Source of the DNA: Gemmatimonadetes bacterium T265
GTDB taxonomy: Bacteria; Gemmatimonadota; Gemmatimonadetes; Gemmatimonadales; Gemmatimonadaceae
Assembly (NCBI GenBank): GCA_019973575.1
Contig: BPUI01000001.1
Coordinates: forward strand, 2,058,342-2,122,341
Reading direction: 5' to 3'
Length of the DNA: 64,000 bases
Positions 1 through 64,000 of this stretch are shown piece after piece (position 1 is the first letter of the stretch; the number at the start of each line of letters is the position of its first letter). The translations under genes and the position numbers were made by a program. A model generated the notes under the pieces. The model was not told the origin of the DNA, ran no database searches, and saw only the letters and a program-made list of their open reading frames with translations.

Positions 1-399
1 GACGTCGACCTCGTCACGCTCGTCGCGGAGGTGCCGACCATGGAGGTGCCGACCGGCGGCGCGGCGGAGTGGGCCGGGTACGCGCAGCTTCGCCGCCGGC
101 CGTCCGCCGCCGCGCCGACCCCGTCGGCGTGTGCGGGCGCGCACCCGCGCGAGCTCGCACGCTTGTACGTCGCGCCCGCGTGGCACGGACGCGGCGTGGC
201 CGGCATGCTGATGGACGCGGTGCAGGTTCGCGCGAGCGCCGAACCGGGCGGGGCGGACCCGCTCTGGCTCGCCGTCGCCCAGGCGAACGTGCGCGCCGTC
301 GCCTTCTACCGGCGGTGCGGCTTCGTCGTCGCGGGCGCGACGACGTTCACGATGGGCGCCGAGTGTCAGGACGACTGGCTCATGGTGTGGCGCGGGTGA
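1..399 (+). CDS. GNAT-family N-acetyltransferase, 5'-truncated by window edge
   Basis: The reading frame is open from base 1, so the gene begins upstream of the window; 132 codons are visible. The segment around bases 160-213 reads RLYVAPAWHGRGVAGMLM, the acetyl-CoA-binding motif A of GNAT acetyltransferases (hydrophobic strand, then Q/RxxGxG/A loop and helix). It is followed by the typical strand with 'VAQANVRAVAFYRRCGF', where the Tyr serves as general acid in many family members. These features fix the fold but not the acyl acceptor. The stop at 397-399 lies about 100 bases before the amidase gene on the same strand; no evidence for co-transcription beyond orientation. Confidence 0.85.
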   Translation, partial: DVDLVTLVAEVPTMEVPTGGAAEWAGYAQLRRRPSAAAPTPSACAGAHPRELARLYVAPAWHGRGVAGMLMDAVQVRASAEPGGADPLWLAVAQANVRAVAFYRRCGFVVAGATTFTMGAECQDDWLMVWRG

Positions 400-496
400 G
401 GGAACGCGGGTCCCACGGAGCACGAAGCTCGTAGCAGCGCCGTTGCAACCGGCCGAACGGCCGGTTTGCCTCTTGCCCCTCCGCGTCGCCTTACTC

Positions 497-2164
497 ATGG
501 ATCGTCGCTCCTTCCTCGGCGCCGGCGTGAGCGCCGGTGCGCTCGCCGCGGTCCGCCCCGGCGGCGTCGCGCCTGCCGCGCCCGCGCCGTTCACCCCGCC
601 GCCGTTCGCCTTCGAGGAGGCGACCGTCGACGACCTGCAGCGGGCGATGGCGGGCGGGCAGACCTCGGCGCGCGCGCTCGCGGCGGCCTACCTCGCGCGC
701 ATCGACGCGGTCGACCGCCCCGGCGGCGGCCGGCCGGGGATGGCCGCGGTGATCGAGGTGAACCCGGACGCGCTGGCGGAGGCGGCGCGTCTGGACGCGG
801 AGCGCAAGGCCGGGCGCGTGCGCGGGCCGCTCCACGGCATCCCCGTGCTGCTCAAGGACAACGTCGACACCGGCGACCGGATGCAGACCACGGCGGGCTC
901 GCTCGCCCTCGCCGGGCCGCCGGCGCCGCGCGACGCGACGCTCGCCGCCCGGCTGCGCGCGGCCGGCGCCGTGCTGTTAGGCAAGACCAACCTCAGCGAG
1001 TGGGCGAACTTCCGCTCGACGCGCTCGTCGAGCGGCTGGAGCGGGCGCGGCGGCCAGACGCGGAACCCGTACGCGCTCGACCGCTCGCCGTGCGGCTCGA
1101 GCTCCGGCTCGGGCGCGGCCGTCGCGGCCAACCTCTGCGCGCTCGCCGTCGGCACCGAGACCGACGGGTCGATCGTCTGCCCCTCGGGCGTCAACGGGGT
1201 CGTCGGCATCAAGCCCACGCTCGGCCTCGTCAGCCGCGCGGGCGTGATCCCGATCGCGCACTCGCAGGACACCGCCGGCCCGATGGCGCGCACGGTGCGC
1301 GACGCGGCGCTGTTGTTAGGCGCGCTCGCCGCCGGGGGCGCCGACCCGCGCGACGCCGCGACCGCCCCCGCCCAGGCGCACGTCGCGGCCGACTACGCGG
1401 CCGGCCTCGATGCCGGCGCGCTCCGCGGCGCCCGCGTCGGCGTGCTGCGCTCGAGCTTCGGCTTTCACGCCGAGACCGACCGCGTGATGGAGGGCGCGCT
1501 CCGGGTGCTCCGCGACGCGGGCGCCGTCCTCGTCGACCCGGTCGCGATCGCGACCACGGGCAAGTGGGACACGACCGAGAACGACGTTCTGCAGTACGAG
1601 CTCAAGGCCGACATGAACGCCTACCTCGCCGAGCGCGCGCGCGGGCTCGACGCCTCGGCGCAGAACGCGGCCGGGCGGAACGCGGCCGGCGACCCGATGC
1701 CTCGCACGCTCGCCGACCTGATCGCCTTCAACACCCGGCATGCCGACCGCGAGTTGCAGTGGTTCGGCCAGGAGTTGTTCGAGCAAAGCCAGGCGCGCGG
1801 CCCGCTCACCGACGCGGCGTACCAGAAGGCGCTCGCCGACAACCGGCGCCTCGCCGGCGCGGAGGGGATCGACGCGACGCTCGCCGCGCACCGCCTCGAC
1901 GCGATCGTCGCCCCGACGAACGGCCCGGCCTGGACGATCGACCTCGTCGTCGGCGACCACTTCGGCGGTGGCTACTCCTCGCCGTCGGCGGTCGCGGGCT
2001 ACCCGCACGTAACGGTGCCCGCCGGCTTCGTGCACGGGCTGCCGGTGGGGCTGTCCTTCTTCGCCGGCGCGTGGAGCGAGCCGCGGTTGATCCGTCTCGC
2101 CTACGCGTTCGAGCAGGCGACCCGCGCCCGGCGCGCGCCAACGTTCCGGCCCACGATTGCGTGA
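497..2164 (+). CDS. Amidase (amidase-signature family), Tat-exported
   Basis: Hydrolyses an amide bond to carboxylate and ammonia through the Ser-cisSer-Lys triad. Visible catalytic elements: Lys120 in LLKDNVDTG, the Ser-rich loop SPCGSSSGSGA (about residues 198-207, cis-Ser) and the nucleophile Ser225 in GTETDGSIVCPSG. At 555 residues it has full family length. I start at ATG 497 because it opens with MDRRSFLGAGVSAG followed by an Ala-rich stretch, a clear twin-arginine signal, so the enzyme probably acts in the periplasm; an in-frame TTG at 443 would bury this signal. The closest described relatives are Tat-exported glutamyl-tRNA-amidotransferase-A-like amidases of unknown substrate. It is not GatA itself, since gatB/gatC are absent and GatA is not exported. 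Confidence 0.93.
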   Translation: MDRRSFLGAGVSAGALAAVRPGGVAPAAPAPFTPPPFAFEEATVDDLQRAMAGGQTSARALAAAYLARIDAVDRPGGGRPGMAAVIEVNPDALAEAARLDAERKAGRVRGPLHGIPVLLKDNVDTGDRMQTTAGSLALAGPPAPRDATLAARLRAAGAVLLGKTNLSEWANFRSTRSSSGWSGRGGQTRNPYALDRSPCGSSSGSGAAVAANLCALAVGTETDGSIVCPSGVNGVVGIKPTLGLVSRAGVIPIAHSQDTAGPMARTVRDAALLLGALAAGGADPRDAATAPAQAHVAADYAAGLDAGALRGARVGVLRSSFGFHAETDRVMEGALRVLRDAGAVLVDPVAIATTGKWDTTENDVLQYELKADMNAYLAERARGLDASAQNAAGRNAAGDPMPRTLADLIAFNTRHADRELQWFGQELFEQSQARGPLTDAAYQKALADNRRLAGAEGIDATLAAHRLDAIVAPTNGPAWTIDLVVGDHFGGGYSSPSAVAGYPHVTVPAGFVHGLPVGLSFFAGAWSEPRLIRLAYAFEQATRARRAPTFRPTIA

Positions 2165-2222
2165 GTCTGCGCGTGTGGCACGGGGCACGCGGCACGCGGA
2201 ACGTGACGAACGACACGGCGCC

Positions 2223-2241
2223 GGGGCGGTAGACCAGCCCC
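2223..2241 (+). terminator. Possible hairpin after the amidase gene
   Basis: GGGGC (2223-2227) and GCCCC (2237-2241) can pair across a 9-base loop about 60 bases after the amidase stop. There is no clean T tract directly after it, so a role as terminator is weak. Confidence 0.2.
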
Positions 2242-2260
2242 GTTGGGGGTTTACATTTGT

Positions 2261-2300
2261 CGCAACCGAACCACGCCGAACAACGTCGAACACCGTCGAA
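2261..2300. repeat. Four tandem 10-bp units ending in CGAA
   Basis: Four back-to-back decamers, each ending in CGAA, are visible: CGCAACCGAA, CCACGCCGAA, CAACGTCGAA and CACCGTCGAA. The period equals about one helical turn, so the units face the same side of DNA. They sit about 90-130 bases upstream of the small membrane protein gene at 2389. A protein-binding array is possible; nothing else in the sequence identifies it. Confidence 0.5.
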
Positions 2301-2388
2301 CGGCCGCGTCCAGGGTTGTTGATGACTTCACTGCGTGGTACCGTATGATGCTGAGTTTGCCGTCCGGTCGCTTCCGTCTCTGCCCCCC

Positions 2389-2814
2389 ATGATCGGCCAC
2401 GCTTCGATCCGCCAACCGCTGGCCAACTCCGTGCCGATCATTCGACGTCCGACGGTCGCGCCCTGGCAGCGCCGGGCGGTCGAGACCGGCGTGTCGATCC
2501 TGGCCTTCGCCGTCTGGGGCAAGCTCGCCTACATCGGCGGCTACCGCCTGCTCGCGCGGCTGGCCGGTGTGCCGCTCGGCGGCCACGTGATCCTCGACTT
2601 GATGAGTTTGCTGATCGGCGTGTCGGGCAGCATCGCCGGCGTGAGCGCGTTGTGGGCGCTCGCGATGCGCGCCGCCGGCCGTACGCCGTCGTCGCTCATC
2701 GGCGACCCGGACGACAACGCCGTCGACGCGGCCTATCGCGACGGCACGCTCGACCTGCAGGCCGTCGCCGACGCACTCGGCCGCAGCACGGCGCCGCGCG
2801 ACGTCCCGCTCTGA
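2389..2814 (+). CDS. Small hypothetical membrane protein
   Basis: 141 residues, not recognised as a named family. Two hydrophobic segments are visible, about residues 30-50 (GVSILAFAVWGKLAYIGGY) and 65-100 (LGGHVILDLMSLLIGVSGS, then a second Ala/Leu-rich part), followed by a hydrophilic tail of about 40 residues. ATG 2389 is preferred over an in-frame GTG at 2335 because hydrophobic, protein-like sequence starts only after it. Its stop (2812-2814) overlaps the likely first codon of the following MFS gene, suggesting translational coupling and a shared role at the membrane. Confidence 0.6.
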   Translation: MIGHASIRQPLANSVPIIRRPTVAPWQRRAVETGVSILAFAVWGKLAYIGGYRLLARLAGVPLGGHVILDLMSLLIGVSGSIAGVSALWALAMRAAGRTPSSLIGDPDDNAVDAAYRDGTLDLQAVADALGRSTAPRDVPL

Positions 2815-4097
2815 CGTCCGGCCCCGACGAGGCGCCTCGTGACGGGGCGCCGGCCGACGCCGGCCCGCGCCACGACCCGTATGCCGCGCTCCGGGTCCCG
2901 GCGTTCCGGCGCTACACGGTCGCGACGCTCGCGCTCACGCTCGCGACGCAGGTCCAGACCGTCGTCGTCGCGTGGCAGGTCTACGCCGTCACCCACGACC
3001 CGCTCTCGCTCGGCCTGATCGGGCTCGCCGAGGCGTTGCCCTTCATCGGCGTGGCACTCTGGGCCGGCCACGTCGCCGACCGCCGCGACCGGCGCGCCCT
3101 CGTCCTCGCCGCCACGGCCGTCCTGCTCGCCTGCTCGGCCGCGCTCGTCGCGCTCGCCGTACGCCCGCCCGCCGCGGCGGCGCTCGTCCGCGCCATCTAC
3201 GGCGTGATCTTCGTCAGCGGCATCGCGCGCAGCTTCCTTCAGCCCGCGCGTCAGGCGCTCGTCTCCGAGATCGTCCCGCGCGACGTGCTGCCGAGCGCCG
3301 TCACGTGGCGCAGCGTGACCTGGCAGGGCGCGGCCGTCGGCGGGCCGGCGCTCGGCGGCCTGCTCTACGGCTTCGCGGGGCCGCCGGTCACGTACGCGGT
3401 CGCGCTCGCGCTCATGGCCGCGGCGCTCGTCGCCTTCGTCGGCGTGCGCCACACGCCGACGCCGCGCACGCCGAGCGGCGAGCCGGTGATGCAGAGTCTG
3501 CTCGAGGGCATTCACTACCTGCGCACGCAGCCGGTGCTCGTCGGCGCGATGGCGCTCGACCTGTTCTCCGTGTTGTTCGGCGGCGCGACGGCGCTCCTGC
3601 CCGTCTTCGCCGACCAGATCCTGCACGTCGGCCCCGAGGGGCTCGGCATCCTGCGCGCGGCGCCGGCGGTCGGCGCGGTCGTCGTCGCGCTCGCCCTCGC
3701 GCACCGGCCGCCGGTGCGGCACCCCGGCCGGGTGCTGCTCGTCGTCGTCGCCCTGTTCGGCCTGTCGATGCTCGGCTTCGGCTTCTCGACGAGCTACCCG
3801 CTCTCGGTCGCGCTGCTCGCCTTCAGCGGTGCGGTCGACATGGTAAGCGTAAACATCCGCTCGCTGCTGCTGCAGCTCATGGTGCCCGAGCACCTGCTCG
3901 GCCGCGTGTCGAGCGTGAACCAGATCTTCATCGGGTCCTCGAACGAGATCGGCGAGTTCGAGAGCGGGGTGACGGCGAGGCTGTTCGGGGCGGCGCCGAG
4001 CGTGGTGCTCGGCGGGACGCTGACGCTCGTCGTCGTGGCCGCGACCGCGGGGCTGGTCGCGCCGCTCCGGCGGCTGCGCGAGATCGAACCGGCCTAA
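2811..4097 (+). CDS. MFS transporter, EntS-like exporter family
   Basis: About 428 residues with twelve hydrophobic segments. The loop 'AGHVADRRDRRALVLA' after TM2 is the conserved MFS motif A (GxxxDRxxRR), and 'RSFLQPARQALVSEIVPRDVLPSAV' is characteristic of the MFS_3/EntS branch, which exports siderophores or other small molecules. Protein-like sequence begins at LTSGPDEAPRDG, about base 2811, yet no ATG, GTG or TTG exists there; the nearest in-frame start is GTG 2652, which would add 53 Arg-rich residues overlapping the upstream gene. A CTG whose TG is shared with the upstream TGA (CTGA, 2811-2814) would give a coupled start. Product family is secure; start codon is not. Confidence 0.85.
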   Translation: MTSGPDEAPRDGAPADAGPRHDPYAALRVPAFRRYTVATLALTLATQVQTVVVAWQVYAVTHDPLSLGLIGLAEALPFIGVALWAGHVADRRDRRALVLAATAVLLACSAALVALAVRPPAAAALVRAIYGVIFVSGIARSFLQPARQALVSEIVPRDVLPSAVTWRSVTWQGAAVGGPALGGLLYGFAGPPVTYAVALALMAAALVAFVGVRHTPTPRTPSGEPVMQSLLEGIHYLRTQPVLVGAMALDLFSVLFGGATALLPVFADQILHVGPEGLGILRAAPAVGAVVVALALAHRPPVRHPGRVLLVVVALFGLSMLGFGFSTSYPLSVALLAFSGAVDMVSVNIRSLLLQLMVPEHLLGRVSSVNQIFIGSSNEIGEFESGVTARLFGAAPSVVLGGTLTLVVVAATAGLVAPLRRLREIEPA

Positions 4098-4170
4098 CGA
4101 CCCGCGCGGTCGGGCCCCGCACCTGGGGCCGCCGGTCGCCGTCGCGGGCGCGCGGCGTAATATTTCGGCC

Positions 4171-4995
4171 ATGTCGAAACCTCCGCGCCGTCTTCGCGCC
4201 CGCGTCGCCCGTGCGCGCGCGGCTGTCACGCTCGGGACGCTGTCCGCGGCGCTCGCGGCCGCCTGCGGCCGCTCGGCGCCCGCGCCCGCCGCGGCCCCGG
4301 CCCCCGCGCCGGCAAGCGGCCCGTCGCTCCTCGAAGCCATGCGCGCCCGCTACGCGGGGCGCTGGTACCGCACGCTGACCTTCACCCAGCGCACGACGCT
4401 CGTCGGCCGCGACGGGCGCGAGCGCCACGAGGTGTGGGCCGAGGCGCTCGAGGTGCCGGGCCGGCTACGCATCGACCGCGATTCCACGCTGCGCAGCGGG
4501 ACGCTGTTCGCGAACGACAGCCAGTACGTCGTGCGCGACGGGCGCGTCATCGCGGGCGTCGCCGGCTACAACCCGCTCCTCGTGCTCGGCTTCGACGTCT
4601 ACGGCCAGCCGGCGTCGCGCACCGAGGCCGCGCTCCGCACGCTCGGCTTCCCGAGCCGGCCGGTGCGCGAGGACCGGTGGGAGGGGCGCCCGGTGTGGGT
4701 CGTGGGCGGCGCGCCGGGCGACCTCCACTCGCCCCAGTACTGGATCGACCAGGAGCGGCTCGTCTTCGTCCGCCTGCTCGAGCCGACGGCCGGCGACACG
4801 ACGAAGACGACCGACTTCCGCTTCGGGGACTACCGGGCGATGGGCGGCGGGTGGGTGGCCGCCCGCGTCGAGGGCTACACGGGCGGCACGCGCACGCTGC
4901 TGGAGGAGTACGACGGGCTCCGCACCGACGTCGCGCTCGACCCCGCGCTGTTCGACGCGCGGCGGTGGACGACGGCGCGGCACTGGAAGCGTTAG
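4171..4995 (+). CDS. Putative outer-membrane lipoprotein, function unknown
   Basis: 274 residues beginning with a positively charged, Ala/Leu-rich signal peptide and a lipobox LAAAC with the lipidated Cys at position 32, followed by an Ala/Pro linker. The mature part (from about residue 50) starts 'LLEAMRARYAGRWYRTLTFTQRT' and alternates short beta strands with aromatic residues, as in LolA/LolB-type sheets that carry lipid, but no diagnostic motif allows that assignment. Its stop falls against the end of a decayed minus-strand ATPase gene (convergent). No neighbour suggests a pathway. Confidence 0.7.
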   Translation: MSKPPRRLRARVARARAAVTLGTLSAALAAACGRSAPAPAAAPAPAPASGPSLLEAMRARYAGRWYRTLTFTQRTTLVGRDGRERHEVWAEALEVPGRLRIDRDSTLRSGTLFANDSQYVVRDGRVIAGVAGYNPLLVLGFDVYGQPASRTEAALRTLGFPSRPVREDRWEGRPVWVVGGAPGDLHSPQYWIDQERLVFVRLLEPTAGDTTKTTDFRFGDYRAMGGGWVAARVEGYTGGTRTLLEEYDGLRTDVALDPALFDARRWTTARHWKR

Positions 4996-4997
4996 GC

Positions 4998-6157
4998 GGG
5001 TCGCCGGCGGCGCCGCGCTCGACCAGCCGCTCGAGGTGGCCGGCCTGCGTCGGCGTGAGCTCACCCGCGAGCTCCTCGCCGTACGCTCGGCGAAGGATCG
5101 GCCGCATGTCGGCCCACGCCATCGGCGCGGCCGCGTCGCCGCCGTACCCGAGCAGCTCGACGGTGGCCTGGTCGAGCGCCCGCCGCGTGCCGCGCAGATC
5201 GCCCGCGAACAGCGCGTACAGCGCGTACAGCGCGCCCAGGGCGGCGGGCTCGACCGGCTCGCGCACGGGCTGCCCCGAGTCGAGCCGCACGTGCGCGTAG
5301 CGCTTCGCGAGCAGCTCGACCAGCTCTCGAACGTCAGGGGCCCGAGCGGCCGCGGCACGGCGAACGCGGTGCGCAGCTGCGGCACGCCGCTGATCACGTG
5401 CCGGATCGCCTCGGTGGTGCCCACCACGAGTCAGTGGCAGCCCTCGACGAGGAAGCACGCGTCGCGCAGGTCCCGGAGCACCCGCGCCGCGTGGTCGGCC
5501 GCCTCGTCGGTCAGGTTCTCGAGGTCACTCAGGTGCACGAGGATACCCCCGGCCGCGAGGTGCAGCCGGACGACCCCGGCGAGGTCGGCGAGGAGCCGGG
5601 GGACGAGGTTCAAGGGCTGCGCGGTCGCGGGCGTGACGTACGCCGGCGAGCGCGACAGGTTCGCGCCGACGCTCGGGCCGCCGGGGATGCCGACGCTCAA
5701 GCCCCCGCCCCCGCCGGTGACCTGGAACGCGCGGATGAGCTGCCGGGCCGTCTCGACCGGCTCGAAGGCGCGGGTCGCGGCGTCGCGGCGTCGCCGGTGC
5801 TGACCACCACGTCGTCGACGTAGCCCAGCACCTTGAGCGCGAGCTTGTCGGCGGTGTCGGCGGCCTGCACGAGCACCGGCGTGGGGTAGGAGAGCACCCG
5901 CGGGCGTTCGGCGGCGAGCCGCGCCTTGACGTGCTCAACGAGCGTGGTCTTGCCCACGCCGACCGGCCCGCCAGCGGGCCCCCGTGCACGGTCTGGCGCG
6001 AGCTCGCCGGACTGCCGGCGATCGTGCGCAGGAGCCGCTCGGCGTCGCGGCCGCGGCCGACGAAGAGGTCGACCGGGTCGCGGTCCGGGCCGGCGCGGAG
6101 CGACTGCTGGAAGAACGGGCTCTCGCGCAGGTTGAAGAGGTGCCAGAGGTTCGGCAC
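4998..6157 (-). pseudogene. Decayed P-loop ATPase (ExeA/ORC-like AAA ATPase)
   Basis: Reading the minus strand, one protein can be stitched from three frames: an N-terminus 'NLWHLFNLRESPFFQQSL' and 'LFVGRGRDAERLLRTI' (6157-about 5965), a Walker A GPVGVGKTTLVEHV (about 5960-5920), a central part 'NLVPRLLADLAGVVRLHL', a Walker-B-like strand ILVHLSDLENLTDEA and sensor-like 'DACFLVEGCH' (to 5434), then 'LVVGTTEAIRHVISGVPQLR', and a C-terminus 'RYAHVRLDSGQPVREP'. At least three frameshifts (near 5960, 5790, 5325) and one in-frame TGA at 5431-5433 (likely a former Trp codon) prevent translation. Such ATPases read a bound partner or serve transposons; no transposase is adjacent here. Confidence 0.75.
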
Positions 6158-6681
6158 GGCGAGCGACGCGCCCACGGGCGGGGGAGGAGCGGGGAGGGGA
6201 ACGCGGAAGGACCGCCCCATCCGATCGGCGGCCGAGGGCCCGGGACCGATAGAACGCCCGTGGCGCGCCGGCGGGGTACCGGCCTCGGTGCGCCCCTCCC
6301 CCGCCGGTGGCGGCCCGCGATTGTCTACGCGGCGTGTAGACAATGAACCCGCGAGCCGGACCACACCACCCGCGGCCGCCGGCGCTCTAGGTGCTGTCGT
6401 TGGGCGGTGGTGAGGGGGCATGTGAGTGGGGAGCGCGTGCGAGAGTTGGGGGCGGGCGAGGGCGTGCGCGACGCGAGGCTGGCGTCGCGCACGCCGTGTA
6501 GCCGCCACGCCGGCGCGGGTTCCCGGCGGGCGTGGCTACCACGGGCCGCCGCCGGTCTGACAGGCGCGCCGACGAGAACCTGTCACGCACCGACGCCCTC
6601 CGGGCGGAACTCGCGAGTCGAGCCAGGTCTACCTGCGTCGCATGCCGCTCCGCGGCCACGTCCCCCTTCACCACAGGCCCC
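6158..6681. other. Intergenic region upstream of the hydrolase gene
   Basis: About 520 bases with no supportable gene. It holds the promoter region for the plus-strand hydrolase gene and formerly for the minus-strand ATPase. The only clear structure is the inverted repeat at 6321-6343. Confidence 0.5.
6321..6343. promoter_or_regulatory. Operator-like palindrome TTGTCTAC-N7-GTAGACAA
   Basis: A perfect 8-base inverted repeat, TTGTCTAC (6321-6328) and GTAGACAA (6336-6343), A+T-richer than its surroundings. The size and spacing fit a dimeric winged-helix or TetR-type repressor. No regulator gene is adjacent, so the protein that binds is unknown. Confidence 0.5.
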
Positions 6682-7593
6682 ATGTCCGCGCTTCCCGCGT
6701 CCGTTCCCACGTCCCGCGCCTCGGTCGCGTACCGCAGCGTGCGCGTCGCCGACGTCGACGTGTTCTACCGCGAGGCCGGCCCGCCGGACGCGCCCGCCGT
6801 GCTCCTCCTGCACGGCTTCCCGACGTCCTCGCACATGTTCCGCGACCTGATCCCGGCGCTCGCGACGACGTACCGCGTGGTCGCCCCGGACCTGCCGGGC
6901 TTCGGCTTCAGCGCCGCCCCGGACCGCGCGACGTTCGCGTACACGTTCGACCACCTGGCCGAGGTCGTCGCCGACTTTACCGACGCGGTCGGCCTCGCGA
7001 GCTACGCGCTCTACGTCTTCGACTACGGCGCGCCGGTCGGCCTCCGCCTCGCCGCGGCGCGGCCGGAGCGCGTGACGGCGCTCGTGTCCCAGAACGGGAA
7101 CGCGTACACCGAGGGGCTGAGCGCCGGCTGGGACCCGATCCGGCGCTACTGGGAGGCGCCGACGCCCGCGAACCGCGAGGCGCTCCGCTCGTTCCTCGAG
7201 CCTGCGACGACGCGCTGGCAGTACCTCGACGGCGTGCCCGACCCGACCGCGATGTCCCCGGACGGCTACACGCTCGACTCGGCGCTCCTCGCGCGGCCCG
7301 GCATGGACGAGATCCAACTCGACCTGCTCGGCGACTACCGGCACAACGTCGAGAGCTACCCGGACTTCCAGGCGTACTTCCGCGCGCACCGCCCGCCGCT
7401 GCTGGCCGTCTGGGGGCAGAACGACCCGTTCTTCCTCCCCGCGGGGGCGGAGGCGTTCCGGCGCGACCTGCCCGACGCGGAAGTTCAGCTACTCGACACC
7501 GGCCACTTCGCGCTCGAGACGCACCACGCGGAGGTCGCGGCCGCGATGCACGAGTTCCTCGGCCGCGTGCTGGCGCCCGCGGCGGTCGCCTAA
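6682..7593 (+). CDS. Alpha/beta hydrolase with Asp nucleophile (haloalkane dehalogenase/epoxide hydrolase type)
   Basis: 303 residues. The oxyanion motif HGFPTSS is at about residue 43, the nucleophile elbow reads VFDYGAP with Asp114 in place of Ser, and the catalytic base is His275 in DTGHFALE. An Asp nucleophile is the hallmark of haloalkane and fluoroacetate dehalogenases and epoxide hydrolases, which form an alkyl-enzyme ester; the halide-binding residues cannot be judged by eye. ATG 6682 is used because upstream in-frame sequence is Arg-rich and not protein-like. It lies just upstream of the molybdoenzyme cluster and may be co-transcribed with it (58-base gap). Confidence 0.85.
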   Translation: MSALPASVPTSRASVAYRSVRVADVDVFYREAGPPDAPAVLLLHGFPTSSHMFRDLIPALATTYRVVAPDLPGFGFSAAPDRATFAYTFDHLAEVVADFTDAVGLASYALYVFDYGAPVGLRLAAARPERVTALVSQNGNAYTEGLSAGWDPIRRYWEAPTPANREALRSFLEPATTRWQYLDGVPDPTAMSPDGYTLDSALLARPGMDEIQLDLLGDYRHNVESYPDFQAYFRAHRPPLLAVWGQNDPFFLPAGAEAFRRDLPDAEVQLLDTGHFALETHHAEVAAAMHEFLGRVLAPAAVA

Positions 7594-7651
7594 CGCATCG
7601 AACCGCTCGACCATCCACGCGCCGCACAGGCGCCACCAGAGGAACCGACTC

Positions 7652-8311
7652 ATGGCAGAAGGCTTCGTCTCGCGCGGGTTCCGCGGCCGGCCGCGCGCGC
7701 CCGGGGGTGGGCGCGTCCCGCCCGGGCAGTACCTGACCACAGACTTTCCCGTGCTCTCGGCGGGTCCGACGCCGCGTACGCCCGCGGCCGACTGGTCGTT
7801 CACGGTCCGCGGCTGGACGGACGGGCCGGCGGGCGAGCCCGGGGAACGTGCGGACGTCGGACCGTCGGCGCGCTGGACGTGGGACGAGTTCCGAGCGCTC
7901 CCGAGCGTCTCGGTGACGAAAGACATTCATTGCGTCACCAAGTGGACCAAATTCGACACGCGGTGGGAGGGCGTTTCGGTGGACGCGCTGCTCGCCGCGG
8001 CCGACGCGGCGGGCGTGGCGCGCGCGGCGTACGTGGTCGCCTTCTGCGACGGCGGGTACACGACCAACCTGCCGATCGCCGACGTGACGGGCGACAAGGC
8101 GTGGGTGGTCTTCGGCTACGACGGCGCCCCGCTCGCGCCCGAGCACGGCGGGCCGGCGCGGCTCCTGGTGCCGCACCTGTACTTCTGGAAGAGCGCGAAG
8201 TGGGTGCGCGGCCTCGCCCTGAGCGACCGCGACCGGCCGGGGTTCTGGGAGTCGCTCGGCTACCACAACCGCGGCGACCCGTGGCAGGAACAGCGGTACA
8301 GCGGGGATTGA
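7652..8311 (+). CDS. Sulfite-oxidase-like molybdopterin oxidoreductase
   Basis: 219 residues, a single SUOX/MsrP-type molybdenum-cofactor domain. The Mo-ligating cysteine is Cys94 in DIHCVTKW, followed by the usual 'WEGVSVDALL' and 'VVAFCDGGYTTNLP', and the C-terminal 'LLVPHLYFWKSAKWVRGL' typical of the family. It lacks a signal peptide and a heme or dimerisation domain, so it is a short cytoplasmic member. Its stop overlaps the start of the flavin reductase gene by one base (TGATG), so the two are almost certainly translated together and the reductase is the likely electron partner. Substrate unknown. Confidence 0.9.
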   Translation: MAEGFVSRGFRGRPRAPGGGRVPPGQYLTTDFPVLSAGPTPRTPAADWSFTVRGWTDGPAGEPGERADVGPSARWTWDEFRALPSVSVTKDIHCVTKWTKFDTRWEGVSVDALLAAADAAGVARAAYVVAFCDGGYTTNLPIADVTGDKAWVVFGYDGAPLAPEHGGPARLLVPHLYFWKSAKWVRGLALSDRDRPGFWESLGYHNRGDPWQEQRYSGD

Positions 8312-9123
8312 TGGAGCCGACGAACGCGCCGACGTCGGGGCCCGCGGCCGGCGCCGTGCTCGCGCCCCGCCTGCCGTGGCGCGTCGCGACCGTGGCGGAG
8401 GTGGCCCCCGAGACCCCGCGCGTCCGCACGCTCCGGCTCGACGTGCCGGGGTGGCCGGGCCACCGCGCCGGCCAGCACGTCGACGTGCGCCTCACCGCCC
8501 CCGACGGCTACCGGGTGGAGCGCAGCTACTCGATCGCCTCGGCGCCGGCGACGCCCAACGCGCCCGTCCGGCGGATCGAGCTCACCGTCGAGCGGATTGA
8601 GGGCGGCGAGGTGTCGCCGTACCTGACTGACGAACTACGGCCGGGCGACGGCCTGGAGTTGCGCGGGCCCGTCGGCGGGTACTTCACGTGGGCGGCGGAC
8701 GACGGCGGGCCGCTCTTCCTCGTGGCCGGCGGGTCGGGCGTGGTGCCGCTCGCGGCGATGGCGCGGACGCGCGCGGCCCACGCGGGTGCGGCCCACGGCG
8801 GCGTGCCCGCGCGCCTGCTCTACTCGGCGCGCACGGCCGGCGACCTGATCTTCCGCGCCGAGCTGGACGCGTTAGGCGCCGGCGGGTCGGGGTTCCGCGT
8901 CGCGTACGCGCTCACGCGCGAGCGCCCCGCGGGGTGGGCCGGGTACGCGCGGCGCGTAGACGCCGCCATGCTCGCCGACGCGGGGTGGGAAGCGGCGGAG
9001 CGGCCGCTCGTGTTCGTGTGTGGCCCCACGCCGTTCGTCGAGGCGGTGGCCACGGCGTGCGTGGCGCTCGGCCACGCGCCCGAGCGGATCAAGACCGAGC
9101 GCTTCGGGTCGACCGGGGCCTAA
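8311..9123 (+). CDS. Ferredoxin reductase-type FAD/NAD(P)H oxidoreductase
   Basis: 270 residues with the FNR fold. The FAD-binding motif RSYSIAS is at about residue 71, the pyrophosphate-binding loop VAGGSGVVPL at about residue 140, and the C-terminal nicotinamide motif VCGPTPFVE near residue 235. There is no iron-sulfur domain, so electrons pass directly from FAD to a partner, most likely the preceding sulfite-oxidase-like enzyme with whose stop its ATG overlaps. The same three-gene arrangement (molybdoenzyme, reductase, zinc-ribbon protein) is one I know from other high-G+C bacteria, where its function is not established. Confidence 0.9.
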   Translation: MEPTNAPTSGPAAGAVLAPRLPWRVATVAEVAPETPRVRTLRLDVPGWPGHRAGQHVDVRLTAPDGYRVERSYSIASAPATPNAPVRRIELTVERIEGGEVSPYLTDELRPGDGLELRGPVGGYFTWAADDGGPLFLVAGGSGVVPLAAMARTRAAHAGAAHGGVPARLLYSARTAGDLIFRAELDALGAGGSGFRVAYALTRERPAGWAGYARRVDAAMLADAGWEAAERPLVFVCGPTPFVEAVATACVALGHAPERIKTERFGSTGA

Positions 9124-9155
9124 CGACCGCCCGGCGGACGCCGGGCCGGCGGGAC

Positions 9156-9446
9156 ATGACGGTCACCAAGGGGGACGCGATGCGGGTCGACATGGTGTAC
9201 GCGTTGGACGGGAACGCCGCGGCGGGGGTGCTCGCCGACCTGTTCGGGCGCGAGATGACCGAGGCGCGGCTCACCTGCGGCGGGTGCGGGGCCGTCGCGC
9301 CGGTGGGCGCGCTCGTGGTGTACGCGCACGGCATGGGCACGGTCGTGCGGTGCCGGGGGTGCGACCGCGCCCTGCTCCGGGTGGCGCAGGTTCGGGCCGG
9401 GTACCGGCTCGACACGAGCGGGTGCGCGTCGCCCCCGGCGGAGTAG
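9156..9446 (+). CDS. Small zinc-ribbon protein (DUF6510-like)
   Basis: 96 residues. Two CxxC pairs (CGGCG near residue 45 and CRGCD near residue 67) define a zinc ribbon, preceded by 'LDGNAAAGVLADLFGREMT' and separated by 'VVYAHGMGTVVRC'. This pattern matches the small family I know as DUF6510, which tends to accompany sulfite-oxidase-like and ferredoxin-reductase-like genes. ATG 9156 and in-frame ATG 9180 are both possible starts; conserved sequence begins at the second (MRVDMVYALDGN). It may be an assembly or electron-transfer helper for the module. Confidence 0.75.
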   Translation: MTVTKGDAMRVDMVYALDGNAAAGVLADLFGREMTEARLTCGGCGAVAPVGALVVYAHGMGTVVRCRGCDRALLRVAQVRAGYRLDTSGCASPPAE

Positions 9447-9452
9447 CGGGAG

Positions 9453-9767
9453 GTGGGCTGGTTCTACCTCGCCCTCGCGAGCCTCTTCGAGGTCGGCTTT
9501 ACGACGTCGCTCCGGCTCAGTCACAACTTCAAGAACGTGCCGGCCGTCGCGGGCTTCCTGGTGTGCGTGGCGGGCAGCCTGTTGTTCCTGGAGCTCGCCG
9601 AGCGGGCGATCCCGCTCGGCACCGCGTACGCGATCTGGACCGGGATCGGGGCGGTCGGCACGGTCGCGATCGTCTGGTTCGGCGAGCCCGCGTCGCCGGT
9701 GCGCGGGCTGCTCATTGCGGGCATCATCGCGTGCGCGATCGGGCTGAAGCTGACGGCGGGCCAGTAG
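9453..9767 (+). CDS. Small multidrug resistance (SMR) family efflux protein
   Basis: 104 residues, four hydrophobic helices, the exact size of SMR dimeric antiporters. The conserved membrane glutamate that couples drug or guanidinium export to proton entry is Glu13 in LASLFEVGF, and TM3 carries 'GTAYAIWTGIGAVGTV', the classic SMR signature. The start is GTG 9453, directly behind a GGGAGG-like ribosome-binding site that overlaps the end of the zinc-ribbon gene. Whether it is of the quaternary-ammonium (EmrE) or guanidinium (Gdx) branch cannot be decided from the motif seen. It converges on a broken mgtC gene. Confidence 0.9.
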   Translation: MGWFYLALASLFEVGFTTSLRLSHNFKNVPAVAGFLVCVAGSLLFLELAERAIPLGTAYAIWTGIGAVGTVAIVWFGEPASPVRGLLIAGIIACAIGLKLTAGQ

Positions 9768-10230
9768 AGTCGTGCAGGTGCAGCCGCCGGTGGATGGCAC
9801 TCTCGACCGCGGCCCCGCCGATGAGGATGGCGAGCGTGAACGCCATCCCGCCGAGCACGGCGGCCCACAGCCCCACGCCGGCGGCGATCCCGAGGCACGC
9901 CGCCACCCAGATCGACGCCGCCATCGTGAGTCCCTGGACGCGCGCGCCGGCGAGGGCGGTGACGGCCCGGTCCGCGTCGGCCCGGCCGCCGGGGCCGTGC
10001 ACGATCACCCCGCCGCCGAGGAACCCCACGGCCGCCACGGTTCCCCCATGAGGGCCGTCACCGAGGTCGGGTCCATCGCGCGCCCCCCGCTCGCGAGCTG
10101 CACGCCGACGATGGTGACGAGCACCGCCGCGCCGAGGCGGGCGCCGACGACGGCCGCCGACGACGGCGATCACCTCGGCGTTCGAGCCCGCGATGATGAT
10201 CGACGCGCTGTAGACCGGGTCGACCGTCAC
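9724..10230 (-). pseudogene. mgtC: Broken MgtC/SapB-family membrane protein
   Basis: The C-terminal half on the minus strand is unmistakable: GFLGGGVIVHGPGG, then VQGLTMAASIWVAACLGIAA, the MgtC signature. The preceding part ('ARLGAAVLVTIVGVQLASGG', with DPTSVTALMG) is in another frame, with the shift near 10045, and a third piece ('SIIIAGSNAEVIAVVGG') lies in the first frame again near 10,150-10,210. The true N-terminus with the first helices is not found; instead an msrA fragment on the other strand begins. So the gene is both frameshifted and truncated. It overlaps the end of the SMR gene by about 44 bases. Confidence 0.75.
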
Positions 10231-10308
10231 GGCGGGGCGAGCGGCGCGCTGCCGAAGTTCGCGCTGAAGCGCTCGCACCAGATGGTCACCGTGCGGTACT
10301 TGGCGAGG

Positions 10309-10650
10309 TCGGTCGACGCGGCCGGGCAGTTCTGCGACAAGGGCGAGCAGTACACGGCGGCGATCTTCTACCGGAACGGCACGCAGCGGCGCGACGCGGA
10401 GGCCTCGGCGGACGCGCGCGTGCGCTCGGGGCGCTTCCTGGGCCCGCTCGCGACGCGCCTGCTGCCGGCCGCGCCGTTCTACCCGGCCGAGGACTACCAC
10501 CAGGGGTACGCGCGCAAGAACCCGGTGCGGTACCACTTCCACCGCTGGACTTGCGGCCGCGACCGGCGCCTGGCGCAGCTGCGGGACGCCGTCGCGGCCG
10601 CCACCGCGTCCGCCGGTCCGGGCGGTGTGCCTAACGGATCGCGGCGGTAG
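10309..10650 (+). pseudogene. msrA: 5'-truncated peptide methionine sulfoxide reductase A
   Basis: The sequence carries the C-terminal half of MsrA: FCDKGEQYTAAIFY, then 'FYPAEDYHQGYARKNP' and 'CGRDRRLAQLRD'. The N-terminal half with the catalytic GCFW cysteine is absent; upstream in-frame sequence is instead the antisense of the mgtC remnant. With no catalytic Cys and no good start it cannot be an active reductase. The join of two incomplete, oppositely oriented genes points to one deletion or inversion that removed both N-termini. Confidence 0.8.
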
Positions 10651-10781
10651 GCGCGACCGCCCGGGGGCGGCGGGAACCGCCGCGCGCGCCGCGGCTACGT
10701 GGGGTGTCGCGCCGGACGGACCCGGCGCCTACGCCCGCGGCGCCGCCGCGGCGCCGCCCGCCGTCTCACACCGTGACCGCC

Positions 10782-11417
10782 ATGCACCTCGCCCCAACGT
10801 CGCAGCCCTCGCTGTTCAGCCGCCCGCTCGTCCGCTACTCGCTGTTGGCCGGCCTCGCCGTCGTCCTATTCGCGGCGTGGTACGCGTTCCGCCCCGAGCG
10901 CCTGTTCACAAACCACACGGTCGACGAAGCCGCGCCCACCGCGGGCGCCGCCCCGACCGGCACCGCCCCGGCCGCGATGGCCGGCGGCACCGCGAGCGCC
11001 GCCGCCGGCGCTGCCGGGGCCGTCGACGGCATGGCCGGCGCGACCCCGCCCGCCGCGGCGGGGGCTGCGCACGCGGCACTCGCCACCGGCCAGTTCCACG
11101 CCGGGGCGCACCCCACGTCGGGCACGGCGACGATCCTTGACCTCGGCAACAACCACCGCGTGCTGCGCCTGACCAACTTCAGCACGTCTGACGGCCCGGA
11201 CGTGCACGTCGTGCTGGTCGCCGCGCCCGACGTCGCCGACGACGCCACCGTGAAGCGCGCGGGCTACGTCGAACTGGGCGGCATCAAGGGCAACCGCGGC
11301 GATCAGAACTACGACGTGCCCGCCTCGACCGACCTCGCCAAGTACCGCACGGCAACTATCTGGTGCGAGCGCTTCAGCGCCAATTTCGGCAGCGCCCCGC
11401 TCACCGCCAGCCGTTAG
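10782..11417 (+). CDS. Membrane-anchored DM13-domain protein
   Basis: 211 residues. One N-terminal membrane segment (about residues 18-35, 'YSLLAGLAVVLFAAWYAF') is followed by a long Ala/Gly/Thr/Pro linker (about 45-105), then a DM13 domain: FHAGAHPTSGTATI, 'TSDGPDVHVVLVAAPDV', 'YVELGGIKGNRGDQNYDVP' and 'TIWCERFSANFGSAPL' at the end. The conserved Cys in IWCERF is thought to act in redox or heme contacts in DM13 proteins. ATG 10782 is chosen over an upstream in-frame GTG since it precedes the anchor. Likely faces the periplasm; partner unknown. Confidence 0.85.
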   Translation: MHLAPTSQPSLFSRPLVRYSLLAGLAVVLFAAWYAFRPERLFTNHTVDEAAPTAGAAPTGTAPAAMAGGTASAAAGAAGAVDGMAGATPPAAAGAAHAALATGQFHAGAHPTSGTATILDLGNNHRVLRLTNFSTSDGPDVHVVLVAAPDVADDATVKRAGYVELGGIKGNRGDQNYDVPASTDLAKYRTATIWCERFSANFGSAPLTASR

Positions 11418-11520
11418 TCGCCGAGTTCGCGGCGGCCGCGTGCAGATCGCGCGCCCCCGCGCGGACGCCCGCGCGCATCACTCGCGTGCCACCAACCCGG
11501 CCTGCCGGCCGCACAGCTTC

Positions 11521-11739
11521 ATGGGCCCCGCGTTGCTACCCCAGCAATCGACCACCCCGCCGTCTCCGGGGCCGTACGACTCCGGCAGGCCCACTCGCAC
11601 GAACGCGATCACCGCGGCGGCGCAGGCGTGCCTCCGGCCGCTCTGCGCCGACTGGCCCCCCGAGCAGTTCTCGGCGCTCATCTCCGACGTGGTCCGCTTT
11701 CGCGAGCGGTGGGACGCGTGGGACGCGCTCCAACACTGA
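11521..11739 (+). CDS. Small hypothetical protein
   Basis: 72 residues, not recognised. The C-terminal half ('ACLRPLCADWPPEQFSALIS') looks like a folded helical protein, the N-terminal 25 residues are Pro/Ser/Thr-rich. The stop lies inside the start region of the following pyridoxamine-oxidase-like gene, suggesting coupling. Coding is moderately supported only. Confidence 0.4.
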   Translation: MGPALLPQQSTTPPSPGPYDSGRPTRTNAITAAAQACLRPLCADWPPEQFSALISDVVRFRERWDAWDALQH

Positions 11740-12755
11740 CGGCGGCCCCGCCGCCGGGCTCCCCCTTCCACCGCGGCGAGTCGGCCGTGCAGGCCCGCGC
11801 CGGCGTGCGCGCGATGGCCGAGCGGGTGGGGGGCATCATCGCGCCAGAGATCTCGCCGGCGTTCGGGGCGTTCTTGCGCACGGTGCGCGTGGCGGCCGTC
11901 GGCGCGCCCGACGCCGAACGGCGCGTGTGGGCGACGATGCTGGTCGCCGCGCCCGGGTTCCTCGAGGCCGAGCGCGACGCCCTGCGGGTCGGCGCCGCAC
12001 CCGCCGCGGGCGACGCACTGCGCGCGGCGTTAGGCGGCGCGCGGGGCGCGACCGGCGCGCCGACGCCGGTCGGCGTCACGGCCATCGATTTCGGCACGCG
12101 TCGGCGCGTGCGCGTGAATGGGGTGCTCGCCGACGGCGCCCCCGAGCGCGGTGCGCGGCCCGGCCTCGGGTTCGTGGTGGCCGTGCGCGAGGCGTACGGC
12201 AACTGCCCGAAGTACATCCAGGCGCGCGCGGTCCCGGCGGGACCGACGGCGGCGCCGGCGGACGTGCCACTCGCGGATGCGGCCGACCGCCTCACCGACG
12301 CGCAGCAGGCGTGGCTTCGGGCGGCTGACACCTGCTTTCTCGCGAGCGTCGGTCCGACGGAGGACGGCCCGACGGAGGGCGGCACGCCCGGTCGCGCCGA
12401 CGCGTCGCACCGGGGCGGCGCGCCGGGGTTCCTCGCCGTGCCCGACGCCGGCCGCGTCGTGCTCCCCGACTACCCCGGCAACGCGATGTTCAACACTCTC
12501 GGGAACCTCGCCGTCGACCCGCGGGTGGGCGTCGTCGTGCCGGACTTCGCGCGCGGGCGCCTGCTCCAGCTCTCGGGCACCGCCGCCGTCGACTGGCGCC
12601 CCGCCGCCGCGGCGGCGTTCCCCGGGGCCGAGCGCGTGGTGGTGCTCACGGTCGAGCGGGTGCGTGAGGTCGCGGGCGCACTGCCGGCCGGGTGGTCGGC
12701 GCCGCAGCCGTCGCCCCTCAACCCGCCCGCGCCCGTCCGCCCGCCGGCCGCCTAA
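11718..12755 (+). CDS. Pyridoxamine 5'-phosphate oxidase-family flavoprotein
   Basis: 345 residues. The region 'FHRGESAVQARAGVRA' near the N-terminus and, later, 'CFLASVGPTEDG' and 'LPDYPGNAMFNTLGNLAVDPRVGVVVPDF' match the FMN-binding split-barrel proteins annotated as pyridoxamine-phosphate-oxidase-related, often found with ferredoxin-reductase domains. The barrel lies at about residues 195-310; the first 180 residues form a helical extension seen in relatives. GTG 11718 fits the conserved N-terminus but overlaps the upstream small gene by 22 bases; GTG 11709 is an alternative. Probably an FMN-dependent oxidase or reductase of unknown substrate. Confidence 0.8.
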   Translation: MGRAPTLTAAPPPGSPFHRGESAVQARAGVRAMAERVGGIIAPEISPAFGAFLRTVRVAAVGAPDAERRVWATMLVAAPGFLEAERDALRVGAAPAAGDALRAALGGARGATGAPTPVGVTAIDFGTRRRVRVNGVLADGAPERGARPGLGFVVAVREAYGNCPKYIQARAVPAGPTAAPADVPLADAADRLTDAQQAWLRAADTCFLASVGPTEDGPTEGGTPGRADASHRGGAPGFLAVPDAGRVVLPDYPGNAMFNTLGNLAVDPRVGVVVPDFARGRLLQLSGTAAVDWRPAAAAAFPGAERVVVLTVERVREVAGALPAGWSAPQPSPLNPPAPVRPPAA

Positions 12756-12771
12756 CGCGCGGGCGCCGCGC

Positions 12772-13779
12772 TCACGGCGCGACGACGTTGGTCGCGGCGC
12801 CGAGGGCGGCGACGGCCGTGTCGTGCACCGGCGTCGGCACGCCGTACTGCCGCCCGAGCCGGCCGACCGCGCCGCTCAACACGTCCAGCTCCGTCGGGCC
12901 CCCGTGCGCCAGGTCGAGCAGGAAGCTGGGGCGCATGGCGTCCGGGAGCGCGTCGATCGCGGCGACCGTCTGGGCCGTGACGTCCGGGTCGAGCGCGACG
13001 CCGTGCGCGCGCCCGACGGCCGCGATCTCGGCGACCGCGCGCTCGATCAGCAGACGCCCGAGTGGCGCGCGGCGGACAGTACCGACGTCCTGGCGCGCCA
13101 ACCCGCAGGCCGCGGCCATCGAGGCCAGGAACGCCAGCTTGTTCCAGAGCTCGACGTCGATCCGCGGCGACACGCGCGCCTCGACGCCGGCGTCGTGGAA
13201 CGCGCGCACGATGTCGGCGACGCGGCGGTCGCCTAACGGATCGTCCGCGGGCGGGGCGGCGGCCGCCGCGAACCGGCCGACCACGACGCGCTGGAACGCG
13301 CTCCGCCGCTCGACGACGCCCGGGGCGACCCGCGCGGCGCTGATTACCGTCACGCCGCCGAGGAGCGCGGCCCGCGGGACGCCGGCCTCGGCGAGCCGGT
13401 CGGCGGCGTCGACGCCGTTGAGCAGCGGCAGCACCGTCGCGCCGCGCGCGGCGAGCCGCGCGGCGGCGGGCGCGACCTCGTGCAGCGAGTAGCTCTTGAC
13501 TGCGACGAGCACGAGGTCCGCGTCGGGCAGCGCCGCCGGGTCGCTGGTGGCGCGCACGCGAACGCGAGCCGCCGTCGTGGCGCCCGCCTCCTCGGCCGGA
13601 GTCCTGAGTTCGAGTCCGTGGGCCTGGATCGCCGCGAGGTGCTCGCCGCGGGCGAGGAGCGTCACGTCCTGCCCGGCGCGCGCGAGCACGCCCCCGAAGT
13701 ACCCGCCGATCCCGCCGGCGCCGAGGACGACGACGCGCAGCGGCGCGGCCGTCCCGGCGGTGTCGGGCGCGTCAGGCAT
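12772..13779 (-). CDS. panE: 2-Dehydropantoate 2-reductase (ketopantoate reductase)
   Basis: Reduces ketopantoate to pantoate with NADPH in pantothenate/CoA synthesis. 335 residues. The N-terminal Rossmann motif VLGAGGIGGYFGGVLARAG is at about residues 18-36; 'LVAVKSY' and 'LLNGVDAAD' follow as in the family, and the catalytic Lys is in VELWNKLAFLASM. Several paralogues of PanE act on other 2-keto acids, so the substrate is inferred. It is last in a minus-strand operon, its start overlapping the preceding anti-sigma gene by 8 bases. Confidence 0.87.
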   Translation of the reverse strand: MPDAPDTAGTAAPLRVVVLGAGGIGGYFGGVLARAGQDVTLLARGEHLAAIQAHGLELRTPAEEAGATTAARVRVRATSDPAALPDADLVLVAVKSYSLHEVAPAAARLAARGATVLPLLNGVDAADRLAEAGVPRAALLGGVTVISAARVAPGVVERRSAFQRVVVGRFAAAAAPPADDPLGDRRVADIVRAFHDAGVEARVSPRIDVELWNKLAFLASMAAACGLARQDVGTVRRAPLGRLLIERAVAEIAAVGRAHGVALDPDVTAQTVAAIDALPDAMRPSFLLDLAHGGPTELDVLSGAVGRLGRQYGVPTPVHDTAVAALGAATNVVAP

Positions 13780-14146
13780 CGCGCCCCGCCGCGTGCTCGC
13801 TCGCCGCGTGCTCGGCCTGCGCCGCGTCCAGCGCGAGCCGCACGTGGGCCTCGAGGGCGGCGCGCCGGGTATCCGGCAGCTCACGCGGCGATGCGGCGGC
13901 CAGGGCGCGCCGCATCGCGCGCGCGAACGCCACGTGCGTCGGGCACGCGGCGCAGACCGCGAGGTGCGCCTCCAACTCCTCCCGCGGCGTGTTAGGCAGC
14001 CGCCCGTCGACGTAGTCCCACAGCCGCCGGGCCGCGACGTCACACGAGATCTCCGCGACCCGGGTCGCCAGGGCCGACGGGGCGCCCGCGGGCGGCGGCG
14101 ACTGGACCGGCGTGGGGGTAGGGTTGGGCGCGGCGGGCGGGCGCAT
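13772..14146 (-). CDS. Zinc-finger (zf-HC2) anti-sigma factor-like protein, copy 2
   Basis: 124 residues. The zinc-binding set Cys35...His61-x3-Cys65-x2-Cys68 (HLAVCAAC) is that of ZAS anti-sigma domains, which hold an ECF sigma factor inactive. No membrane segment follows, so it is soluble. The N-terminal 25 residues are Pro-rich. It is 62-residue-for-62 similar around 'RLWDYVDGRLP' to the neighbouring copy, so both arose by duplication. It sits between that copy and panE in the sigma operon. Confidence 0.85.
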   Translation of the reverse strand: MRPPAAPNPTPTPVQSPPPAGAPSALATRVAEISCDVAARRLWDYVDGRLPNTPREELEAHLAVCAACPTHVAFARAMRRALAAASPRELPDTRRAALEAHVRLALDAAQAEHAASEHAAGRDA

Positions 14147-14247
14147 GGGCGGGAACTCCGGCGGGTGACGCGCGGCGCTACGCGTGGTTCCGCACCGGCT
14201 TGCAGCGTAGCCGCGGCACCCGCGCGGAGTTCCCACGGACCCGACGC

Positions 14248-14544
14248 CTAGCTGCGGAGTGCGCGACGCACGCGCTCCCGCAGGCGCGCGTCCTCGTCGT
14301 CGGGGGTCGACGGCGCCGACGCCGCGAGCGCCTGCTGCATCGTGCGCGCGAACGCGAAGTGCGGCGGGCAGAGCGCGCAGACGGCGAGGTGCACCTCGAC
14401 CTCGTCGCGCGCTACCGGCGGCAGGCGGCCGTCCAGATAGTCCCAGAGCCGTTGCACGGCCGTGTGGCAGTCGATCGGAGCGGGAACCGCGCGTTCTGGC
14501 GCGCGTGCCGCCTCGTCGAGGGTGTCGGGATCAGGCGGCGTCAT
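14248..14544 (-). CDS. Zinc-finger (zf-HC2) anti-sigma factor-like protein, copy 1
   Basis: 98 residues with zinc ligands Cys26, His52, Cys56 and Cys59 (VHLAVCALC), the ZAS anti-sigma pattern, and the shared core 'RLWDYLDGRLPPVARDE'. Its ATG overlaps the sigma gene stop by four bases (ATGA), the usual arrangement for a sigma/anti-sigma pair. Soluble: no hydrophobic helix. Zinc and thiols suggest release on oxidative stress, as known for RsrA-like proteins, which is an inference here. Confidence 0.87.
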   Translation of the reverse strand: MTPPDPDTLDEAARAPERAVPAPIDCHTAVQRLWDYLDGRLPPVARDEVEVHLAVCALCPPHFAFARTMQQALAASAPSTPDDEDARLRERVRRALRS

Positions 14545-15215
14545 GGGATGGTCCCGGGCGGCGTGGACGGGCCCGCCGCCGCGAAGCCCGCGTCCCGTGC
14601 GTACACGAACAGTGAGTCCTGGAGCAGCCGCCGCCCGCGGAACAGGCGCGACCGCACCGTGCCCACCGCGACGCCGAGCACCAGTGCGGCCTCCTCGTAG
14701 CTCTGCCCCTCGACGTCGACGAGCACCACGGCGCCGCGGTAGTGCGCGGGGAGCACCGCGAGGGCCTGGTCGATCGCCGGCCCGAGGTCCATGCGCTCGG
14801 CCGCCGCCGCCACGCCCGACTGCTGCGCCTGCCAGTGCGCGCTCGCCGTGGCGAGCGACTCGAGTTCGGGGTCGTCCTCGGGCGCGTCGACGTACTTCGC
14901 GTCCCGCCGCGCCGTCCGGAGGAACGCGTTGTGGCACACGGCGAACAGCCACCGCCGCGGGTCGGCGTCGGCGTGGAAGGTGTGCCACCCGCGGAGTGCT
15001 TGCAGGTAGGTCTCCTGCACCAGGTCGTCCGCGCGCGCGGCGTCGCGCGTGAGCGAGCGCGCGAAGCGCGCGACGTCGGCGAGGTGCGGCATCGTCAGGC
15101 GCTCGAACGCGTCGGGGTCGCCGGCGCGCCCGGCGGGCGCCGGCGGCGCCGGGCGGGCGGGCGCGTCGGGCGGTGCACCGCCCGAGCGCCCGGTCGTGTG
15201 GTGGTCCCTGGACAC
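14541..15215 (-). CDS. ECF-family RNA polymerase sigma factor
   Basis: 224 residues. Region 2 is seen at about residues 38-105 ('ARADDLVQETYLQALRGW', then 'DPRRWLFAVCHNAFL') and region 4 at about 150-205 ('LPAHYRGAVVLVDVEGQSYE', with GVAVGTVRSRLFRGRRLL as the recognition helix). The first 35 residues are Pro/Ala-rich. It directs RNA polymerase to a small regulon, released when the adjacent zinc-finger anti-sigma lets go. It leads the minus-strand operon sigma, anti-sigma 1, anti-sigma 2, panE, with overlapping or short junctions. Confidence 0.93.
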   Translation of the reverse strand: MSRDHHTTGRSGGAPPDAPARPAPPAPAGRAGDPDAFERLTMPHLADVARFARSLTRDAARADDLVQETYLQALRGWHTFHADADPRRWLFAVCHNAFLRTARRDAKYVDAPEDDPELESLATASAHWQAQQSGVAAAAERMDLGPAIDQALAVLPAHYRGAVVLVDVEGQSYEEAALVLGVAVGTVRSRLFRGRRLLQDSLFVYARDAGFAAAGPSTPPGTIP

Positions 15216-15401
15216 TTTCGTCGGAGGCTCCGGTGAGCTGGCGGGTCGAACGCTACCGCATCAGCCGCGCGCGCGCACGACCGCCCGCGGCCGATCCGCG
15301 CACGCTTGGCGCGTCGTTGCGGGAACTTCGCGCCGCGCCGGCGCTAGGTGGCGCAGACGCGGGCCCCACGCGCCCGCCATCCGTAACGCCCGGAGTGTTT
15401 C

Positions 15402-16076
15402 ATGTCCCGCTCATCGCTCGCCGGCAAGGTCGCCGTCGTCACCGGCGCGTCGCGCGGCATCGGCGCCGCGATCGCGCGCCGCCTCGCCGCCGACGGCGCC
15501 AAAGTCGTCGTCAACTACAGGAAAAGCGCCCGGGCCGCCGACCGGGTGGTGGCCGACATCACGGCCGCTGGCGGCGAGGCGATCGCCGTGCAGGCCGACG
15601 TGGCGGACCGCGCGCAGGTCGCGCGCCTGTTCGCCGACGCCGAGGCGGCGTACGGCCGGCTCGACATCCTCGTCAACAACGCCGGCACCGCCGAGCCGGC
15701 CCCGCTCGACGGCATGACCGACGCGACCATGGGCGCGCAGTTCGCGGTCAACCTGCGCGGGACCGTGCACGCCACGCAGGAGGCGGCGCGCGCGACCCGG
15801 GGGACCGACGCGGGCGGCGCGGGCGGGCGCATCGTCAACATCAGCACGATCGCCGCGGAGCAGGAGCACACGCCGGCGGGCCTGGGCATCTACGGCGCGA
15901 GCAAGGCCGCGGTCGAGGCGCTGACTGCGAGCCTCGCGCGCGCGCTCGCGCGCACGCCGCTCGGCCGCCTCGGCCGACCCGAGGACGTCGCCAACGCGGT
16001 CGCGTTCCTGGCCTCGGACGACGCGGCGTTCATCACGGGCCAGTCGCTCGCGGTGAGCGGGGGCGCGGCCCTGTGA
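15402..16076 (+). CDS. Short-chain dehydrogenase/reductase with internal deletion
   Basis: 224 residues, NAD(P)-dependent SDR. Cofactor loop TGASRGIGAAIAR is near residue 14, NNAG near 91, the catalytic Ser region 'IVNISTIAAE' and active-site YGASK near 165. After the helix following the Lys, the protein jumps from 'ASLARALAR' directly to 'TPLGRLGRPEDVANAVAFLA'. The usual VNAVxPGxxxT segment and substrate loop (about 30-35 residues) are missing without loss of frame, so the protein is shorter than the usual 245-250. Activity is doubtful. It overlaps the DoxX gene start (GTGA). Confidence 0.88.
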   Translation: MSRSSLAGKVAVVTGASRGIGAAIARRLAADGAKVVVNYRKSARAADRVVADITAAGGEAIAVQADVADRAQVARLFADAEAAYGRLDILVNNAGTAEPAPLDGMTDATMGAQFAVNLRGTVHATQEAARATRGTDAGGAGGRIVNISTIAAEQEHTPAGLGIYGASKAAVEALTASLARALARTPLGRLGRPEDVANAVAFLASDDAAFITGQSLAVSGGAAL

Positions 16077-16519
16077 GCGCCGCGGCGGGCGTGACGGCGC
16101 GGACGCCGGCGTCGTTCGCGGGACGGCTCTCGCCGCGCGTGAGCGTGCTCGCCCTGCGCGCCTCGCTGGGCCTGCTGCTCGTGGTCTGGGGCGCCGACAA
16201 GCTTCGCGACGCGCGCCACGGGCTCCTGGTCGCAGAGAAGTTCTACGGCGGGCTGGTGTCGTCCCCGCTCGCGATCACCGCGTTCGGCGCGCTCGAGGTG
16301 GCGCTCGGGCTCGCCGTCGCTGCCGGCCTCGCCCGGCGTGCGACCGACCCCGCGCTGCTCCTCATCACCGGCACCACGCTCCTCGCGGTGTGGCGCTCGG
16401 TGCTCGATCCGCTCGGGCTCGTGTTCGCGCACACGCAGCTGCTGTTCTTCCCGTCGCTCATCATCTTCGCCGGGGCGCTGGTCGTGGCCGCGGCGCCGAA
16501 GCGCCTAACGGACGCCTGA
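16073..16519 (+). CDS. DoxX-family membrane protein
   Basis: 148 residues, four hydrophobic helices; the start of the first, 'RASLGLLLVVWGADKLRD', is the usual DoxX N-terminus, and 'GALEVALGLAVAAGL' begins TM2. DoxX proteins are small inner-membrane components of quinone- or thiol-linked redox systems. The GTG start overlaps the SDR stop (GTGA). The next gene is a CcdA-thioredoxin fusion, so a joint role in electron or thiol traffic across the membrane is likely but unproved. Confidence 0.85.
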   Translation: MSAAAGVTARTPASFAGRLSPRVSVLALRASLGLLLVVWGADKLRDARHGLLVAEKFYGGLVSSPLAITAFGALEVALGLAVAAGLARRATDPALLLITGTTLLAVWRSVLDPLGLVFAHTQLLFFPSLIIFAGALVVAAAPKRLTDA

Positions 16520-16589
16520 AGGGGCGGCCGGGGCCCGCGAACGCCGCGGCCCCCCGGTCCGCCGCCCACGTCTCACGTGTGAGGGTCCC

Positions 16590-17948
16590 GTGTCCTTTTT
16601 CCTCCTTACCGTCGCCGTGTACGCGGGCGGCGTGCTCACCATCCTGAGCCCGTGCATCCTGCCGGTGCTGCCGTTCGTGTTCGCGTCCGCCGGGCGCCCC
16701 TTCGCGCGCTGGACCGGGCCGATGCTGGGCGGGCTCGTCGTCGCGTTCGTGGCCGTGGCCGCGGCCGGCGCCGCCGGGGCCGCGTGGCTGGCCGAGGCGG
16801 CCGACTACGGCCGCTGGGCGGCACTCGCGCTGCTCGCCGGCGCGGGCGCGATGCTGCTGTCCCCCCGCGTCGCGACGTTCGTCACGCGGCCGCTCGTCCG
16901 GCTCGGCGCGGGCCTAGAGCGGCGTGCGGCCGGGCTGCCCGGGTCGTCGCAGCAGGCGGCGGCCGACGCGCACGGCGCCGAGCGGAGCGCCCCGCTCCAG
17001 GCGTTCGCGCTCGGCGCGGCCACGGGGCTGCTCTGGGCGCCGTGCGCCGGACCGATTCTTGGGCTGGTCGTAACGTTAGGCGCGTCGGGCGCGGCGCCGG
17101 GACGCGCGGCGGCCCTGTTCGCGTTCTTCGGCGCGGGCGCGGCCACGGCGCTCGGTGTCGCGCTGCTGGCCGGCGGCCGGGTGCTGGGCGCGCTGCGGCG
17201 CGCCGCCGGCGCCGAGGTCTGGGCGCGGCGCGCCGTCGGCGGGCTCGCGCTCGCGGCGGTCGCCGTGATCGCGCTCGGCTGGGACGCGACGCTGCTCTCG
17301 CGCGGCGGGATCGTGCGGACTGCGGGCGCGGAGGAGGCGATCCTCTCGCACATCGCGCCCGGCGCGAAGGCCGAGGCCGCGCGCGCGCTCGCGGACCGCA
17401 CGTTCCCCGACGAGGCCGCGGCGTCGGCGGGGTTGCCTCCCGTGCCGACCCGCGACTACGGCCCGCTCCCCGACCTCGTCGGCGGCGCGGGCTGGCTCAA
17501 CGGCGCGTCGCTCGGCCTGGGCGCGGGCCCCGCGCCGCTTGCCGCGGCCTCGCTCCGGGGCAAGGTCGTCGTCGTCAACGTGTGGACCTTCGAGTGCTAC
17601 AACTGCCTCAACGCGCTGCCGCACCTCAAGGCGCTCGAGGCCAAGTACCGCGGCCCCAAGTTCGTCTTCCTCGGCGTGCACACCCCCGAGCTGGCGCGCG
17701 AGCGCGTGCCGAGCAACGTGGCGGCCGCCGTCCAGCGCCTCGGCGTGACCTACCCCGTGGTGCTCGACCCCGACTTCCGCATCTGGCGCGCGTTCCACAA
17801 CGAGTACTGGCCCAGCGTCTACGTCGTCGACAAGGCCGGCCGCATCCGCTTCCAGCGCTTCGGCGAGGGCGCGTACGACGAGGAGGACCGCGTGGTCGCC
17901 CAGCTCCTGGCCGAGCCCGCGCCGGCCGCCGCCGCCGCCGCGCGCTGA
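16590..17948 (+). CDS. CcdA-thioredoxin fusion (DipZ-like) thiol-disulfide protein
   Basis: 452 residues. The N-terminal half is a CcdA/DsbD membrane domain with the paired cysteines Cys22 (TILSPCILPV) and Cys152 (LLWAPCAGPILG) that carry electrons across the membrane. After a short linker with 'AAASLRGKVVVVNVWTF', the C-terminal half is a periplasmic thioredoxin fold with active-site Cys336-x-x-Cys339 (FECYNCLNALPHLK). Such DipZ-type fusions pass reducing power from cytoplasmic thioredoxin to periplasmic targets in one chain. The start is GTG 16590, 70 bases after the DoxX gene. Confidence 0.92.
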   Translation: MSFFLLTVAVYAGGVLTILSPCILPVLPFVFASAGRPFARWTGPMLGGLVVAFVAVAAAGAAGAAWLAEAADYGRWAALALLAGAGAMLLSPRVATFVTRPLVRLGAGLERRAAGLPGSSQQAAADAHGAERSAPLQAFALGAATGLLWAPCAGPILGLVVTLGASGAAPGRAAALFAFFGAGAATALGVALLAGGRVLGALRRAAGAEVWARRAVGGLALAAVAVIALGWDATLLSRGGIVRTAGAEEAILSHIAPGAKAEAARALADRTFPDEAAASAGLPPVPTRDYGPLPDLVGGAGWLNGASLGLGAGPAPLAAASLRGKVVVVNVWTFECYNCLNALPHLKALEAKYRGPKFVFLGVHTPELARERVPSNVAAAVQRLGVTYPVVLDPDFRIWRAFHNEYWPSVYVVDKAGRIRFQRFGEGAYDEEDRVVAQLLAEPAPAAAAAAR

Positions 17949-17955
17949 GCCGACG

Positions 17956-19158
17956 ATGAACGGCTTCATGTTCGCCACCGGCATCGAGTGCAGCTACCCG
18001 ATGATCCGCGACCGCACGCACCGGGTCGACGCGCTCGAGACCACCGGGCACTACGCCCGGTGGCAGGAGGACCTGGCCCTCACCGTGGCGTTAGGCATCA
18101 AGGTGCTGCGCTACGGCGTGCCCTACCACCGCGCGAACTCCGGCCCGGGCCGGTACGACTGGGGGTTCACGGACGACGTGTTCGCCGAGATGCGGCGGCT
18201 GGGCATCACGCCGATCGTCGACCTCTGCCACTTCGGGATGCCCGACTGGCTCGGCAACTCGTTCCAGAACCCGCATTTCCCGCACGCCTTCGCGGAGTTC
18301 GCGCGGGCGTTCGCCCTGCGCTACCCGTGGGTGACGCTGTACACGCCGGTGAACGAGATCTTCGTCTGCGCGAAGTTCTCCGCCCTGTTCGGGTGGTGGA
18401 ACGAGCAGCTGGCGAGCGACCGCGCCTACGTGACCGCGACGCGCTACCTGGTGCAGGCGACGCTGCGCGCGATGCGCGAGATCCTCGCGGCGCAGCCGCA
18501 CGCCGTGTTCATCCAGAGCGAGTCGAGCGAGTACACGCACTCGATGTGCAACTGCCCGCCCACGCGCGAGCGCGCCAGCTGGGAGAACCAGACGCGGTTC
18601 CTCGCGCTCGACCTGCTCTACTCGCACGAGGTGCGGGGCGACGTGTACGCGTGGCTCATGGCCAACGGCATGCCGCCCGACGAGTACCGGACGTACATGA
18701 CGCACGGCCTGCACGCGCGCTGCGTGATGGGCAACGACTACTACGTGAGCAACGAGCGGGTGCTGCAGCACGACGGCTCGGTGTCGCGCGTGGGCGAGGT
18801 GTTCGGCTGGTACCTCGTGACCAAGGATTACTACGACCGGTACCACAAGCCGGTGATGCACACCGAAACCAACATCCGCGAGGACCAGGAATCGGTGGCG
18901 TGGCTCTGGAAGCAGTGGCAGAACATCCTGCGCATGCGCGCCGAGGGGATCACCGTGCTCGGCTTCACCTGGTACTCGCTCGTCGACCAGGTGGACTGGG
19001 ACACGGCGCTCCGCGAGCCCAACGGCACCGTCAACCCGTTAGGCCTCTACGACATCGACCGCAAGCTGCGGCCGGTGGGCGCGGCCTACAAGGCGCTGAT
19101 CGAGGAGTTCGGGGGCGCGTCGGTGGTGCCCAACGGCTCCTTCCTCACGCTGATGTAG
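17956..19158 (+). CDS. Glycoside hydrolase family 1-like protein
   Basis: 400 residues, (beta/alpha)8 barrel of the GH1 type. The acid/base is Glu134 in YTPVNEIF (TxNE motif) and the nucleophile Glu304 in VMHTETNI, both retained. 'WQEDLALTVALGIKVLRYGV' and 'GITPIVDLCHFGMPDWL' match the barrel of beta-glucosidases. The protein is about 50 residues shorter than typical GH1 enzymes and 'TGIECSYPMI' replaces the usual QxEG sugar contact, as in GH1-like proteins from secondary-metabolite or sugar-nucleotide clusters. It follows the CcdA fusion by 7 bases, so probably one transcript; convergent with the nitrilase gene (14-base overlap). Confidence 0.85.
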   Translation: MNGFMFATGIECSYPMIRDRTHRVDALETTGHYARWQEDLALTVALGIKVLRYGVPYHRANSGPGRYDWGFTDDVFAEMRRLGITPIVDLCHFGMPDWLGNSFQNPHFPHAFAEFARAFALRYPWVTLYTPVNEIFVCAKFSALFGWWNEQLASDRAYVTATRYLVQATLRAMREILAAQPHAVFIQSESSEYTHSMCNCPPTRERASWENQTRFLALDLLYSHEVRGDVYAWLMANGMPPDEYRTYMTHGLHARCVMGNDYYVSNERVLQHDGSVSRVGEVFGWYLVTKDYYDRYHKPVMHTETNIREDQESVAWLWKQWQNILRMRAEGITVLGFTWYSLVDQVDWDTALREPNGTVNPLGLYDIDRKLRPVGAAYKALIEEFGGASVVPNGSFLTLM

Positions 19159-20161
19159 GGGCCGCGCCCGCGCCGGGCGCGTCCCCCACGGTGCGCCGCC
19201 CCGTGCGGTGCACCGCGAGCGAGAGCGCGTCGGGGCGCGCGTAGTGCCCCGCGACGTCGAGCGTCATGCGCTCCTCGCGCACGCGCGCGAGGTCGAGGTC
19301 GGCGACGAGGATCTGCGGCGCGTCGTACACGGGCTCGACCACGTACCGGCCGTCGGGGCCGACGATCGCGCTGCCGCCGCCGAGCACCCAGTCCTCGGCG
19401 ACGCGCACGCGGTCCGGGTGCGGCTCCAGCTCCGGCGGCAGCGCCGCCGCTCGCATCAGCGACCCCGCCGCGAGCACGTAGCAGCGCCCCTCGAACGCGT
19501 ACTGCCGGCTCGCCACCTGGTGCATCTCGTGCGCCGTCGGCCAGAGCGCCGCGTGCACGTCCTCTCCCGCCTCGTGCAGCGCCTGCCGGGCGAGCGGCAT
19601 CCAGTGCTCCCAGCAGACGAGCGCGCCGAGGCGCCCGCGCGCGCCCCCCGCGCCTAACGCCTCCACCGCGCGCAGCCCGTCGGCGTCGCCCGGCCCCCAC
19701 ACGAGGCGCTCGGTGTAGGTGGGCACGAGCTTGCGGTGGTGGTTGAGCAGCGCGCCGCCGGGCCCGAAGGTGAGGATCGCGTTGTACAGCGTGCCCGCGC
19801 CCGGCCCCGCGTCCACGCGCTCGACCACGCCGACGACGAGCGTCGCCCGGCACGCGCGCGCCGCGTCGGCGAGCGCGTCGCACGCGGGCCCTGGCACCGC
19901 CACGCTCTCGGCCGCCATGCGCGCGAACACGGCCTTGACCGGCGCGTAGTCCCAGAGCGCCACGTCGCGGCAGACGTCGAGCCACGCCGGGTAGCCGGGC
20001 AGCCACGTCTCGGGGAAGACGACGAGCGTGGCGCCCGCGTCGGCCGCCTCGCGCGCGAGCGCGGCGGTGCGCGCGAGGCCGGAATCCAGATCGGGCGCGA
20101 CCTCGGCCTGCACGACCGCGGCGCGCAAGGCGGGACTCCCCTGTGGCGTCAGGCGAGGCAT
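19145..20161 (-). CDS. Nitrilase-superfamily carbon-nitrogen hydrolase
   Basis: 338 residues with the complete Glu-Lys-Cys triad: Glu51 in VFPETWLPGYP, Lys144 in HHRKLVPTYTERLVWG and Cys183 in ALVCWEHWMPL. The CWEHWMPL pattern around the nucleophile, with 'WPTAHEMHQVASRQYAFEG' afterwards, is that of true nitrilases (branch 1), which hydrolyse nitriles to acids, rather than of amidases of the superfamily. Its 3' end overlaps the GH1-like gene by 14 bases. Nitrile source unknown. Confidence 0.9.
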   Translation of the reverse strand: MPRLTPQGSPALRAAVVQAEVAPDLDSGLARTAALAREAADAGATLVVFPETWLPGYPAWLDVCRDVALWDYAPVKAVFARMAAESVAVPGPACDALADAARACRATLVVGVVERVDAGPGAGTLYNAILTFGPGGALLNHHRKLVPTYTERLVWGPGDADGLRAVEALGAGGARGRLGALVCWEHWMPLARQALHEAGEDVHAALWPTAHEMHQVASRQYAFEGRCYVLAAGSLMRAAALPPELEPHPDRVRVAEDWVLGGGSAIVGPDGRYVVEPVYDAPQILVADLDLARVREERMTLDVAGHYARPDALSLAVHRTGRRTVGDAPGAGAAPTSA

Positions 20162-20180
20162 GGGAGAATGCTAGCACCCC

Positions 20181-20558
20181 CTACCCGAGCACCCGCGGCT
20201 GGTCGATGGCCCAGAGCCACGTGCCGTCCGGCTGGCGCCGCGCCACCTCGGCGGTCGCGTTCCTGCCGCCCAGCCGCGTCGACGTCAGCGCGAGGTCCCC
20301 GTTGCGCAGCGCCGGCGACTGCGGGCCCGGCGCGACGCGCGGCGCGCCGGCGAGCAGGCGGCCGTAGAACGCCCGGATCGCCTGCGTTCCGACGGCCACC
20401 GCGCCGCCCGGCAGCGCGAGGACCGCGTCCGGCTCGTAAAGCGCCACGAGCCCGTCCACGTCGGCGGCGTTCGCCCGCTCTACGAAGAACCGGCCGAGGT
20501 CCTCCGGCTGGCGTGCGGGTTCGCAGACCGGGGGCAGGGTTTGGTCGGGCGGACTCAT
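20181..20558 (-). CDS. SnoaL/NTF2-like domain protein
   Basis: 125 residues: 'EDLGRFFVERANAADVDGLV' and ALYEPDAVLALPGG are the typical first helix and strand of the DUF4440/SnoaL cone fold, with 'VGTQAIRAFYGRLLAG' next. Function in such stand-alone proteins is often unknown (some are isomerases or hydrolases of small ligands). ATG 20558 gives a whole domain. The frame is open further upstream to ATG 20804 and encodes an unrelated transmembrane start, described separately. Confidence 0.75.
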   Translation of the reverse strand: MSPPDQTLPPVCEPARQPEDLGRFFVERANAADVDGLVALYEPDAVLALPGGAVAVGTQAIRAFYGRLLAGAPRVAPGPQSPALRNGDLALTSTRLGGRNATAEVARRQPDGTWLWAIDQPRVLG

Positions 20559-20804
20559 ACGGGCTCGGCGGCCAACGCTTGGGCCAGCCCCGGCTGGACC
20601 GGCCCCGGCGCGCGCGAGGTCCTCTCGTACCCGGGCCTCGACCGCGCGGGCGAGCCGCCGGTCGATGACTACGCTCGCGGGCACGATCCCGGCCAGCAGC
20701 GCCGTGGCGAGGAGCAGGAGCAGCGCGAGCTGCAGCGGCACGTTGGCGGCCCGCCGAGCGAGGTCGCGCCTCGGGGCGGCGTGTGCCGTAGAAACGTGCA
20801 CCAT
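20559..20804 (-). pseudogene. Remnant of a sensor-like membrane N-terminus fused in frame to SnoaL
   Basis: From ATG 20804 the frame reads a charged start, a strong membrane helix ('LQLALLLLLATALLAGIVPA') and 'ARAVEARVREDLARA', like the first helix and start of a periplasmic sensor of histidine kinases. It then runs without a stop into the SnoaL protein. No sensor, HAMP or kinase domain follows, so this is probably a truncated receptor gene joined by deletion. A real 207-residue membrane-anchored SnoaL protein is the alternative. Confidence 0.45.
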
Positions 20805-20941
20805 GAAACGCCGCGCGGACGCCAGCAACGGGTCCGAGGCATGCAACCGATGCTCCGCGGAGGATCTTTCCTGCGGGTGGACACACGATCGGTGCGTGAC
20901 GACGACGAGTCGCCGACCTGACGCTTCGGGGGAGGAGGGCA

Positions 20942-21667
20942 GTGGAGCGACGACGACGCGTGCGGGCCGGGGTGATCGGCGACGACCACCCCGAGATGGC
21001 GGGTTATCGCGCTGTGCGCGACGCGATCGACCACGCCGCGCACGCGCTCGACGTCGACGTTGAGACCGACTGGCTGCCGACGCCCGCGCTCCGGGGCGAG
21101 GTCGAGGCCGACCTCGCCGCCTACGACGCGCTCTGGTGCGGCCCCTGGGGCCCGTACGCGAACGCCGACGCCGCCCTGCGCGCGATCCGCTTCGCCCGCG
21201 AGCGCGGCCTGCCGTTCCTCGGCACCTGCGCCGGCTTCCAGCACGCGGCGATCGAGTTCGCGCGCAGCGTCCTCGGGCTGGCGCAGGCCGACCACGCCGA
21301 AGCCAACCCCGCGGCCGCCGCGCCGGTGATCGCCCCGCTGTCGTACCCACTGGTCGAGCGCAGCGCCGCGGTGGTGCTCGACCCGGCGTCGCGTACGGCC
21401 GAGATCTACCGGCGCACGGTCGTGGCGGAGCGCTACCGGTGCGCGTTCGGCCTCAACCCCGAATACTTGGCCCCGCTGCACGGCGGCGGCCTGCGCGTGA
21501 CCGGCGTCGACGAGGTGGGGGTCGCGTCGGTCGTGGAACTCGCGGAGCACCCGTTCTTCCTCGCCACGCTCTTCCTGCCCGAGCGCACGTCGCGCCCGGG
21601 CGCGCCGCACCCGCTGGTCACCGCGTTCGTGCGGTCGGCCGCCGATGCCAGCCGGCTGCGGCATTAA
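20942..21667 (+). CDS. CTP-synthase-like class I glutamine amidotransferase protein
   Basis: 241 residues corresponding to the C-terminal glutaminase half of CTP synthase without the synthase domain. The nucleophile elbow is FLGTCAGFQHA with Cys96. In the His-Pro-Glu part of the triad the sequence reads EHPFFLATLFLPE: the His is present but the Glu two residues on is Phe. This matches the family annotated as CTP-synthase C-terminal-region-related (seleno)protein, where Cys96 may be selenocysteine in relatives. Role unknown. Start GTG 20942 follows a GGGAGGAGGG ribosome-binding site. Confidence 0.82.
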   Translation: MERRRRVRAGVIGDDHPEMAGYRAVRDAIDHAAHALDVDVETDWLPTPALRGEVEADLAAYDALWCGPWGPYANADAALRAIRFARERGLPFLGTCAGFQHAAIEFARSVLGLAQADHAEANPAAAAPVIAPLSYPLVERSAAVVLDPASRTAEIYRRTVVAERYRCAFGLNPEYLAPLHGGGLRVTGVDEVGVASVVELAEHPFFLATLFLPERTSRPGAPHPLVTAFVRSAADASRLRH

Positions 21668-21699
21668 CGCCCGCCGCAGCACCGGCCTCGGCGCCGGCG

Positions 21700-22499
21700 C
21701 TACCACCGGGGGAACGTCGGCTCGCTCAGGCCGGCGCCCTTCCGCACGCGCGCGAACACGTCGGCCGCGAGCAGCATCGCGAGCGGGGGCGCGACGAAGT
21801 AGATCCACATCGCGCCCCAGTGGCGCGCGGCGACCGCCGACCCGAACGTGCGCGCCGGGTTGAGGCTCATCCCCGACATCGGCGTCTCCACCACCAGGTA
21901 GGCGGCGATCAGCACGCCCGTGAACGCGCCGGCCCACTTCTGTAGCCGCCGCGAGTTCATCGCCGCGAGCACCACCGCCATCAGCAGGAGCGCAATGGCG
22001 AACTCCGCGGCGAACGCCGCCGCGAGCCCGCGCGGGCCGGGCTTCGTGACGACGTGGTCGATCGCGGGATCCGCGTACGCCGCGCCGAGCACGACGCCCA
22101 TGACCTGTACCGCGGCGACCGCTCCGGCGAACTGCGCGGCCGTGTAGAACAGTGCGTCCCATCCGCGGATTTTGCCGAGCCGGAAGAACGCCAACGTGAC
22201 CGCGGGGTTGATGTGCGCCCCCGACCGCTTGGCCCACGGCGAGTACGCGAGCGCCGTGATGTACGCGCCCAACCCGGCGCCGAGCACCACGCGCCGCCAC
22301 ACCCCCGACGCAATCGCCTGGTGGGCGGCCGAGCCGGGGTATTCGAGGGCGGTGGTAAGGCGCTGGCGGTGACCACGAAGAGTGCGAGCCCGCCCGCTTC
22401 CATCAAGTACGCGGGCCAGTGCCGCGCGAGCGTGCCGAGCGTGCCCGGGCCGTGGGCGGGCGCGTCCACGGCGGGCGCGGCGACGGCCGGTGCGGCCAC
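21700..22499 (-). pseudogene. Aquaporin/glycerol facilitator (MIP family) with one frameshift
   Basis: Both pore loops are intact: HINPAVTLAF and SLNPARTFGSAV, and six hydrophobic segments can be counted. The N-terminus ('HWPAYLMEAGGLALFVVTAS', from GTG 22499) and the rest ('TTALEYPGSAAHQAIASGVW' onward) lie in different frames, with a one-base change near 22,355. Every other part is clean, so a recent mutation or a base-calling error is possible. If the base is restored the protein is about 266 residues. It lies 6 bases downstream of the AhpD-like gene on the same strand and probably shares its transcript. Confidence 0.8.
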
Positions 22500-22505
22500 G
22501 ATGGT

Positions 22506-23138
22506 CTAGACGGGCGCGGTCACCGTGTTCGGCTCCCACCGCTGCGGCGCGAGCGCCGCGTCGAGCGGCACGTCCGCGAAGCCCTGGACGTAGTTGCTGA
22601 CCGTCTTGAGCGCGACGTTCGCCACGACCTCGATCGCCTGGGCGGGCGTGAAGCCCGCGGCGAGGAAGTGGTCGACGACCGCGTGCTCGACGCGGCCGCG
22701 CGCGCGCACGACCGCGTGCACGAACGCGACGAGGGCCTCGGTGCGCGGGTCGGCGGCGTGCCCGGTCCCGCGCGCGGCCGCGACGGCGTCGGGGGTCGCC
22801 CGCAGGCCCGCGGCGAACGTCGAGTGCGCGGCCGAACAGTACGCACAGCCGTTGGTCGCGCTCGCGGCCGTGAGGATGAGCTGACGCTCGGCCGGGGTGA
22901 ACGTGCCTTGCCCGAGCGCGGCGTCGAGCGCGCCGTAGGCGTTCAGCACGACGGGGGACTCGCCGAGCGCGGCGAACATGTTGGGCAGGAACCCGAGCGC
23001 CTGCTGCGTCGCGGCGAGCGCGGGCCGCGACGCGGCGGGCGCCGTCTCGAGCGTGTGCGGGGGGAAGTGCGTCGGGTGCGGGCCCGCCCCGACCTCGGCG
23101 CTCGGGAAGCGCGCGGGGGCGTCCGTGGTGATCGACAT
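22506..23138 (-). CDS. Carboxymuconolactone decarboxylase/AhpD-like protein
   Basis: 210 residues, all-helical AhpD fold. The peroxidatic motif is Cys98-x-x-Cys101-x3-His105 (GCAYCSAAH), with 'LNAYGALDAALGQGTFTPAE' before and 'LTAASATNG' leading into it, as in alkylhydroperoxidase-like proteins that reduce peroxides. A second helical half ('AVVDHFLAAGFTPAQAIEVV') completes the fold. Start ATG 23138. The frameshifted aquaporin gene follows; aquaporins can pass hydrogen peroxide, so the pair could serve peroxide traffic (inference). Confidence 0.88.
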   Translation of the reverse strand: MSITTDAPARFPSAEVGAGPHPTHFPPHTLETAPAASRPALAATQQALGFLPNMFAALGESPVVLNAYGALDAALGQGTFTPAERQLILTAASATNGCAYCSAAHSTFAAGLRATPDAVAAARGTGHAADPRTEALVAFVHAVVRARGRVEHAVVDHFLAAGFTPAQAIEVVANVALKTVSNYVQGFADVPLDAALAPQRWEPNTVTAPV

Positions 23139-23390
23139 GCGGTGTGCTCTCGGGAAGCGGACATCGTGATGGAATGCGCCGAATCCGGCGGGGGCGGAAC
23201 GGACCGCCGGCGTGGTCACTCGCAGCACGTAGACTCGCACCCGGACCGGGGTTCCCGGGGACCTCCGCCCGTCCCCGCCCGTGCGCCGGCCCGCAGCACA
23301 CGCCGTCGCGCGCGCGGCGCGATCGCGACCTTTCTCGTCGCGCTGAGCTTCCTCGCCACTGCCCCGAGCGCGCGGGGGTGGAGTCGCGGG

Positions 23391-23582
23391 TCAGAGCCGG
23401 CCGGCCCGCCCGCCGTCGACCAGCAGCGCCGCGCCCTGGACGAAGCGCGCCTCGTCCGCCCCGAGGAACGCGATCGCCGCCGCCACGTCTTCGGGCGCGC
23501 CGATCTTTGCCGGGTCGAGCTTCTCGATGCCCCGCATGACGTCGGGGTTGTCCCGCAGCACGGGGGTCTCGATCGCGCCGCC
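23391..23582 (-). pseudogene. C-terminal fragment of a short-chain dehydrogenase
   Basis: The last 62 or so residues of an SDR are readable: AIETPVLRDNPDVMRG, 'KIGAPEDVAAAIAFLGADEA' and 'VQGAALLVDGG', the standard SDR end. The cofactor and catalytic parts are absent; upstream sequence has no SDR motif. A dead remnant. Confidence 0.75.
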
Positions 23583-23803
23583 CGTGACGGCACCGCCGGT
23601 CGCTGGGCGCTGACGGCGGGCGTCGGAACTCTCCCTCGCGCGGCGGGGGCGGACGGCGGGTGGGCGGCGGCGGGCGTGCCTAACCCCTGGCCGGTCCCGG
23701 CGCGGTCGGGGCCGGGACGGGCTGTGTTGCGAACGGACGCACGCACCGCCGACCGCCCCGCCCGTCCGCCTAACGTGCGGCGGTACGTCGGCGGCGCGCC
23801 GGG

Positions 23804-24208
23804 TCACGCGCCGGGCGCCGCCACCGACTCCCGCAGCTCGTACTGGATCGGCGTGAAACCGGTCGCGACCGAGCCGGCCTCGCGGATGCGCGCCATCACC
23901 TTGGGGTCGGCGCCCGCGGCCGCGAGCGCCTCGCGGTTCCGCCACTGCGAATAGTTGACCACCTGCGTGCGGTCGAGATTCACGTGGAAGTTCGCCGAGA
24001 TGAACCCGGGCACGTATCGCAGCGTCTCGACCGTCGCCCGCACGAGCAGGTTCAGCAGTTCCTCTGCCCGCTCGGGGGCGATCGCGTACGTGTTGATGAC
24101 CGTTAGGTAGCCGGCACCCGGGTCGAGCGTTGTGGGGCGCGTGCCGGTCGCGGGCGCGCCGACGTGCGGCGCGTCGTGCGCCGCGGGTTGTGGGGAGTCG
24201 GTCGTCAT
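23804..24208 (-). CDS. Antibiotic biosynthesis monooxygenase (ABM)-domain protein
   Basis: 134 residues. After an extended N-terminus of about 35 residues, the ABM ferredoxin-like fold is seen: 'TVINTYAIAPERAEELLNLL', 'VPGFISANFHVNLDRTQVVN' and YSQWRNREAL. Members are cofactor-free quinol monooxygenases or heme-degrading enzymes, many with undefined substrates. Start ATG 24208. Flanked by an SDR remnant and an oxidoreductase remnant, so it may be the only live gene left from a small redox operon. Confidence 0.82.
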   Translation of the reverse strand: MTTDSPQPAAHDAPHVGAPATGTRPTTLDPGAGYLTVINTYAIAPERAEELLNLLVRATVETLRYVPGFISANFHVNLDRTQVVNYSQWRNREALAAAGADPKVMARIREAGSVATGFTPIQYELRESVAAPGA

Positions 24209-24341
24209 GGGGAGTGCTCCGTGAGGTGAGGCGGGCGGCAGCCGGGCGTTCCGGCCGTTCACCCGCGGGTCGGACGTGGTGAGCACGTGGTGCGTCGCGC
24301 GGCATCGCCGTCGTGCGTGCCGCGGTCGCCGCACCAGAGAA

Positions 24342-24605
24342 TTACGGGACGGTGATCACGAGCTTGCCGACGAGATCTGTGCGCCGAGTCGCGGCGCGCT
24401 GAAATCGGCGATCGAGAGCACCTTCGCGGGATCGCCCGTGAGCGCGATCAGCTCGGGGAGCACGCCGAAGCCCGCCAGATCGAGGGCGGCGTCGATCCCG
24501 TGCGGCGCGTGGCGCGCGGGTGCAGCTCGGCATCGGCGAACTTGGAGGTGCGGTCGGTGGCGACGAACAGGCGTAGCCGCCCCTCCGCGGTGTGCACCCG
24601 GCGGG
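24342..24605 (-). pseudogene. C-terminal remnant of a zinc-type/quinone oxidoreductase
   Basis: Pieces of an MDR-family alcohol dehydrogenase are readable in three frames: RLRLFVATDRTSKFADAE, 'PHGIDAALDLAGFGVLPELI' with DPAKVLSIADF, and the last residues VGKLVITVP. The catalytic N-terminal domain is missing and at least two frameshifts separate the parts. Confidence 0.7.
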
Positions 24606-24620
24606 GCACCCGTCGGCACA

Positions 24621-24785
24621 GCGGTGCAGCGTGGAGCGCCGCAGGTGCGCGATCGTAGGCTGCAGCGCGCACAAGCCGTCGTCGAGCGGCAGGCGCGGAT
24701 GCCGGCGGAACGCGACCACGACCGCCTCGTCGGCCGGCGTCAGCACGGTCGAGTGGGCGTGCTTCGGGCCCATCGCCGCGAGGGC
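24621..24785 (-). mobile_element. IS481-family transposase fragment
   Basis: About 50 residues, MGPKHAHSTVLTPADEAVVV and 'AFRRHPRLPLDDGLCALQPT', then IAHLRRSTLHRC, match the linker between the helix-turn-helix and catalytic parts of IS481 transposases. Neither the N-terminal HTH nor the DDE domain is present, so the element is dead. It sits exactly between the xdhC and oxidoreductase remnants. Confidence 0.7.
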
Positions 24786-24944
24786 GTCCTGCGCCCGCCG
24801 CGCCAGATCGGCCTCCAGGGAGCCGCCGCTCACGGCCCCCACGGTCGCGCCGTCGGCGCCGACGAGCATGCGGGCCGCGGCGCGGGCGAGCGCCGCGCAC
24901 ACTGCGGCCAGCTCGCCGACCGCCAACCGGCCGGCCTGGGTCAC
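24786..24944 (-). pseudogene. xdhC-like remnant (MoCo insertion factor)
   Basis: From GTG 24944: ELAAVCAALARAAARMLVG, then 'ADGATVGAVSGGSLEADLAR', matching the N-terminal XdhC/CoxI motif (ARMLV..DG..VGSVSGGCLE). The part between the first helix and the GARMLV motif is deleted and the protein ends in IS481 sequence. XdhC stabilises and inserts sulfurated molybdenum cofactor into xanthine-dehydrogenase-family enzymes, which fits its place just downstream of the large-subunit gene. The hydroxylase may therefore depend on an XdhC from elsewhere. Confidence 0.6.
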
Positions 24945-25084
24945 GCCTCCCCCGGTGCGGGGAACCCGATGCGCGACCGCGCGCGCGGGCCGGCGTCGAC
25001 GGTCCACCGGCGGCGGGGGCCCGCCCGGTCCCGGCAGCGTACCCTTGCGACCATGCAACAACGGGCGGCGCATCCGGGCGCGGG

Positions 25085-27400
25085 CTACAGCAGCTTGTCG
25101 AGCGTGATCGGCAGCTCGCGCACGCGCACGCCGGTGGCGTTGTAGACGGCGTTCGCCACCGCCGCGCCGACGCCGGTGATGCCGATCTCGCCGACGCCGT
25201 GCGCGCCCATCGGCGCGTGCGGGTCGGGGATGTCGGTCCAGATCACGTCGATCTCGGGCACGTCCGCGTGCACCGGCACGTGGTACTCGGCGAGGCTCGG
25301 GTTCATGATGCGCCCCGTGCGCTCGTCGAACTGCGTCTCCTCGGTGAGCGCGAGCCCGAGCCCCATCACGATGCCGCCGCGGAACTGGCTCGCGCCGGTC
25401 TTCGCGTTGAGGATCCGCCCGCAGTCGAAGGAGCCGAGGAAGCGCGAGACGCGGACCTCGCCGGTGACCGCGTTCACGCGCACCTCGCAGAACTGCGCGC
25501 CGAACGAGTGCATCGACCAGTGCATCATCTCGAGCGGTTGCGACGCGGTCGCCTCGACCGTCACCGCGTCGCGCCCGGCGCGCCCGAGGATCGCGGCGTA
25601 ACGGTCCGACCGCGACGGGTCCTCCCGCGCGTAGAGGCCGCCGTCGCGGCCCGCCACCGCGTCCGCCTTCAGGCCGGCGAGCGGGGAGTCGCCGCCGGCC
25701 AGTTTGAGCAATTCGGTGACTAATTCCTTGTGGGCCGCCATCACCCCCGCCCCGATCGACGCCGTCTGCGACGAGCCGCCGGCGAGGATCACGCCCGGGA
25801 ACGACGAGTCGCCGTACGCCACGCGCACCTGGGCCAGCGGCAACCCGAGCCGCTCGGCGGCGACCTGCGCGTGCACGGTCGCGGTGCCCATCCCCATCTC
25901 CTGCGCCGCGACCTCGACCGTGGCGTGCCCGTCGCGCGTCAGCGTGATCCGCGCCGCGCCGTCCGGCATGCGGTAGTACGGGTACGTCGCCGTCGCGACG
26001 CCCATCCCGACCCACCACTCGCCTTCGCGGCGCGCGCGGGGGGGCGCGCTCCGCTTCTCCCAGCCGAAGCGCGCGGCCCCGGCGCGGTACGCGTCCACGA
26101 GGTGGCGTGAGGAGAACGGGACCCCGGTCGTCGGATCCTTCTCCGGCTCGTTCCGCAGCCGCAGCTCGATCGGGTCGATGCCCATGTGGTGGGCCAGCTC
26201 GTCGACCGCGCTCTCCAGGGCGAAGGTGCCGACCGCCTCGCCCGGCGCGCGCATGAAGGTGTTGGACACCATGTCGAGATCCGTCACCCGCAGCGCGAGC
26301 CGGATGTTCGGCGCCGCGTAGACGACCCGCGCGGGCGAGATGAACGGCTCGAACACGTTGTTGTGCGCGGTCACCGCCGCGACGCCCTCGTGGATCAGCG
26401 CGTCGAACTGGCCGTCCGGCTGGGCCCCGATCGCGACGCGCTGCTCGGTCGTGGTGCGGCCGCCGACGGCCCGGTACACGCCCTCGCGCGAGAGCACGAT
26501 CCGCACGGGACGCCCCGCGAGCTTCGCCGCGGCGGCCGCGAGCACCTGGTGCTGCCAGAGCGTCTTGCTGCCGAAGCCGCCGCCCACGAAGGGGGACGAG
26601 ACGTGGACCTGCTCCTCCTGCAGCCCGAACACCTGCGCGAGTGACCACGCCGTCTGCGCGATGGCCTGGGAGGCGTCGTGCACGGTCAGCGCGTCGCCGT
26701 TCCACACCACCGTCGCCGCGTGCAGCTCGATCGGGTTGTGGTTGTGGCGCGGGGTGCGGTAGGTGGCGTCGACCTTGTACGGCGCGGCGGCGAGCGCTGC
26801 GTCGGCGTCGCCGACGTCGACCGTCATCTCCTCCCCCGACTGCGGCGGGGGCTCGCGCGTCCGCGCCGTGGCCGCCTCGAACACCGTCACCGCCGGCTCG
26901 GCCTCGTACGTCGCGCGCACCAGTGACTTGGCGTGGTCCGCCTGCTCTTGGGTTTCGGCGAGGATGACGGCGATCGGCTGGCCGTTCCAGTGGATCCGGT
27001 CGTCCTGCATCACGGGCAGGTCGTCGGGGCCGGCCGCCTTGGGCTGGGTGTTGAATACCGGCGTCGGCTTCAGCTTCGGCGCGTTCCGGTGCGTCATCAC
27101 CAGCACGACGCCCGGCGCCGCCTCGGCCGCGCTCGTGTCGAGCGTGGCGATGCGCCCCCTGGGCACGCTGCTGTACGCGAGCGCGGCGTAGACCATTCCC
27201 TCGATCGCCACCTCGGCCGCGAAGGGGGCGCCGCCCGACACCTTGAGCGGCCCGTCGACGCGCGGCACCGGCGCGCCGATCAGCCCCCCCGGCGCGCGAT
27301 CGATCAGCGGGTCGGGCGTGCCGCCCGGCATCCAGCGGTCGGGCGCGTGGGGCGCGAGCTTCTTCATCGCCACCTGGATGGCGTTCTGGATCATCGTCAT
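25085..27400 (-). CDS. Molybdenum hydroxylase large (MoCo) subunit, xanthine dehydrogenase/PaoC family
   Basis: 771 residues. Binds molybdopterin and hydroxylates an aldehyde or N-heterocycle with water. Visible: the N-terminal '[20 protein letters not shown]', MoCo motif [10 protein letters not shown] near residue 285, '[20 protein letters not shown]', the MoCo-contacting [20 protein letters not shown], and the catalytic glutamate Glu738 in GAHGVGEIG. The CO-dehydrogenase loop (VAYRCSFR) is absent. Its ATG overlaps the FAD-subunit stop by four bases, completing the operon 2Fe-2S, FAD, MoCo. Order and sequence fit the periplasmic aldehyde oxidoreductase PaoABC branch, but no signal peptide is present on the small subunit. 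Confidence 0.92.
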
Positions 27401-28386
27401 GCGTCCACCCCCGTCAGCTCCTGTAGTACCGCCGTGATCGTGCGCTTGGCCAGTTCGACCTTGAAACCGTTGTCCCTGAGCGGCCGCGCGTCGGCCAGCT
27501 CCGCCTCGGCCGCGGCGCGGAAGTGCGCCGCCGTCGCCGGCCGCCCCCGCAGCGCCGCCTCCGCCTTCGAGGCGCGCCACGGCTTGTGCGCCACGCCGCC
27601 TAACGCGATGCGCGCGTCGCGCACCGTACCGTCGTCGGCCACGTCCACCGCCGCCGCGACCGACACCAGCGCAAACGCGTAGCTCGCCCGGTCGCGCACC
27701 TTGCGGTACGTCGACTGCCGCGCGAGCGGCAGCGCGGGCAGCTCGACCGCGGTGATCAGCTCGCCCGGGTGCAGGTTGGTCTCGACGTTGGGCGTGTCGC
27801 CGGGCAGCCGGTGTAGGTCGACGAGCGGCAGCGCGCGCGCGCCGTTAGGCCCGTCCAGGTGCACCACGGCGTCCAGCGCCACCAGCGCGACGCACATGTC
27901 CGACGGGTGCGTGGCGACGCAGTGGTCGGAGGCGCCGAGGATCGCGTGGATGCGGTTGAACCCGCCGAGCGCGTCGCACCCCTGGCCGGGCGTGCGCTTG
28001 TTGCAGCGGGCGCCGTCGTCGTCGTAGAAGTACGTGCAGCGGGTGCGCTGGAGGACGTTACCGCCCACGGTCGCCATGTTGCGGATCTGCCCCGACGCGC
28101 CGTTCAGGATCGCGCGCGAGAGCACCGGGTAGCGCTCGCGCACCGCCCGGTGCTCGGCCACCGCGGTGTTCCGGGCCGCCGCGCCGATCAGGAGGCCGCC
28201 GCCCGCCTGCTCCTCGATTGCCGCCGACAGCCCGGTCACGTCGACCAGGACGCCGGGGCGCTCGAGGTTCTCGCGCATCAGGTCGACGAGGTTGGTGCCG
28301 CCGCCCAGGTACTTGGCCGCGGGGTGCGCGCCGAGTTGCGTCGCGGCGGCCGCGTCGGCGGCGCGCTCGTAGCGGAACTCGTTCAT
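27397..28386 (-). CDS. Molybdenum hydroxylase FAD-binding subunit (PaoB-like)
   Basis: 329 residues. FAD-binding motif [13 protein letters not shown] is at about residue 26, and '[20 protein letters not shown]' at about residue 100 is the second FAD signature. Between them and the C-terminal CODH_FAD_C domain is the cysteine-rich insert [20 protein letters not shown] with GQGCDALGG, which in PaoB holds an extra [4Fe-4S] cluster; the four cysteines are present. It passes electrons from the MoCo subunit's Fe-S chain to an acceptor. Overlaps both neighbours by four bases. Confidence 0.92.
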
Positions 28387-28931
28387 CGCCCCGCCCCCGC
28401 CGTCCGGGCGCCGCCGGCGGGGCCCGGCTCGAACTCGGGCGCGAACGTCTCGCGCAGCGCCTCGACGATGCCGTTGTAGGCGCCACAGCGACAGAGATTC
28501 CCGCTCATCCGCTCGCGGACCTCCTCGGGGGTGAAGTCGACGCCTGCTGCGGTCAGGTTCGCGGTCACCGCGCTCGGCACCCCGCGGCGCGCCTCCGCGG
28601 CCATGCCTAACGCCGAGCAGATCTGCCCCGGCGTGCAGTAGCCGCACTGGAAGCCGTCGCAGCCGACGAACGCCTGCTGCAGCGGGGCCAGCGCGTCGGG
28701 CGCGCCGACGCCTTCGATCGTGGTCACCGCGCGCCCCTCGTACTGCACCGCGAGCGCGAGGCAGGAGAGGATCCGCTCGCCGTCGACGAGCACGGTGCAG
28801 GCGCCGCACGCGCCCTGGTTGCACCCCTTCTTGGTGCCGGTCAGCCGCAGGCGCTCGCGCAGGAAGTCCAGCAGCGAGACGCGCGGGTCGTCCGGCAGCG
28901 CGGCGGGCGACCCGTTGACGGCGATGGGCAT
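28383..28931 (-). CDS. Molybdenum hydroxylase 2Fe-2S subunit (PaoA-like)
   Basis: 182 residues. Plant-type [2Fe-2S] cluster ligands Cys37, Cys42, Cys45 and Cys57 ([12 protein letters not shown], later LSC) and the second, helical cluster '[16 protein letters not shown]' with GNLCRCGAY. It is first in the operon; transfers electrons between molybdenum and FAD. Unlike E. coli PaoA it starts directly at the ferredoxin domain without a Tat signal, so the complex should be cytoplasmic. C-terminal 20 residues are Gly/Ala/Pro-rich. Confidence 0.93.
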
Positions 28932-29280
28932 GACTCACCTCCTGGTCGGTGGGCGCGGGTCTCAGCCCGCGGATGCGGGGCCCGCCGCGGCGCGGCGGGC
29001 GGGTTCCGTGAGAATAATCTGGCGGGCGCCGAGCCGAGGCGTGCACTACGGGGACAGCGTCCGGAGTCAGACGGACGGAGCGACACTCACGAGGTCGCTT
29101 GGTTCCGCGGTGCTGTGACGTTCATGGATGCGGCGATCGACGACGGTGAGCTTTTCGAGGCCGTACCTTCGTCGCAGTGCCTCAGCGCTGTCCAGCATGC
29201 GGGCGCGCCTCGGCCGCATCCGAGTTGCCCGGTACCATCGCATGCTTATGAGGCTGCCGGTCGTGCGACGTCGAGACGCG
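28932..29280. other. Intergenic region upstream of the hydroxylase operon
   Basis: About 350 bases with no supportable gene. It contains the promoter region of the minus-strand hydroxylase operon and the end of the aldo/keto reductase gene. A G+C-rich repeat (GCCCGCCGCGGCGCGGCGGGC, 28,981 on) could fold into a hairpin; I see no other structure. Confidence 0.4.
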
Positions 29281-30240
29281 TCATCCGTGCGCCATCGACC
29301 GATCGCCGCGAACCGCGTCCTCCGGGACCGCCTCCCCGATCGCCGCCAGGGCGCTCGCCGACAGCTGCAAGGGGGCATCCAGCGCTTCCGTCAGCCGTGC
29401 GACCGTGCGCGCGCCGACCAGCGGGACGATGTCCCCGCCCTGACTGGCGACCCAGCCGATCGCGGCCTGGGCCGCCGTGATCCCTTCGCGCTCGGCGACG
29501 CTGGCGAGCGCCGCCGCCAGCCGCTCGTTGTGCGACAGGTTCTGGTCCTGGAAGCGCGGATAGAAGGTGTTCCGAACGTCGCCCTCTCCGCTTCCCTTGC
29601 TGCCGGTCAGCAAGCCCCGGCCCAGCACGCCGTACGCCGTGATCCCGATCCCGAGCTCGCGGCAGACCGGCAGGATGTCCCGCTCCATGTCGCGGGACAT
29701 GAGGCTGTATTCCAGCTGGACCGCGGTGATCGGATGGGCGGCATGCGCGCGTCGGATCGTCTCGCCGTCCACGTTGGTGACGCCGACGTGTCGCACGTAG
29801 CCTTGCTGCACGAGCTCGCCGATCGCGCCGACGGTGTCCTCGATCGGCACGGCGGGGTCGAGGCCGGTCTGGTAGAGATCGACGTGATCGGTCCCCAGTC
29901 GCCGGAGGCTGTAGGCCAGCGCGGTCTTGGTGGCCGCGGGGCGCGCATCGATGCCCAGGAACGAACCGTCCGGGCCGCGTTGCGGCCCAAACTTCACCTG
30001 AATGAACGCCTCGTCGCGCCGGCCCTGCACGGCCTCCGCCAGCAGCATCTCGTTGTGGCCCATGCCGTAGAAATCGCCCGTGTCGAACAGGCTAACGCCG
30101 TGTTCGAGCGCGGCGGCGATCGTGGCGAGCGACGCCCCACGATCGCTGCGGCCGTAGAACTCGGACATCCCCATGCATCCGAGTCCCACGGCGGAAACGT
30201 TGGGGCCGTTCCGCCCGAGTGCGCGCGTCGCAATCGCCAT
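29281..30240 (-). CDS. Aldo/keto reductase
   Basis: 319 residues, TIM barrel reducing aldehydes or ketones with NADPH. The N-terminal signature is 'NVSAVGLGCMGMSEFYG'; Asp and Tyr of the tetrad are in LFDTGDFYG and Lys in FIQVKFG. The fourth residue, usually His in LYYQHRxDP, is replaced in this sequence (HVDLYQTGLDP), as in some AKR members with other substrates. The C-terminal cofactor site reads 'IVPLVGARTVARLTEALDA'. It is last in a minus-strand operon of hydrolase, NmrA-like protein and a small protein. Confidence 0.9.
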   Translation of the reverse strand: MAIATRALGRNGPNVSAVGLGCMGMSEFYGRSDRGASLATIAAALEHGVSLFDTGDFYGMGHNEMLLAEAVQGRRDEAFIQVKFGPQRGPDGSFLGIDARPAATKTALAYSLRRLGTDHVDLYQTGLDPAVPIEDTVGAIGELVQQGYVRHVGVTNVDGETIRRAHAAHPITAVQLEYSLMSRDMERDILPVCRELGIGITAYGVLGRGLLTGSKGSGEGDVRNTFYPRFQDQNLSHNERLAAALASVAEREGITAAQAAIGWVASQGGDIVPLVGARTVARLTEALDAPLQLSASALAAIGEAVPEDAVRGDRSMAHG

Positions 30241-30358
30241 TGTCAGACTCCCTTTCGATAGCGTTTGGCGGTCTCGGTGAGAATCACCTTCTTCCTGGCC
30301 AGGTTAGGCACGGCTGACCGGATCCGCGCGTCCTCCGTTTCCGGCGCTTCGAGGCGCG

Positions 30359-30628
30359 TCACCCGGTCGTGGCCGATCGCGCACCGTGCAGCCATCGCTC
30401 CGCCGCGTCGGCGGAGTCGGTTGGCTTGGTGTTGACGGCGATCGTCGCTTCGGCGCCGCCGTCGGGCGGGATCGCGCAACAGACTGCCTGCCAGCCGCGT
30501 GCTTTTATCTCTGACAGTGTGGCGTCGATCTGCGCCGCGATCTCTTTCGTCGTGATTCCCGGCGGCAGGTCAGGGTCGGAGGTGTCGACGGCTTCCGGCT
30601 TGACTCCGATCAGTAGAACGCGCGTCAT
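30359..30628 (-). CDS. Small conserved protein, internally deleted copy
   Basis: 89 residues, starting MTRVLLIGVKPEAVDTSDPD. It is homologous to the 127-residue protein at 55,081, whose start is MIRVLVIGYAPDAVDYTDP. The alignment holds through 'PPGITTKEIAAQI' and the C-terminal 'NTKPTDSADAAERWL' (against NGSPDSSAEAASRVL), but about 40 residues around the conserved YDCIVVGAGVR are missing in frame. No function is known for either. It is overlapped by the end of the NmrA-like gene and probably translated with it; it may be non-functional. Confidence 0.6.
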   Translation of the reverse strand: MTRVLLIGVKPEAVDTSDPDLPPGITTKEIAAQIDATLSEIKARGWQAVCCAIPPDGGAEATIAVNTKPTDSADAAERWLHGARSATTG

Positions 30629-31526
30629 GGGTTTTCTCTCCAGCAAGCGCCCGCCTCACGCTTTCGGCCATGGGCGTCGTCGGCCGTCCGATCACGCGGC
30701 TGAGGACGCGGCCATCGTCGAACAGCGCGCCCCGCGTCGCGCCGGCGTCGGCGTCGGCGACGACGGCCGCGGCGGCATCGGGCAGCCCGGCGGTCTTCAG
30801 CGCCGTTTCGTACGCGCCCGGATCGAGGTTCTCGTAGCGGACCGGGCGACCCGACTGCCGGGTGATCTCGGCCGCCAGTTCGGTGAGGGTGAAGGCGGTG
30901 TCGCCCGCGAGTTCCAGGATCGTACCGCCGGGATGGCGGTCCGCGAGCAGGACCTCGCCGGCGGCCGCCGCGTAGTCGGCCCGCGTCGCGGACGCGATCC
31001 GGCCGTCGCCGGCCGCACCGTTCAGCACGCTGCGGCCGAGCGCGGCTGCGATGCCGGCGAGGTAGTTCTCCGTGTACCAGTTGTTGCGGAGCATGACATA
31101 GGGCAATCCCGACTCGACGATCATCGCCTCCGTCGCCCGATGCTCATCGGCTATCTGGAGCGGCGACGAGTCGGTGTGGAGCAGGCTCGTATAGGCGATC
31201 AGGCCGACCTGGGCGGCGCGGGCGGCGTCGACGACGTTGCGGTGCTGCCCGACGCGCGCCCCGACGGCGCTGGACGAAATGAAGAGGAGCCGCTCGATGT
31301 CCTTGAACGCGGCGTCCAGCGATGACCGATCGTCGTAGTCGCCGACGCGTACGTCGACGCCGAGCTCGCGCAGCCGGCGCGTCTCGGCCAGGGTCGCGGC
31401 GTCTGGTCGGCGCGCGAGCACGGCGACCGATGCGGACGGCACGCTCTGCAGCAGCCGTTCGACCACGAGGGAGCCGAGCTGGCCGGTCGCGCCGGTCACC
31501 AGCAGGCGCGCAGCTGACTGAGGCAT
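30570..31526 (-). CDS. NmrA-like NAD(P)-binding protein (atypical SDR, azoreductase type)
   Basis: 318 residues. Rossmann motif LLVTGATGQLGSLVVERLL at the N-terminus, 'GDYDDRSSLDAAFKDIERLL', and LPYVMLRNNWYTENYL, the last typical of NAD(P)H:quinone or azo-dye reductase-like atypical SDRs. ATG 31526 has a good AAGAAGGTG ribosome site; ATG 31556, ten codons upstream, overlaps the hydrolase stop (ATGA) and is the alternative. The C-terminal 15-20 residues (HDARSTDRSQAG) are low-complexity and run into the next gene. Second in a four-gene minus-strand operon. Confidence 0.87.
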   Translation of the reverse strand: MPQSAARLLVTGATGQLGSLVVERLLQSVPSASVAVLARRPDAATLAETRRLRELGVDVRVGDYDDRSSLDAAFKDIERLLFISSSAVGARVGQHRNVVDAARAAQVGLIAYTSLLHTDSSPLQIADEHRATEAMIVESGLPYVMLRNNWYTENYLAGIAAALGRSVLNGAAGDGRIASATRADYAAAAGEVLLADRHPGGTILELAGDTAFTLTELAAEITRQSGRPVRYENLDPGAYETALKTAGLPDAAAAVVADADAGATRGALFDDGRVLSRVIGRPTTPMAESVRRALAGEKTHDARSTDRSQAGSRRHLRP

Positions 31527-31552
31527 GTTCGTCACCTTCTTACCGGTGCTGC

Positions 31553-32323
31553 TCATGCGACGGTGTGAGAGAAGTCGCGGATCGCCTGCGCGGTCTGCTC
31601 CGGCCGCTCGATCTGGGGCAGATGCCCGGCGTCGTCGATCAGCTGGAAGCGGGCATGCGGGATCTGCCGGGCGAATTCCCGCCCGTACTCGGGCGTGACG
31701 ACGCGGTCGTGACTGCCCCAGAGCACGAGCGAGGGTACCGAGATGCGGGAAAGCCGTTCCGATAACGTCGGATCGTGCATATACGGCTCGCCCGCGTAGG
31801 CCATCAGCACTTGCTGGTTCGCCTGCCGCAGCGCGGCGGCCTCCGGACTCGGCGGCCGGGCCATGGCCGGGTTCGCGAAGGAGCGCTTGGCGAGCTCCTC
31901 CGGCGGCAGCGAGCGCGGGTCGACGATCGGGCCCGTGCGCTCGGTCGGTTGCAGTCCGACGGTATCGACGGCGATGATCCCGGCGAGCGACGGCGGCTGG
32001 CGGGCGGCCATTTCGGCCGCGATCCAGCCACCGACGGAGTTGCCGACGAGGAGCACGTCCTGCAGCGCCAACTCGGCGAGCAGCGCGACGTAGCAGTCCG
32101 CCAGGTCGGCGACCGAGTCCATCCAGGCGGGGCGCTCGGTCCCGTCGAAGCCTGGATGGGTGGGCAGGATGAGCTCGAAGTTCTCGAGCGCCCCGAAGAG
32201 CGGACGCATCGAGGCCGGGCCCGCTCCCCCGTGGAGGAGGAGCAAGGGCCTGCCTTCTCCCTTCCGGTCGAGGGTGACGTGCAAGAGGGCGCCGTCGAGG
32301 CGGATCGTACGGCTGGTCGTCAT
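31553..32323 (-). CDS. Alpha/beta hydrolase (Ser nucleophile)
   Basis: 256 residues. Oxyanion HGGAGP at residue 31, nucleophile Ser96 in LVGNSVGGW, acid in 'VLWGSHDRVVTP' and His in DDAGHLPQIERPEQ near the end. A stand-alone esterase/lactonase or C-C hydrolase; no lid motif reveals the substrate. First gene of the minus-strand operon, divergent from the AraC regulator at 32,444 with a 120-base gap, which makes that regulator the likely controller. Confidence 0.88.
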   Translation of the reverse strand: MTTSRTIRLDGALLHVTLDRKGEGRPLLLLHGGAGPASMRPLFGALENFELILPTHPGFDGTERPAWMDSVADLADCYVALLAELALQDVLLVGNSVGGWIAAEMAARQPPSLAGIIAVDTVGLQPTERTGPIVDPRSLPPEELAKRSFANPAMARPPSPEAAALRQANQQVLMAYAGEPYMHDPTLSERLSRISVPSLVLWGSHDRVVTPEYGREFARQIPHARFQLIDDAGHLPQIERPEQTAQAIRDFSHTVA

Positions 32324-32443
32324 CGTGCGCTCCTGTGTGCGCGGCCGCCGCGCGCGGTGTGCGGCGACCTGCATCCGAGCTTACGAGCCGTCAGCCGAAC
32401 TGGGAATGCGATAACGTCCGCGTATGCTTCGCGAGCGTCCGGA

Positions 32444-33433
32444 ATGATCGATCCGTTATCCGACATCCTCGGGGTACTGAGACCGCGCCGAGCAGGTTCG
32501 GGCGCCATCAACTTCGGCGGCACCTGGGGCGTGCGGTTCCCGACGCATCACGGCATCCGGTGCTACGCCGTCGGGCGGGGCGAGTGCTGGATCGCGGTCG
32601 ACGGGTGCGGAACGGCGACGCACCTTATTCGCGACGATTGCATCCTGCTCGCGGGTGGACGGCCGTTCCGGATCGGCAGCGCGTCGACCGCCGAGGGGAC
32701 GACCGCGATCGATCCGGCCCTGTTCGCGACGGACACGATCTCGACGGTGAACGGCGGAGGCGCCTGCGTCCTCATCGGCGGCCACTTTCTCCTCGACGAG
32801 GCGCACGAACAACTCCTCTCGAGTGCGCTCCCGCCGCTTGTGACGGTGCGGGATCAGCGGCGGCGCGACACCTTGGGACTGGCACTGAAGGGGTTGTGGA
32901 ACGAGTTGGAAACGCCGCAGCCCGGCGGTCGCCTGGTCATCGACCACCTGAACCAGATGATGCTGGTGTTCGCGTTGCGACTCTACGCGACGTCCGAGTC
33001 GAGCCGGCCGACCGGCTGGCTGTCGGCGCTCGCCGACCCGCGGATCGCCCGGGTGCTCGCCGCGATCCACGCCGCGCCGGAACGGCGCTGGACGCTGCAC
33101 GCACTCGCGACCGAAGCCTTCATGTCCCGCACCGTGTTCGCCGAGCGCTTCACGGCCCTCGTGGGCACGACGCCGATGCACTACCTCACCCGGTGGCGGA
33201 TGGCGACGGCGGCCCACGCGCTTCGAGCGTCCGATGCCTCGGTGCGCCAACTGGCCGGCACGGTCGGCTACACGTCGGGACCGGCCTTCAGCACCGCGTT
33301 CCGGAAGACCTTCGGCGTGTCGCCGAGCGAGTACGCCCGCCTTCCCGTGAGGCCCGCGGCCACGCTGGACGCTCCGGCTGCTCACGGCCCTGCGGCGGCG
33401 GGATCGGGGCCTGAAGGCGACGAACAACCTTGA
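32444..33433 (+). CDS. AraC-family regulator with cupin-type sensor domain
   Basis: 329 residues. N-terminal domain 'FGGTWGVRFPTHHGIRCYAV' and 'DDCILLAGGRPFRIGSA' is the AraC cupin_6 type found in regulators of redox and efflux operons. The C-terminal part has two helix-turn-helix units: 'WTLHALATEAFMSRTVFAER' and 'VRQLAGTVGYTSGPAFSTAF', then 'KTFGVSPSEYARL'. A Pro/Ala-rich tail of about 30 residues follows. Starting at ATG 32444 it is divergent to the hydrolase/NmrA/AKR operon and most likely regulates it. Confidence 0.9.
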   Translation: MIDPLSDILGVLRPRRAGSGAINFGGTWGVRFPTHHGIRCYAVGRGECWIAVDGCGTATHLIRDDCILLAGGRPFRIGSASTAEGTTAIDPALFATDTISTVNGGGACVLIGGHFLLDEAHEQLLSSALPPLVTVRDQRRRDTLGLALKGLWNELETPQPGGRLVIDHLNQMMLVFALRLYATSESSRPTGWLSALADPRIARVLAAIHAAPERRWTLHALATEAFMSRTVFAERFTALVGTTPMHYLTRWRMATAAHALRASDASVRQLAGTVGYTSGPAFSTAFRKTFGVSPSEYARLPVRPAATLDAPAAHGPAAAGSGPEGDEQP

Positions 33434-33838
33434 CGACCGCTTGGACTCGGCGGATGTCGTGGCCGATTGCGGGCCTTGGCTTGCGACTAGGCGGCGCTGT
33501 TACGCTACCGCGGCCGCGACGGTGGGCGGCTGGGCTGCAGCGGCGGCTTTGACGAGGAGATCGTCCGGCTCACATCTCGAGGCCGGTCTCAGCCCGTGTT
33601 GGCGCCGGACGAGCGCAACACCCTCCGCCTGACGTTCCTCTACCCACACTCGGCGAGACCCGGACGCCGGCGGCCCGTTAGGCGCATACTAGACGCTGCG
33701 ACCCCGACGCACACGTCCCACGCCCGACCCAAGTCACCCGCCGCCCCCGGCGGATGGCAGGGGTGCCGTCGGGGTCGCGCACGACGCACGTCCGCGCGCC
33801 CCACGGGTCCGTCCGGCGCGGCCGACGTCGCCGCAGGT
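33434..33838. other. Intergenic stretch without a supportable gene
   Basis: About 400 bases between the AraC gene end and the nitroreductase gene end. Short open frames here are Arg-rich and not protein-like. One GTTAGGC copy at about 33,677. It may be a decayed gene but I recognise nothing. Confidence 0.4.
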
Positions 33839-34462
33839 TCACGCCCGAAACGACCCTTCGAAGGCGAGGTCTGCCAGCGGCGTGCGGGCGCTCGGACGCT
33901 CCCGGTCCCGCAAGGCGTCCGGCAGGGTGGCCGGGTCGCCGAGGCGGCCGACGGCATACGCGGCCTCGACGCGGTAGCCCGCCGGGACGTGCAGTTCGGC
34001 GAACGCGCGTTCCCGGTCGAAGCCGATCATGCCGTGCACGTACCACCCCATCTTGTTCGCCTGAAGGGCGAAGTACCCGGAGGCGGTGCCGGCGTCGAGC
34101 GAGTGGGTCGGCGAGGGCACGTCCGCCTCGGCGCCCGGCGGCCGCATCAGCGAGTTCGACACCAGGATGACGAGGGCCGACGCGCCGGCCGCCCAACTCC
34201 GGTTGAAGGGCACGAGCAGATCGAGGAACTGGCCCCAGTGCGGGGTGTCGCGCCGCGCGTAGACGAACCGCCATGGCTGCGAGTTGTAGGAGGACGGTGC
34301 CCACCGCGCGGCTTCGAGCATGGTCAGCAGGTCCGCCTCCGCCAGCGGCTCTCCCGTGAAGGCACGGGGCGACCAGCGTTCCAGGAACATCGGGTCGACG
34401 GGGTAGTCCGCGGTCCGGCCGTTTGCTGTGGTGACTTCAGCGGGTACTTCGATGGTGGTCAT
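33839..34462 (-). CDS. Nitroreductase-family FMN protein
   Basis: 207 residues. FMN-binding signature 'RAFTGEPLAEADLLTMLEAA', 'RWAPSSYNSQPWRFV', and 'LDAGTASGYFALQANKMGWY', all typical of the nitroreductase family; C-terminal 'VEAAYAVGRLGDPATLP'. Reduces nitro groups, quinones or other electrophiles with NAD(P)H; the substrate is unknown. Last gene of the minus-strand operon that starts with the F420-reductase-like gene under the ArsR regulator at 36,889. Confidence 0.9.
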   Translation of the reverse strand: MTTIEVPAEVTTANGRTADYPVDPMFLERWSPRAFTGEPLAEADLLTMLEAARWAPSSYNSQPWRFVYARRDTPHWGQFLDLLVPFNRSWAAGASALVILVSNSLMRPPGAEADVPSPTHSLDAGTASGYFALQANKMGWYVHGMIGFDRERAFAELHVPAGYRVEAAYAVGRLGDPATLPDALRDRERPSARTPLADLAFEGSFRA

Positions 34463-34495
34463 GGCAATGCCTTCTGATTGGGTGTAGCGATCGAG

Positions 34496-35302
34496 TTAGA
34501 CCGTCGCCACCGAACCGCCGTCCACGCGGAGGTTGGTGCCGGTGACGAAGGAGGCCGCGTCCGAGGCCAGGAACACGACGGCGGCCGCGACCTCGTCCGC
34601 CGTGCCCGCATGGCCGACGACGATGTTCGGCCGGAACTGGCCGAGGTACTGTTGGGTCAGTTGGTCGGGGGCGAGCGTGTCCCCCCCGGGCATCTGGGCA
34701 AGCACGCTCCGCACGACCGGCGTGTCGATGTAGGCCGGCGAGACGGCGTTCACCAGCACGCCCCGGCCGCCGTACGCCTTGGACAGGGCCTTGGTCATGG
34801 CGTTCAACGCCCCCTTGGCGGCCGCGTACTCGACCGCGACCGGGTCGGGCTGGACGCCGCTCTCCGACGAGATGTTGATGATCCGGCCCCAGCCGCGCGC
34901 GGCCATCTTCGGCGCCAGGGCGCGGCTGACCCGGACGGCCGACATGACGTTCAGCTCGAAGGTCCCGATCCAGTCCGCGTCGGACACGGCCTCGAACGGG
35001 CGAAACAGCTCGCCGTCGGACGTGATGATGCCACCGGCGTTGTTGACGGCGATGTCGATGGGGCCGAGCCGCTGCTCGGCGGCCGCGATCGCGGCGGACA
35101 GGTCGGCGGCGTCGCGGACGTCGGCGGCTACGGCGACCGCGCGGTCGCCTAACGCCCGGGCGAGCGCGTCGAGCTTGGCCTGCGTGCGGGCGACAAGCGC
35201 GACGTGCGCGCCCTCGCGGTGCAGGGCGCGGGCGATCGCCTCGCCGATGCCCTGGCTCGCGCCGGTGACGAGGGCGACCTTGCCGGTCAGGTTAGTGTCC
35301 AT
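34496..35302 (-). CDS. Short-chain dehydrogenase/reductase
   Basis: 268 residues, complete SDR: TGASQGIGEAIARAL at residue 12, NNAG near 88, 'IINISSESGVQPDPVAVEYA' with the active YAAAK, 'VLVNAVSPAYIDTPVV' (present, unlike the SDR at 15,402), and C-terminal 'FVTGTNLRVDGG'. Its start overlaps the SnoaL gene end by 11 bases, so it is translated with it. Likely oxidises or reduces an alcohol/ketone handled by this redox operon. Confidence 0.92.
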   Translation of the reverse strand: MDTNLTGKVALVTGASQGIGEAIARALHREGAHVALVARTQAKLDALARALGDRAVAVAADVRDAADLSAAIAAAEQRLGPIDIAVNNAGGIITSDGELFRPFEAVSDADWIGTFELNVMSAVRVSRALAPKMAARGWGRIINISSESGVQPDPVAVEYAAAKGALNAMTKALSKAYGGRGVLVNAVSPAYIDTPVVRSVLAQMPGGDTLAPDQLTQQYLGQFRPNIVVGHAGTADEVAAAVVFLASDAASFVTGTNLRVDGGSVATV

Positions 35303-36077
35303 CGGTGTTCCCCGGCGAATTGGTCGCGGTTGAGGACGATGAGACCTTCCGCGCGTCCGGCCACGGGACCTGTTCGGGGAAGCCCCAGTGTTCCACGATC
35401 TTGGCGTCCTCGACCCGGTACAGGTCGATGTAGACGCAGGGCTCGCCCCGATGCGTCCCGCGGGCGGCGAGGAAGACGAAGTCGCCCTGCCCGAGCAGGA
35501 GCTTGATCTCGTCGATGGTCCGGTCGCGCGTGAGGATTTGTAGGTCGCGCATGAACGCGCCGACGCCGTCGGCGGCGCCGGGCTCGTGGCGGACACACCG
35601 ATCGCCCGAGAAGTACCGCGGGATCGCGTGATGCCGGCCCTCGATGTGGACCGTCTGGTAATAATCCCGCACCAGCGCCTTGTTCTGCTCCGTGTCCGCG
35701 TCGTGCGCGGCCTCGGTCGGTCCGTCGGCCTGCGTGTGGCCGCTCGTGTTCGGCGGACCCGCCGGCGCCGAGAAGGCCCAGTGCTCGACGATCCGGCCGT
35801 CCTCGAACCGGAAGACGTCGAAGAAGACGCCGCGGCCCTGCACATGCCCGTCCGCCTGGGTGACCACGTAGGGCCCGTCCTGATACGCCCTGATGACCTT
35901 CAGATCAGGATGGCTCGCCGCGATCCGATCGACATACTGCTTCACGCCCTCGACACCGTCGCGCGCGTGCGGATTGTGTTCGACGTACCGCTCCGGGTCC
36001 ATGTACTTGGTGGCCAGCGCGGAGTCTCCGCTCGACATGCCCTGGAAGACGGCGAGCGCTTTCTCGATGTCGCTCAT
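35292..36077 (-). CDS. Tandem SnoaL-like domain protein
   Basis: 261 residues forming two repeats of the SnoaL/NTF2 fold: the first about 1-125 ('YVEHNPHARDGVEGVKQYVD' and 'DVFRFEDGRIVEHWAF'), the second about 130-240 ('RHEPGAADGVGAFM' and 'IDLYRVEDAKIVEHWGF'). The repeated RxEDxxIVEHW shows internal duplication. Such proteins are found in oxidative-stress and xenobiotic operons; enzymatic role not defined. The last 15 residues are low-complexity. Confidence 0.85.
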   Translation of the reverse strand: MSDIEKALAVFQGMSSGDSALATKYMDPERYVEHNPHARDGVEGVKQYVDRIAASHPDLKVIRAYQDGPYVVTQADGHVQGRGVFFDVFRFEDGRIVEHWAFSAPAGPPNTSGHTQADGPTEAAHDADTEQNKALVRDYYQTVHIEGRHHAIPRYFSGDRCVRHEPGAADGVGAFMRDLQILTRDRTIDEIKLLLGQGDFVFLAARGTHRGEPCVYIDLYRVEDAKIVEHWGFPEQVPWPDARKVSSSSTATNSPGNTDGH

Positions 36078-36079
36078 GG

Positions 36080-36685
36080 CTACTCGGCCCCGAGCTTGAC
36101 GAGGTCTTGGAAGACGAGCCGGCCCCAGGTGCGGCCCCGCGCTTGGACGAGCATCCCGCCCTCGCCGAGTTTTCCGAGCTCGACCGGGGCGAAGCCGAGC
36201 CGCCCGACGAGTTCCGCCACGCGCGTGCTCGCCGCGTCGTCGTCGCTGGAGACGAATACGACCCGCCGGGCGCCCGAGGCCGGTGGGTCCTCAGCCAGCG
36301 TGCTCGCCGGCAAATGGTTGAACGCCTTCACCACCGTCGCCCCGGGCAGCGCCTTGGCCACCGCGGCCGTCGAGGGCAGTCCGCCGAGTTCCGCCGGGGC
36401 GACGCCGAACGCGTTCATCGCGTCGATCACGAGCTTGCCCTGCCAGCTCTCGGCGGCCCGTGCGACGTCCGGGTACGCCCCGAAGGGAAGGGCGAGGATG
36501 ATGACATCGGCCCCAAGCGCGTCGGCCATCGGTCGGGCCACGACCGTCGGACCGATCTGCGCCGCGAGCGGCGCGAGTGCCTCCAGAGGTCGCCGACTCG
36601 CGACGGTGACCTCGATCCCCTGGCGGGCAAACGCCCGCGCGATGGCCGAGCCGATCTTGCCGATGCCGATGATCGCGTAGCTCAT
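36080..36685 (-). CDS. NADPH-dependent F420 reductase-like protein
   Basis: 201 residues. N-terminal dinucleotide loop AIIGIGKIGSAIARAFARQG, then TVASRRP, 'VIILALPFGAYPDVARA' and 'VVKAFNHLPASTLAEDP', the pattern of the F420-oxidoreductase/NADP-binding family (COG2085). Many members in non-F420 bacteria are NADPH-dependent reductases of unknown substrate. First gene of the minus-strand operon; faces the ArsR gene across a 200-base control region. Confidence 0.88.
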   Translation of the reverse strand: MSYAIIGIGKIGSAIARAFARQGIEVTVASRRPLEALAPLAAQIGPTVVARPMADALGADVIILALPFGAYPDVARAAESWQGKLVIDAMNAFGVAPAELGGLPSTAAVAKALPGATVVKAFNHLPASTLAEDPPASGARRVVFVSSDDDAASTRVAELVGRLGFAPVELGKLGEGGMLVQARGRTWGRLVFQDLVKLGAE

Positions 36686-36729
36686 GGGATATCCGCTTCT
36701 TCCGTGACTCGAGACAATTAATCGCTCAG

Positions 36730-36853
36730 TTAGTTCAATACTTTAGAACTACAGAACTAAAAGAGCAAGTGGGCGCGCTCGATTGAGAGGGACTGAGCCG
36801 GCAACCAGGTGAAACGGGCGGCACGACACGCCTGTTCAGAGATACTGAACTAA
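36730..36853. promoter_or_regulatory. GAACTA operator cluster between ArsR gene and redox operon
   Basis: Four copies of the same 6-7-base word lie in the A+T-rich control region: TTAGTTC (36730-36736, inverted), GAACTA (36746-36751), GAACTAA (36754-36760) and GAACTAA (36847-36853). The first and third form an inverted repeat with a 17-base gap; the fourth abuts the ArsR gene start. This is the expected layout for one repressor controlling both promoters. Confidence 0.65.
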
Positions 36854-36888
36854 TGGACGGGAGATCTGGTACCCGTTACAATTCCTGT

Positions 36889-37257
36889 ATGAGGCCGATC
36901 TACCACCCCCACCGCGACGAGATCACCGTGCAGGGCCTTCTGTACGCCCTGGCGGACCCGGTGCGGGTCCAGATCTACAGCCAGCTGCTGCGGGGCGGCT
37001 GTTCGCAGAACTGCACCACGTTCACGAACGTGGGGGCCACGCCCCTGCCCAAGTCGACGCTGTCGCAGCACTTCAAGATCCTGCGGGAGGCCGGCCTGAT
37101 TCGCAGCGAGCGGCAGGGCGTCGAACTCCAGAACCGCTCGCGGTGCGAGGACTTGCAACCGTTCAAGCCGATGCTGCTGGCGATCCTGGCGGCCTACGAG
37201 GCCGAGTACCGCGCCGGTCGTGGGGCCCTCGCGGCGACCCGGGAGCAGGCTGCCTAA
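36889..37257 (+). CDS. ArsR-type winged-helix regulator
   Basis: 122 residues. 'VQGLLYALADPVRVQIYSQL' and PLPKSTLSQHFKILREAGLI, then RSERQGVELQNR, are the ArsR helix-turn-helix and wing. The Cys in GGCSQNCTTFTN sits where some ArsR proteins sense metals or electrophiles; this is an inference. ATG 36889 opens the conserved MRPIYHPHRD; an in-frame ATG at 36853 is weaker. Divergent from the NAD(P)/SnoaL/SDR/nitroreductase operon, with GAACTA operators between, so it probably represses it until a reactive compound appears. Confidence 0.88.
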   Translation: MRPIYHPHRDEITVQGLLYALADPVRVQIYSQLLRGGCSQNCTTFTNVGATPLPKSTLSQHFKILREAGLIRSERQGVELQNRSRCEDLQPFKPMLLAILAAYEAEYRAGRGALAATREQAA

Positions 37258-37389
37258 CGCCGTGCGGGCGGACCGCCTGCGCTTGACCCGTGCCGGTGGC
37301 GCGCCCGCGCGTCGCATCGTTCTCCCCTGCTGACGGCTGACCGCGGCGGGGCGGCCGTTCGGGGTACATCGGGGCAGGCTTGAGCGGTA

Positions 37390-37890
37390 TTACGTCGGCG
37401 GCCGCCTAAGCGGATCGGGGTGCGTCGCCCCGCTCACGGGCTCTGGCGCGCGGTCGACGAGCACGGGCAGACGCTGGACGTGTTGGTGTAGGCGCAGCGC
37501 GACACGGCGGCGGCCGAGCGGTTCTTCCGGCGCTTACTGGAGGTCACGGGTGGCGCGGCCCCGGTCCGGATCACGACCGACCGGTTAGGCAGCTACGCGG
37601 CCGCCGCGGCGCGGCTCCCCGAGCTGGCGGGCGTCGAGCTCCAGCGCGTCCGATCCGCCCAACGTTGTAACAACCGTGTGGAGCAGGCGCACCAACCGAC
37701 GCGCGTCCGCGAGCGCGTCATGCGGCGGTTCAAGTCGGCCGCTTCCCCCCAGCGGTTCCTCGACGCGTTCAGCCGCGTGGGCGACCTGTTCCGGCCGGGG
37801 CGCCACCGGCTCGCCGCGGCCGCATACCGCGCGGCGCTGCGCGAGCGCGTCGCGACCTGGCGCGAGGTGGCCGGCCTGCGCACCGCGTAG
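37390..37890 (+). mobile_element. IS6-family transposase remnant
   Basis: The frame reads LWRAVDEHGQTLDVLV, an in-frame TAG (37489-37491), then 'AERFFRRLLEVTGGAAPVRI', 'TTDRLGSYAAAAARLPELAG', 'NNRVEQAHQPTRVRERVMRR' and 'FRPGRHRLAAAAYRAALRER', the catalytic half of IS6/IS26 transposases. The N-terminal helix-turn-helix is missing and terminal inverted repeats were not found. The DDE domain is otherwise well preserved; the gene is nonetheless dead from both the stop and the truncation. Confidence 0.82.
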
Positions 37891-38326
37891 CGTCGTCAAC
37901 TCGCGCGCGGCATGGACCCACTGCACCCGCGGCTCGCCTGCGACCGGCAAGTTGACAGAGCCGAGGGCCGCGCTCGACGGCGTCGAGGCCGGCACGTCGG
38001 ATGTGCTCTTCCACGTGCTGATGCGCGCATTTCCCGACGGCTCCGCCGGGGCGAATGCGTGAATCAGCGGTTGACGACGGCGTCGGGCTGGGACGACGCG
38101 CGGGGGTTACCCGTTGGAACCACGCACGCTGTCGCCCGCCGGCTGGGGGTCACATCGTGTGCAGGCGCCCGAGGAGGGCGGCGTTGACCGCGCCGGGCTG
38201 CTCCTGCGATGCCCAGTAGCCGCTGTCGTGGCGGGTCACCGGCGGCCGCATCCGGGATCGCCCGCCCAGGGTCGCGGCCGCCGCTGCGGTCGAGCGCGGG
38301 CACGGGCACCGTGCGACGCCGGCCGC
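37891..38326. other. Intergenic stretch after the IS6 remnant
   Basis: About 435 bases with no intact gene. Apart from the hydrolase fragment at its right side I see only low-complexity Arg/Ala-rich frames. Confidence 0.4.
38150..38233 (-). pseudogene. C-terminal fragment of an alpha/beta hydrolase
   Basis: The last 27 codons read RHDSGYWASQEQPGAVNAA, then LLGRLHTM and a stop, as in the end of alpha/beta hydrolases ('GHW..EE.PEAVNAALLEFL'). The catalytic His position is Tyr here and no further hydrolase sequence follows upstream. Confidence 0.4.
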
Positions 38327-39274
38327 TCATCGCGGAGCCCCACGCGCAGTCGCGCGGAACGCGCGGGGCGTCCGCCCGACGTGCCGCGCGAACGCCGCGG
38401 CGAACTGCGCCACGCTTCCGTATCCGACCGCCGCCGCGACCTCCGCGACGGGCAGCTCCGTGTCGCGCAGCAGCTGGCGCGCGGCGTCCACACGCAGGCG
38501 CACGAGGAAGCGGTGCGGGGCCTCGCCGGTCGCGGCCCGGAAGAGGCGCGCGAAGTGGAACTTGCTGATCGCCGCCTCGGCGGCGAGCCGCTCCAGCGTG
38601 ATCGACTCGCGGTAGTGCGCCCGCAGGTATTCGACCACCCGCGCCAGCCGCCGGTCGGTGAGGACGTCGGGGGTGGGGAGGTCGGAGGACCGATCGCCCC
38701 AGGGACTGTGACACGACAGGAGGTGGGTGGCGAGGTACAGCCCCACCGTCTGCGCGTACAGGTCGGGCGCCCCGGCCCGCATCGCGTGCACGAGCGACCG
38801 CGCGGCGTGCATGACCGCGGGGTCGGTGAACGACAGCGCGTTGAGCGGCTCGGTGCGGGTCGGCGTTCCGGCGCGGCGGAACGCGTCGGCGGTCTGGAGC
38901 AGCGTGCGCTCCGGCAGGTACAGGTGGACCAGACGCATCGGCTCGGCGCCGCACACGCGCACGCGGAGCCGGTCGGTCATGCCGCCGGGCGAGAGCCCGC
39001 CCGAGCCGGGCGCCTTGACCGCGCGGCGCCAGACGCCGCCCGACAAGCACTCGACTTCGTGGTGCCCGCCCGCGCTCAGCGCGATCCACTGGTCGGGCGT
39101 CGGCCGCGTCTCGAACGCCACCGTCCCCGGCCCGCCCCACTCGGTCTCGTGCACCAAGAGCGACGTCCACCCGACGTCCGTGCTCCGCGCGACCACGCGG
39201 AAGGGGAGGGCGTCGGCCGACGCCCGGCTCGCGGCGGCGAACTGCCCGCCCGGAAGGTCGCGTTCGCTCGGCAT
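38327..39274 (-). CDS. AraC-family transcriptional regulator
   Basis: 315 residues. The C-terminal 100 residues have two helix-turn-helix units, '[20 protein letters not shown]' (with FRAATGEAPHRFL after it) and 'PVAEVAAAVGYGSVAQFAAA', then RHVGRTPRAFRA. The N-terminal 200 residues are a ligand-binding region that I cannot assign. It is divergent from the molybdenum-hydroxylase operon at 39,401; the 126-base gap holds direct and inverted repeats that fit its binding. The likely effector is the hydroxylase substrate. Confidence 0.9.
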   Translation of the reverse strand: MPSERDLPGGQFAAASRASADALPFRVVARSTDVGWTSLLVHETEWGGPGTVAFETRPTPDQWIALSAGGHHEVECLSGGVWRRAVKAPGSGGLSPGGMTDRLRVRVCGAEPMRLVHLYLPERTLLQTADAFRRAGTPTRTEPLNALSFTDPAVMHAARSLVHAMRAGAPDLYAQTVGLYLATHLLSCHSPWGDRSSDLPTPDVLTDRRLARVVEYLRAHYRESITLERLAAEAAISKFHFARLFRAATGEAPHRFLVRLRVDAARQLLRDTELPVAEVAAAVGYGSVAQFAAAFARHVGRTPRAFRATARGAPR

Positions 39275-39291
39275 GGGTTCATGACAAATCA

Positions 39292-39324
39292 GCAAGATCC
39301 TGGCACCGGTCCGCAAGGACCGGT
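39292..39324. promoter_or_regulatory. Direct repeat and palindrome in the AraC/hydroxylase gap
   Basis: A perfect inverted repeat ACCGGTCC (39305-39312), GCAA spacer, GGACCGGT (39317-39324). Superimposed is a direct repeat GCAAGATCC (39292-39300) and GCAAGGACC (39313-39321), 21 bases apart, the two-turn spacing used by AraC proteins. Located between the divergent AraC and hydroxylase genes. Confidence 0.6.
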
Positions 39325-39400
39325 CTGCCAGCGCACCAGGCCCCGCGGTATCAATGCCGGTCGACGCGCGGCCGCCCAACGCCCCACCCCCGGACCCCGT

Positions 39401-40483
39401 ATGCACCCCTTCCGCTACCAACGCGCGGCCGACGTCCCGTCCGCGGTCGCGGCGGTGTCGCAGGACCCCGGCGCGCAGTTCTTCGCCGCCGGGACCAGCC
39501 AGGTCGACCTGATGCAGGAGGGCGTGCAGCGCCCCACGCGACTCGTCGACGTCTCCCGACTCCCGCTCGCCGAGGTCGCGCGGACGCCGACCGGCGGCCT
39601 GCACATCGGCGCCAACGTGACCAACGCGGCCGCCGCCGACCACCCGCTCGTGCGCGGCACGTACGCGGCGGTCAGCGAGGCGCTGCACGCCGGCGCGTCG
39701 CCGCAGATCCGCAACGTCGCCTCGATGGCGGGCAACGTCCTCCAGCGCACGCGCTGCCCGTACCTCCGCGACCCGGCCGCGGCGTGCAACAAGCGCGACC
39801 CCGGCACGGGGTGCGCCGCGGTCGCCGGCTACAACCGCATGCACGCGATCTTCGGCCAGACCGACGAGGGCGCGACGGGGGCGCACACCTGCATCGCCGT
39901 GCACCCCTCCGACCTGGCGGTCGCGCTGGCCGCGCACGAGGCGGTGCTCCACGTCGAGGGACCGGCCGGCGCCCGGCGGCTCGCCTTCGACGACCTCCAC
40001 CGGCTCCCCGGCGACCGGCCGGACCTCGACACCACGCTCGGCCACGGCGACCTGATCGTCGCGCTGGAGCTGCCCGCCTTCCGCGGCCGCTCGCACTACC
40101 TCAAGGTACGCGACCGCGCGTCGTACGCCTACGCCCTGGTCTCGTGCGCGGTGGCGCTGGAGCTGGACGGCGGGCGCATCCGGACGGCGCGCGTCGCGTT
40201 AGGCAGCGTCGCCCACAAGCCGTGGCGCGCCCGCGCCGCGGAGGCGATGCTCGAGGGGCAGGCGCCGGACGGCGCCCTCTTCCGCGAGGCGGCGGCCCGC
40301 GCCCTCGACGGCGCCGTCGCGTACAGGATGAACGCCTACAAGCCAGCGTTAGGCCGCGCCCTCGTCGAGCGCGGGCTGCGGCGGACGGCGGGGCTGGAGC
40401 CGCTGCCCGGGCCGGCCGGGACCGCCTTCGCCGCGAGCGTCGGCGGCATCGGCGGCGTGCACGCCCCGGAGGAGTACGCGTGA
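39401..40483 (+). CDS. Molybdenum hydroxylase FAD-binding subunit
   Basis: 360 residues, paralogue of the subunit at 27,397. FAD site 'QFFAAGTSQVDLMQEGVQRP', then '[20 protein letters not shown]', and the Cys-rich insert RTRCPYLRDPAAACNKRDP with GTGCAAVAG, carrying the same four cysteines as PaoB for a [4Fe-4S] cluster. The C-terminal CODH_FAD_C domain ends near residue 330; a Gly-rich tail of 25 residues follows. First gene of the operon FAD, MoCo, 2Fe-2S; its stop overlaps the next start (GTGA). Confidence 0.92.
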   Translation: MHPFRYQRAADVPSAVAAVSQDPGAQFFAAGTSQVDLMQEGVQRPTRLVDVSRLPLAEVARTPTGGLHIGANVTNAAAADHPLVRGTYAAVSEALHAGASPQIRNVASMAGNVLQRTRCPYLRDPAAACNKRDPGTGCAAVAGYNRMHAIFGQTDEGATGAHTCIAVHPSDLAVALAAHEAVLHVEGPAGARRLAFDDLHRLPGDRPDLDTTLGHGDLIVALELPAFRGRSHYLKVRDRASYAYALVSCAVALELDGGRIRTARVALGSVAHKPWRARAAEAMLEGQAPDGALFREAAARALDGAVAYRMNAYKPALGRALVERGLRRTAGLEPLPGPAGTAFAASVGGIGGVHAPEEYA

Positions 40484-42750
40484 CCGCGCCCCCGCCCGTC
40501 TTCCACGCCGTCGGCCGGCCGCTCCCGCGCGTCGACGGCCCGCTCAAGGTCACCGGCGCGGCGCCTTTCACCGCGGAGCACCACCCCGAGGGGCTCGTCC
40601 ACGGCGTGGTCGTCGGCAGCCGCGTCGCCCGCGGGCGGGTCGTCGCCGTCGACGTCGCGGCGGCGATGGCCCTCCCCGGCGTGGTCGCGGTGTTCACCCC
40701 CGAGACCGCACCGCGTATTGGTCCGCTGCCGGACGAAGAACAGGGCATCGTGCTCTCGGGCGAGGGCGGCCTGATCGAGATGCTCGTGCCGCTGCAGGAC
40801 GACCGCGTGCACTACGCCGGGCAGGCGGTCGCGGTCGTCGTCGCCGAGACGTTCGAGCAGGCGACCGACGCGGCCGCGCGCCTGCGCGTCGAGTACGCCG
40901 AGGAGCCGGCCGAGCTGGACATGGACACGGCGAGCCGGCGGTCGAAGCCGGACAGCTACTGCGGGATGGAGCCGCTGCAGAAGTCGGCCGGCGACCCGGC
41001 GAAGGCGTTCGACGCGGCCGCCGTCAAACTCGAGCGCACGTACGAGACGCCGCCCCACCACCACAACGCGATCGAGATGCTCTCGACCGTCGCCGTCTGG
41101 GAGGCGCGCGACGGCGAGGACGTCCTCCGCATCTACGACACGACGCGCGTGCTCAAGACGCTCTCCGCCGTGCTCGCCCGCTGCCTCGACCTGCCCGAGG
41201 CCAACGTCCAGATCATCGTCAAGTACCTGGGCGGCGCGTACGGCTCGAAGGCGTGGTTCTTCGGCAACACGCTGCTCGCCGCGGCGTGCGCGCGGCAGCT
41301 GGGGCACCCGCTCAAGATCGAGTGGACGCGGCAGCAGATGTACGAGGTCAACGGCTACCGCCCTCAGACGCGCCAGACGATGCGGCTCGGCGCTGCGCGC
41401 GACGGCAAGATCGCCTCGCTGCGGCACGAGGTCGTCTCGCCCACCTCGATGGTCAGCGGCTACCCGGAGCCGGCCACCGGGATGACGATGATGATGTATG
41501 GCATCCCCAACCTCGCGATCTCGCAGGAGATCCGACACGTGAACCTGCCCACGCCGTGCCCGATGCGCGGCGTCGGCGTGCTCGCCGGCGGGTTCGCGCT
41601 CGAGACCGTGCTCGACGAGCTGGCGCACGAGTTGGGGATGGACCCGATCGACCTGCGCCTGCAGAACGACGCGGAGAAGGGGCCGATCACCGGGCTGCCG
41701 TTTTCGAGCAAGCACCTGCGCGAGTGCTTCGCGCGGGGGCGCGAGCTGTTCGGCTGGGCGCGGCGCCAGGCGCGGCCGGGCGCGGTGCGGCGGGGGAACG
41801 AGCTGATCGGGTTCGGCGTCGCGAGCAGCACGCTGCCGGCGGTGCTCGACGACGCGACGGCGCGGGCGATCATTCGATCCGACGGCACCGCCGTGGTGCG
41901 GAGCGCGACGCACGAGATCGGCAACGGCGCGTGGACGGTGTTCCGCCAGATCGCGGCCGACGCGCTGGCGATGCCGATGGACGACGTGCGCTTCGAGCTC
42001 GGCGACTCGACGTACCCTGACTCGCCGATCACCGCGGGGTCGCGCACGACGGCGAGCGTCGGGGCCGCGGTGCTCGCCGCGGGGCGGAACGTGCTGGCCG
42101 CGCTGAAGGCGATCGCCTGCCGCGACCCCGGCTCGCCGCTCTTCGGCGTGCCGCCGGAGCAGATCACGGCCGCGAACGGCCGGCTGGCCGCCGCGTCCGA
42201 CCCGGACCGGGGGGAGGCGTACGGCGCCGTGCTGCGCCGCGCCGGCCGGGACCAGGTCGCGGCCAGCGGCGCGCTGCACCCGGACAAGCAGCACAAGCAG
42301 TTCGAGTTACACTCGTTCGGCGTCATATTCGCCGAGGTGCGCGTGGACGCCGCGACCGGCGTGGTGCGCGTGCCGCGGCTCGCGGGCGTGTTCGACGTCG
42401 GGCGCCTGATCAACCCGCGGACGTCGCACTCGCAGCTCATGGGCGGGATGATCGCCGGGCTGGGCGGGGCGCTGACCGAGGAGTCGTACTACGACCCGCA
42501 CAGCGGCGGCGCCGTGGTCCGCAACCTCGCCGACTACCACGTCCCGGGGTGCGCCGACACGCCCGAGATCACGATCGACGTGTTAGGCATCCCCGACCCG
42601 CACATGGGCGAGTTGGGCGCGCGCGGCTTCGGCGAGATGGGCACCAACAACGTGCCCGCGGCCGTCGGCAACGCGATCTACAACGCGACGGGGCGGCGGC
42701 TGCGCTCGCTCCCCTTCACCCCGGACCGAGTCATGGAGGTCGCCGGATGA
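40480..42750 (+). CDS. Molybdenum hydroxylase large (MoCo) subunit, set 2
   Basis: 756 residues. '[20 protein letters not shown]' begins the family domain; MoCo loop KYLGGAYGSKAWF, then 'FALETVLDELAHELGMDPID' and the catalytic Glu719 in GARGFGEMG. It resembles the lone subunit at 44,810 (KFIGGAFGSKGWS, 'FALESALDELAGELGMDP') more than the set-1 subunit ([10 protein letters not shown]). No CO-dehydrogenase loop (VAYRCSFR), so oxidation of CO is excluded; an aldehyde or heterocycle is likely. GTG start at the end of the FAD gene; ATGA overlap with the 2Fe-2S gene. Confidence 0.92.
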   Translation: MTAPPPVFHAVGRPLPRVDGPLKVTGAAPFTAEHHPEGLVHGVVVGSRVARGRVVAVDVAAAMALPGVVAVFTPETAPRIGPLPDEEQGIVLSGEGGLIEMLVPLQDDRVHYAGQAVAVVVAETFEQATDAAARLRVEYAEEPAELDMDTASRRSKPDSYCGMEPLQKSAGDPAKAFDAAAVKLERTYETPPHHHNAIEMLSTVAVWEARDGEDVLRIYDTTRVLKTLSAVLARCLDLPEANVQIIVKYLGGAYGSKAWFFGNTLLAAACARQLGHPLKIEWTRQQMYEVNGYRPQTRQTMRLGAARDGKIASLRHEVVSPTSMVSGYPEPATGMTMMMYGIPNLAISQEIRHVNLPTPCPMRGVGVLAGGFALETVLDELAHELGMDPIDLRLQNDAEKGPITGLPFSSKHLRECFARGRELFGWARRQARPGAVRRGNELIGFGVASSTLPAVLDDATARAIIRSDGTAVVRSATHEIGNGAWTVFRQIAADALAMPMDDVRFELGDSTYPDSPITAGSRTTASVGAAVLAAGRNVLAALKAIACRDPGSPLFGVPPEQITAANGRLAAASDPDRGEAYGAVLRRAGRDQVAASGALHPDKQHKQFELHSFGVIFAEVRVDAATGVVRVPRLAGVFDVGRLINPRTSHSQLMGGMIAGLGGALTEESYYDPHSGGAVVRNLADYHVPGCADTPEITIDVLGIPDPHMGELGARGFGEMGTNNVPAAVGNAIYNATGRRLRSLPFTPDRVMEVAG

Positions 42751-43280
42751 CCGCGCAGATGAAGGAAGCCCCGCCGGAGCGCCTGGCCGAATCGGACGAG
42801 TACGTGCTTCGCGTCAACGGGCGCGACCACGCGGTCGGGTCCGACCCGCGCGTGACCGTGCTCGACGCGCTGCGCGAGCGGTTGCACCTGACGGGCACGA
42901 AGAAGGGCTGCGGCCACGGGCAGTGCGGCGCGTGCACGGTGCACCTCGACGGCGAGCGGGCGCTCTCGTGCCTGCTGCTGGTCGCCGCGGTCGAGGGGCG
43001 CGAGGTGCACATCATCGAGTCGCTGGCCGGGCCGAACGGCGAGCTCCACCCGATGCAGCAGGCGTTCGTCGACTGCGACGCCTTCCAGTGCGGCTACTGC
43101 ACGCCGGGCCAGATCATGAGCGCGGTCGCGTGCGTGCGCGAGAGCCGCGCGGGCTCGCGCGCGCAGATCCAGGAGTTCATGAGCGGCAACCTGTGCCGCT
43201 GCGCCGCGTACCCGCACATCATCGCCGCGGTCGAGCAGGCGCGGGACGCGACCGCGGCCGCGGCGACCGCCACCGCCTAA
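42747..43280 (+). CDS. Molybdenum hydroxylase 2Fe-2S subunit, set 2
   Basis: 177 residues. First cluster Cys55, Cys60, Cys63, Cys75 (KGCGHGQCGACT, later LSC), second cluster '[20 protein letters not shown]' and GNLCRCAAYPHI. It has an N-terminal extension of about 17 residues not in the set-1 protein, without a Tat signal. Third and last subunit gene of set 2; it is the only 2Fe-2S subunit near either plus-strand large subunit and may serve both. Confidence 0.93.
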   Translation: MTAQMKEAPPERLAESDEYVLRVNGRDHAVGSDPRVTVLDALRERLHLTGTKKGCGHGQCGACTVHLDGERALSCLLLVAAVEGREVHIIESLAGPNGELHPMQQAFVDCDAFQCGYCTPGQIMSAVACVRESRAGSRAQIQEFMSGNLCRCAAYPHIIAAVEQARDATAAAATATA

Positions 43281-43291
43281 CGGGGTCCGGC

Positions 43292-44383
43292 GTGGCGAAC
43301 ACGTTACGCGTCGGCATCATCGGCGCGAGCCCCCGGCGCGGCTGGGCGAAGATCTCGCACGTGCCCGCCGTGCAGCAGCTGCCGGGGCTAGAGCTGGCCG
43401 CGGTGGCCGGGCGCGACCAGGCGACGGCCGACGCGACCGCCCGGGCGTTCGGGGCGGCGCGCGGCTTCGCCGACGCGGGCGCGATGGCGCGCGACCCCGG
43501 GGTCGACCTCGTCACGGTCACCGTCAAGGTGCCCGACCACCGCGCGCTCGTCCTCGCGGCGCTCGCGGCCGGCAAGCACGTCTACTGCGAGTGGCCGTTA
43601 GGCCGCGACGTCGCCGAGGCGGAGGAGCTGCGCGACGCCGCGGCCGCCGCGGGCGTGCACGCCGTGATCGGCCTGCAGGCGCGCCACAACCCGGCGCTCC
43701 GCCGCGCGCGGGCGCTGCTCGCCGACGGCGCGGTCGGGCGCGTGCTCAGCGCGCACCTCGCGTCGGGCACGGTCGCGTTCGGGCCGAGGACCGACCCGGC
43801 GGACTTCTACCTCGAAGACCCCGCCAACGGCGCCACGCACGTCTCCATCCACGCCGGCCATGCCGTCGACGCGGCCGTCGCGTTGCTCGGCGGGCTCGCC
43901 GACCTCGCGACGCTCGCCGCGATCCAGTACGCCGAGGTCGCCGTGGAAGGCGAGGACCGCGTGCACCGGCGCACGATCCCCGACCTCGTGCTCACGCAGT
44001 CGCGCGTCGCGGCCGGCGGCGTCCTCTCCGCGGAGGTCGCCGGCGGCCGGCCGATGGACACGACGTTCCGCTTCGAGGTCGTCGGCGACCGCGGCGTGCT
44101 GGCGCTCGACGGCGCGGCGCCGCGCGGCTTCCAGTCCGGGCGGCTGACGCTTTCACTCGACGGCACGCCGCAGCCGGTCGACGAGGGGGAACTCGCGCCA
44201 CTCCCCGACGCGGCGTGCAACGTCGGGGGCGTGTACGCCGCGCTCCGCGACGACGTCGCGCGCGGCACGCGCACCGTCGCCGACTTCGGCCACGCGGTCG
44301 CGCTGCACCGGCTGGTCGCGGACCTGGAGCGCGCCGGGTCGACCGGCTCGCGCGCGGACGCGGACGGCTGGCCTAACGCCTGA
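43292..44383 (+). CDS. Gfo/Idh/MocA-family oxidoreductase
   Basis: 363 residues. Rossmann start TLRVGIIGASPRRGWAKISH, 'VTVTVKVPDHRALVLAALAA' and the family motif GKHVYCEWPLGRDVAEAEEL (the usual EKP Lys is replaced by W-P here, EWP). It reads sugar- or cyclitol-type substrates with NAD(P). The second such protein, at 51,494, shares GKHVYCEWPLG. Start GTG 43292 is 11 bases after the 2Fe-2S gene; probable member of the same transcript. Missing EKP Lys means the usual catalytic Lys is absent, as in Gal80-like members. Confidence 0.87.
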   Translation: MANTLRVGIIGASPRRGWAKISHVPAVQQLPGLELAAVAGRDQATADATARAFGAARGFADAGAMARDPGVDLVTVTVKVPDHRALVLAALAAGKHVYCEWPLGRDVAEAEELRDAAAAAGVHAVIGLQARHNPALRRARALLADGAVGRVLSAHLASGTVAFGPRTDPADFYLEDPANGATHVSIHAGHAVDAAVALLGGLADLATLAAIQYAEVAVEGEDRVHRRTIPDLVLTQSRVAAGGVLSAEVAGGRPMDTTFRFEVVGDRGVLALDGAAPRGFQSGRLTLSLDGTPQPVDEGELAPLPDAACNVGGVYAALRDDVARGTRTVADFGHAVALHRLVADLERAGSTGSRADADGWPNA

Positions 44384-44394
44384 CGGACGGCACG

Positions 44395-44775
44395 ATGCCG
44401 ACCGCCGCCCTCGACGTCGCGCACGCCTTCCACGCCGCCCTCGCCGCCGAGGACTGGGGCGCGCTGCGCGGGGTCTTCACCGACGACGCACGCTGGATCC
44501 TGCCGGGCGACAACGCCGTCTCCGGCCCGGCCGAGGGCGCGGACGCCGTGGTGGCACGGGCGCGCCTGATCGCGACGTACGGGATGAAGTTCGACCTGGA
44601 GCACGTGGTCGCCAGCCGGTCCAACATGGCGCTCCTGCAGCACAACACGGCCGAGTGCGGCGGGCGGCGCTTCGACGAGCACGTGGCGACCGTGTGCCGC
44701 CTGCGCGGGGACCGGATCAGCGAGATCGAGACGTACGTGTCCGACCTCGCCGGCTTCGACCGCTTCTTCGTCTGA
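44395..44775 (+). CDS. SnoaL/NTF2-like protein
   Basis: 126 residues. 'AFHAALAAEDWGALRGVFTD', DARWILPGDNAVSGPAEG, and 'RISEIETYVSDLAGFDRFF' form a single SnoaL domain. Placed between the dehydrogenase and the lone large subunit, 11 bases after the former and 34 before the latter. It may bind or isomerise an intermediate of the pathway; no catalytic residues can be named. Confidence 0.83.
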   Translation: MPTAALDVAHAFHAALAAEDWGALRGVFTDDARWILPGDNAVSGPAEGADAVVARARLIATYGMKFDLEHVVASRSNMALLQHNTAECGGRRFDEHVATVCRLRGDRISEIETYVSDLAGFDRFFV

Positions 44776-44809
44776 CGGGAACGCCCGCCCCCCCACCTCG
44801 AAAGTCCCC

Positions 44810-47089
44810 ATGACCGTGCCCCGCGCCGCCGAGCCGTCACCGACCGGCCACGCCGTCGGCGAGCCCCTCCCCCGCGTCGACGGGCCCCTCAAGGTCACGG
44901 GCGCGGCCACCTACGCCGCGGAGTGGCGCGTCCCCGGCCTGGCCCACGGCGCGGTGGTGGACAGCGCCGTCGCGCGCGGCACGATCCGGGCGATCGACGC
45001 ATCGGCGGCGCTCGCCGCGCCCGGCGTCATCGCCGTGGTCACGCACGAGAACGCGCCGCGCCTCGGCCCCTACCCCGACAAGGCCGGCGGGCAGCAGCTG
45101 ACCGGCGAGGGCGGGCTCGGCGAGGTGCGCCAGCCGCTGCAGGACGCGACCCTCCACTACGGCGCGCAGTCGATCGCGGTGGTGGTGGCCGAGACGTTCG
45201 AGCAGGCCCAGTACGCCGCGACGCTCATGCGGGTCGACTACGACGCCGAGCCGCCGGAACTCGACCTCGAGACGGCCAGCTGGCAGACGACCCCCGAGAT
45301 CTTCGCCGGGTCGGAGCCGTTGCAAAAGGGTGGGGACGACGTGCGCGCCGCGCTCGCGGCCGCGCCGGTCCGGCTCACGCGCGAGTACCACACGCCGGTC
45401 TACCACCACAACCCGATCGAGCTGCTCGCGAGCATCGCGATCTGGGAGGAGCGGGACGGCGAGGACGTCCTCACGCTCTACGACACGACGCGCGGCGTCG
45501 ACGTGCTCCGCGACACCTGCGCCCTCGCCTTCGACCTCCCCCCGCAGAACGTCCACGTCGTCTCGAAGTTCATCGGCGGCGCGTTCGGCTCCAAGGGGTG
45601 GTCGTTCCACAACCCGATCCTGGTCGCGCTGGCGGCCCGCGTGGCGAACCGGCCGGTCAAGGTCGAATGGCGCCGGCAGCAGTTCTTCTCCGTCGGCGGC
45701 CACCGCCCCGCGGTGCAGCACCACCTCGACGTCGGCGCGGCGCGGGACGGCACCATCTCGGCCCTCGCGCACGACGGGCGCACGCACGGCTCGATGGTCA
45801 GCGGCTACATCGAGTTCGCCGCGCGCATGACCAAGATGATGTACGGCGTGCCGCACCTCGGCTACGCGCACCGGCTGTCGCACCTCAACCTGCCGACGCC
45901 GGCGACGCTGCGCGGGCCGGGCTTCCTGATCAGCGGCTTCGCCCTGGAGAGCGCGCTCGACGAGCTGGCCGGCGAGTTAGGCATGGACCCCGTCGCGCTC
46001 CGCCTCCAGAATCACGCGGAGACCGACCCGGAGAGCGGCCTGCCGTTCTCGAGCAAGCACCTGCGCGAGTGCTACGCGCGCGGCCGGGCGCGGTTCGGCT
46101 GGGACGCGCGCCCGCCGGCGCCCCGCACCCGGCGCGAGAACGGCCTGTGGGTCGGCTACGGCATGTCGAGCGCGATGCACCCCGCCGACCGCACCGGGGC
46201 GACGGCGCGCGCGACGATCTGCGCCGACGGCACCGCGCTCGTGCGGAGCGCGACGCACGAGCTGGGCAACGGCGCCTACACCATCTTCCGCCAGATCGCG
46301 GCCGACGGCCTCGCGCTCCCCGTGGACCGGGTGCGCTTCGACCTGGGCGACACGACGTTCCCGACCGCCCCGCCGACGCTCGGCTCGCTCTCCACCGCGA
46401 GCGTCGGCCCCGCGGTCCTCGCCGCCGCGCGGCGCGCGGTGCGGGCGCTCGCGGAGGTCGCCGTGCGCACCCCCGGGTCGCCGCTCTTCGGGACGCCGGC
46501 CGACGCGGTCGAAGCGGCGGGCGGGCGGCTGCGCCGGCGCGACGACCCGTCCGTCGGGGAGGACTACGGCGCGGTGCTCCGGCGCGCGGGGCTCCCGCAC
46601 GTCGCCGCGGGCGCCGGCGAGAAGCCCGGGGACGAAAAGAAACAGTTCGCATTTTATTCGTTCGGCGCCGTGTTCGCCGAGGTGCGGGTGGACGAGGCCA
46701 CGGGGGTGGTGCGCGTGGCGCGGCTGTGCGGCGTGTACGACGTGGGCCGCCTCATCAACCCGCGGACCGCGCGCTCCCAGGTCATGGGCGGCATGCTCTT
46801 CGCGCTCGGCGTCGCGCTCACGGAGGAGTCGCTGTTCGACCCGGTCACCGGGCTCCCGGTCGTCCGCAACCTGGCGGATTACCACGTGGCGAGCTGCGCG
46901 GACACGCCCGAGATCGACATCGAGATGCTCGGGATTCCCGACCCGCACATTGGCGAGCTGGGCGCGCACGGCGTCGGCGAGATGGGCACGAGTGGCGTGC
47001 CCGCCGCGATCGCCAACGCGGTCTACAACGCCACGGGCCGGCGCGTGCGCAGCCTGCCGATCACCCCCGACAAGGTGCTGCAGGCCTGA
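44810..47089 (+). CDS. Molybdenum hydroxylase large (MoCo) subunit, lone third copy
   Basis: 759 residues. '[20 protein letters not shown]', MoCo loop KFIGGAFGSKGWSFHNP, 'ISGFALESALDELAGELGMD' and catalytic Glu724 in GAHGVGEMG; all family signatures are intact. It has no 2Fe-2S or FAD genes of its own and is a close paralogue of the subunit at 40,480, sharing for example LPFSSKHLREC and 'NPRTSHSQ/NPRTARSQ' regions. It could use the set-2 small subunits as an alternative catalytic subunit for a different substrate. Confidence 0.92.
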   Translation: MTVPRAAEPSPTGHAVGEPLPRVDGPLKVTGAATYAAEWRVPGLAHGAVVDSAVARGTIRAIDASAALAAPGVIAVVTHENAPRLGPYPDKAGGQQLTGEGGLGEVRQPLQDATLHYGAQSIAVVVAETFEQAQYAATLMRVDYDAEPPELDLETASWQTTPEIFAGSEPLQKGGDDVRAALAAAPVRLTREYHTPVYHHNPIELLASIAIWEERDGEDVLTLYDTTRGVDVLRDTCALAFDLPPQNVHVVSKFIGGAFGSKGWSFHNPILVALAARVANRPVKVEWRRQQFFSVGGHRPAVQHHLDVGAARDGTISALAHDGRTHGSMVSGYIEFAARMTKMMYGVPHLGYAHRLSHLNLPTPATLRGPGFLISGFALESALDELAGELGMDPVALRLQNHAETDPESGLPFSSKHLRECYARGRARFGWDARPPAPRTRRENGLWVGYGMSSAMHPADRTGATARATICADGTALVRSATHELGNGAYTIFRQIAADGLALPVDRVRFDLGDTTFPTAPPTLGSLSTASVGPAVLAAARRAVRALAEVAVRTPGSPLFGTPADAVEAAGGRLRRRDDPSVGEDYGAVLRRAGLPHVAAGAGEKPGDEKKQFAFYSFGAVFAEVRVDEATGVVRVARLCGVYDVGRLINPRTARSQVMGGMLFALGVALTEESLFDPVTGLPVVRNLADYHVASCADTPEIDIEMLGIPDPHIGELGAHGVGEMGTSGVPAAIANAVYNATGRRVRSLPITPDKVLQA

Positions 47090-47114
47090 CCCGCGCCCGC
47101 GGCTTCCTCCGCTG

Positions 47115-48860
47115 TCAGGGCGCGGCGCCGGCCAGTACCGGGAGGATCAGGCGCGATGACGAGCGCACCGTGTTCAGGGCGGTCGTCCCCACGCTCGCGT
47201 GGCGAAAGCCGAGCATCGCCGGCGCGTCGGGGTGCTGGTCGTCGTTGGTGATGAGGACCCGGATGCGGTGGCCGCGGCGGAAGCGCCGGGCATTGGCTAC
47301 CAGAGGGATCCGGTAGTGGACCGGCTCGCCGACGGGCACCGCCGTGAACGCGCGGCAGGGAAGGACGGGCGATCCGGGGCGGCTCCGTTCTTCGTCCACC
47401 GCCCGCAGGCCCGCCCGCAGATAACCCGCCGTCACGTCCGCCACCCGGCCGTCGCCGTCCACGTCCTGCACGAACACGAGCCAGGCCGTGTCCGGTGCCG
47501 TACTGACGGCGTCCAGCGCCAGCTCGAGCGAGCCGACCACGTCGAGGTCTTCCGCGAGGGGATCGCTCGTCCACGTCAGCACCGACGGCGGGTCCGTCGG
47601 GCTCGCGTCGGGGCGGCTCAGCCCCGCGCCGAGGGTGAGCAGCGTGCGCGACCCCGGCTCGCCTTCGTCCACCCGGAGTGCCCCGTCGGCGCACAGCGCC
47701 AGCGCGCGCTCGGTCGTCCCTCCGACCGGCCACGACGGCGCGGAGTGCCACCCTTCAGCGCCCGGGATGACGTAGCGGACCGGCGGCCCGTCGAGGCCCG
47801 TGTCCCTGCCCTTGAGCCACTGGTCGAACCAGGCCAGGGCCTCGACGTGCAGGCTCTCCCACGGCCAGGCCAGGCCGTGCTCGCCCAGCATCGTCATCTG
47901 GACGCGCGGGCTGCCGGTGAGCGCGGCGTAGGTAGAGAACGTGGACGGCAGGTGCAGCGGCACGTTCGCCCAATCGCAGCCGAGGTACACCGGCACGTCG
48001 ACTTGGGGGAGGAGCGGCAGCAGGTTCCGCTCGTCCCACCACGCGTCGCGCAGCGGGTGTTCGACCGCGACGGCGCGCCAGAGGTCGTCCCAGGGGTGGG
48101 GGTCGTGAGGCAGCTTCGACAGGCCGGCGTTCCCGCCACCGCCTGTCATCGTCTCGAACCGCTTGTGTATGGGGCCGGTCATCAGGACGCGGCGTACGGC
48201 GTCCACGAGCGGATTGCGCCAGACCGCGTCCGGGAGGCCCGCGGTCACGCCGAGCATGGCGAGGAACGGGGTGACGAAGGACGAACTCAGCAGGCCGTGG
48301 TGGACGGCCGCCTCGTACAGGTCCGCGCTCGCCGCCGGCGCGAAGATCGCCCGGAGGTGTGGCGGCCGTTCGACGGCCGCCTCCAGTTGCGTCATCGCGA
48401 AGTAGCTGATCCCGACCATGCCGACGGCGCCGTCCGACCAGGGTTGCTGGCCCGCCCACTCCACCAGGTCGCGCACGTCGCGCCGCTCCTGGCCGTCGAA
48501 GAAGCCGAAGGTCTCGCCGGAGCCGCCCGTGCCGCGGAGGTTGGCGATCACGTGGACGTAGCCGCGCGGGACGAAGAAGTCGCTCGCGCCCGCCTCGATG
48601 AAGCCCAGCGGGGCGCCGACGTTCTGGACCTGCCGCGGGTACGGCGAGGCGGCCACGAGCACCGGGTACCGGCCCGGCGTCGTCGGCCGGTAGACATCGG
48701 CGAGGAGGGTGACGCCGTCGCGCATCGGGACGGCGACGTTCTCGTCGCACGTCATCCCGTGCTGCGGCGTCGAGAGGCCGCGGTACTCGCGGCCGGACGT
48801 TTGCGGGCCGTTGAGGTGGCGCTGGCCCGGGTCGACGCCCGCGACCTGGGGGGCGCTCAT
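47115..48860 (-). CDS. CocE/NonD-family serine hydrolase
   Basis: 581 residues, X-Pro dipeptidyl-peptidase (S15)/cocaine-esterase fold. Nucleophile Ser152 in GMVGISYFAMTQ, preceded by 'RGTGGSGETFGFFDGQERRD' and 'LVEWAGQQPWSDGAVGM', and the C-terminal jelly-roll domain (about 380-575). The catalytic His is in MLGEHGLAWPWE or nearby. Esterase or amidase for a xenobiotic-like acyl ester. It faces the TetR gene at 49,044 across a region with a TGACA/TGTCA operator, so it is probably derepressed by its substrate. Converges on the lone large-subunit gene. Confidence 0.9.
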   Translation of the reverse strand: MSAPQVAGVDPGQRHLNGPQTSGREYRGLSTPQHGMTCDENVAVPMRDGVTLLADVYRPTTPGRYPVLVAASPYPRQVQNVGAPLGFIEAGASDFFVPRGYVHVIANLRGTGGSGETFGFFDGQERRDVRDLVEWAGQQPWSDGAVGMVGISYFAMTQLEAAVERPPHLRAIFAPAASADLYEAAVHHGLLSSSFVTPFLAMLGVTAGLPDAVWRNPLVDAVRRVLMTGPIHKRFETMTGGGGNAGLSKLPHDPHPWDDLWRAVAVEHPLRDAWWDERNLLPLLPQVDVPVYLGCDWANVPLHLPSTFSTYAALTGSPRVQMTMLGEHGLAWPWESLHVEALAWFDQWLKGRDTGLDGPPVRYVIPGAEGWHSAPSWPVGGTTERALALCADGALRVDEGEPGSRTLLTLGAGLSRPDASPTDPPSVLTWTSDPLAEDLDVVGSLELALDAVSTAPDTAWLVFVQDVDGDGRVADVTAGYLRAGLRAVDEERSRPGSPVLPCRAFTAVPVGEPVHYRIPLVANARRFRRGHRIRVLITNDDQHPDAPAMLGFRHASVGTTALNTVRSSSRLILPVLAGAAP

Positions 48861-49006
48861 GACGTCACGGCTCGTACGGCGCGGAGGCGCCCGCGGCCCG
48901 GCGAATCGCGGCGGGCTCGTTGGTCTGGCGCGCGCCGCGCAACGGCTCTTGCAGGTCGGCGAAGAGGACCGTCACTGTAGAGGGAGCGATCATACGCCGC
49001 ATATTA

Positions 49007-49028
49007 TGACACTCGATGCCGTTTGTCA
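49007..49028. promoter_or_regulatory. TetR operator TGACA-N12-TGTCA
   Basis: Inverted repeat TGACA (49007-49011), N12, TGTCA (49024-49028), just before the TetR start and in the CocE promoter. A related site with both arms changed in concert (TAACA/TGTTA) occurs at 54,637-54,658. Confidence 0.65.
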
Positions 49029-49043
49029 CCACGTGCCCGTACA

Positions 49044-49640
49044 GTGACTGTATCCCCGCGCGGCTTGCGCGCGCGCAAGCGGGACCGCGTGCGCGAGCAG
49101 CTCACCGAAGCCGCGTTCACGCTTTTCCTCCGCGACGGCTACGACGCGACGACGGTCGACGCGATCGCCGCCGCCGCCGAGGTCTCGCGCCGGACGTTCT
49201 TCCGCTACTTCGGGACGAAGGAGGACGTGCTGCTCGCGTGGGTCGAGCTTCGCGATGGTGCGCTCCGGGCCGCGCTCGCCGAACGCCCGCGGGGGGAGCC
49301 ACCACTCGCGACGGTCCGGGCCGCCCTCGCGCCGCTCGTCGCCTACTACGAGGCCGCCCCCGAGCGGTGGCGGGCGATCATGCGCCTGAGCGCGGCGCAC
49401 CCCGTGTTGGGCGGGCGCCGGCGCGAGAAGCAGGCGCGGTGGGAGCGCACGCTCGCCGAGGGGGTCGCGGCGGCGCTCGGCGTCGGTGCCGACGCCCTGC
49501 GGGCCCAGTTGGCCGCGCGGGTGGGCCTCGCGGCGTTCGAGACGGCGGTCGAGGCGTGGATGCGGGACGATCCTCCCGGCGCGCTCTCCCGACTGGTCGA
49601 CGACGCCTTCGCGCTCCTGGCGCGCGACTTCGGGTCGTGA
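49044..49640 (+). CDS. TetR-family regulator
   Basis: 198 residues. 'KRDRVREQLTEAAFTLFLRD', GYDATTVDAIAAAAEVSRRT and FFRYFGTKEDVLLAWVEL give the TetR helix-turn-helix (residues about 20-65); the remaining 130 residues form the ligand domain. Starts considered: GTG 49044 (used, inside the conserved start) and TTG 49023. Divergent from the CocE-type hydrolase; likely binds the TGACA-N12-TGTCA site between them. It is the intact paralogue of the TetR remnant at 54,390-54,632. Confidence 0.9.
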   Translation: MTVSPRGLRARKRDRVREQLTEAAFTLFLRDGYDATTVDAIAAAAEVSRRTFFRYFGTKEDVLLAWVELRDGALRAALAERPRGEPPLATVRAALAPLVAYYEAAPERWRAIMRLSAAHPVLGGRRREKQARWERTLAEGVAAALGVGADALRAQLAARVGLAAFETAVEAWMRDDPPGALSRLVDDAFALLARDFGS

Positions 49641-49787
49641 GCAGTCGCCTTCGCGTTTGTAGCTTACAAGAAGAGGACTGTTTATGAGTCAGCAGGACAC
49701 TTAACAGTCCCGCCGCGACCGACTCGAAGGGCTCGTCGCCGAGTTCCCCGACCGCGAGGTCCAGCCGCTGGCCACACGGCCCTTTGG

Positions 49788-50396
49788 CTACGGCCCAGGT
49801 GGGGGCGCGAGCTCCGCATCGGCCGGGGGGCGCAGGCCGTCGAGCGCCGTCTGGAGGATGGGCTCGACGTAGCCGCCGTCGCCGGCGATCCGGGCGACGG
49901 CGACGAGCAAGTCGAGCACCTGCTCGAGCGTGAGGTCGCGGCGCACCGCGCCGGCCTGCCGCGCGGCGGCGAATAGCGGCCGGCCGGCGGCGAGCACGCG
50001 CGCGCGGCTGGCGCCGAACACGGGGTCGCTGGCGTCGGTGTGTTCGAGCAGCTCGGCGGCGACGTGGCGCTTGGCCGTCGCGAAGGTGAAGAACTGGCGC
50101 AGCCACGCCGCGAACGCCGCGCCCGGCGCGTCGCCGCCCACGCCGTCGGCGGCCGCCGGCGCGGCCGCGCAGACGGCGTTCACCTCGTCGGTATACAGGG
50201 CCTCGAGGAGCTCGCGGCGACCGGGAAAGTGGCGGTAGAGCGTCGCCATCCCCACGCCGGCACGCCGCGCGATCTCGGCCATGGACACCTCGGCGCGCGG
50301 GTCGGCGAAGGCGGCCCGGGCGGCCGCAAGGACCTTCTCGCGGTTGCGCTCGGCGTCGGCACGCCGCGGTGGCGGTGGAAGCGGGTCAGCGGGCAT
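49788..50396 (-). CDS. TetR-family regulator
   Basis: 202 residues. 'NREKVLAAARAAFADPRAEV' (preceded by RRADAER), SMAEIARRAGVGMATLYRHF and PGRRELLEAL form the HTH region near residues 14-60. The C-terminal domain (LLEHTDASDPVFGASRAR) is a SACE_7040-type TetR_C. Divergent from the alpha/beta hydrolase at 50,502, with two 8-3-8 palindromes in the 105-base gap, so autoregulation and control of the hydrolase and following Gfo/Idh gene are probable. Confidence 0.9.
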   Translation of the reverse strand: MPADPLPPPPRRADAERNREKVLAAARAAFADPRAEVSMAEIARRAGVGMATLYRHFPGRRELLEALYTDEVNAVCAAAPAAADGVGGDAPGAAFAAWLRQFFTFATAKRHVAAELLEHTDASDPVFGASRARVLAAGRPLFAAARQAGAVRRDLTLEQVLDLLVAVARIAGDGGYVEPILQTALDGLRPPADAELAPPPGP

Positions 50397-50405
50397 ATAG
50401 ATCTA

Positions 50406-50457
50406 AGTGGACAATCTATCCGGTCCGTGTTACCATAAAGCGGATACCCTATCCGCT
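50406..50457. promoter_or_regulatory. Two operators of 8-3-8 form in the TetR/hydrolase gap
   Basis: AGCGGATA-CCC-TATCCGCT (50439-50457) is a perfect palindrome. A second, imperfect copy AGTGGACA-ATC-TATCCGGT lies at 50406-50424. Centres are 33 bases apart, three helical turns, so two dimers can bind on one face. This is the layout expected for the divergent TetR gene at 50,396. Confidence 0.75.
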
Positions 50458-50501
50458 AGCACACGCTTCCGACTCACCTTCGCAACACGGAGGACCAGAT
50501 C

Positions 50502-51464
50502 ATGAGCCAACCGATCAATCAAGCCGAGCACATCCCCACCAGCGCGCCCACGCCCGTCGTCTCGGTCGCGCCCGTGGTGCTGCCCGCCCCGGGTCGCGCC
50601 GTGGACCTCGCGCTGCGCGTCTCCGCACCCGTGACCGGGCGCGACCTCCCCATCATCCTGCTGTCGCACGGCCACGGGAACTCGAACAACCTCTCGTCCC
50701 TGAACGGCTACGGCCCACTGGTGAACTGGTGGGCGGCGCACGGCTTCGTCGTCATCCAGCCCACGCACCTGAGCTCGAAGACGCTCCGCGGCGTCGTCGA
50801 CCCGAACGGCCCGGAGGGCCCGCTGTTCTGGCGCTCCCGCGCCGAGGACATGCACCGCGTCCTCGACGGCCTCGACGCCGTCGAGGCGGCCGTCCCGGCG
50901 ATCGGCGGGCGCCTGGACCGCGGCCGGATCGCCGTCGCCGGGCACTCGTTAGGCGGGCTGACGGCCGGCATGCTGTTAGGCGAACGCGTCGTCGACGCGA
51001 GCGGCTCCGAAGTGAATCTGGCCGACCCCCGGATCGCGGCGGGGGTGATCATGGGCGCGCCCGGCGGCGGCGCCGACCTCACCGGGCCCATGGGCGAGCG
51101 GTTCCCGGTCCTGCGCAACCTGCACTTCGACACGATGACGGCCCCGGCCCTCGTGGTGGTCGGCGACCGGGACGTCAACCCCGCCTTCTCGGACCGCCTC
51201 GAGTACCGCGCCGGGGCGTACACCCTGAGCCCCGGCCCCAAGTGCCTGCTCACGCTCTTCGGCGCCGAACACATTTTCGGCGGGATCTCCGGGTACGACG
51301 CGGCCGAGACGAGCGACGAGAGCCCCGAGCGGGTGGAGGCGGTCGCGCGGCTGGCCTGGGCCTACCTGCGCACCGCGCTCTACCCCGAGGACCGCGCGTG
51401 GCCCGCCGCGTGTGCCGCCCTGGCGGACGGCCCCGCGCCGCTGGGCCGGGTCGACTGCAAGTGA
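50502..51464 (+). CDS. Alpha/beta hydrolase (PAF-acetylhydrolase/chlorophyllase-like)
   Basis: 320 residues, no signal peptide. 'LPIILLSHGHGNSNNLSSLN' provides the oxyanion loop, the nucleophile is Ser149 in VAGHSLGGLTAGML, and a candidate base is the His in FGAEHIFGG. This combination is seen in predicted dienelactone-hydrolase or chlorophyllase-like bacterial proteins. Starts with ATG 50502 directly after the two TetR operators, followed 29 bases later by a Gfo/Idh dehydrogenase, so the two form an operon. Confidence 0.87.
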   Translation: MSQPINQAEHIPTSAPTPVVSVAPVVLPAPGRAVDLALRVSAPVTGRDLPIILLSHGHGNSNNLSSLNGYGPLVNWWAAHGFVVIQPTHLSSKTLRGVVDPNGPEGPLFWRSRAEDMHRVLDGLDAVEAAVPAIGGRLDRGRIAVAGHSLGGLTAGMLLGERVVDASGSEVNLADPRIAAGVIMGAPGGGADLTGPMGERFPVLRNLHFDTMTAPALVVVGDRDVNPAFSDRLEYRAGAYTLSPGPKCLLTLFGAEHIFGGISGYDAAETSDESPERVEAVARLAWAYLRTALYPEDRAWPAACAALADGPAPLGRVDCK

Positions 51465-51493
51465 GGCGCTGAACTCCAGGAGAACCGCACACC

Positions 51494-52612
51494 ATGCCAA
51501 CGCTCATGACAACACCGCGCATCCGGGTCGGCATCGTCGGCCTGCAGCCGGGCAGGAGTTGGGCGGCGCGTGCGCACGTGCCCGCCCTGCGGGCGCTGCG
51601 CGACGACTACGAGATCGTCGGCGTCGCCAACACCAGCCGCGCCAGCGGCGAGCAGGCCGCGGCGGCGTTAGGCATACCGCGGGCGTTCGCCGACGCGGCC
51701 GAGTTGGTCGCGGCGCCCGACGTCGACGTGGTCGCCGCGACGGTGCGGGTGTCGGCGCACCGCGCGGTCGTGCAGGCCGCCATCGAGGCGGGCAAGCACG
51801 TCTACTGCGAGTGGCCGCTCGGCAACGGCCTCGCCGAGGCCGAGGCACTCGCCGCGCTGGCGCGCGCCAGGGGCGTGCTCGGCGTGATCGGCACCCAGGC
51901 GCGTGTCGCCCCGGCGATCGAGCACCTGAAGCGACTGATCGCCGACGGCTTCGTCGGCGAGGTCCTGTCGACCACGCTCGTCGCGTGGGGCGGCGGCTGG
52001 GGCGGCGTCATCTCCGAGAAGAAGAACAACGCCTACCTCCTCGACAACGCCGGCGGCGCCACCATGTTGACGATTCCGGTGGGGCACACCCTGGCGGCCC
52101 TCACGGAGGTGCTGGGCCGGGTCGAGGCGGTGTCGTCGGTCCTCGCCACGCGGCGCACCACGGCCGTCGTCGCCAACACCGGCGAGACGCTCCCCGTGAC
52201 GGCTCCCGACCAGGTGCTGGTCAGCGGCGTCCTCGCGGGCGGCGCGCCGATCTCGCTCCACTACCGCGGCGGCATGCCGCGCGACGGCAACGGCCTGATC
52301 TGGGAGATCGACGGCACCGAGGGAAACGTCCGCGTCCTGGGCCCCTTCGGCCACGCGCAGCTGGTGCCGCTCTCGCTCACGGGGGCGCGGGGCGGCGAGA
52401 AGACGTTCCGGCCGCTCGAAGTCCCCGCGGCCGCCGACGCCCGCTTCCCCGAGGACCCGGTGCCGGGGAACGTCGCCCGCAACTACGCGCGGATGGCGAC
52501 CGACCTGCGCGCGGGCACGCGCACCGCGCCCAGCTTCGACGACGCGGTCGCGATCCACCGCGTCCTCTCGGCGATCGAGCGGGCGGCCGAGGGTCGACAC
52601 GTCGCGGTCTGA
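51494..52612 (+). CDS. Gfo/Idh/MocA-family oxidoreductase (Gal80-like branch)
   Basis: 372 residues. 'PRIRVGIVGLQPGRSWAARA' is the Rossmann start and GKHVYCEWPLGNGLAEAEAL the family motif, in which EWP replaces the catalytic EKP as in the protein at 43,292. The region 'YLLDNAGGATMLTIPVGHTL' marks the C-terminal sheet with the substrate His. Gal80-like members lack normal dehydrogenase activity or act on galactose-type substrates; either is possible. Second gene of the TetR-controlled hydrolase operon. Confidence 0.85.
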   Translation: MPTLMTTPRIRVGIVGLQPGRSWAARAHVPALRALRDDYEIVGVANTSRASGEQAAAALGIPRAFADAAELVAAPDVDVVAATVRVSAHRAVVQAAIEAGKHVYCEWPLGNGLAEAEALAALARARGVLGVIGTQARVAPAIEHLKRLIADGFVGEVLSTTLVAWGGGWGGVISEKKNNAYLLDNAGGATMLTIPVGHTLAALTEVLGRVEAVSSVLATRRTTAVVANTGETLPVTAPDQVLVSGVLAGGAPISLHYRGGMPRDGNGLIWEIDGTEGNVRVLGPFGHAQLVPLSLTGARGGEKTFRPLEVPAAADARFPEDPVPGNVARNYARMATDLRAGTRTAPSFDDAVAIHRVLSAIERAAEGRHVAV

Positions 52613-52667
52613 CGTGGGCGGTCGCAGGTTCCCACGCGCACCCGCCGGTCCGCAGCGTGCGCGGCTA

Positions 52668-53327
52668 CTACCGGTCAGTGCCCGTGTTCGGCCACTGGGC
52701 CTCCAAGCCGGCCAGCAGTTCGCGCCGTGCCAGCTCGACTCGCCGTTGCCGGGCGGCGGGCGACGCCTCCTCCAGGCCGAGCAGCAATCGCAGCACGTCG
52801 GTGCCAAACAGGTGATCCACGAACGCGGCGCTCAGTTGCGCGGGCTCGCCGTCCGCCAGGTCTGCCGCCGGCACCTTCGCCGACAACACCTGCGCGATCA
52901 CGTCCTCCCAATGCCCCACTAACGCCCGGTAAGTCATCTCAGCGAGGTGGGGGAAATGGCCGGCCTCCGCCACCACCGTCCTTAGGAGCGCGACCGTCTC
53001 AGGCCGGGCGATGCGCTGTTGAGCGGACCTGCCGGCCGCGTCCAGGATCTCGGCCAGCGGCCGCCGCATGAACGCCGCAAGGGCAGCTTGTTCGGCGGGG
53101 TCGGCCAGGTCACACGCGTCGGTGATCACGGCCGCGAACAGGTCGTCCTTGCCCTGGGCATGGCGGTACAGCGTCATGATCGACACGCCGGCAGCGGCGG
53201 CCACCGCCTCCATGCTCGTTCCCTCGTAGCCGCGGGCCAGGAACGACGCCCTGGCGGCGCCGAGGATGTCGGCCCGCTTTCCGGCCATCAGCTTCGCCTT
53301 GGGGTGGTCGGCACTCCACGTCTTCAT
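52668..53327 (-). CDS. TetR-family regulator with AefR-like C-terminal domain
   Basis: 219 residues. 'KRADILGAARASFLARGYEG' and TSMEAVAAAAGVSIMTLYRH give the HTH; 'KDDLFAAVITDACDLADPAE' and the C-terminal 'AFVDHLFGTDVLRLLLGLEE' match AefR/TetR_C_7 proteins. It is divergent from the DoxX-like gene at 53,397, the only obvious target. Confidence 0.9.
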   Translation of the reverse strand: MKTWSADHPKAKLMAGKRADILGAARASFLARGYEGTSMEAVAAAAGVSIMTLYRHAQGKDDLFAAVITDACDLADPAEQAALAAFMRRPLAEILDAAGRSAQQRIARPETVALLRTVVAEAGHFPHLAEMTYRALVGHWEDVIAQVLSAKVPAADLADGEPAQLSAAFVDHLFGTDVLRLLLGLEEASPAARQRRVELARRELLAGLEAQWPNTGTDR

Positions 53328-53350
53328 AGCCCCCTCGCAGTCACGATCGA

Positions 53351-53370
53351 ACGATAGTAGAGTATATCGT
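53351..53370. promoter_or_regulatory. Operator-like palindrome ACGATA-N8-TATCGT
   Basis: A perfect 6-base inverted repeat, ACGATA (53351-53356) and TATCGT (53365-53370), in the 69-base gap between the TetR gene and the DoxX-like gene. Confidence 0.6.
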
Positions 53371-53396
53371 ATCTCTCGAATCGGAACGAGCTATCG

Positions 53397-53786
53397 ATGC
53401 CCCACCCCGCTCACGGCCAGGTGCTCAACGCCTCTTTGTGGGTGACCCAGGCGCTCCTCTGTCTCTCGTTCTGCATTGGCGGCGTGATGAAGCTCGGGCT
53501 GCCGGTCGAGCGGCTGTCCAAGCTGTTTGCGTGGACCGGGGAGGTGCCCAAGCCCTTCCTCCGGTTCATCGGGGCGGTCGACCTGGCCGGCGGCGTCGGC
53601 ATCCTGCTGCCGGAACTTACGAACGTCCTGCCACAACTGACCGTGCCGGCGGCGCTCGGCTGCACGGTCCTCCAGGCGTGTGCCATCGCATTCCACACGC
53701 GACGGGGCGAGTTGCGTGAGACGCCCGCCAACTTCGTCTTTCTGGCGCTGTCGGCCTTCGTCCTCTGGGGTCGGTGGGGTGACTAG
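53397..53786 (+). CDS. DoxX-like small membrane protein
   Basis: 129 residues, four hydrophobic segments: 'ASLWVTQALLCLSFCIGGVM' (with the following KLGLPVE, the DoxX Lys), 'KPFLRFIGAVDLAGGVGILL', 'LTVPAALGCTVLQACAIAFH' and 'FVFLALSAFVLWG'. Matches the DoxX_2 family; function generally unknown. Under the TetR gene at 53,327. Confidence 0.85.
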   Translation: MPHPAHGQVLNASLWVTQALLCLSFCIGGVMKLGLPVERLSKLFAWTGEVPKPFLRFIGAVDLAGGVGILLPELTNVLPQLTVPAALGCTVLQACAIAFHTRRGELRETPANFVFLALSAFVLWGRWGD

Positions 53787-53804
53787 GGCAGATCGCGGTT
53801 GGGT

Positions 53805-54330
53805 TCAGCGCGGGACTGCGCCGCCGTAGCCGCAGTGATGGAAGTACCCCCGCGCGTCGTCGGCCGTGATCGCGTCGACGAGCGTCGTGAGCGCGGTGTC
53901 GAGCGCCGCGGTCGTGCGGGCGCCGACGCCGCGCAGCAACTGCTTCAGCTTGCTGCAGGCGGCCTCGATGGAGTTGAGATCGGGCGGGTAGGGCGGGAGC
54001 ACGAGCAGCGTGCACCTGGCGCACGGCGTCGACGCTGAGTGGGTCCCGGTCCGCTCGCGGTACGCGTGGGCCAGCTCGGAGAGCGTGCGCTCGGTCTTGT
54101 CCTCGACCGGGCCTCCAGCACCGGCGCGCCCGCGGCGTAGACCTTCGGCGGCATACCGCCCCGTGCGGCTTCGCGGCCGCGCTGCCGGTCAGGCGCTCGC
54201 GGCGCAGCCAGTTGCGCACCGTGCTCGCGCCCACGCGGACGCGCCCCGCGATCACGCCGGGGCTCAGGTGGTCGTCGTGCGCCGCGGCGAGCACGCGCGC
54301 GCGCAGGCCTGGTGAGTAGGGGACCGAAAC
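53805..54330 (-). mobile_element. IS630-family transposase remnant
   Basis: Start region LRARVLAAAHDDHLSPG, 'AGRVRVGASTVRNWLRRERL' (HTH of IS630), then 'GGMPPKVYAAGAPVLEA' in another frame, and the end 'LPPYPPDLNSIEAACSKLKQ' with 'ITADDARGYFHHCGYG', the DDE Glu motif PDLNxIE of the IS630/Tc1 family. The segment with the two catalytic Asp residues is deleted and the rest is frameshifted, so it is dead. Confidence 0.8.
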
Positions 54331-54389
54331 GGGACGCCTCCGGGGTGGGGCCTCCGACGGCCCACATCAGTCGCGCCACCACACACGGC

Positions 54390-54632
54390 CTACCAGCTAC
54401 GAGCAACCGCGTTCTGCTCTAGTGAGGGCTCGCCGCGCGGGCGAGCGTCGAGGACCGCGTGCAACGCGTCGTCGCGGAGCTCGATCCACGCCAGCAGCAC
54501 GTCCTCCTTCGGCCCGAAGTGGCGGAAGAACGTCCTCCGGGACACGTCGGCGGCGTCGGTGAGCCGCTCGCGCAGGTGGTCCTGCTTCCGCCCACGCAAT
54601 CCGCCCGGTGGACCAGTTTCCTGGTCTGGCAC
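54390..54632 (-). pseudogene. TetR remnant, paralogue of the regulator at 49,044
   Basis: Reads 'KQDHLRERLTDAADVSRRTF', FRHFGPKEDVLLAWIELRDD and ARPRGEPSLEQNAV. Against the intact protein it lacks about 20 residues, from LTDAA to DVSRRTF, without frame loss, so the first half of the helix-turn-helix is gone. After RGEPSL the protein ends at sequence bordering the IS630 remnant. Cannot bind DNA as it stands. Confidence 0.75.
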
Positions 54633-54636
54633 TATG

Positions 54637-54658
54637 TAACAAATGGCACCGGGTGTTA
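54637..54658. promoter_or_regulatory. Paralogous TetR operator TAACA-N12-TGTTA
   Basis: TAACA (54637-54641), N12, TGTTA (54654-54658), matching the minus-strand promoter of the TetR remnant. The sequence around it, read on the minus strand, aligns with 49,001-49,036 near the intact TetR gene, spacer length included. Confidence 0.6.
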
Positions 54659-55080
54659 TATTATGTGCTGTGTGATCCCTTTGCCCACACCCTTTGGCCC
54701 GGCTCGTCGATCTACAAGGGTCGTGCGCGGCGTGTGCCGGACGAACGAGGTCGACGCGATACGCCGGGGCATGGGGCCCTCCACCCTCCATGATTCTACC
54801 CCGACCTGCTGTTCTACCGCGCTCGCCGGCCGGGTCCAACACCCGACCGGTCGTCAGCTTCAAAGTGTACGCGGTGCTCTCGCCCGACGTGCTGCAGGAG
54901 GTGCGTCGGATGCCAGACGTGTTCCTGGGCGATGTCGCGCCCCCGGCGCTCGCAAGATCCGGCCGCTCCGTGCTCCAGACCGTGCTCACCGCCGGGATCG
55001 CCGTCGCACGCCACCCTTCGTGTCCGCCGCGACGGCGGCACGCCACGACACCCTGAGACCGAACAGGTGAGGAGGCTCTC
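54659..55080. other. Intergenic region upstream of the small conserved gene
   Basis: About 420 bases with no supportable gene; it separates the TetR remnant from the gene at 55,081 and must contain the promoter of the latter. I see no repeat apart from the operator at its left edge. Confidence 0.4.
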
Positions 55081-55464
55081 ATGATTCGCGTGTTGGTGAT
55101 CGGGTATGCGCCGGACGCCGTCGATTACACGGACCCGCTCGCGCCGCCCGGCGTGGACGCGAAGAAGGTGGCCGATGGCATAGAGGTGGATCTGCGGAAG
55201 ATGCGCGCGCTCGGCTGGAATGCGGAGCACCTGAACATCGGCGCCGATGACGGGCTGCGTCAGAAAATCCTCGATCACCTTGCCGGGCGGCAGTACGACT
55301 GCATCGTCGTCGGTGCTGGGGTCCGGGTGACCACCAACCGCGTCGAGGTGTTCGAGACGGTCGTCAACGCCGTGCGGGAAGGGGCCTCACATACGCCCCT
55401 CGCCTTCAACGGTAGTCCGGACTCGAGCGCCGAAGCAGCCTCGCGGGTGTTGGGCCGTCGGTAG
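55081..55464 (+). CDS. Small conserved protein, intact copy
   Basis: 127 residues, MIRVLVIGYAPDAVDYTDP at the start, 'DAKKVADGIEVDLRKMRALG' and 'DCIVVGAGVRVTTNRVEVFE', which looks like a small nucleotide-binding-like sheet-helix fold, then TPLAFNGSPDSSAEAASRVL. I know similar short proteins only as hypothetical, next to hydrolases. Follows the TetR remnant's region, and precedes the CocE gene by 94 bases on the same strand, so probably one operon with it. A deleted paralogue is at 30,359. Confidence 0.75.
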   Translation: MIRVLVIGYAPDAVDYTDPLAPPGVDAKKVADGIEVDLRKMRALGWNAEHLNIGADDGLRQKILDHLAGRQYDCIVVGAGVRVTTNRVEVFETVVNAVREGASHTPLAFNGSPDSSAEAASRVLGRR

Positions 55465-55558
55465 GGCAGTCCCACACGGCGCAATGGACGCCCCGCGCGG
55501 GACGCACCACGCCCCCGCACGGAGGCCTGCCACGCAGCGGAAACCGGAGGACGGGCCA

Positions 55559-57232
55559 ATGATCGTCGATCGCAACGTTCGGATTCCTCGGCGGGACGGC
55601 CCCGACGTCGTCGCGGACGTGTTCCGACCCGACAGGGGGAAGGGCCGGGTGGAACAGTTTCCCGTCCTCGTGACGGTGGGGGTTTACGGGAAGGACGTCC
55701 CGTTCAGAGTCTTCAACCCGAAGGGCTGGGAGCGCTCGGAACTGAAGAGCGGCGAAGGGCCGCGGGACTACATCGTCGGCGAGACGCCGCTGCCTGACTT
55801 CTGGGTGCGTGCGGGCTACGCGGTCGTCCGCTGCGACCAGCCCGGGTCGGGCGACTCGCCCGGCGACCTGGACGTGTTCGGCCCTGCCGCGCAGGCGGCG
55901 TTCTACGACGCCGTCGAGTGGGCCGGCACGCAATCCTGGAGTACCGGCAAAGTCGGCGTGTTCGGGGCCTCCTACTACGGCGTCATGGGGTGGCTGGTCG
56001 CCGGCTTGCGGCCGCCGCACCTCGCCGCGTTCCTCCCCTTCCAGGGGTTCACCGACCACTACCGCGACTGCATGCGACACGGCGGGATCCTGACGGCCGG
56101 ATTCGTCGACAGCTGGTACGGCCGTGAAGTGCTGCCGCGGCAGTTCGGCGCGCCGACGGGAACGTCGGGCGCGAAGCTCTCCGCCGACGAACTGACCGCG
56201 AACACGGCGTTCCCGAAGGATTACCGGGAGTACCTGCGCGACGACGCGCTACGCTACGCGACGCACGAGTATTACCGCGCACGGACCCCGGATCCGGCCG
56301 CCGTCACGGTCCCGGTCTTCGCGTGGGCGAACGACGACGGGTTCGGACTCCACCTGCGCGGGACCATCGAAGGATTCGGGCTGGCCCGGAACGCCGCCTT
56401 CTGCGCGCTCTATGCCTATAGCGGGACCGAGCCCGACTCGATGTACTCGACGGAGTTCTCCGACATCCATCGACGCTTCTTCGATCGCTTTCTCAAGGGC
56501 GAGGAGAACGGGTTCGAGCACGAACCGCGGGTGCGCGTGACCGTGCGGAAGGACGGGCGGCCGTTCGCCGAGCGGCGCGGCACGACGTACCCGCTGGATG
56601 GGACGGAGGCGCGGAGGTTCTACCTGGAGTGCGGGCGTCACGCGCTCCTCGACGAAGCACCGGGCGATGCGAGGACGACCGCGTACAGGTCCGAGTACGG
56701 GTCGGACGGAGTCGTACAGTTCTGCACGCCGGCGCTGGAGCGCGACCTCGAGATCGTTGGGCCGATGCGATTGCACCTGACGGTGTCCGCCGACGGTCCG
56801 GACGCGGACCTGTTCGTGGCCGTCCGCGAGCTCCGGCCCGACGGCAGCGAGGTCGTGGCCGCGAGCGGCAGTCCGATCGCGCTGTCGTGGCAGCGGGTGT
56901 CGATGCGGCACGCCGATCCGGCGCAGTCCTCGACGTTCCGGACCTGGCACACGTACGACCGCACGCTGCCGCTGGACCCCGGAGTTCCCGTGACGCTCGA
57001 CGTCAACCTCTGGCCCGCGGCCTGGATCGTCGCCGCCGGGAATCGTCTCGCGATCGAGATCGGAGGCAACGAGCCGAAAGGTGCCGGCGAGTATACCCAC
57101 CCGCCGGCGGGGCCGTACGCCTCCCCGGGCCGTGCGCCGCTGGACAACGGCGCACCGGCTCCCGCCGAGGTGCGCCTGCACTCCGGTGGGGAGGAGCCGA
57201 GCTACGTCGTCCTTCCGGTCGTGCCCGCATGA
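55559..57232 (+). CDS. CocE/NonD-family serine hydrolase
   Basis: 557 residues. Nucleophile Ser138 in KVGVFGASYYGVM, preceded by 'RCDQPGSGDSPGDLDVFGPA' and WAGTQSWSTG; the C-terminal jelly-roll starts around residue 340 ('RVTVRKDGRPFAERRGTTYP'). A sibling of the protein at 47,115 with the same architecture but clearly diverged sequence. ATG 55559 is behind a GGAGG site; an in-frame ATG at 55,484 adds 25 unlikely residues. Its stop overlaps the next gene (ATGA). Confidence 0.9.
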   Translation: MIVDRNVRIPRRDGPDVVADVFRPDRGKGRVEQFPVLVTVGVYGKDVPFRVFNPKGWERSELKSGEGPRDYIVGETPLPDFWVRAGYAVVRCDQPGSGDSPGDLDVFGPAAQAAFYDAVEWAGTQSWSTGKVGVFGASYYGVMGWLVAGLRPPHLAAFLPFQGFTDHYRDCMRHGGILTAGFVDSWYGREVLPRQFGAPTGTSGAKLSADELTANTAFPKDYREYLRDDALRYATHEYYRARTPDPAAVTVPVFAWANDDGFGLHLRGTIEGFGLARNAAFCALYAYSGTEPDSMYSTEFSDIHRRFFDRFLKGEENGFEHEPRVRVTVRKDGRPFAERRGTTYPLDGTEARRFYLECGRHALLDEAPGDARTTAYRSEYGSDGVVQFCTPALERDLEIVGPMRLHLTVSADGPDADLFVAVRELRPDGSEVVAASGSPIALSWQRVSMRHADPAQSSTFRTWHTYDRTLPLDPGVPVTLDVNLWPAAWIVAAGNRLAIEIGGNEPKGAGEYTHPPAGPYASPGRAPLDNGAPAPAEVRLHSGGEEPSYVVLPVVPA

Positions 57233-57585
57233 CGCACGGGCACACTGCCGTCGTCGCGCTCAACGCTGCCGTCGCACTGGCGTCGGCCGTCTGGGCGCTG
57301 GTAGCACTCGTACGCCCCGGCCGGCTGTCGGGCTCACCGGACCCCTCCTTCGGCGAGCGCTACTACGCGCACATGTACGCGGTGCGCTCGATCCCGATCG
57401 GCGTCGCGGCGTGCATCCTCCCGATCACCAGCCGCGGCGAGCTCGCGTTTCTGCTGCTCCTCTTCGCGGCGGGGATCCAGGCGGCCGACGTCCTGGTCGC
57501 CATCGTCGCCGGGCGGAGGCAGATGGCGTTCGGCGCGGGGGCTGCCACTGCGATCCACGCGCTTTGCGCCGTGGCGGTGCGCTGA
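57229..57585 (+). CDS. Small hypothetical membrane protein
   Basis: 118 residues with four predicted membrane segments ('AVVALNAAVALASAVWALVA', 'YAVRSIPIGVAACILPI', 'AFLLLLFAAGIQAADVLVAI', 'GAATAIHALCAVAV'). Not recognised as a named family. ATG overlaps the CocE stop (ATGA), so it belongs to this operon and perhaps exports or binds the product. Confidence 0.7.
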   Translation: MTHGHTAVVALNAAVALASAVWALVALVRPGRLSGSPDPSFGERYYAHMYAVRSIPIGVAACILPITSRGELAFLLLLFAAGIQAADVLVAIVAGRRQMAFGAGAATAIHALCAVAVR

Positions 57586-57922
57586 TGAAGAGGCGCCACC
57601 GAGGCGTGGGCACGAAGCCGTTCACCCTCGGCATGCTCGTCCCCGGGGCCGAGGGAGGTGTGGTCGTCGGCGGTGCGGCCCGTCAGGCGAGGAGTTCTGG
57701 GACGCACACGCCAGCGTTCGAGGCGAGTCCCAGAACACACATCTGAACGCGGCGCGGTGGCGGTGCGTCGGAGTTGCCGGGCCGCGCCGGCCGCGCTACG
57801 CTGCTCGCCGCGGTGGATGACTGCCGGCTGCCTCGGACGGAACCGCGGCGCCGCGCCGGGGCGGCCGGCGCTCGCAGGGCCGGGGCCGCGCGGGGTCGAC
57901 ACACGCAGGCCGCGAGGGATCC
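57586..57922. other. Intergenic region
   Basis: About 340 bases with no supportable gene before the FAD oxidoreductase. Short frames here are Arg/Gly-rich. No repeat, IS end or palindrome is visible. Confidence 0.4.
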
Positions 57923-59061
57923 GTGACGGGACCGAGGGCGGGGCCGACGGCGGACCTGGTCGTCGTCGGCGCGGGCGTTGTCGGCGCTTCGGTGGCGTAC
58001 CACGCTGCGGCCCGGGGCGCCGCGGTCACGCTCGTCGACCGGGCGCACCCGGGTGCCGGGGCCACCGGCGAGTCGTTCGCGTGGATCGGCGATGCGGACG
58101 GCGCGCCCGGGCCCGCCGCGGCGCTGCGTGATGCGGTCACCGCCGACTATCGGCGGCTCGAGGCCGAACTCGACGGCGTGCGGGTGGCCTGGTCGGGGTC
58201 GCTGTCGTGGTGGGGCGAGGACGAGCCGCCGCGCGCGGCCGGGACGGACGGCGCGGACGGTGCCGCGTTCGGCGTGGCACTCGGGCCGGGTCAGGTCGTG
58301 CTCGACGCGAGCGCCGTCGCCGCACTCGAGCCGAATTTGCGGGAGCCACCGCCCTGGGCGGTGTACGCCCCCGGGGACGGCGCGGTCGACCCCATCGCGG
58401 TCACGGCCGCGCTCGTGCGCGGCGCGCAGGACCGGGGCGCGACGATCCGGCTCGCGACCACGGTGCACGCGCTGCACGTCGCACGCGGACGCGTCGTCGG
58501 CGTCGAGACGTCCGCCGGGGTGCTGCCGGGACCGTCGTGCTCGCGGCCGGCGTCGACGTCGCGCGGCTGTGCGCCCCGCTCGCGCCGTTCGGCGTCGCGG
58601 TGCCGCTCGCCCCATCGCCCGCCGTCCTGGTCCGCTGCGCCGCCCCGGCCGGCCTGCTGGAGCCCCTGGTGCGCACCCTCGTGAGCTGTCCCACGGTCGA
58701 GGTGCGCCAGGCCGCGGGCGGCGCGCTGCTCGCCGCGGTGGACTACCACGGCGAGTCGACGCCCGACGCCCTCGCGCGGACCGCACGCGAGACGCTGGGC
58801 CGCATCGCGGCGACGTTCCGGGGGGCCGACGGCATCCGGGTGTGTGACGCGCGGGTCGGGCTGCGGCCGATGCCCGCTGATGGCGACCCCATCATCGGCC
58901 CGGTGCCCGCCGTCCCCGGCCTGTACCTCGCGGTCATGCACGCGGGCGTCCGGCTCGCCCCGGCCGCCGGGCGGCTCGTCGCCATAGAGCTGGTGGACGG
59001 CCGGCACGCCGACGCGCTGCACGGCTGCCGGCCGACGCGCTTCGGCCCCAGCGTTCCGTGA
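57923..59061 (+). pseudogene. FAD-dependent oxidoreductase (DAO family) with one frameshift
   Basis: A DAO/glycine-oxidase-like protein of about 379 residues is seen when one base is restored near 58,530. The N-terminus has the dinucleotide motif LVVVGAGVVGASVAYHAA and 'LVDRAHPGAGATGESFAW'; the second part starts GTVVLAAGVDVARLC and has 'VGLRPMPADGDPIIGPVPAV' with 'VMHAGVRLAPAAGRLVAIEL', typical of the C-terminal FAD site. The gene is otherwise clean. Loss of one base (GTGCTGCCGGGACCG) is the only defect: mutation or sequencing error. The stop overlaps the DUF72 start (GTGA). Confidence 0.8.
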
Positions 59062-59819
59062 CGCGGCTCGCTCACTTGCCCCGCGCCTACGTCGGGTGCG
59101 CCGGCTGGAGCCTCCCGCGCGCGGCGCAGGCCCGCTTCCCGGCCGTGGGCAGCCACCTCGCGCGCTACGCCGTCCGGTTCCCGGCGGTCGAGATCAACTC
59201 CTCGTTCTACCGCCCGCACCGGTCGGCCACGTATGCCCGTTGGGCGGCCGCGGTACCGCCCGGGTTCCGGTTCTCGGTCAAGCTCCCGCGCGCGATCACG
59301 CACGAGCGCCGGCTGGACGCCGCCGAGGCGCTACTCGACGCGTTCCTCGCCGCGGTGGGCGCGCTCGGGCCGGCGCTGGGGTGCCTGCTCGTGCAACTCC
59401 CGCCGAGCCTCGCATTCGACCCGGCGGTCGCGGGCGCGTTCTGGTCCGCGCTCCGCGCGCGCCACGCCGGGCCGGTCGCCGCCGAGCCACGGCACGCGAC
59501 CTGGTTCACCTCCGAGGCCGACCAGCTACTCGCGGTGTGGCGCGTGGGGCGCGTCGCGGCCGATCCGGCGCGCGTGCCCGCGGCCGCCGAGCCGGGCGGG
59601 TGGTCCGGAACGGTCTACTACCGCCTGCACGGGTCGCCGCGCACGTACTACTCGGCATACGACGGGGCGACCCTCGACGCGCTCGCCCGGCGGCTCCGCC
59701 CCGCGCCCGCCCTCGTCGGCGCGGCGCCAGCGTGGTGCGTGTTCGACAACACGGCGCTCGGCGCCGCCGCCCCGAACGCGCTCGACCTGCTCGAGCGCCT
59801 CGAGGCGGGGAACGCCTAA
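59058..59819 (+). CDS. DUF72-family protein
   Basis: 253 residues. YVGCAGWSLPRAAQARFPA, 'VEINSSFYRPHRSATYARWA', 'FRFSVKLPRAITHERRLDAA', 'LLVQLPPSLAFDP' and 'VYYRLHGSPRTYYSAYDGAT' and FDNTA are the invariant positions of DUF72 (YecE-type) TIM-barrel proteins, whose biochemical role is unsettled. GTG start coupled to the FAD gene. Confidence 0.9.
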   Translation: MTRLAHLPRAYVGCAGWSLPRAAQARFPAVGSHLARYAVRFPAVEINSSFYRPHRSATYARWAAAVPPGFRFSVKLPRAITHERRLDAAEALLDAFLAAVGALGPALGCLLVQLPPSLAFDPAVAGAFWSALRARHAGPVAAEPRHATWFTSEADQLLAVWRVGRVAADPARVPAAAEPGGWSGTVYYRLHGSPRTYYSAYDGATLDALARRLRPAPALVGAAPAWCVFDNTALGAAAPNALDLLERLEAGNA

Positions 59820-60349
59820 CGTGGGGCGCCTGACGCGGAGGCGCTCGCGTGGGGCGGCGGCCGGTCGCGAGGTCACCGCCTCGGCGAGGGCGAATCGCAC
59901 GCGGCGGCGGTGGCTGGGCGCTCTCGCCGCCGGCTGCTTGTGCAAACGCTCGCGTTCCGAGGTCGTCCTGCGGCTCGCCTAACGACGCGGCGTCGGCGCG
60001 GGTGAGGTCCGCGACGCTACCTGCCACGGTCGATCTCGGTCTCACGACCCGTCACCGCGGTGCACCCGCCCGACAGCATCCGTTTCATGCTGCGTACGCA
60101 GCCCGCGCGCGGCTCGGTCCTCAACACCGCCGCGTTTCTGGCGGGAACGGGTGCCGCCTCGGCGTCGATGGCCCCCAACATCGCGAAAGCTGGGGCGGAG
60201 CAGGTCCATCGCCGTGCCGTGGCGCGGCGTGTGTGGCGTGACCCGATGCGAACCGTCGGTGAAACGTGGCGGAGCAGTTGAACCAGCGTAGGGCAACCGC
60301 TTCCCGTGTGGGGCGTCCCGTGTGGGACGCCACGTTCCCACCGCCGCCA
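59820..60349. other. Intergenic region
   Basis: About 530 bases with no supportable gene. A 73-codon frame (60,061-60,281) contains MAPNIAKAG but has no recognisable domain. GCCTAAC words at 59,814 and 59,977. Confidence 0.4.
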
Positions 60350-61477
60350 TCACCGCGTGTTGCTCTGGAGCCAGGTGCGCATGGCCTGCACGAGTTCTGC
60401 CTTGCGTTCCAGCGGCAGCCAGTGGGCGCCGGGCAGACTCGTCACGGTCAGGTCTGCGCAGGCCGCGCGCATCGGGTCGCCGGAGCGATTCCCGATGATG
60501 GTGTTGACCTGATCGAAGTCGCCGTTGACGAACAGCACCGGCCGCGACAGGCGGCCGCCGTTGGGCGCCTTGCGCGCGTAGGCGATGTTGGCGTCGTCGT
60601 TGAGGTACCACGCGCAGGGGGCGCGGAAACCATGGACCTTGAACGCCTGCACCAGCACGTCGAAATCCGCGGCCGGCCAGAGGGCCGGGTCCGGTTGGGT
60701 CGGCGGGGCGCGGTGCGCGGCGCCGAAGCGCCCGCCCTTGCGCGTGACTAGCGCATTCGGCGCGACCTTACCGACGTCGGAGGGTTTGCCTGGCTTGAAG
60801 ATCGACGCCAGCGACGCCGCCGTGTCCGCATCGAGGTCGGCGACCGCCGACGCGAAGTGCGTCGTGTAGTAGCGGTAGTAGTCCCACTGTCCGTCCGGAT
60901 ACTGGTCGGCCGGGTAGATCGTCCGGTCGACCAGCGGGACGAGCGTCGCCAGGTCGTTTCCGGTCGGGAAATACGGCACCGAAACCAGTACGACGGCCCG
61001 GCTGCGCTCGGGCTTATGCGCGACCAGCGAACCGACGATGACGCTGCCCCAATCGTGGCCGACCCAGATCGCGGGCTTGCCGCCGAGGTGGTCGTGGAGC
61101 TCCGCCATGTCCGCCACGACGTGCTCGTTGGCGTAGGCGGCGTTGGCCGCGGGCGCGGACGAGCCGCCGTAGCCGCGCATGTCAGGCGCGACGCAGTGCC
61201 AGCCGTCGGCGGCGAACGCGTCCATCTGGGCGCGCCACACCAGACTGAGCTCCGGCCAGCCGTGGAGGAAGATCATCAGCGGTCCGTCGGCCGGACCGCT
61301 CTCGAGGTAGTGCGTGGTGTGACGAGGCGTGCTGAAGGTACGCGAAACCAGCGTGGACGGGGGCACGCCGCGCGCTGCGCCCGGCAGGACAGCGACCGCG
61401 CACATCCCGAGGAGGAAGGACCGTCGGTCGAGCGTTAGTCCGGCTGCAGCACTGCCGAGTCGAAGTGGGGCGGTCAT
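60350..61477 (-). CDS. Tat-exported alpha/beta hydrolase (epoxide hydrolase-like)
   Basis: 375 residues. The start carries LDRRSFLLGMCAVAVLPGA, a twin-arginine signal, so the enzyme acts outside the cytoplasm. The active site has HGWPELSL (oxyanion, about residue 72), nucleophile Asp142 in WVGHDWGSVIVG and a base His in LPGAHWLPLER at the end. Asp nucleophile plus HGWPE is the epoxide-hydrolase pattern. A long inserted cap is present at about 170-290. The neighbouring LysR gene on the same strand lies upstream with a 310-base gap and may control it. Confidence 0.9.
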   Translation of the reverse strand: MTAPLRLGSAAAGLTLDRRSFLLGMCAVAVLPGAARGVPPSTLVSRTFSTPRHTTHYLESGPADGPLMIFLHGWPELSLVWRAQMDAFAADGWHCVAPDMRGYGGSSAPAANAAYANEHVVADMAELHDHLGGKPAIWVGHDWGSVIVGSLVAHKPERSRAVVLVSVPYFPTGNDLATLVPLVDRTIYPADQYPDGQWDYYRYYTTHFASAVADLDADTAASLASIFKPGKPSDVGKVAPNALVTRKGGRFGAAHRAPPTQPDPALWPAADFDVLVQAFKVHGFRAPCAWYLNDDANIAYARKAPNGGRLSRPVLFVNGDFDQVNTIIGNRSGDPMRAACADLTVTSLPGAHWLPLERKAELVQAMRTWLQSNTR

Positions 61478-61789
61478 GGTCAGATACTCCGGTCGAATGC
61501 AGATCGTGCTTGAATGCGAATAAGAATCGACGGGCGCTCGCGCTGTGCTGCGTCGCCGACGGTGCTGCCGGATCCGGGACGGCTCAGCACGTGCGCTTGG
61601 GCGCGCGGGAGCGATCCCAACAGCGCGCCACGTAACGGCGCCACGACGCCGCGAACAATGAGCACCTGCTGGTCCGGCGTTCACGCCCCGTGAACGATCG
61701 CGTCCCGAGCGCCGCCGTTCCGGCGTGGCGAGAAGGCCCGCCGGGGACGTCCTAACGACCGTCCCAACGGCCGTCGGCGCCGGCCGACC

Positions 61790-62689
61790 TCATGCCCCGG
61801 CGTGCGCCCGCGCGAGCGCGGCGGCGGCCCGCCGGACCACGTCGACCGCGGGCGAGGTGTCGTCCGCGCGCCAGGCCACGTGCACGTCGTATGCTGGCGC
61901 CCGCTCCGCGAGCGGGCGGATGACGACGCCCGGGAAGGGCGTGGCGGCCAGGTGCGAGTGGACCAACGTCGCGGCGTAGCCCGCCGCCACGAAGGCCATG
62001 ATCTCCTCGTACGCCTGGATGCGGTGGCACCGCCACGCCGGCGCCACGCCGTGCTCGGCGAAGAACTGCACGGTCCGGTTGTGGACGGTCTGGACGAGCG
62101 TGTGGTCGCCGACCAGGAACGGGCGCGCCTGGAAGGCCTCGACCGACAGGGCGGCCTCGGGCGCGAGCGGGTCGGCCTCGGCGAGCGCGACGTACCCGTC
62201 GTGGTAGGCGCCGATGACGATCGACGTCAGGCCGTCGCGGGCGACGGGCCCCCGGACCACGGCGGCCATCACGTCACCGGCCTCGAGGCGCTCGAGCGCG
62301 TGCGCGCTGTACAGCGATTCGCCGACGGTCTCCACACCCGGCAGGGCCGCGACCAGGGTCGCGACGAACCGGGCCCCGATCGTGCCGAGGTTCGGCGCCA
62401 GGATCACGTGGGCGCGCCCGGTCGCCCCGGCCGCAAGGGACCGCGCGAGGTCGGCGACGAGCGCGAGGTTCTGGACGACTGCGCGCGCGGGACCGAGCAG
62501 CCGCTCGCCCGCCGGCGTCAGGGCGACCGTGCGACTGCTCCGCCGGAAGAGCCGAAGCCCGAGCTCGGCCTCGAGCTCGCGGATGCGCTGGCTCACCGCG
62601 GCCGGCACGACGTGCAGGCGCGCGGCGGCGCGCGCGAAGTGCATCTCGTCGGCCACCGTGACGAAGTATTGCAGGTCCCGACCGTCCAC
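61790..62689 (-). CDS. LysR-family transcriptional regulator
   Basis: 299 residues. N-terminal wHTH 'RDLQYFVTVADEMHFARAAA' and RLHVVPAAVSQRIRELEAEL, with RRSSRTVALTPAGERLL, then the substrate-binding domain, 'GRAHVILAPNLGTIGARFVA' and 'DGYVALAEADPLAP'. GTG 62689 fits the family start. Probable targets are the downstream epoxide hydrolase or the truncated gene at 62.9 kb. Confidence 0.9.
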   Translation of the reverse strand: MDGRDLQYFVTVADEMHFARAAARLHVVPAAVSQRIRELEAELGLRLFRRSSRTVALTPAGERLLGPARAVVQNLALVADLARSLAAGATGRAHVILAPNLGTIGARFVATLVAALPGVETVGESLYSAHALERLEAGDVMAAVVRGPVARDGLTSIVIGAYHDGYVALAEADPLAPEAALSVEAFQARPFLVGDHTLVQTVHNRTVQFFAEHGVAPAWRCHRIQAYEEIMAFVAAGYAATLVHSHLAATPFPGVVIRPLAERAPAYDVHVAWRADDTSPAVDVVRRAAAALARAHAGA

Positions 62690-62942
62690 GTGCGTACTCC
62701 GCGTTCGCTGTCGTACGCCGCGGACGGCCGACGCTCGTCGTCGTCTCGGTCCCGGCGGCCGCATCATGGTGGCGCCGCGGACCGCGGCGCCGCAATGCGC
62801 ACCGATGACGCCACGGCGTGGCGCGTGCGGCGACGCGAGCCCGCGGATCGCGCGGTCACGTCACCGGGCGGGAAGCCTCGGCCCCGCCCGGGGGGCGGTC
62901 GCGCGTCTGCGCGTCGCCAGGCAGCATCCTCACACGGAGAAC

Positions 62943-63120
62943 ATGATCAGTTCGCACGGTGGATCGTCGTGGCGGTCGCCGTGTTCAACGCCGGCGGTTA
63001 CGTGGCCGACGCCGTCGTCCCGTTCGGCGCGACGCAGCGCCTCGACAGTCCGCGGTGGCCGCCACACGCCAAGTTCCACAACGGCCAGTCGGTGCTCACG
63101 GGCATCGGCCTCGGGGTGCT
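62943..63120 (+). pseudogene. N-terminal fragment of a small membrane protein
   Basis: Readable: HDQFARWIVVAVAVFNAGG, 'YVADAVVPFGATQRLDSPRW' and PPHAKFHNGQSVLTGIGLGV, like the first helix and conserved 'PPHAKFHN' turn of a small membrane-protein family I cannot name with confidence. It stops at the transposase fragment at 63,096-63,120. No start codon is visible in frame, so the gene is incomplete on both sides or only the right half is cut. Confidence 0.5.
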
Positions 63121-63818
63121 ATCGCCGACGCGTCGACGGCCGCGAGGAGCGCGGCGCCGTCCTCGCCCAGCGTGGGTAGCCGGCGCTCGCGCGCGGGGCC
63201 GCCGGCCGGCGTCCCGGCCCCCTCGACGCGGCGGTCGTAGCGCGCGTGCCACTCGGGCGGCGCGACGGCCCGAAGCCACCTCGGTGCGGCCGCGGCCACC
63301 GTATTGAGCGCGGCGCGGACCGACTCGCCGATGCGCTCCAGGCGGTTGCGGGTGCGCACCGCGGCCAGCACGTGCGTGCTGTCCGTGCGCTGCGTGGTGC
63401 GCGCCTTGATCAGGCCGCGCGCCGCGGCGTGCGCCAGCCGCCGGTCGAGCAGGACCTGCTCGCGGCCGCCGGCGACCAGGCGTGACCGGAACTCGGGGAG
63501 GACCGAGTGGGCGAGGCCCGGGTCCGTCAGCTCGAGCGAGAGCGCGTACTTCCAGTCGATCCGGGCCCGGACCGCCTCGGCGGCCTGCCGGTCCGAGAGC
63601 CCCTCCACGAACTAGAGCACGGTGACGACCGCCAGGCGCCACGGCGGCAGCGCCGGCTGGCCGCGCGCGGGAACGAGCGGGGCGAAGTCGGCGTCGGCGT
63701 ACAACGCGCCGAACTCGTCGCGCCGCCGCACGGCCAGAGGTGGGCGGCGGAAGGCGCGGCGCGCGACGGCCGCGGTCTGCTCGGGGACGGGCGGGATCGG
63801 ACCGGGCTGTAGCGACAC
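63096..63818 (-). mobile_element. IS1182-family transposase, amber-mutated and 3'-truncated
   Basis: From 63818: MSLQPGPIPPVPEQTAAVAR, 'RGQPALPPWRLAVVTVL', an in-frame TAG (63612-63614), then 'FVEGLSDRQAAEAVRARIDW', KYALSLELTDPGLAHSVLPE, 'RTDSTHVLAAVRTRNRLERI' (first catalytic Asp in TDSTHV). The TAG sits where a Gln codon is expected (VLQF), one base change. The C-terminal half with the remaining catalytic residues is gone, ending in other sequence near 63,100. Dead element. Confidence 0.85.
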
Positions 63819-63954
63819 GCGGCACCTCGGGACTGGGGAGCCCCACCCCCGCCGCGAACGCCGGGCCGATTCGCCAGCAGTGTCATCGCTGATTGTGAGA
63901 TGGGTACCGCGACGCGCATCACCGACCGTTCCGTTTCGTCCTCGCTCCTCGGCT

Positions 63955-63993
63955 GCCCGAAGTGGCGCCGGTGACGAGGGCGAGTTTGTCCAT
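63955..63993 (-). pseudogene. Start of a short-chain dehydrogenase gene, cut by the IS1182 copy
   Basis: From ATG 63993 the sequence reads MDKLALVTGATSG, the SDR nucleotide-binding start, but the next codons (SRGARTKR) leave the family. The TGxxxGIG loop is cut after TSG, at the likely left end of the IS1182 element. Confidence 0.55.
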
Positions 63994-64000
63994 CGAGGGC

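Follow-up and report, generated by a model that had tools for sequence, protein, structure and literature searches.

A duplicated divergent TetR promoter with candidate MftR-type operators and one broken regulator in Gemmatimonadetes bacterium T265

The window analyzed here, a stretch of 64,000 nucleotides from contig BPUI01000001.1 of Gemmatimonadetes bacterium T265, holds what is, on sequence grounds, an ordinary divergent TetR promoter that was duplicated and of which one regulator was then lost. Taken as a whole, the locus is best explained (with a probability of about 0.7) by an intact MftR-like regulator, TetR1, acting at a 15-bp operator of the MftR type (O1) in a promoter of which a second copy exists, the TetR gene of that copy having decayed. 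A striking 22-bp "palindrome" with an N12 spacer, present in both copies, would then consist of two separate half-sites. The features are listed in Table 1.

Table 1. Features of the two control regions and their surroundings (positions in the window).
Feature	Position	Strand	Remarks
CocE1, CocE/NonD family hydrolase	47115..48860	-	TIGR00976 over cut-off; PF02129 and PF08530
42-codon open frame between divergent promoter and CocE1	48865..48993	-	homologous, partly frame-shifted stretch in copy 2
Promoter-like GTGACA-N17-TAATAT, facing away from TetR1	49001..49029	-	1 found, 0.0 expected in shuffles
O1, copy 1, candidate MftR-type 15-mer TGACACTCGATGCCG	49007..49021	+	matrix rank 2 or 3 of all window positions
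O2, copy 1, putative, weak TGTCACCACGTGCCC	49024..49038	+	3.65 bits, rank 16 or 17
TetR1, intact MftR-like TetR regulator	49044..49640	+	GTG start, TTG at 49023 also possible; PF00440 and PF17754
Probable transposase relic adjoining the broken TetR	53800..54390	-	weak HTH_23, E 0.0015, below cut-off
TetR2 relic, broken TetR copy	54421..54622	-	63-nt helix-turn-helix deletion; no start codon and no 3' part
O2, copy 2, candidate TGTTACATAGTGCCA	54627..54641	-	rank 3 or 2 in window; 17 bp from O1
Promoter-like GTAACA-N17-TATTAT, facing CocE2	54636..54664	+	2 found, 0.1 expected
O1, copy 2, candidate TAACACCCGGTGCCA	54644..54658	-	best-scoring position in the 64-kb window
CocE2, CocE/NonD family hydrolase	55484..57232	+	TIGR00976 over cut-off

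The original prediction for this DNA pointed to TGACA-N12-TGTCA at 49007 and TAACA-N12-TGTTA at 54637, and reading the sequence confirmed both 22-mers and their N12 spacers. The pattern TRACA-N12-TGTYA has two matches in the window, against 0.01 expected from shuffles, and the same two places are its only matches in the whole 5.63-Mb assembly (none for the reversed-pattern control). We aligned the two copies of the control region with MAFFT and blastn. Their flanks proved homologous, as had been proposed, and lie in inverted orientation. By blastn, 48883-49114 and 54782-54550 are 72% identical over 236 columns, and in the TetR gene 49165-49306 and 54562-54421 are 80% identical over 142 nt. A distance of ~5.6 kb separates the two promoter copies, and a search of the genome gave no further copy of the control region.

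One TetR is intact and its paralogue is broken, also in agreement with the prediction. TetR1 scores 57.5 bits with PF00440 (cut-off 24) and 53.2 bits with PF17754 (cut-off 22.7), which identifies a TetR with an MftR-type C-terminal domain. Because it scores 111.3 bits with TIGR03968, the MftR equivalog of NCBIfam, under the cut-off of 224.9, its sequence places it as MftR-like and not as MftR itself. We also looked for a link to mycofactocin and found none: the genome was searched for mycofactocin genes with the radical-SAM enzyme TIGR03962 alone, which gave four weak matches, none over the cut-off. In the second copy, the alignment revealed one base inserted at the start codon, and homology to TetR1 ends after ~90 codons. 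In the second TetR stretch, the copies differ in a 6/6/17 distribution by codon position, indicating that the TetRs diverged under coding constraint. Decay of the second gene would have involved the 63-nt deletion, the loss of the start codon and the loss of the 3' part beside the transposase-like relic. Other places in the genome hold short pieces of this relic at 76-94%, and a plasmid search with it returned no match.

In each copy a perfect 6-bp inverted repeat lies across the TetR start codon; the two repeats occupy homologous positions and have different arm pairs: TACAGT-G-ACTGTA at 49040-49052 (+) and GACCAG-GAAA-CTGGTC at 54626-54611 (-). A stem as large as this is present in 4.9% of 24-nt stretches. 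Two more TetR genes lie within 4 kb, one SbtR-like (49788-50396, -) and one AefR-like (52668-53327, -) according to Pfam, with a DoxX-like gene diverging from the second.

The promoter and the start of the TetR gene were probably copied and inverted at a distance of ~5.6 kb, although related DNA may instead have arrived separately. The second possibility, that the two loci are related modules gained by separate horizontal transfers and not by duplication within the genome, concerns their origin alone and is compatible with our explanation of the operator. It would agree with copies that are just ~72-80% identical, with the mostly actinobacterial provenance of the 80 TetR1 relatives retrieved, and with a search of 394 further genomes from the phylum, in which no relative reached E <= 1e-25. 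The loci are, however, close neighbours and the only two copies found in the genome, so duplication is the simpler explanation and we regard separate transfer as rather unlikely.

The hydrolases have a different history. It had been proposed that a whole regulator-hydrolase module was duplicated; domain searches did find a CocE-type hydrolase divergently placed near each site, and the TetR control region is indeed doubled, with one TetR lost, but the hydrolases fall outside the duplication. CocE1 and CocE2 share 27% protein identity, against the 72-80% DNA identity of the promoter and TetR regions, and their nearest relatives differ. CocE1 shares 64.7% identity with proteins encoded on Streptomyces plasmids; in the 2 of 4 records inspected, the fetched flanks of these contain no TetR. 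A match to it at E <= 1e-60 occurs in 1 of 395 genomes of the phylum, which is its own, and viral contigs gave no relatives. The best plasmid matches of CocE2 are at 37%, from Variovorax/Cupriavidus. In a phylogeny of the ten strongest of the genome's 17 PF02129 matches (own-genome sequences only), the two CocE proteins do pair (96/96), yet their branches, 1.47 and 1.85, are very long; this fits an old shared subfamily, and co-duplication with the promoter was rejected.

The relatives of TetR1 comprised 80 loci from named genomes, to which a few loci of the same family of genomes were added. When short inverted repeats were counted in their upstream regions, the half-sites TGGCAC, TGACAC and TGGTAC emerged, arranged in a 15-bp dyad, and the aligned upstreams gave the consensus TGRCACTnAGTGYCA, ~30-115 bp ahead of the matched gene start. 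A palindromic matrix was refined on the relatives' upstreams alone, the window's two promoters being outside both training sets. A site of at least 9 bits is present in 57 of 87 relatives' upstreams, and in 54 of 79 when only named genomes are counted (upstream counts were made without L042, whose locus starts at the gene, and without L003 and L007-L010). When the window was scanned, positions 54644, 54627 and 49007 were the top three of ~64,000, at 11.5-13 bits, the next one scoring 7.9. Of 2000 column-permuted matrices, only 2 had both promoters in the top two and 116 had one or both of them there. A 15-bp TGRCACTnAGTGYCA-like site is found upstream of the regulator, in a form that is degenerate compared with the relatives, whose sites mostly score 17-26 bits. 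The offset from O1 to O2 is 17 bp in both copies; O1 and O2 score 13.1 and 11.7 bits in copy 2, against 11.8 and 3.7 bits in copy 1, where O2 is weak. Across the genome, the degenerate 15-mer, allowing at most 2 mismatches, has 224 matches per strand versus 338 for the reversed-pattern control, and since it is not enriched, the specificity of the operator would rest on its position. A literature search with the exact operator strings returned nothing related, judging by titles.

Tandem sites with this spacing are also found among relatives. A second 15-mer 17 bp from the first occurs in 5 of the 57 with a main site (L044, L051, L053, L055 and L059); the other 52 have no second site of at least 3 bits there. 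In one such tandem, TGACACTACGCTTCA-aa-TGAGACTCAGTGTCA, the two five-base "arms", spaced at 17 bp, read TGACA and TGAGA and are direct rather than inverted. The highest local identities to TetR1 were observed for L044 (53%) and L051 (55%). TetR1 forms a long branch in the protein tree, where it does not share a single clade with L044, L051 and L055, so the shared 17-bp spacing could be convergent. Other arrangements were noted as well. Another MftR-like TetR of the same genome (L004, G000:C3:148510) has strong upstream sites TGACACCGAATGCCA and TGACACGCCGTGTCA, 31 bp apart. In two loci from the same family of genomes (L093 and L094), the TetR gene at 1501 is closely preceded by a pair of TTGCACTnAGTGCA-type sites at a distance of 21 bp; this tandem operator uses another half-site.

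The original prediction took the 22-bp TGACA-N12-TGTCA itself as the operator, with arms that changed in concert and a symmetry preserved by selection. In that case, binding by TetR1, or by TetR2 before its loss, would have required the arms of copy 2 to change together. The arms do pair 5/5 in both copies, whereas only 3/7 positions of the 15-bp dyad pair in the O1 of copy 1, and the 5.6-Mb genome holds just these two sites. The relatives nevertheless speak against it. The inverted N12 dyad was found in 0 of 79 upstreams, 54 of which have the 15-bp dyad, and we rejected it as the family operator. In an earlier set of 90 loci it was absent in 87, the other three (L001, L003 and L007) covering the window's own sites, and the looser TRNYA-N12-TRNYA is matched only by L051, L055 and L059 among the 79 upstreams. 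The claim that symmetry was preserved by selection was not supported either. The two 22-mers differ at 5 of 22 positions, 2/10 in the arms and 3/12 in the spacer, a divergence much like that of the flanks, of which ~20-45% has changed. We simulated neutral drift with 28% change assumed per site, for a dyad that had been chosen after the fact: perfect arm symmetry was kept in 5.3% of simulations and kept with a change in 1.4%. The corresponding p of ~0.01-0.05 is post hoc, and these figures are suggestive of selection at most. One of the two concerted changes corresponds to position 2 of O1 and the other to position 4 of O2, two positions that do not pair with each other in the 15-bp family dyad, and the right arm, overlapping O2, sits in the -35-like hexamer of the divergent promoter. 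The matched arm changes are most likely a coincidence, and we think it quite improbable that the 22-mer is the operator; what stands of the prediction here is that the duplicated region looks operator-bearing.

The "palindrome" would instead be the left half-site of O1 followed by that of O2. Within the half-site the third base varies, being A in one (TGACA) and T in the other (TGTCA). The two differ at this position only, so that two direct repeats were read as an inverted one. The lesson is that an operator can be mistaken when a single genome is read: neighbouring direct half-sites, of which one falls in a -35-like hexamer, mimic a covarying inverted repeat, and adding relatives shifts the position of the dyad.

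A functional site of similar sequence has been described. Mycobacterium smegmatis MftR protects TCCATTCTGGCACTCGATGCCATATAT in a footprint at Omft, with the core TGGCACTCGATGCCA (PMC8728441), and TGACACTCGATGCCG at 49007-49021 is identical to this core at 13 of 15 positions. The same likeness counts, together with the intact state of TetR1, against the idea that the operator has lost its function in both copies and that the sites are drifting remnants of an ancestral one. This reading would account for the regulator lost from copy 2, the asymmetric O1 of copy 1, and O1 sites that are both 8-9 bits below a guessed ancestor, TGACACTCGGTGCCA (21.3 bits); we consider it improbable.

We favour O1 as a working operator. 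By analogy with its relatives, TetR1 very probably represses its own and the divergent promoter through this 15-bp site, which it would bind just before its own gene. In both copies O1 lies inside the spacer of the promoter-like element, and a protein bound there, with the -35-like hexamer of the divergent promoter on one side and the -10-like hexamer on the other, would block the polymerase. O2, the second, weaker site 17 bp off, may assist TetR1 binding, and a ligand would free TetR1 from O1, as expected from the family. Control of both promoters by TetR1 in trans is a more doubtful extension. Two unrelated, separately acquired CocE hydrolases would each stand behind a copy of the operator-bearing promoter, and the copy without a regulator keeps the better-scoring operators. 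If true, this would be a small natural regulon built by promoter copying, with different genes behind the copies.

The 42-codon frame on the CocE1 side starts ~8 nt past the -10-like hexamer, so that it looks leaderless, and ends 4 nt ahead of the CocE1 start. Differences between the copies are distributed 6/9/6 by codon position, without codon bias. Searches in Pfam, NCBIfam, plasmids, genomes of the phylum and solved structures gave nothing convincing; the one 45% match (E 0.005) lies in L119, a locus with open frames that read as unrelated genes. The frame at 48865-48993 presumably resembles the start of an isochorismatase-type hydrolase.

Among known systems, duplicated regulator loci with one pseudogene likewise keep a homologous promoter beside the broken regulator, and we found no feature that distinguishes the present locus from this general kind. 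With MftR (TIGR03968) and Omft of M. smegmatis (PMC8728441), it shares a TetR with an MftR C-terminal domain and the 15-bp core. Unlike that MftR, TetR1 is below the TIGR03968 cut-off, its genome has no mycofactocin radical-SAM gene over the cut-off, and its neighbours are hydrolases. The actinobacterial MftR-like proteins are just 30-55% identical to TetR1, and their divergent genes differ, judged by eye. Their TetR genes (L051, L055, L020, L036 and others), as here, have a TGRCACTnAGTGYCA-like operator shortly before them and a divergent open frame upstream, and some also have a second site 17 bp away.
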